Of a stretch of DNA of 17,611 nucleotides, positions 1 to 17,611 are shown in pieces. Below the pieces are notes generated by a model. The model did not search any database and had not been told where the DNA came from. It saw only the letters and a list, made by a program, of their open reading frames with translations. The position numbers and the translations under genes are program-made. Each line of letters opens with the position of its first letter. Within the stretch, counting starts at the first letter, position 1. Origin of the DNA: Gammaproteobacteria bacterium (GTDB lineage: Bacteria > Pseudomonadota > Gammaproteobacteria > Granulosicoccales > Granulosicoccaceae); contig JAGRHW010000024.1 of the NCBI GenBank assembly GCA_020444765.1, positions 1 through 17,611 of the forward strand, given 5' to 3'.

Positions 1-204
1 AGTGTCTTTACCGGACAGTCCGCTGCTGGATTCCCGCCTGCGCGGGAATGACAAGCTAGGCAACATGTTTCAAGACAACCACTTCGTCATCCCCGAATGC
101 CTTTGTCGGGGATCCAGCGCTTCCACCGGACAGTCCGCAGCTGGATTCCCGCCTGCGCGGGAATGACGGGTGAGGCAACATGTTCCAGACAGCCACGTCG
201 TCAT
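1..204. repeat. Tandem ~115-bp palindromic repeat array, about 1.8 copies
   Basis: Two copies of one unit are visible. The CCGGACAGTCCGC block occurs at 11-23 and 126-138, and AGGCAACATGTT at 58-69 and 173-184, an offset of 115. Each unit holds a hairpin with stem ATTCCCGC/GCGGGAAT and loop CTGC (30-49 and 145-164). The complete copy also has an upstream hairpin ATCCCCGA/TCGGGGAT (89-113). Together these form an 84-bp composite element at 85-168 that begins CGTCAT and ends ATGACG, so the whole element is itself an imperfect palindrome. The array breaks off at 204 after CGTCAT. It may extend left of the window. It resembles REP/BIME-like or MITE-like elements; no protein is encoded. Confidence 0.85.
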
Positions 205-210
205 ACGCGC

Positions 211-243
211 AATAAAAAACCGACAGACCTTTCAGCCTGTCGG
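211..243 (-). terminator. Intrinsic terminator, minus strand
   Basis: A perfect 7-bp stem, CCGACAG at 220-226 and CTGTCGG at 237-243, has a 10-nt loop. Read on the minus strand it is followed directly by a run of six T (the A-tract at 214-219). The orientation serves a minus-strand transcript arriving from higher coordinates. The only open frame in position is the doubtful ORF at 275-487. It also separates the repeat array from the phosphate genes. Confidence 0.7.
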
Positions 244-637
244 AACTACCGATTTACACGTAATTACAACTTTGTCACTCGTAACAACTATCACCATCAA
301 GGCAGATATCCGGCCAGGGCATAGCATTCGGCAATCTTTGACCGTCTTCCAATACAAGCAGCACGGGTTCGGGCCAGTTTGTGGTCGCGAAAAAACGCCG
401 ACGTGACGCCCGCTCCCTGGAAACCCGGCCACCCAGATGCCGGCTCGGGGATACCGACCGGACAACACCTGTTCGTCGACTTTTCATTGTTTCGCCCTGC
501 CCTTTTACATAATCCGCTTAACTGCAGCCGTTCCCGGCCCGTGGCTTTTTTCCGCAACAAATTTATCGCGGCATTATGTCCTGAATATGTCGAGGACAAA
601 AAAATCGACGGTATTTCTACTGCACCAGCGCTTTCCC
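244..637. other. Intergenic stretch without a well-supported gene
   Basis: About 390 bp between the minus-strand terminator and the Pho box. Several short frames are open on both strands, but none shows a recognisable domain. Only the doubtful 275-487 frame has both a plausible start and a downstream terminator. No convincing tRNA, riboswitch or further repeat was seen. It may be decayed coding sequence. Confidence 0.5.
275..487 (-). CDS. Possible small hypothetical protein (70 aa), doubtful
   Basis: A 70-codon frame starts at ATG 485-487, with a purine-rich AGGGCG a few bases upstream, and stops at 275, 31 bp before the minus-strand terminator at 211-243. The N-terminal half is very rich in Arg and Ser and looks like out-of-frame sequence. 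The C-terminal half (about residues 33-70, FFATTNWPEPVLLVLEDGQR onward) has a more natural composition. I do not recognise it. It could be a real small protein, the eroded tail of a lost gene, or chance; overlapping frames are also open. The terminator just downstream is the main reason to list it. Confidence 0.25.
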   Translation of the reverse strand: MKSRRTGVVRSVSPSRHLGGRVSRERASRRRFFATTNWPEPVLLVLEDGQRLPNAMPWPDICLDGDSCYE

Positions 638-671
638 TTGTCACGAAAATGTAATCGGCGATTGTCATAGT
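638..671 (+). promoter_or_regulatory. Pho box plus -10 for the PstS-like gene
   Basis: Two direct half-sites, TTGTCAC (638-644) and ATGTAAT (649-655), are separated by the AT-rich linker GAAA. This gives the 11-bp period of the PhoB consensus CTGTCAT-N4-CTGTCAT; each half matches at 5 of 7 positions. Ten bases later is CATAGT (666-671), a 4/6 match to TATAAT, in the place where a PhoB-activated promoter lacking a -35 keeps its -10. The predicted transcript starts near 678 and reads into the gene at 711. The pstS promoter at 6233-6266 has the same 18 + 10 + 6 layout. Confidence 0.6.
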
Positions 672-710
672 AGCGCGGTAATTTTGCCTGCTGTAGGGAG
701 CATCGCTGTA

Positions 711-1247
711 ATGACCATCAACCCCAGAGCCTTGATGCTGGCGATCGCCATTCCGCTCAGCGCTTCCATATTGGCCGAGTCCCTGACTGTTGAAACAGTC
801 AGCCCATCTCACAGCGGCAAGTCCGATATTCTGACAAGCCTGGTCACGGACTGGTCAGCACATTTCAGCCGCCTTTATCCGGACACCACCCTCCGGGTTC
901 TCGATACAGATGCCGCTAACGCGCTGTTATCTCTCGGCGAAGGCGCCGCCGATATCAGCCCGATGAGCCAGGCGATCGAGGATGCCGAGCTGAAAGCCTT
1001 TACCAGAAGGTTCGGCTACGAGCCGACGCCGGTAAAAGTTGCCATAGCGCCACAAGACAAGCGTGATTCATCGAGCCGTTTCCTGTATGTTTATGTCAAC
1101 AAACAACCGGCAAAACCCCTGGCTGAGCCGGAGAGTCAATTCGTAAAACTGATTTTGTCCAGACTGGGGCAGGAAGCCGTTGCGAGCAGCGGTTATGAGC
1201 CGATACCGGAGAGCGTCGTTCATGCTGAACTGGAAAAAATCCTCTGA
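711..1247 (+). CDS. Shortened PstS-like periplasmic phosphate-binding protein
   Basis: A 178-residue exported protein. The start at ATG 711 is chosen because GGGAG lies at 697-701 and a clean signal peptide follows (residues 1 to about 22, ending SASILA). Residues 35-112 match the first lobe of PstS-like solute-binding proteins, including ADISPMSQAI and FGYEPTPVKVAIA. Residues 120-178 match the family's C-terminal segment (SRFLYVYVNKQPAKPL, LSRLGQEAV). The middle of the family, normally over 100 residues carrying most of the second lobe and an S-x-G-T-type phosphate-binding segment, is absent; the two parts join near residues 112-120. The frame is intact, so this is an internal deletion rather than a frameshift. 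Phosphate binding is therefore doubtful; scaffolding, sensing or non-function are all possible. It sits behind a Pho box and 22 bp before the 84-aa gene, probably as one transcript. Confidence 0.75.
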   Translation: MTINPRALMLAIAIPLSASILAESLTVETVSPSHSGKSDILTSLVTDWSAHFSRLYPDTTLRVLDTDAANALLSLGEGAADISPMSQAIEDAELKAFTRRFGYEPTPVKVAIAPQDKRDSSSRFLYVYVNKQPAKPLAEPESQFVKLILSRLGQEAVASSGYEPIPESVVHAELEKIL

Positions 1248-1269
1248 TAAAACCTGTGGTGACCTGGAT

Positions 1270-1524
1270 ATGACAATGACGCCGCTGGAAAAAGCCGAAA
1301 CACTCTACGATGAACTGGTCAGTTCGTATCAGGACGGGGACAAACGCGAAATACGCGCGGCCTCGAAGCTGCTGATGGTGGCGCTGGCAAAAATGCAGGA
1401 GCATGGCGGCTTCGGCTGGCAGGGCCTGGTCGAGGAATATCTGATCATCCTCAACAAGGACCCGCAAAAATTCCGCGACATGATGGATTCGAACCGCGGC
1501 CACAGTAAAAAATCCCTGAACTGA
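1270..1524 (+). CDS. Small conserved-looking hypothetical protein (84 aa)
   Basis: The start at ATG 1270 is preferred because TGGTGA at 1257-1262 lies 7 nt upstream; ATG 1276 and ATG 1222 are alternatives. The protein has no signal peptide, membrane segment or cysteine. It appears helical and charged, with an amphipathic block at residues 5-45 (LEKAETLYDELVSSY, then KLLMVALAKMQEHGG) and a second at residues 50-75. The tail is basic (SKKSLN). I do not recognise a family. It lies 22 bp after the shortened PstS-like gene, so co-transcription from the Pho box is likely. Its TGA directly abuts the stop of the convergent Fic-like gene. A cytoplasmic regulatory or adaptor role under phosphate stress would be guesswork. 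Confidence 0.65.
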   Translation: MTMTPLEKAETLYDELVSSYQDGDKREIRAASKLLMVALAKMQEHGGFGWQGLVEEYLIILNKDPQKFRDMMDSNRGHSKKSLN

Positions 1525-2223
1525 TCAGCAATCCATTTTCAGATATTTCGGATCGGAATATTGCTCAAAAAAACCGGCCAGCTCATGCGCCTTGCCTGCA
1601 AAACTGATCAGCATTCTCAGGCTGTTTTTCCGGTACTGGGTGACAGGCCTGGATATTTCATAAAACTCTCTGGAATTTTTTCCATCGAGCACGAAAGGCG
1701 CGTAACCGCGGCTCGCCAAAAGGTGCGTCAGCATCAAAACCGCGGTGCGGTGATTACCTTCGATAAACAACTGAGGATGACTGAGAACCCTTAAATACAA
1801 GCCTGACGCAAGCATCCAGACATTATCCCGCCGGTTCATACCCAGCCATTCCATCAGGCTGCCGAATCCGCCGGAATCCTCACCGTAAAAATGCTTTTCG
1901 GTCGCCACGATATGCTTGCGGTAGCGCCGCCTGCGATCCGGGTCGTCGCCGCACAAAACCAGCCTGTTCAGCTCCAGCACGGCATCGGAGTTTCCCGGGC
2001 TGAAAATATCGATTCCCGCCCTGAGATACTCGTCGACAGCAGTGTAACCACGGAGCATGTTATGCAGCACTTCTTCAGAAAGCGTGTCGCGCGGCTCTTT
2101 TAATTGCGCATTGACGCTGCTGAATCCGGCCTGCGCGGCCCGTAGCGATACTTCAATGGCAGACAGGTCGAGACGAAAATACGACAGCTCCTGATGACCG
2201 GATTGCAAACCGTTCTTGTTCAA
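1525..2223 (-). CDS. Fic-fold protein with degenerate catalytic motif
   Basis: A 232-residue cytoplasmic protein with a Fic-like core. The motif segment is at residues 149-160: HPQLFIEGNHRT. Aligned on Phe153, Glu155, Gly156, Asn157 and Arg159, the position of the catalytic His of canonical HxFx(D/E)GN(G/K)R is Gln151; His149 lies two residues too early. The second Arg of the GNGRxxR form is Val162. Fic proteins normally transfer AMP or other phosphate-containing groups to target hydroxyls, with His as base, so classical AMPylation is doubtful. No obvious (S/T)xxxE(G/N) inhibitory helix was seen. The start is TTG 2223 with AAAGGA about 11 nt upstream; no ATG is in frame nearby. It lies 109 bp after pstB on the same strand, with only a weak hairpin between, so read-through from the pst operon is possible. 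Confidence 0.8.
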   Translation of the reverse strand: MNKNGLQSGHQELSYFRLDLSAIEVSLRAAQAGFSSVNAQLKEPRDTLSEEVLHNMLRGYTAVDEYLRAGIDIFSPGNSDAVLELNRLVLCGDDPDRRRRYRKHIVATEKHFYGEDSGGFGSLMEWLGMNRRDNVWMLASGLYLRVLSHPQLFIEGNHRTAVLMLTHLLASRGYAPFVLDGKNSREFYEISRPVTQYRKNSLRMLISFAGKAHELAGFFEQYSDPKYLKMDC

Positions 2224-2332
2224 TTTGCAGACATTCCTTTGGTCTGACGCACCGCCTCTTCCGCAAAGTCAGAAGTGGCGATAACGGCACGAATCGGCGT
2301 AACAACGGATAAGCAAGGCAATCCGTGTTTCC

Positions 2333-3166
2333 TCAGCTGAACTCGCCGGCTACATATTCCTTGGTCAATTTCTGTTTCGGGTCTTCAAATATCTGCTGGG
2401 TCTCGCCCATTTCAACCAGATAACCGGTCCTGCCGCCTTCGGAGATATCCACACCGAAAAAGCAGGTGGTATCGGCGACCCGCATGGCCTGTTGCATATT
2501 ATGCGTAACCAGCGCAACCGAATAGGTTTCCTTGAGTTCCAGCATCAGCTCTTCGACCTGGCGCGTGGCGATCGGGTCCAGCGCCGAACACGGCTCGTCC
2601 ATCAACAACACATCGGGCTCGGTAGCAATCGCGCGGGCGATACACAGCCGCTGCTGCTGACCGCCTGACAGGGACAGACCGCTGTTTTTCAGCTTGTCCT
2701 TGACTTCTTTCCAGAGCGCGGATTTTTCCAGCGCCATCTGCACGCGTTCTTCGATATCGCCTTTGTAGCGATTCAGGCGCAGGCCGAAGGCAACATTGTC
2801 GAAGATACTCATGGAAAAGGGGTTCGGCTGTTGGAAAACCATGCCGATATAGCGGCGTACGATAACCGGATCTATATTCTTGTTATAGATATTCTGCCCG
2901 TGATAAGTCACTTCACCTTCCAGGCGGAATGTCTTGATCAGGTCATTCATACGGTTAAGGCTGCGCAAAACGGTACTTTTACCGCAGCCGGACGGACCGA
3001 TAAAGCCGGTAATCTTCTTTTTCGCGATCGGCACCCTGCTCTCACGCACAGCCAGGAAATCCCCGTAGAATATTTTTTTGACGTCGCAATCTATGACAAC
3101 ATCATCCTTGGTTTGGGCTACCGGTGGCAGTGGTTTGCTGGCCGGTCGTTCAGCGGTAAGCATCAT
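2333..3166 (-). CDS. pstB: Phosphate ABC transporter ATP-binding protein PstB
   Basis: The 277-residue ATPase of the high-affinity phosphate importer, working at the inner membrane with PstA and PstC. Walker A is GPSGCGKS at residues 57-64, the Q-loop Gln is at 112, the ABC signature LSGGQQQR at 166-173, Walker B VLLMDE at 186-191 and the switch His at 222. The length is slightly above the usual ~255-260 because of an N-terminal extension of about 20 residues. GGAG lies 8 nt before ATG 3166; ATG 3163 is an equally possible start. It begins 22 bp after pstA. phoU, which usually follows pstB in Gammaproteobacteria, is not here: the next gene is the Fic-like ORF. Confidence 0.97.
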
Positions 3167-3188
3167 TCAATTTACTCCGTATTTTTTA

Positions 3189-4079
3189 CTAAATTCTGGA
3201 TTTGCCGAGCAAACGGGCAAGGATATTAAAGATCAGTACAATCAACACCAGTACCAATGACGCCGCCCAGGCCAGCTCAATCTGATTTTCAAAAGGCATG
3301 GCGGAAAAGTTATAAATAAGTATCGACAGCGAGGCCGTCGGTTCAGCCAGTTCGGACAGATAATAATTGCTGAACAACGCGGTAAACAGCAGAGGCGCCG
3401 ACTCACCGGCTGCGCCGGCCACGGCCAGCATGACGCCGGTCAGGATACCGGACAAGCCGGTCGGCAAGACGACCTTCAGGATAACCTGGGTACGCGTGCA
3501 TCCCATCCCGTAAGCAGCGTCCTTGATACGCTGGGGCACTTGCTTCATCGCCTCTTCCGCCGCGAGCACTACGGTCGGCAGCATCAATACCGCAAGCGCG
3601 AGACCACCCGCGATAGCGGAATACCCGAAATTAATTACCAGCACCGCGTATACAAAAACACCGGCCAGAATCGACGGGAAACCAGTCAGGGTTTTGGCAA
3701 GAAAGCGCGCGGTCGACGCGGTACGACTTTGAGGATCGAGAATCGACAGATAAACCGCAGCCAGAATACCGATAGGTATGCTGATCAGGCCCGCAATCAA
3801 CACCATGACCAAGGTGCCGAGTATTGCATTACCAAAACCGCCGCCCATTTCAAAGCCCGCCGGCGGCAGCGCAGTCAGCGTTTCCCAATTGATACGTGCG
3901 CCACCCTTGATCAGCAGCATATAAATGACCGAACACAGCGGCACGGCTGCCAGCGCCGCAGCAAACCAGGTCAGCGCAGTCAGGATAAAGTTTTTCATGG
4001 AGCGGCGCTCGAACAACTGCCGTTCGAGCTTCGGCAAGCCCATGATCGCCGTCGGTGACTGGAAAGGTTCCTGTTTCAT
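3189..4079 (-). CDS. pstA: Phosphate ABC transporter permease PstA
   Basis: A 296-residue inner-membrane permease that forms the phosphate channel with PstC. About six hydrophobic segments are visible, the first at about residues 29-57. The permease (EAA-type) loop that contacts PstB is evident at KDAAYGMGCTRTQVILKVVL, followed by LPTGLSGILTGVMLAVAGAA. The N-terminal cytoplasmic tail of ~28 residues and the length are normal for the family. Its ATG overlaps the pstC stop by one base (TAATG around 4079), indicating translational coupling. The family assignment rests on these motifs and the operon order. Confidence 0.96.
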   Translation of the reverse strand: MKQEPFQSPTAIMGLPKLERQLFERRSMKNFILTALTWFAAALAAVPLCSVIYMLLIKGGARINWETLTALPPAGFEMGGGFGNAILGTLVMVLIAGLISIPIGILAAVYLSILDPQSRTASTARFLAKTLTGFPSILAGVFVYAVLVINFGYSAIAGGLALAVLMLPTVVLAAEEAMKQVPQRIKDAAYGMGCTRTQVILKVVLPTGLSGILTGVMLAVAGAAGESAPLLFTALFSNYYLSELAEPTASLSILIYNFSAMPFENQIELAWAASLVLVLIVLIFNILARLLGKSRI

Positions 4080-5059
4080 TATGCTTTACCCTCGAATTTC
4101 CTGACCGTGTATTGCTGTATGGCAAGCCCGATAACATTGACCACCAGGGTGATGGTCAACAGCACCAGCGCCGCATACATCAGTGCCTGGACTTCCACAC
4201 CGCCGGCTTCCGGAAAGCTCGATGCCAGCAGCGAGGCCAGCGTATTGGCCGGCGCAAACAGCGATGCACTGATCTGGTTGCTGTTACCGATCAACATCGC
4301 CAGCGCCATGGTTTCACCCAGCGCGCGACCAAAACCAAGCACCAGCGCAGCCAGAATGCCTGAGGAGGCAGTCGGCAACATAACCTTGAGAATCGCCTCC
4401 CAGCGGGTCGTGCCCATGCCGTACGCGGCTTCCTTGACCTTATAGGGTATGCGTCGGAACGCATCGGCGGAGATCGCCGCCACGGTCGGCAGAATCATGA
4501 TCGCCAGCACCAGCGCGGCCGGCGCCAGACCGGGACCGTTAAGCTCGGTACCGAACAGGGGCACCATGCCCAGATGCGTGTGCAGCCAGTCAGCAACAGG
4601 CCGCAACATCGGAATCAGCACATAGATACCCCAGAGACCGTAAACAACCGACGGGATTGCCGCCAGCAGTTCAACGATGGTGCGGAAGATCGCGGCAAGC
4701 CGCAGATCGATAAAATCCTGGGTAAGAAAAATGGCAATCGAGATCCCCAGCACGCCGCCGATCAACAAGGCAAGCAAGGAACTGTACAGGGTTCCCCAGA
4801 TTTCCGGCAACACGCCGAACTGCTCGCGCACTGCATCCCACGTCGTGCCGGTTATAAAGCCTAACCCGTACTCGCTTATTGCAGGCATGGCCTGACCACC
4901 GATCTCCCACAATATGTAAGCCATCAGCAGAATTATCATCATCGCCGCGCCGTAGGCTATGGCGCGAAACAATACATCTCCGGCATAGTCGCCGGTACTG
5001 GGCGGCGCAGTAACCGAGCCGGTACTGTACGCCTCTGAGAACGGGTTGGTAATTGCCAT
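4079..5059 (-). CDS. pstC: Phosphate ABC transporter permease PstC
   Basis: A 326-residue inner-membrane permease, partner of PstA. It shows a first membrane segment near residues 30-50 (AIAYGAAMMIILLMAYILWE), a periplasmic loop with WDAVREQFGVLPEIWGTLYS, and the permease (EAA-type) loop VKEAAYGMGTTRWEAILKVM followed by LPTASSGILAA. The start at ATG 5059 is preferred over the in-frame TTG one codon upstream, because AGGA lies 7 nt before the ATG. It is separated from pstS by 79 bp that contain a strong 15-bp hairpin, so pstCAB expression probably runs below that of pstS. Confidence 0.96.
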   Translation of the reverse strand: MAITNPFSEAYSTGSVTAPPSTGDYAGDVLFRAIAYGAAMMIILLMAYILWEIGGQAMPAISEYGLGFITGTTWDAVREQFGVLPEIWGTLYSSLLALLIGGVLGISIAIFLTQDFIDLRLAAIFRTIVELLAAIPSVVYGLWGIYVLIPMLRPVADWLHTHLGMVPLFGTELNGPGLAPAALVLAIMILPTVAAISADAFRRIPYKVKEAAYGMGTTRWEAILKVMLPTASSGILAALVLGFGRALGETMALAMLIGNSNQISASLFAPANTLASLLASSFPEAGGVEVQALMYAALVLLTITLVVNVIGLAIQQYTVRKFEGKA

Positions 5060-5084
5060 CAAGAAATCCTGTTTGCTTTCAATG

Positions 5085-5118
5085 GAAAAATCCGGGCTTA
5101 TACAAGCCCGGATTTTTC
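5085..5118 (-). terminator. Strong hairpin terminator/attenuator between pstS and pstC
   Basis: A perfect 15-bp inverted repeat (5085-5099 with 5104-5118) with a 4-nt loop sits 21 bp after the pstS stop. The stem core is TCCGGGCTT/AAGCCCGGA and its outer arms are A5/T5 tracts, so it has a U-tract on either strand. On the minus strand it should end most pstS transcripts and let a fraction continue into pstCAB, or act as a 3' stabiliser. Abundant PstS relative to the membrane complex is the known stoichiometric need. Confidence 0.85.
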
Positions 5119-5138
5119 CTCATCGGTATAGGGAGCGC

Positions 5139-6197
5139 TTACTGGATAAATTCAGCAGCAGCTCTTACTTTTTCAATCACGCTTTCCGGCATCGGGATAT
5201 AACCCAGAGCGTCAGCACTTTTTTGCCCTTCGGTGAGGCTGAACTCAACCATGTCACGCAGGGCTTTGGCTTTTTCGTCATCCTGATCTTTGTAGAAAAT
5301 CATCCAGGTGTAACTGGCGACCGGATAAGCGTCAGCACCTTCCGGATCAGTTGCCCAGGCAATCAGGTTAGGCACATCACTGCCGGGCAGCGTGCCTTCA
5401 GGGAATTCCGTGCCGGCCAGCGCCGCAGCACCTGACTCGGAACCCGGAGCAACGAATTCACCCGCTTTGTTTTGCAGCATCGCAACACCTTCCCAACCGG
5501 TCAGCTTGGCATAGCCGTACTCGATGTAACCGATCGCACCCGGCGTTTGCTTGATAGTGGCGGTAATGCCGTCGTTCTTGGGGGATTTGACGAACTTGTC
5601 GCTCTTCGGCCACTGCGGCGACTTGCCTTTGCCGATCGACGAATTGAACTCTTCGTTGATCGCCGCCAGGTGGCTGGTAAAGACATAAGTCGTACCACTG
5701 GAATCGGAACGCACAACAACCGTGATCGGCTGATCGGGCAGCTCAACGCCGGGGTTTGCAGCAGCAATTGCCGGATCGTTCCATTTGGTGATCTTGCCCA
5801 TGAAGATTGCCGGATAAACGTCACGCGGCAACTTCAGATCGGCAACGCCTTCGAGGTTGTAGGCCAGCACGACTTCGCCGGCGGTCATCGGCAACAGAAC
5901 CGCGTTATTGCCGGCTTTGGCCAGCTCTTCTTCGTTCATCGCTGCATCGCTGGCAGCAAAATCGACGGTTTTGTTGATAAAGTCCTGGATTCCGCCACCA
6001 CTGCCCTTGGCCTGGTAGTCGATGCGCACGCCATCATTGACAGCGCTGAAATCCTTGAACCATTTTGAGTAAATCGGAAACGGGAAACTCGCGCCCGAGC
6101 CAATCAGCTTGACTTCGGCGAAAGCCCCGGAAGACAGCGTAGCTGTCACGACAAGCGCACCAAAGAGAGTGGCTCTGGATAACAAAGCGTGTTTCAT
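5139..6197 (-). CDS. pstS: Periplasmic phosphate-binding protein PstS
   Basis: A 352-residue substrate-binding protein of the phosphate importer. A Sec signal peptide covers residues 1-27, ending SGAFA before EVKLIG. The phosphate-binding segments typical of the family are present: GSGASFPFPIYSKWF (33-47), GSGGGIQDF (66-74), DFAASD (79-84) and RSDSSGTTYVFTSHL (163-177). The length is usual for full PstS, in contrast to the shortened paralogue at 711-1247. AGGAGT at 6207-6212 lies 9 nt before the ATG. The gene leads the pstSCAB operon and has a Pho-box promoter at 6233-6266; a strong hairpin follows its stop. Confidence 0.97.
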   Translation of the reverse strand: MKHALLSRATLFGALVVTATLSSGAFAEVKLIGSGASFPFPIYSKWFKDFSAVNDGVRIDYQAKGSGGGIQDFINKTVDFAASDAAMNEEELAKAGNNAVLLPMTAGEVVLAYNLEGVADLKLPRDVYPAIFMGKITKWNDPAIAAANPGVELPDQPITVVVRSDSSGTTYVFTSHLAAINEEFNSSIGKGKSPQWPKSDKFVKSPKNDGITATIKQTPGAIGYIEYGYAKLTGWEGVAMLQNKAGEFVAPGSESGAAALAGTEFPEGTLPGSDVPNLIAWATDPEGADAYPVASYTWMIFYKDQDDEKAKALRDMVEFSLTEGQKSADALGYIPMPESVIEKVRAAAEFIQ

Positions 6198-6232
6198 TGA
6201 GTTTGGACTCCTGAAGTTGCATGAGTCCGCGC

Positions 6233-6279
6233 AATATAGCCAGCTAATATTTCAAATTCGTTACACGGATGGTTACACG
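6233..6279 (-). promoter_or_regulatory. Pho-box promoter of pstS, with an extra half-site
   Basis: Read on the minus strand, GTGTAAC (6260-6266), linker GAAT and TTGAAAT (6249-6255) form an 18-bp direct repeat of 11-bp period, followed after 10 bp by TATATT (6233-6238) as -10. A further exact copy of the upstream half-site, CGTGTAAC at 6272-6279, sits 12 bp upstream of the copy at 6260-6267, one base off the canonical period. The predicted start near 6226 would give a ~29-nt leader. The location directly before pstS and the match to the layout at 638-671 argue for PhoB control. Confidence 0.6.
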
Positions 6280-6350
6280 CTCACCGGCGGCCGGCGCGAG
6301 CAATGTCGAGGCAATCTGAAGTGCTGTCGCCCCGTATCGGGCAAAACGGC

Positions 6351-7418
6351 TTACAAAGCCAGGTGGTCAAGGATGCCTTGCGCAACGTCCCGACAGGCAA
6401 GGTTTTGTATTTCGAGGGAAAGATCGTGCTCGCCCAGCGTCCCGTAACGGGCCGGACGGGTGGCCTTGAACAGGGCGATGGTCGGCGTTCGCGCCGCGCT
6501 GGCCAGATGCATCGGGCCGGTATCGGCGCAGATAAATGCGTCTAGTTGTGACAACATGCCGCCCAGCACGCGCAAGTCCGGCGAGGAAATCTGTAGGGCG
6601 GCGGCCGGCAGTTTTTCCTGCCCAGGCACCAGGATATCGACGATATCGAGATTTTCCCGCAATACCTGCAAGCTCTCGACCAGCTCCTGCCAGTAACTGT
6701 CGGCGATAATCTTGTTGTTGCGTGCGTTACGGAAAATGCCGATCAGATGGCGCTCGCCTCGCTGGTAATGTTGCTGTTCGGAAAATTTCACCAGATCCTC
6801 GCGGCCTTGTTGCTTTTCCGCTTCGGACAGATTGATGTCGAGAAATTTTTCATAATCGCCGTCATCGCCGCTGAAGGCGGACATCAGCGCCAGCGGCTGC
6901 AGCGCCATATGCGGATCGGCGCCGTCCAGCGACACCGCGTGCGTCAGCGGCAACCAGTTGTTTTCGTCGTAATAACCGAGTTTCATCGGCGCCCGCAGCA
7001 GACTGGCAACGATGGAATTGGTGCTGGAGGTCCGGCTGACATTGATAATCAGATCATAATTATTGGCGTTGAGTTTTTTTATTTCACGAAACAGGCGAAA
7101 GGGATTTTTCAGCAGCTTTCTCGGCGCATCAAATATCTCCCCGACATTTGGCATGCCGCTGAGCATGTTCTTTGTGTAGGCCGAGCCGATCACGACATCC
7201 ACACTGGCATGCGGGAGCCTTTTGCCCAGCGCCTTGATCAAGGGCGTCAGAAAAATAATATTGCCGATCCGGTAATTGATGCGGATGATCAGGATTCGCT
7301 TGACTATCGCAGGATCGATTTTTTCCTCGGTTTTTCTGGAGGGGAACAGCTTTCCGAGCACGGCATACATCAGTTTGCGCGCTTTCTTCCGCAACGCACT
7401 GTGGGCGGGAATTCCCAT
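6351..7418 (-). CDS. Glycosyltransferase family 9 (heptosyltransferase-like)
   Basis: A 355-residue GT9 protein, probably adding heptose or a related sugar from an ADP-sugar to the LPS core on the cytoplasmic face. The N-terminal Rossmann entry is KRILIIRINYRIGNIIFLTP (residues 40-59), after a basic extension of about 38 residues that may sit on the membrane. The donor-side GT9 signature D-T-G-x-x-H is at 299-304 (DTGPMHLASAARTP). At residue 53, where WaaC-type enzymes have the catalytic Asp of the S-x-G-D loop, this protein has Asn. It starts 30 bp after hldD, with AAAGGA before the ATG, in the order hldE-hldD-GT9. The exact acceptor cannot be read; it could be WaaC/WaaF/WaaQ-like or a GT9 of another core sugar. 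Confidence 0.85.
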   Translation of the reverse strand: MGIPAHSALRKKARKLMYAVLGKLFPSRKTEEKIDPAIVKRILIIRINYRIGNIIFLTPLIKALGKRLPHASVDVVIGSAYTKNMLSGMPNVGEIFDAPRKLLKNPFRLFREIKKLNANNYDLIINVSRTSSTNSIVASLLRAPMKLGYYDENNWLPLTHAVSLDGADPHMALQPLALMSAFSGDDGDYEKFLDINLSEAEKQQGREDLVKFSEQQHYQRGERHLIGIFRNARNNKIIADSYWQELVESLQVLRENLDIVDILVPGQEKLPAAALQISSPDLRVLGGMLSQLDAFICADTGPMHLASAARTPTIALFKATRPARYGTLGEHDLSLEIQNLACRDVAQGILDHLAL

Positions 7419-7448
7419 CGATTTTGAATCCTTTATGGTTTTTATTGA

Positions 7449-8402
7449 CTAGCGGTTCAGCCAGGCCAGATAACGCTCTACGCCATCGGCAACCGGGGTA
7501 AACGCATCCGTGTAGCCGGCGGCCCGCAGCTTGGTCAGGTCCGCCTCGGTAAAACTCTGGTAGCGGCCTTGCAAATGCTCCGGAAACGGAATGTATTCGA
7601 TCTCACCCCTGCCGTGAAACTTCACCACCGCTTCGGCAACCGCCTGAAACGGCTCCGAACGCCCCGTGCCCAGATTAAAGATGCCGGACTTTTGCGGGTG
7701 ATCGAGAAACCACAGATTGACCTTGCACACATCATCTACGTAGACAAAGTCACGCCGCTGGCCGCCATCCGGATAGCCGTCGCTGCCCTCGAAAAGCCGG
7801 GCGTTTTCACCTTTTCTGATTTGCCCGTCCAGATGAAAAGCCACACTCGCCATGCTGCCCTTGTGTTGTTCACGCGGGCCGTAGACGTTGAAATAACGAA
7901 AGCCGACGACCTGGGAATGAATCACCGGCAGCAGTTTGCGGACATACTGGTCAAACAGAAACTTGGAATAACCGTACACATTAAGCGGCTGCTCGAACTG
8001 TTTGTCCTCGATGAAATTATCCGTCCGGCCGCCGTAGGTTGCGGCGGAACTGGCGTATAAAAAAGGAATCTTGCGCGCCTGGCAATAATGCAACAGCGTT
8101 TTCGAATAGCTGAAATTGTTATCCATCATATAGCGGCCGTCCCATTCGGTAGTCGCGGAACAGGCTCCTTGATGAAAAACCGCTTGTACGCCGTCCTGCT
8201 GATCGAACTCCTCGCCGTTTTTTATGCAGGCGAGAAACGCGTCCTTGTCCATGTAATCGGCAATCTCGAGATCGGCGATATTGAGGAATTTTTCGCCTCT
8301 CGTCAGATCATCGACCACCAGAATATTGTCGATACCGCGTTCGTTGAGCGCTCTGACAATATTGCTGCCGATAAACCCGGCTCCTCCGGTGACTATAAAC
8401 AT
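7449..8402 (-). CDS. hldD: ADP-L-glycero-D-manno-heptose-6-epimerase
   Basis: A 317-residue short-chain dehydrogenase-type epimerase that converts ADP-D-glycero-beta-D-manno-heptose to the L-glycero form, the donor for inner-core heptose. The start at ATG 8402 is chosen over an upstream TTG at 8456: the protein then begins [14 protein letters not shown] with the NADP Rossmann motif TGGAGFIG at 5-12, as in the family, and GGGAG sits 8 nt upstream. The catalytic Y-x-x-x-K is Tyr143/Lys147 in NVYGYSKF. The typical [16 protein letters not shown] segment is present. The gap to the hldE stop is 5 bp, so the two are coupled. Confidence 0.96.
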
Positions 8403-8407
8403 GGCCT

Positions 8408-9838
8408 TTACTCCCGGCTGTTTTTTATCGCATCTATAATAGCGGTGGTCGAACAACCATCCTCGAACTGGAGGATTTTGACCTCGCCGCCGTTGTCAAG
8501 CACCTGCCGGTGTCCGGCGATTTCCTCGACCGTGTAATCGCCGCCCTTGACCAGCACATCCGGCAGCAGGGTTGCAATAAGATCTTCAGGAGTTTCCTCG
8601 TCAAATTCCACCACCCAGTCGACCGCCGCCAGACTCGCCAGCACCGTCATCCGGTTTTCGCAGGAGTTGATCGGCCGCCCCGCACCCTTGAGCTGCCGCA
8701 CCGAGCGGTCGCTGTTGACCGCAACGACAAGCCTGTCGCCAAGCTGCGCGGCGCTGTTCAGATAGGACACGTGACCGGCGTGCAGGATATCGAAGCAACC
8801 GTTGGTCATCACCACGGTTTCATCACGCCGCTTGGCTTCCTCGACGACCAGCGCCAGCTCTTCCTTGCTCATCACGCCGCTGCCGGTAACGTCCTGGGTG
8901 GCCATGGCCGCCGCCAGCTCGGCGCGGTTGACGGTCGAGGTACCAACCTTGGTAACCACCACACCCGCGGCGACATTCGCCAGCCTGGCGGCCTCGGCCA
9001 GCGGCAGACCCGCCGCCAGGCCGCTGGCAAGCGTCGAGATCACCGTATCGCCGGCACCCGTGACATCGCTGACCGATACCGCCATGGTCGGCAGATGAAG
9101 GGCCGGTTCATTCGCCTCGATCAGCGTCATGCCTTTTTCGCTGCGTGTCACCAGCACCGCTTCAAAATCGTATTCGGCCATCATGGTGCGCGCTTTGTCG
9201 ACCAGTTCGTCGTCCGTCCGGCAGACACCGGCCACGGCTTCGAACTCGGCAAGATTCGGGGTAATCAGGCTGGCGCCCCGGTATTTGTGAAAATCCGTCC
9301 CTTTGGGGTCGACCAGCACCGGCAGGCCGGCCTGACGCGCGCGTTGGATCATCTGCGACGCCTCGGCCAGGGTGCCCTTGTTGTAGTCCGACAGCACCAC
9401 GACACCGGCCTTATCCAGCGCACCGGTAAATTTTTCCAGCAATTCTGACGCGTCGCCCGCCTGAAAGCCCTGCTCGAAATCCAGCCGGATCAGTTGCTGG
9501 CCATGACTCAGGACCCGCAGTTTGAGAATCGTCGGTACGCCTGCAAGACGGACGAAATCGGTCTCGACCGCGTGCTGTGTAAGCTGCCAGATCAGCGTGG
9601 TGCACGCCTCGTCATCACCGGTCAGACCGATCAGCCTGACGCCACCGCCCAGGGCCGCAATACTTTGCGCAACGTTGGCCGCGCCGCCGGCCCGGTCTTC
9701 CGATTCCGTGACATTGACGACCGGCACCGGCGCCTCCGGAGAAATCCGCCGGGTGCCGCCGGTCAGGTATCGGTCAAGCATCACGTCGCCGATGACGAGC
9801 ACCTTGGCGGCGGAAAAATCGGGTAGTTTGGATTTCAT
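8408..9838 (-). CDS. hldE: Bifunctional heptose-7-phosphate kinase / heptose-1-phosphate adenylyltransferase
   Basis: A 476-residue two-domain enzyme of ADP-heptose synthesis, of normal length for HldE. The N-terminal ribokinase-like domain (residues 1 to ~315) carries [20 protein letters not shown] (17-36), the GGAAN glycine motif near 51 and GAGDT at 261-265 with the catalytic Asp264. It phosphorylates heptose-7-phosphate at C1. The C-terminal cytidylyltransferase-like domain (~340-476) has [16 protein letters not shown] (345-360) with the HAGH nucleotide-binding motif and adenylylates the product. It is first in the hldE-hldD-GT9 group; AAGG is 6 nt before the ATG. A possible promoter lies at 9874-9900. 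gmhA and gmhB, needed for the full route, are not in the window. Confidence 0.97.
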
Positions 9839-9873
9839 CGAAAACCTTGATCGGAACGCAACTGCACACCGGC

Positions 9874-9900
9874 CTTATAGTGAATGAGCGCCATTGTAAC
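9874..9900 (-). promoter_or_regulatory. Candidate hldE promoter
   Basis: On the minus strand, TATAAG (9874-9879) lies 15 bp after GTTACA (9895-9900). The spacing is short and the -35 poor, so this is only a candidate. A start near 9867 would give a leader of about 28 nt ahead of hldE. Confidence 0.3.
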
Positions 9901-10030
9901 CGCGCGCTCCGGACATCCCAAATTTTGCCTGTGCCGAAAGCGCCTTTAGCCGGAAACACGCTAACCGGACCTGAATTCCACGCTTTTATTACCGGCTGGT
10001 CACGGATACACTCGAGCACCTGATCATTTC

Positions 10031-10052
10031 CGGCCGTGATTAACGACGGCCG
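10031..10052 (+). other. Leader hairpin before the thiamine-binding-type gene
   Basis: CGGCCGT (10031-10037) and ACGGCCG (10046-10052) form a perfect 7-bp stem with an 8-nt loop, 25 bp before ATG 10078. No U-tract follows, so it is not an intrinsic terminator. It may affect translation or be a protein site. The ACCTGATC upstream is not part of a TPP riboswitch as far as can be seen. Confidence 0.4.
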
Positions 10053-10077
10053 CGCCATCAAGCTCAGGAGTGGAGTC

Positions 10078-10389
10078 ATGCATGCGATCGTCGGTTTTAC
10101 CCTGGTGCCGGTCGGCTCGGGTGTTTCCGTTTCACCCTATATAGCAGCCTTGGAACGTGTTTTGGAAAAATCCGGACTGACCTTCGAGCTCAACGCCAAC
10201 AGCACCAATATCGAGGGCGAATGGGACAGGGTTTTTGCGGTTTTACGCCAGTGTCACGAAGTCGTGCATGGCGAGGGCGCTCCGAGAATCCATACCACCA
10301 TTCAGGTCGGCACCCGTACCGACAAGGAACAGACCATGGCCGACAAGCTGAAAAGCGTGATCAAGCGCCGGCCGCTACAAACGGCCTAG
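10078..10389 (+). CDS. MTH1187/UPF0045-type thiamine-binding protein
   Basis: A 103-residue cytoplasmic protein with the ferredoxin-like MTH1187/UPF0045 (DUF77) pattern: MHAIVGFTLVPVGSGVSVSP at the start, YIAALERVLEKSGLTFELNA, then NIEGEWDRVFAVLRQCHEVV and PRIHTTIQVGTRTDKEQTM. The start at ATG 10078 fits the family length and has AGGAG at 10066-10070, 7 nt upstream. Members bind thiamine or related hydroxymethylpyrimidines in known structures, and their physiological role is unsettled. Here it stands alone, divergent from hldE, with no thi genes nearby. Its partner, if any, is not obvious; the TAXI receptor follows 158 bp later behind its own possible promoter. Confidence 0.85.
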   Translation: MHAIVGFTLVPVGSGVSVSPYIAALERVLEKSGLTFELNANSTNIEGEWDRVFAVLRQCHEVVHGEGAPRIHTTIQVGTRTDKEQTMADKLKSVIKRRPLQTA

Positions 10390-10454
10390 TGGGGGCCCAG
10401 AATGATTTGTCGAGATAAAACCGGCTAACGGATTTTATTCCCGGTCACCGTCCC

Positions 10455-10506
10455 TATAATGTGCCGTATGAGTCTGCGGGTCGTCGCGGGAATTCGCCGC
10501 AGACTC
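10455..10506 (+). promoter_or_regulatory. -10 element and leader hairpin of the TAXI gene
   Basis: A perfect TATAAT at 10455-10460 lacks a good -35 at the usual distance. In the following leader, GAGTCTGCGG (10470-10479) pairs with CCGCAGACTC (10497-10506) as a 10-bp perfect stem with a 17-nt loop. The ribosome site GGAGAG (10534-10539) lies outside the hairpin. No U-tract follows, so it is more likely an mRNA-stabilising or regulator-bound structure than a terminator. Confidence 0.45.
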
Positions 10507-10547
10507 GCCGAGCCTGTTCCTGCCATTACTTGCGGAGAGCTTCACTG

Positions 10548-11399
10548 ATGTCCAAATCCCTTACCGCCGCCCTGCTCTTACTCTGTGTCAGTACGCCCTT
10601 GCTGGCTACCAATGTGGTCATCACGACCGGAAGCCGGGGTGGATCTTACTTTGCCACCGGTGAAAAACTCGCCACCATCCTGTCAGAATATGACTACACT
10701 GCAACGGTCGAGAAAAGCCGCGGCTCGATTGAAAATATCGAACGGGTAGCGAACGGCGAAGCGGCCATAGGGTTTACCCAGCTCGACGCCCTGGCCTGGT
10801 GGATGAATAAAAACCCCACGCCGCCCGACGGCAAACCGTTCACCGTGCTTGGTAACCTGTTTCCGGAGTGTGTGTATATCGCCGTCAACAAAAAAGGGCC
10901 GATTGACGATGAGGACGACCTGCAATCCGACAAAGGCAGGATCGCAGTGCAAAAACGCGGCTCAGGTTCAGCAGTCACCTGGGAATACATGCGCATGCTG
11001 GAACCCGGTTATGCCGAATCCCAAACCATTTTCCAGGGCGGCATGCAGGTGCTGGCGCAACTGGCGGACAATCCGGACGGTGAATTCAACGCCTTTATGT
11101 GGGTCAGCGATCCACAAAATCTGGACCAGCGTTACCTGCAGACCGTGCTGAACAACGAGAACCTGAAACTGATCGATGTCGACGATAAGGACCTCAACGA
11201 CAAGTTTGAGCCTCTCGGCCGACCCATCTACCGCTTCGAGGAGCCCGATGTCGCCAAAGGCTTGATCATGGATCAGGAAATCAATACGATTTGCATGGAT
11301 GCCGTCGTCATCGCCGGCAAGTCGGCGGACGACGATATGCTCGACGATGTGGCTGATATTCTGATCAACCACAGAAACCGCCTCTTCGGAAAAGAATAA
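10548..11399 (+). CDS. TAXI-family TRAP transporter solute receptor
   Basis: A 283-residue periplasmic binding protein of the TAXI group. The start at ATG 10548 has GGAGAG 8 nt upstream and opens a clear signal peptide (residues 1-20, LLLLCVSTPLLA); an upstream in-frame extension lacks this character. The mature protein begins TNVVITTGSRGGSYFATGEK, the typical TAXI opening, followed by SRGSIENIERVANGEAAIGF, the usual ligand-lobe segment. TAXI receptors normally deliver a substrate such as a carboxylate or amino acid to a fused DctQM membrane protein. None is adjacent, so this is an orphan whose permease is elsewhere or which acts as a sensor. The ligand cannot be read from sequence. Confidence 0.8.
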   Translation: MSKSLTAALLLLCVSTPLLATNVVITTGSRGGSYFATGEKLATILSEYDYTATVEKSRGSIENIERVANGEAAIGFTQLDALAWWMNKNPTPPDGKPFTVLGNLFPECVYIAVNKKGPIDDEDDLQSDKGRIAVQKRGSGSAVTWEYMRMLEPGYAESQTIFQGGMQVLAQLADNPDGEFNAFMWVSDPQNLDQRYLQTVLNNENLKLIDVDDKDLNDKFEPLGRPIYRFEEPDVAKGLIMDQEINTICMDAVVIAGKSADDDMLDDVADILINHRNRLFGKE

Positions 11400-11412
11400 A
11401 CCGTCTCCCGAC

Positions 11413-11460
11413 ACCTTCCGGGTAGAGTCACCCGGAAGGTTTCAAACGACTGTTTGAAAC
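11413..11460 (+). terminator. Two tandem hairpins after the TAXI gene
   Basis: The first stem is ACCTTCCGGGT (11413-11423) with ACCCGGAAGGT (11430-11440), 11 bp perfect with a 6-nt loop. The second is GTTTCAAAC (11439-11447) with GTTTGAAAC (11452-11460), 9 bp perfect with a 4-nt loop. They share two bases, so only one can be fully formed at its edge. Neither is followed by a real U-tract. Termination or 3'-end protection is the likely role, beginning 13 bp after the stop at 11399. Confidence 0.6.
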
Positions 11461-11516
11461 CGGCTTCATGGAGTAGCAATAGTCGTTGCCATATCCCCGG
11501 TATTGCCTTAAGATCA

Positions 11517-11556
11517 TGTCAAATATTTGACAGACTAGTGATCGTCTGCCTTATCT
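11517..11556 (+). promoter_or_regulatory. Palindromic operator overlapping a -35 element
   Basis: TGTCAAATATTTGACA (11517-11532) is a perfect 16-bp palindrome whose right end is TTGACA (11527-11532), the consensus -35. A weak -10, TTATCT (11551-11556), follows with 18-bp spacing. A dimeric regulator bound here would occlude the polymerase. The predicted start near 11563 gives a leader of about 245 nt before the lipoprotein. The cognate regulator is not in the window. Confidence 0.5.
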
Positions 11557-11806
11557 TCCCGTCCGGATGAATGCGTTTTTGGCAATGTTCGATCAGCTGA
11601 CGCAAATAGATAGATTGTTATTTACTATTTTTTAATACAAGGCTGTTTAAAGATATTTTTTATAATAGCAATACTGTTTAAGACGAGTAGCCGCTGTTCG
11701 CAAGGTTTTAAACACCCTTCCCGCTACTGTTTTTTCATTGATCTGCTAAACCTTATTCCAACTCATTAGGTTTTTCTGATACCCGACTGCGGGAAAGGTA
11801 CTTTGT

Positions 11807-13960
11807 GTGAGACATGCAAAACGACTTCTAACTAGTCAACTACCAACAACACTGATCCTTGCCCTGTTGCTGAGCGCCTGCGGAGGCTCCGGTGGCGGTG
11901 ACGGATCCCCGACTAACTCCGGTAACGGTGGCGATACAAATTCGTCCAACTCCGGTGGCGGCAATAATCCCGAGGATGACGGCAACGCGGCGAATGAAAC
12001 CTCCAGGGACATAGGACTTTATATCAACGAAGTCATGCCTGAAATACGCCTTAATAAATCCACCGCGCTGCAGGATACCGACAACAGCCCGCAACCCTGG
12101 CTGGAAATCTACAACAGCGGCTCCTCAACGATCGATCTAACCGGCTTCAGCCTGGTCGCCAGCGGTGACGGCAAGCAATCCTGGTCGTTTCCGTCCGTAC
12201 AGATTCAGGCAAAGGACTTTCTGCGCATCTGGGGGTCAGGTAAGGACCGGTCAAACAATCCCGGCGAGCTTCACACCAGCTTCTCGATCATGGGTATGCA
12301 AAGCCTGACCCTGAAACACAAGGACGGCAGCGTCCTCGACAAAGTCAAGGACATCGTCATTCCTCCCGATCAATCCTGGGGACGTTATCCGGATGGTCAG
12401 GCCTGGACATGGTTTTATGACTCGCCGACACCTGGCGCCCCGAACCCGCAGGGTAACGATCGCTTCAGTCTCAACTGCGACGATTTATCACTGACGGCCG
12501 GCGCACCGTTTCAACTTAAGACAACTCCGTCCACCAACGTCACCTGGCAGTCCGACAATGGCCTGGTAAACGTCGACAGCAAGGGCGAACTGTTTGCCGC
12601 ATCGGAAGGCAAGGGCAAACAAAATCTGGCCAGAATTACCGCCAGCGACGCAGACGGCAACAGCCGCAGCTGCGAGGTAACCGTCGTCAACTGGATGGCC
12701 AACCGATCCAGACTGACCGTGGTCGGCACGCCGGCTGCGGATTTTCTGATCGACTACATGGACGGACAGATTTTACATTCGACACCCGGCAAGCTGTTCG
12801 CTTCGACAGATGGCATGAAATCCTCGGAGCAGATCGGCTCGTTTCCGACGACTCCGACAGCGCCGATCATGCGAAAAACACCGTACGGTTATTTCGCAAG
12901 CACCGGGCCCACTATTTATTACAGCCCTGACCTCAGCAGCTGGGCTCCGGATTTGGCAATGCGCCATGAAAACCTGAATCACGGCTTCGCACATTTCCAT
13001 GACGATCATTCAGGCAAGAGCTATCTTTACGCCGGCGAATATTCTACCGGCAACACCGATATCCATTCGGTCTATAAAGGCGTGCAGACCCAACACGGGC
13101 CGGCCACATGGAAAGAGGTTCTGCGTTTCGGTTCGTTGCAGGACTTTTATAACGATCACAGCAAGCTGGACACAATCCGCCATATTCATCTGGTGATCAC
13201 CGACCCCTATACCGGTCACGTCTGGGTTGGCACCGGCGATGCCGATCAGCACTCGCGCTTGTATTACTCTGATGACAACGGCAGCAGCTTCAAACTGATC
13301 GGTGTCGGTTCGCAAAAATTCCGCTCGCTATCGGTATGGTTCACCAAGGACTACGTCTACTGGAACATGGACAGCGAACTGGTGCCGGAGCATGTCTACC
13401 GCCTGCCGCGCAGCAAATACCATAAAAACGGCAATGAATGGGCATCCCTGACGCCTGAACTTTCATCCGGCACAACAAAGCCGGGCGTCAAGTATATGAT
13501 CACGGCCACCAAAGGCTACCATTTCCCGCATGGCGTCGGTTATATCTATATCGAAGATCAGGCCCGACAGCTCAGCTACAAAGAGCGCGTGCGACCGATC
13601 GAGGATCCACAGTACGATTACTCCGAGGATGTAGCCGAACTCACCCACGCCTCGCACTGGTATCACCTCTGGGTCAAGGACCAGAACGGCGAAGACGTCC
13701 TGATCATGAATACCTCTGCCGAAGGCACCGAGCCCTTTCAACGCGATGAGAAAAGCCGCACGTTTGGCTTCAAGGAGCGATCAGACGGCTCTGTCGACGT
13801 GCAGGAGCTGCTTGCCATGCCATCGAAAACACCGGACGTGCATAATGCCTACACGCAGTTGATTCCCAACCTGCAGGACCAGGACGGTTATATCTATTTT
13901 CGCGGAAGGGAGACAGCTCACCGTACCTACAAGATGCGCCTGCACTGGGTTGATCAGTGA
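11807..13960 (+). CDS. Large lipoprotein: LTD, Ig-like and BNR-propeller domains
   Basis: A 717-residue predicted lipoprotein. The GTG start at 11807 has AAAGG 8 nt upstream and places the lipobox LLSAC at residues 21-25, with Cys25 as lipidation site. A Gly/Ser/Asn-rich linker follows (26-66). Residues ~68-213 form a lamin-tail (LTD) domain: YINEVMP, WLEIYNSGSSTIDLTGFSLV, GRYPDG and SPTPGAPN. Residues ~219-295 look like a bacterial Ig-like domain with two Cys (224, 289) that could form a disulfide. The rest (~300-717) resembles a beta-propeller with Asp-box repeats, for example YYSDDNGSSFKLI. LTD modules are often carried on secreted nucleases and surface proteins; no nuclease or sialidase catalytic set is evident. 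A surface-binding role is the most that can be inferred. Confidence 0.8.
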   Translation: MRHAKRLLTSQLPTTLILALLLSACGGSGGGDGSPTNSGNGGDTNSSNSGGGNNPEDDGNAANETSRDIGLYINEVMPEIRLNKSTALQDTDNSPQPWLEIYNSGSSTIDLTGFSLVASGDGKQSWSFPSVQIQAKDFLRIWGSGKDRSNNPGELHTSFSIMGMQSLTLKHKDGSVLDKVKDIVIPPDQSWGRYPDGQAWTWFYDSPTPGAPNPQGNDRFSLNCDDLSLTAGAPFQLKTTPSTNVTWQSDNGLVNVDSKGELFAASEGKGKQNLARITASDADGNSRSCEVTVVNWMANRSRLTVVGTPAADFLIDYMDGQILHSTPGKLFASTDGMKSSEQIGSFPTTPTAPIMRKTPYGYFASTGPTIYYSPDLSSWAPDLAMRHENLNHGFAHFHDDHSGKSYLYAGEYSTGNTDIHSVYKGVQTQHGPATWKEVLRFGSLQDFYNDHSKLDTIRHIHLVITDPYTGHVWVGTGDADQHSRLYYSDDNGSSFKLIGVGSQKFRSLSVWFTKDYVYWNMDSELVPEHVYRLPRSKYHKNGNEWASLTPELSSGTTKPGVKYMITATKGYHFPHGVGYIYIEDQARQLSYKERVRPIEDPQYDYSEDVAELTHASHWYHLWVKDQNGEDVLIMNTSAEGTEPFQRDEKSRTFGFKERSDGSVDVQELLAMPSKTPDVHNAYTQLIPNLQDQDGYIYFRGRETAHRTYKMRLHWVDQ

Positions 13961-13966
13961 TTCGAA

Positions 13967-13990
13967 CGGGCGGGCGTCAGAGCCCGCCCG
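13967..13990 (+). terminator. GC-rich hairpin after the lipoprotein gene
   Basis: CGGGCGGGC (13967-13975) pairs with GCCCGCCCG (13982-13990), 9 bp perfect with a 6-nt loop, starting 6 bp after the stop. Only a weak T-containing tract (GCTTTAT) follows, so terminator efficiency is uncertain. Confidence 0.65.
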
Positions 13991-14012
13991 GAAGCGCTTT
14001 ATACAACCGCTT

Positions 14013-14140
14013 CGTCATCCCCAAGTGCTTTAGTCGGGGATCCAGCACCTCCACCTGACAGTCCGCAGCTGGATTCCCGCCTGCGCGGGAATGACGGTCA
14101 TGCACTCACTTCGTCATCCCCGAGTGCCTTAGTCGGGGAT
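14013..14140. repeat. Second copy of the composite palindromic repeat, plus a half copy
   Basis: The 84-bp element at 14013-14096 has the same size and order as 85-168: CGTCAT, a hairpin ATCCCC/GGGGAT (14017-14041), a GACAGTCCGCAGCTGG spacer, and the hairpin ATTCCCGC-CTGC-GCGGGAAT (14073-14092) ending ATGACG. A second first-half copy follows at 14112-14140, offset 99 bp, with the perfect stem ATCCCCGA/TCGGGGAT. It lies between two convergent genes, a common site for such elements and for transcription termination. Confidence 0.85.
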
Positions 14141-14211
14141 CCAGTGTCGCCACGGAACAGCCCCGCCGCGTCACAGCAGTCGAGCAAACTATTATCAAGA
14201 CACCGTTGCTC

Positions 14212-15495
14212 TTAAAGCCGATCCCGCAGACTGTAATACAACATGCCGGCAACCTGGGCCGGGTAACGCAACCAGCGCCCACCCGGAAAGGAGTGACTTG
14301 GCAGTCGGGCGAACACGTCAAAGCGCTCCGCGCTGCCGGCCACGGCCTCGGCAATCAGCTTGCCGGACAGCGTTGCCATCCCGACACCATGCCCTGAAAA
14401 TCCCTGTGCATAATAGATATCCCCATCCAGCCGGCCGATATGTGGCATGCGGTTCAGAGTAATTGCAAGCGTGCCACCCCAGGCATAATCGATTCTTGTG
14501 CCGCTCAATTGCGGATAGATTTTCAGCATGTATTTGCGAACAAAGCGGTGGAGATCTTTCGGGAAATTCGGCGAATAATTTTCACCGCCACCGAACAGCA
14601 AACGCCGGTCTTCCGACAAACGATAATAATTGATAACAAACTTGCTGTCGGCAACCGCCACGTCGTCGCGAATAATTCGTCGGGCGAGCGCTTCGTCCAG
14701 CGGTTCGGTAGCAAGGATAAAATTATTGATCGGCATGATCCTGCTAGCCAGGCGCGGCTCGATACGGCCAAGATAACCGTTGCAGGCCAGAACGGTAAAA
14801 CGCGGCCTGACCCGCCCTCGCTCGGTAACAAGACAGGCCTTGCCCTGCTCCCTGAGCTTGAGCACGGGACTGTGCTCGAAGATTCTCACGCCGGCTTTTT
14901 GTGCGGCGCCGCCGAGCCCGAGAGCAAAGTTCAGGGGATGCAGATGTCCGGCGCCGGTGTCGATCGAGCCGCCGAAATAGGCATCAGTCTCGATCATGTC
15001 GCGCATTTCCTCGCGGCTTACCGGGCGGATCTGCTGATAGCCGTACTCTGTCTGCAGCTTTTCAGCGTAACGCATCTCCGCATCCGCAAGCGCGGGCTTG
15101 TGCGAGGCGTGCAGAATACCGGGCTTGTAATCGCAATCGATGGCATGACGCGCTATCAGCTCCCTGACAGTCGACTTGGACTCTTCGGCAAGATCCCACA
15201 GCCTCCGCGCGGTCTCCCTGCCATGGCGGGATTCCAGATCATCCTGTTCGACGCGTTGTCCGCTGCCGAGTTGCCCTCCGTTGCGGCCGGACGCCCCCCA
15301 GCCGATTTTCTGCGCTTCCAGCAACACCACCTCATAACCACGCTCGGCCAGATGCAGAGCTGTCGACAAGCCGGTATAGCCGCCGCCGACCACGCAAACG
15401 TCACAGTCGACCGTTTCGTCAAGAGTCGGAAACGCCGGCAGCGTGTTGGCGGTCGCCGCATACCAGGAATCCGGATAGCCCTGTGCGTCCATCAT
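14212..15495 (-). CDS. puuB: FAD-dependent gamma-glutamylputrescine oxidase-like protein
   Basis: A 427-residue DAO-family flavoenzyme. The FAD Rossmann motif is at residues 32-60, with VVGGGYTG and the ribose-binding Glu60, followed by GWGASGRNGGQL (65-76). The C-terminal flavin segment is GFSGHGVGMATLSGKLIAEA. PuuB/PauB enzymes oxidise gamma-glutamylated polyamines to the aldehyde with release of ammonia and H2O2. It starts 17 bp after the spuC-like stop, in one operon with the synthetase and aminotransferase, which supports polyamine substrates. Two ATGs (15495, 15492) are adjacent and the ribosome site is weak (AGGGG). The gene symbol is by analogy; a broader amine or amino-acid oxidase role cannot be excluded. 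Confidence 0.85.
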   Translation of the reverse strand: MMDAQGYPDSWYAATANTLPAFPTLDETVDCDVCVVGGGYTGLSTALHLAERGYEVVLLEAQKIGWGASGRNGGQLGSGQRVEQDDLESRHGRETARRLWDLAEESKSTVRELIARHAIDCDYKPGILHASHKPALADAEMRYAEKLQTEYGYQQIRPVSREEMRDMIETDAYFGGSIDTGAGHLHPLNFALGLGGAAQKAGVRIFEHSPVLKLREQGKACLVTERGRVRPRFTVLACNGYLGRIEPRLASRIMPINNFILATEPLDEALARRIIRDDVAVADSKFVINYYRLSEDRRLLFGGGENYSPNFPKDLHRFVRKYMLKIYPQLSGTRIDYAWGGTLAITLNRMPHIGRLDGDIYYAQGFSGHGVGMATLSGKLIAEAVAGSAERFDVFARLPSHSFPGGRWLRYPAQVAGMLYYSLRDRL

Positions 15496-15512
15496 GCGGC
15501 CCCTGATAAAAT

Positions 15513-16886
15513 CTAATGATCCATACCGAGTTCAGCCGCCGTCAGATCAAGACACTTGCGGGCGATGTCGATCATCTCGTCGATTTGTCCGGTGTTGATA
15601 ATCAACGGTGGTGAAATAATCATCGTATCCTCGACCGCGCGCATCACCAGCCCGTTATCGAAACAGAAATCTCGGCAGATCGTGCCCACGGTTCCAGGCT
15701 TGTCAAAACGCTGACGCCTGGATTTATCCTTGACCAGCTCCAATGCGCCCATCAGGCCAATCGAACGCGCCTCGCCGACCAGCGGATGCGATTCCAGCGA
15801 CTTCCAGCGCTCTGCGAGATAAGGCGCCGTCGTCGTATCGACGGTCTCGACAATGCCCTCGTCGCGCAGGATGTTGATGTTGGCAAGCGCCACTGCCGCC
15901 GCGACCGGATGCCCGGAATAGGTAAAACCGTGGTTGAAGTCGCCGCCGTCAAGCAGCGTTTCGCTGATGTGATCGGCCACCATGACACCACCGATCGGCA
16001 GATAACCCGACGACAGCCCCTTGGCGATCGGCATCAGGTCCGGCTTGAGGTCATAGTAATCGGAACCGAACCACTGACCGGTCCGGCCGAAGCCGCAGAT
16101 GACCTCATCCACCACCAGCAGAATGTCATAGGCGTCGCAGATCCGTTTGATTTCCGGCCAGTAGCTTTGCGGCGGCACGATCACCCCGCCGGCACCCTGT
16201 ACCGGTTCGGCGATAAATGCCGCGACCTTGTCGACACCGAGTTCGAGGATTTTTTCTTCCAGCAACCGGGCCGCCTTAAGGCCGAACTCCTCGGGCGTCT
16301 GATCCCCTCCTTTCTGGTACCAGTAAGGTTGTCCGATATGCACGATGCCGGGAATCGGCAAGCCGCCCTGGGCATGCATCGGCTTCATTCCACCAAGACT
16401 GGCGCCGGCCATCGTGCTGCCGTGATAGGCGTTTTCCCGACTGATGATAATCTGTTTTTCGGCCTGTCCACGGATATCCCAATAGCGCCGGACCATGCGT
16501 ACAACCGTGTCGTTGGCTTCGGAACCGGAATTGGTGTAGAACACCCGACTCATATGGCCCGGCGTGACTTCGGCAAGCATGCTGCTCAATTCGACCGCCG
16601 GCGGATGGGTGCTCTTGAAGAAATTATTGTAATACGGCAACTCCAGCATCTGCTGATAGGCGACTTCCGCCAGCTCCCGGCGGCCATAACCGACGTTGAC
16701 ACACCACAGGCCGGCCATGCCGTCGAGAATTTTGTGCCCTTCGCTGTCCCACAGGTACACGCCCTTGGCGTGGGTGACAATGCGTGGACCGACTTCTTTC
16801 AATTGCTTGAAATCACTGAACGGCGCCAGGTGATGGTCGTTGCTCAGTTGTTGCCAGTGGAGGGTTTGCGGGTTCTTGTTAGTCAT
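15513..16886 (-). CDS. spuC: Putrescine/polyamine:pyruvate aminotransferase, SpuC-like
   Basis: A 457-residue class III, PLP-dependent omega-aminotransferase of normal length. Visible motifs are YTNSGSEAND (117-126, phosphate and cofactor contacts), NAYHGST (152-158), VVDEV (258-262) with Asp260 pairing to the pyridine nitrogen, and PIAKGLSSGYLPIGG (286-300) with Lys289 as Schiff-base lysine. SpuC-type enzymes transfer the terminal amine of putrescine or related diamines to pyruvate. AAGGAGAG precedes ATG 16886. It lies between the gamma-glutamylpolyamine synthetase and the FAD oxidase. Substrate preference within the beta-alanine/putrescine/diamine group cannot be read with certainty. Confidence 0.9.
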   Translation of the reverse strand: MTNKNPQTLHWQQLSNDHHLAPFSDFKQLKEVGPRIVTHAKGVYLWDSEGHKILDGMAGLWCVNVGYGRRELAEVAYQQMLELPYYNNFFKSTHPPAVELSSMLAEVTPGHMSRVFYTNSGSEANDTVVRMVRRYWDIRGQAEKQIIISRENAYHGSTMAGASLGGMKPMHAQGGLPIPGIVHIGQPYWYQKGGDQTPEEFGLKAARLLEEKILELGVDKVAAFIAEPVQGAGGVIVPPQSYWPEIKRICDAYDILLVVDEVICGFGRTGQWFGSDYYDLKPDLMPIAKGLSSGYLPIGGVMVADHISETLLDGGDFNHGFTYSGHPVAAAVALANINILRDEGIVETVDTTTAPYLAERWKSLESHPLVGEARSIGLMGALELVKDKSRRQRFDKPGTVGTICRDFCFDNGLVMRAVEDTMIISPPLIINTGQIDEMIDIARKCLDLTAAELGMDH

Positions 16887-16911
16887 AAAGCACTCTCCTT
16901 TATTCCGTTAG

Positions 16912-16936
16912 GTGCCGCGCCTTCCTGGCGCAGCAC
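16912..16936 (-). other. Intergenic hairpin between the synthetase and spuC
   Basis: GTGCCGCGCC (16912-16921) pairs with GGCGCAGCAC (16927-16936): ten pairs with one G-U when read on the minus strand, and a 5-nt loop. No U-tract follows. It probably serves mRNA processing or stability, or partial termination, in the 71-bp gap. Confidence 0.45.
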
Positions 16937-16957
16937 TCTGGTGACAGACGGGGTGGA

Positions 16958-17611
16958 TCAGACGGCGAACAGCAGGAATTCCCGCTCCCACGAACTGATG
17001 ACACGCTTGAAGTTTTCATGCTCGGCACGTTTGACTGCGATGTAACCCGCAATGAATTTGGTGCCCAGGTATTTCTCTACAGTCTTGCTGCTTTCCATGC
17101 GTGCCAGGGCTTCTTCCAGGGTCAGCGGCAGGCGCAGGTTGCGGCGCTCATAACCGCGGCCCACCACTGGCGCGCTCGGATTGATCCCTTCCACCATACC
17201 GATGTAGCCGCACAGCAAGCTGGCAGCAATGGCCAGGTACGGGTTGGCGTCGGCCCCCGGCAGGCGGTTCTCGACCCGGCGGTTTTGCGGGCCGGCATCC
17301 GGTACGCGCAGACCTACGGTGCGGTTCTCTTCGCCCCATTCCACGTTTACCGGCGCCGAGGTATCAGGCAGGAAGCGGCGGAAGGAGTTCACGTTCGGTG
17401 CAAACAGTGGCAGCAGTTCGGGAATGAACTTCTGCAAGCCGCCGATGTGATTCAGGAACAGCTGGCTCATGGTTCCATCTTCATTGGAGAAGATGTTTTT
17501 GCCGGTTTCGATGTCGATGATGCTCTGGTGCAAGTGCATGGCGCTGCCCGGTTCGCCGGTCATGGGTTTGGCCATGAAGGTAGCGGCTACGTCGTGCTTG
17601 AGCGCGGCTTC
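16958..17611 (-). CDS. puuA: Gamma-glutamylpolyamine synthetase (glutamine synthetase family), C-terminal part
   Basis: Partial: the frame is open to the window edge, so only the C-terminal 217 residues are present and the start lies beyond 17611. It is the catalytic C-domain of a glutamine-synthetase-family enzyme. Visible are SAMHLHQSI (metal-site region), ENRTVGLRVPDAGPQNRRVE and NRLPGADANPYLAIAASLLC, close to PuuA/SpuI-type enzymes rather than nitrogen-assimilation GlnA. These couple glutamate to putrescine or other polyamines with ATP. It is first in the minus-strand group with the spuC- and puuB-like genes, 71 bp apart. The precise amine cannot be told from this half. Confidence 0.88.
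   Translation of the reverse strand, partial: EAALKHDVAATFMAKPMTGEPGSAMHLHQSIIDIETGKNIFSNEDGTMSQLFLNHIGGLQKFIPELLPLFAPNVNSFRRFLPDTSAPVNVEWGEENRTVGLRVPDAGPQNRRVENRLPGADANPYLAIAASLLCGYIGMVEGINPSAPVVGRGYERRNLRLPLTLEEALARMESSKTVEKYLGTKFIAGYIAVKRAEHENFKRVISSWEREFLLFAV

Follow-up and report, generated by a model that had tools for sequence, protein, structure and literature searches.

A putative single-lobe PstS-like protein with a replaced anion-binding loop, encoded beside a pstSCAB operon

Genes and features at the locus

The window, i.e., the whole stretch of 17,611 nucleotides that was analyzed, carries a gene for a 178-aa PstS-like protein, followed by a gene for a small conserved protein of 84 aa, a convergent Fic-like gene and a pst operon (Table 1). 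The 178-aa protein matched TIGR02136 with 55.8 bits and Pfam PBP_like_2 with 17.8 bits, which is below the curated cut-off of 206.6 and the cut-off of 27, respectively. With the window's other genes as reference, its frame reached a codon-usage score of 0.222 bits per codon, compared to about -0.35 for the other two plus-strand frames over the same positions. This score was lower than those of all 12 other genes scored, which ranged from 0.252 to 0.503 and included the Fic-like gene with 0.266. Judging by eye from its likely signal peptide, the protein may be exported.

Table 1. Coordinates of the 178-aa gene, its parts and its neighbors in the window.
Feature	Position	Strand	Basis
Pho-box-like 18-mer, not significant	638..655	+	13/18 to Pho-box consensus
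Ribosome-site-like AGGGAG, 10 nt before ATG	695..700	+	By eye
Gene of the 178-aa single-lobe PstS-like protein	711..1247	+	ORF, ATG to stop; sub-threshold TIGR02136 and Pfam PBP_like_2 matches
Likely signal peptide, residues 1-22 (MTINPRALMLAIAIPLSASILA)	711..776	+	By eye; AlphaFold confidence low in region
N segment of domain I, residues 34-112	810..1046	+	Alignment with 34 full-length relatives; TIGR02136 match residues 34-112
DTDAAN at residues 65-70, replacing all six residues of the family's AAGSST (anion-binding loop)	903..920	+	Loop role by homology
Junction linker, residues 113-121 (APQDKRDSS), where relatives hold domain II	1047..1073	+	Alignment
C segment of domain I, residues 122-178 (SRFLYVYVNKQP...), best kept part	1074..1244	+	20/24 family-invariant residues kept
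Small conserved protein of 84 aa, gene starting 22 nt after the 178-aa gene, perhaps co-transcribed	1270..1524	+	Homologues, alignment
Fic-like gene, convergent with the 178-aa and 84-aa genes	1525..2223	-	Fic E 0.14, below Pfam cut-off
pstS-pstC-pstA-pstB operon, full-length PstS of another type	2333..6197	-	TIGR00975, 386 bits

For the 84-aa protein, 73 homologues were found, of which P0003 to P0008 are 68-78% identical and the named ones belong to Thiocapsa and Lamprocystis, and 19 columns were invariant in a 10-sequence alignment; neither Pfam nor NCBIfam gave a match. A database variant (P0002) has the identical 84 aa with an upstream extension, and the two residues differing from the window reading both fall in the 22-nt spacer. 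The gene occurred in four out of 48 genomes of the order of G162, in none out of 369 genomes of the class and in none out of 20 genomes of one order. The order of G162 was located through the photosynthetic reaction-centre family, which matched 6 out of 369 genomes and none out of 38, and includes a phototroph (G274); together with the named homologues, this makes a Chromatiales-like host likely, while the closest HldE is only 70% identical. Of the four related genomes that match the 84-aa gene, three link it to pstSCAB (L066, L067, and L068); in these, the order pstS-pstC-pstA-pstB-Fic-like-84 aa lies on one strand and PstS to PstB are 69-80% identical to those of the window. For the fourth genome (G441), the 3.2 kb that were read contained neither a pst nor a Fic match. 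The window has the 84-aa gene inverted relative to the Fic-like gene and preceded by the 178-aa gene, while no match to the 178-aa protein was found in the 16 to 16.5 kb stretches of the three genomes with pstSCAB-Fic-84 aa. The shared gene order indicates that the neighborhood is old and that the short gene was either added here or lost in the others. In the Fic motif region the window reads HPQLFIEGNHRT and L066 reads PPQLFLEGNHRT, so that a histidine, which we take to belong to the Fic motif, seems to be lost in the latter.

Regarding regulation, the sequence-only reading had listed a Pho box as kept, which found no support. Scored with a Pho-box consensus, a match of 13/18 or better was reached by 49 of 1000 random 150-mers of local composition, or about 1 in 20 by chance, and the best match upstream of the window's own pstS was only 11/18. 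Pho-box control of the 178-aa gene was rejected on these grounds. No sigma-70-like promoter was found in positions 400-2400, and the predicted terminators do not exceed chance.

Further features were observed outside this gene group. Two copies of an intergenic repeat, 90% identical over 63 nt, occupy positions 10-72 and 125-187 and contain the palindrome GGATTCCCGCCTGCGCGGGAATGAC; their core ATTCCC-N8-GGGAAT is presumably similar to the neisserial dRS3 repeat. Positions 10461-11399 encode a TAXI-type TRAP solute-binding protein (NMT1_3, 62.9 bits), and no large TRAP permease ORF was recognized beside it in the window when the ORF list was inspected by eye. Between this gene and that of a 717-aa lamin-tail-domain protein, a near-perfect palindrome (ATGTCAAATATTTGACAG) lies at 11516-11533, which is perhaps an operator.

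Lobe structure and binding-site residues

Relatives were collected by a scan of genome contigs and comprise those findable from the short protein's own sequence words. The scan yielded 52 loci, of which 50 are full-length and two (L031 and L052) run into contig ends; one of the loci was counted with two starts, giving 51 full-length entries. After removal of near-duplicates, 34 full-length relatives were aligned. In many of the 52 loci, PstC/PstA-like genes follow the TIGR02136-type gene, and while the cognate pstC and pstA adjoin it there, the 178-aa gene adjoins the 84-aa gene instead. The possibility that the 178-aa gene copies only part of the window's own pstS was rejected, as the latter encodes a PstS of the TIGR00975 type.

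Against full-length PstS-like proteins, the alignment of the N segment ends at I112 and that of the C segment starts at S122. The spacing between the two is 9 aa in the window and 141-143 aa in 34 out of 34 aligned relatives, so that about 134 aa are missing from the 178-aa protein. A second gap of 11 columns lies in its N-terminal arm in the same alignment. It is domain II, the continuous lobe, that is absent, and with it the two-lobed clamp, while domain I, the discontinuous lobe, remains and has the sequence and fold of domain I of the TIGR02136 / PstS family. In the full-length proteins, both hinge strands carry the motif YVNK. The sequence-only reading of a PstS-like protein with an intact frame but without its middle therefore holds, and both segments are those of a PstS of the TIGR02136 / PDB 4OMB-4PQJ type. 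Its estimate that over 100 residues and much of the second lobe had gone is borne out by the loss of domain II, and the junction that it had placed near residues 112-120 maps to a linker of residues 113-121.

The AlphaFold model of the 178-aa protein matches domain I of 4PQJ, which, like 4OMB, we take to be a structure of PstS from Pseudomonas aeruginosa. Prediction of the protein alone, as proposed earlier, returned the domain I fold with relatives in the alignment, while without them the model was poor, with a pLDDT of 40.6 and a pTM of 0.30. The good model therefore leans on homologues. Near the top of the matches listed, Foldseek and VIA gave only full binding-protein and LysR-type folds.

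The motifs GSST, GSD[TS]L, and PMSR are all present in 51 out of 51 full-length entries (50 loci), whereas the window reads DAAN, KSDIL, and PMSQ, respectively. Based on homology to solved PstS proteins, the altered loops probably correspond to the loops that hold the anion in this family. In the available portion of the report on SAR11 PstS, the phosphate residues are given as Ser32, Ser33, Thr34, Thr61, Ser83, Gly174, and Thr175 (PMC12421899). With each half of the phosphate site lost or changed, the protein is unlikely to sense phosphate, which speaks against the earlier suggestion of a periplasmic sensor. The protein would rather be a single lobe without phosphate binding, and the loss of GSST speaks against ligand binding.

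The loss of conserved residues is uneven. Considering columns at least 97% conserved in relatives as invariant, the N segment of the 178-aa protein keeps 22 out of 48 family-invariant residues and its C segment 20 out of 24 (Fisher p 0.0025). In a leave-one-out comparison, full-length members retained a median of all and a minimum of 0.85 of the invariant columns. In a lobe tree with 38 relatives, the terminal branch of the window measured 2.46, and its distances to the others were 3.3-3.4 (minimum and median), whereas distances among the others had a median of 0.52 and reached at most 1.99; the window's distances are saturated and are therefore to be taken as "very long" only.

Distribution of the short form

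No second protein with the same junction was found. A protein database search restricted to 98-311 aa gave 334 candidates, in which the only match was the protein itself. The form was also absent from the 52 genome loci, from the 48 genomes of the order of G162, where the one genome with a match carried a full-length gene, and from the matches listed from 369 genomes of the class (118 with matches; short frames of G301, G196, and G203 inspected). Four plasmid records matched, none covering 80% of the 178-aa query. A profile search with the lobe alone has no bearing on short forms, as the best 120 of at least 8000 candidates were all full-length (321-335 aa). The same-length orthologues in several genera that had been suggested as support for a distinct family were accordingly found neither in the protein database nor among the 52 loci and the 48 and 369 genomes, the last among the matches listed. 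Since no second sequence with the junction was found, selection on the short form is beyond direct measurement. Full-length orthologues at this locus in relatives, the earlier sign of a shortening confined to one strain, did not appear either: the three related genomes have the neighbors without a PstS-like gene of the TIGR02136 type.

Frames shorter than 300 aa among the class matches listed came from G301 (178 and 244), G196 (95), G203 (285), and G302 (299). Those of G196 and G203 were rejected as parallels as they lie at contig ends, and those of G301 as they lie in an N-gapped scaffold. Short PBP_like_2 frames in G428 and G442 were rejected by coordinates, which place them at contig ends. 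In G301, a pstS of the same type is split into two pieces (L074 and L075) that end in N runs and are separated by about 737 kb of the same scaffold; the split results from faulty scaffolding and could be mistaken for a truncated PstS.

Constraint, alternative origins and known systems

In neutral simulations, the window's ORF was mutated without selection until 42 of the 72 invariant positions remained. The frame was still open in 46 out of 1000 runs without indels, and in about 1 in 10,000 when frameshifting indels were assumed at 5% of substitutions. The open frame argues for constraint after the ligand site was lost, while it says less if the divergence preceded the deletion in a full-length ancestor; no such ancestor with a degenerate lobe was seen among the relatives reachable from the short protein's sequence words. 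Under the favored reading, the C-terminal part of the 178-aa protein is, or was until lately, under constraint.

That the protein is an old, constrained, ligand-independent single lobe, derived from a TIGR02136-type PstS and restricted to its lineage, is about evenly balanced in our judgment. The fuller reading, that of a natural single-lobe PstS whose discontinuous lobe lost its ligand site and is maintained by selection as an envelope protein that acts independently of ligand via a conserved C-terminal face, is tentative and falls a little short of an even chance. A TIGR02136-type PstS would have been shortened in frame to domain I only, the exported protein would fold as a stable single lobe, and selection would keep, or would have kept, the lobe for something other than ligand capture. 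The further step, in which the conserved C-terminal face would dock on a partner in the membrane or envelope (a sensor or one half of a permease), is unlikely as it stands; once docked, the lobe might act as a ligand-independent plug, anchor or modulator.

The chief rival to the old single lobe is a relic, i.e., a PstS gene, perhaps from transfer, that lost its function, diverged and was shortened, with a frame left open by luck or for too little time. It would explain the lost binding residues, the codon score below those of the other genes scored, the related genomes without the gene, and a distribution restricted to the lineage (in the class search, among the matches listed) with evidence from a single copy, and the runs without indels that stayed open agree with it. 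The concentration of losses in the N segment, two or more in-frame deletions without a frameshift, and the rarity of an open frame once indels occur at the assumed rate count against it, and we regard it as possible but rather doubtful. A partner or inhibitor of the neighboring PstSCAB, with the lobe sitting on PstC or PstA in the place of PstS and lowering uptake, would fit the adjoining operon and the kept C-terminal face. It is nevertheless improbable, as this operon has its own TIGR00975-type PstS, the short protein's type normally pairs with a different PstC/PstA, related genomes with the same pst operon are without the short gene, and convincing Pho control is absent.

A selected minimal form and a fresh deletion had been rated equally plausible before; the evidence goes further, since the loss of the GSST loop from the N segment and the very long branch, alongside a well-kept C segment, make the fresh deletion unlikely. 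Specifically, a recent in-frame deletion in the strain's divergent yet working full-length PstS would account for the junction by a single event, possibly helped by the YVNK common to both hinge strands, with the earlier divergence being a separate matter. As none of the 51 full-length entries (50 loci) has an altered GSST, GSD or PMSR, a working phosphate binder is not expected to lose the GSST loop, and the N-terminal arm has an in-frame deletion of its own, we consider this very unlikely. An assembly artefact joining the two ends of a full-length gene would be in keeping with a contig from an uncultured sample, but is hardly credible: the protein is listed in the protein database on three contigs, the longest of 17611 bp, from assemblies that are possibly not independent; the lobe on either side of the join is degenerate as well; the reading frame runs through the join, which falls at the lobe boundary; and the control split genes elsewhere are contig ends or N-gapped scaffolds, unlike the window.

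Compared to known systems, the closest are the TIGR02136-type PstS proteins. The 178-aa protein shares the domain I fold and both of its segments with 4OMB and 4PQJ (43 and 41% identity over structurally aligned residues, respectively), and its C segment is 47-60% identical to those of the 34 relatives. While these proteins have about 320-330 aa with domain II and the GSST loop, the 178-aa protein has about half that length and neither of the two. Natural part-proteins of about 140 aa in the same superfamily, annotated as phosphate ABC transporter substrate-binding protein, would keep the other lobe, which is the one missing here. No natural single-lobe PstS was found among the open-licence papers listed. 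Neznansky et al. (2014), a reference in PMC5439949 and PMC12421899, reportedly described a role for P. aeruginosa PstS in biofilms that does not depend on phosphate. If the old single-lobe reading is true, the protein would offer a handle on which PstS surface acts apart from phosphate; as a relic, it would be unremarkable.

PhoX/PstS of Xanthomonas citri and CpPstS of SAR11, for which the available parts of PMC5439949 and PMC12421899 describe where the lobes meet and which serines and threonines bind phosphate, have the same two-domain type II architecture but are complete and ligand-binding. Isolated lobes of type II binding proteins have been engineered from HisJ, LAO, and ArgBP, and one isolated lobe of each retains ligand binding, according to the available part of PMC10601554. 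Like these, the 178-aa protein is a single type II lobe, and here too the discontinuous one; while they are laboratory constructs of which one each binds ligand, it is a natural gene product with a replaced anion loop. Binding proteins are thought, in the same portion of that source, to stem from the duplication and fusion of single lobes (PMC10601554). If the old single-lobe reading is true, the 178-aa protein would represent a natural case of the reverse route, in which a two-lobed protein became a single lobe and lost its ligand site, and would show that a lobe of this kind can live alone.
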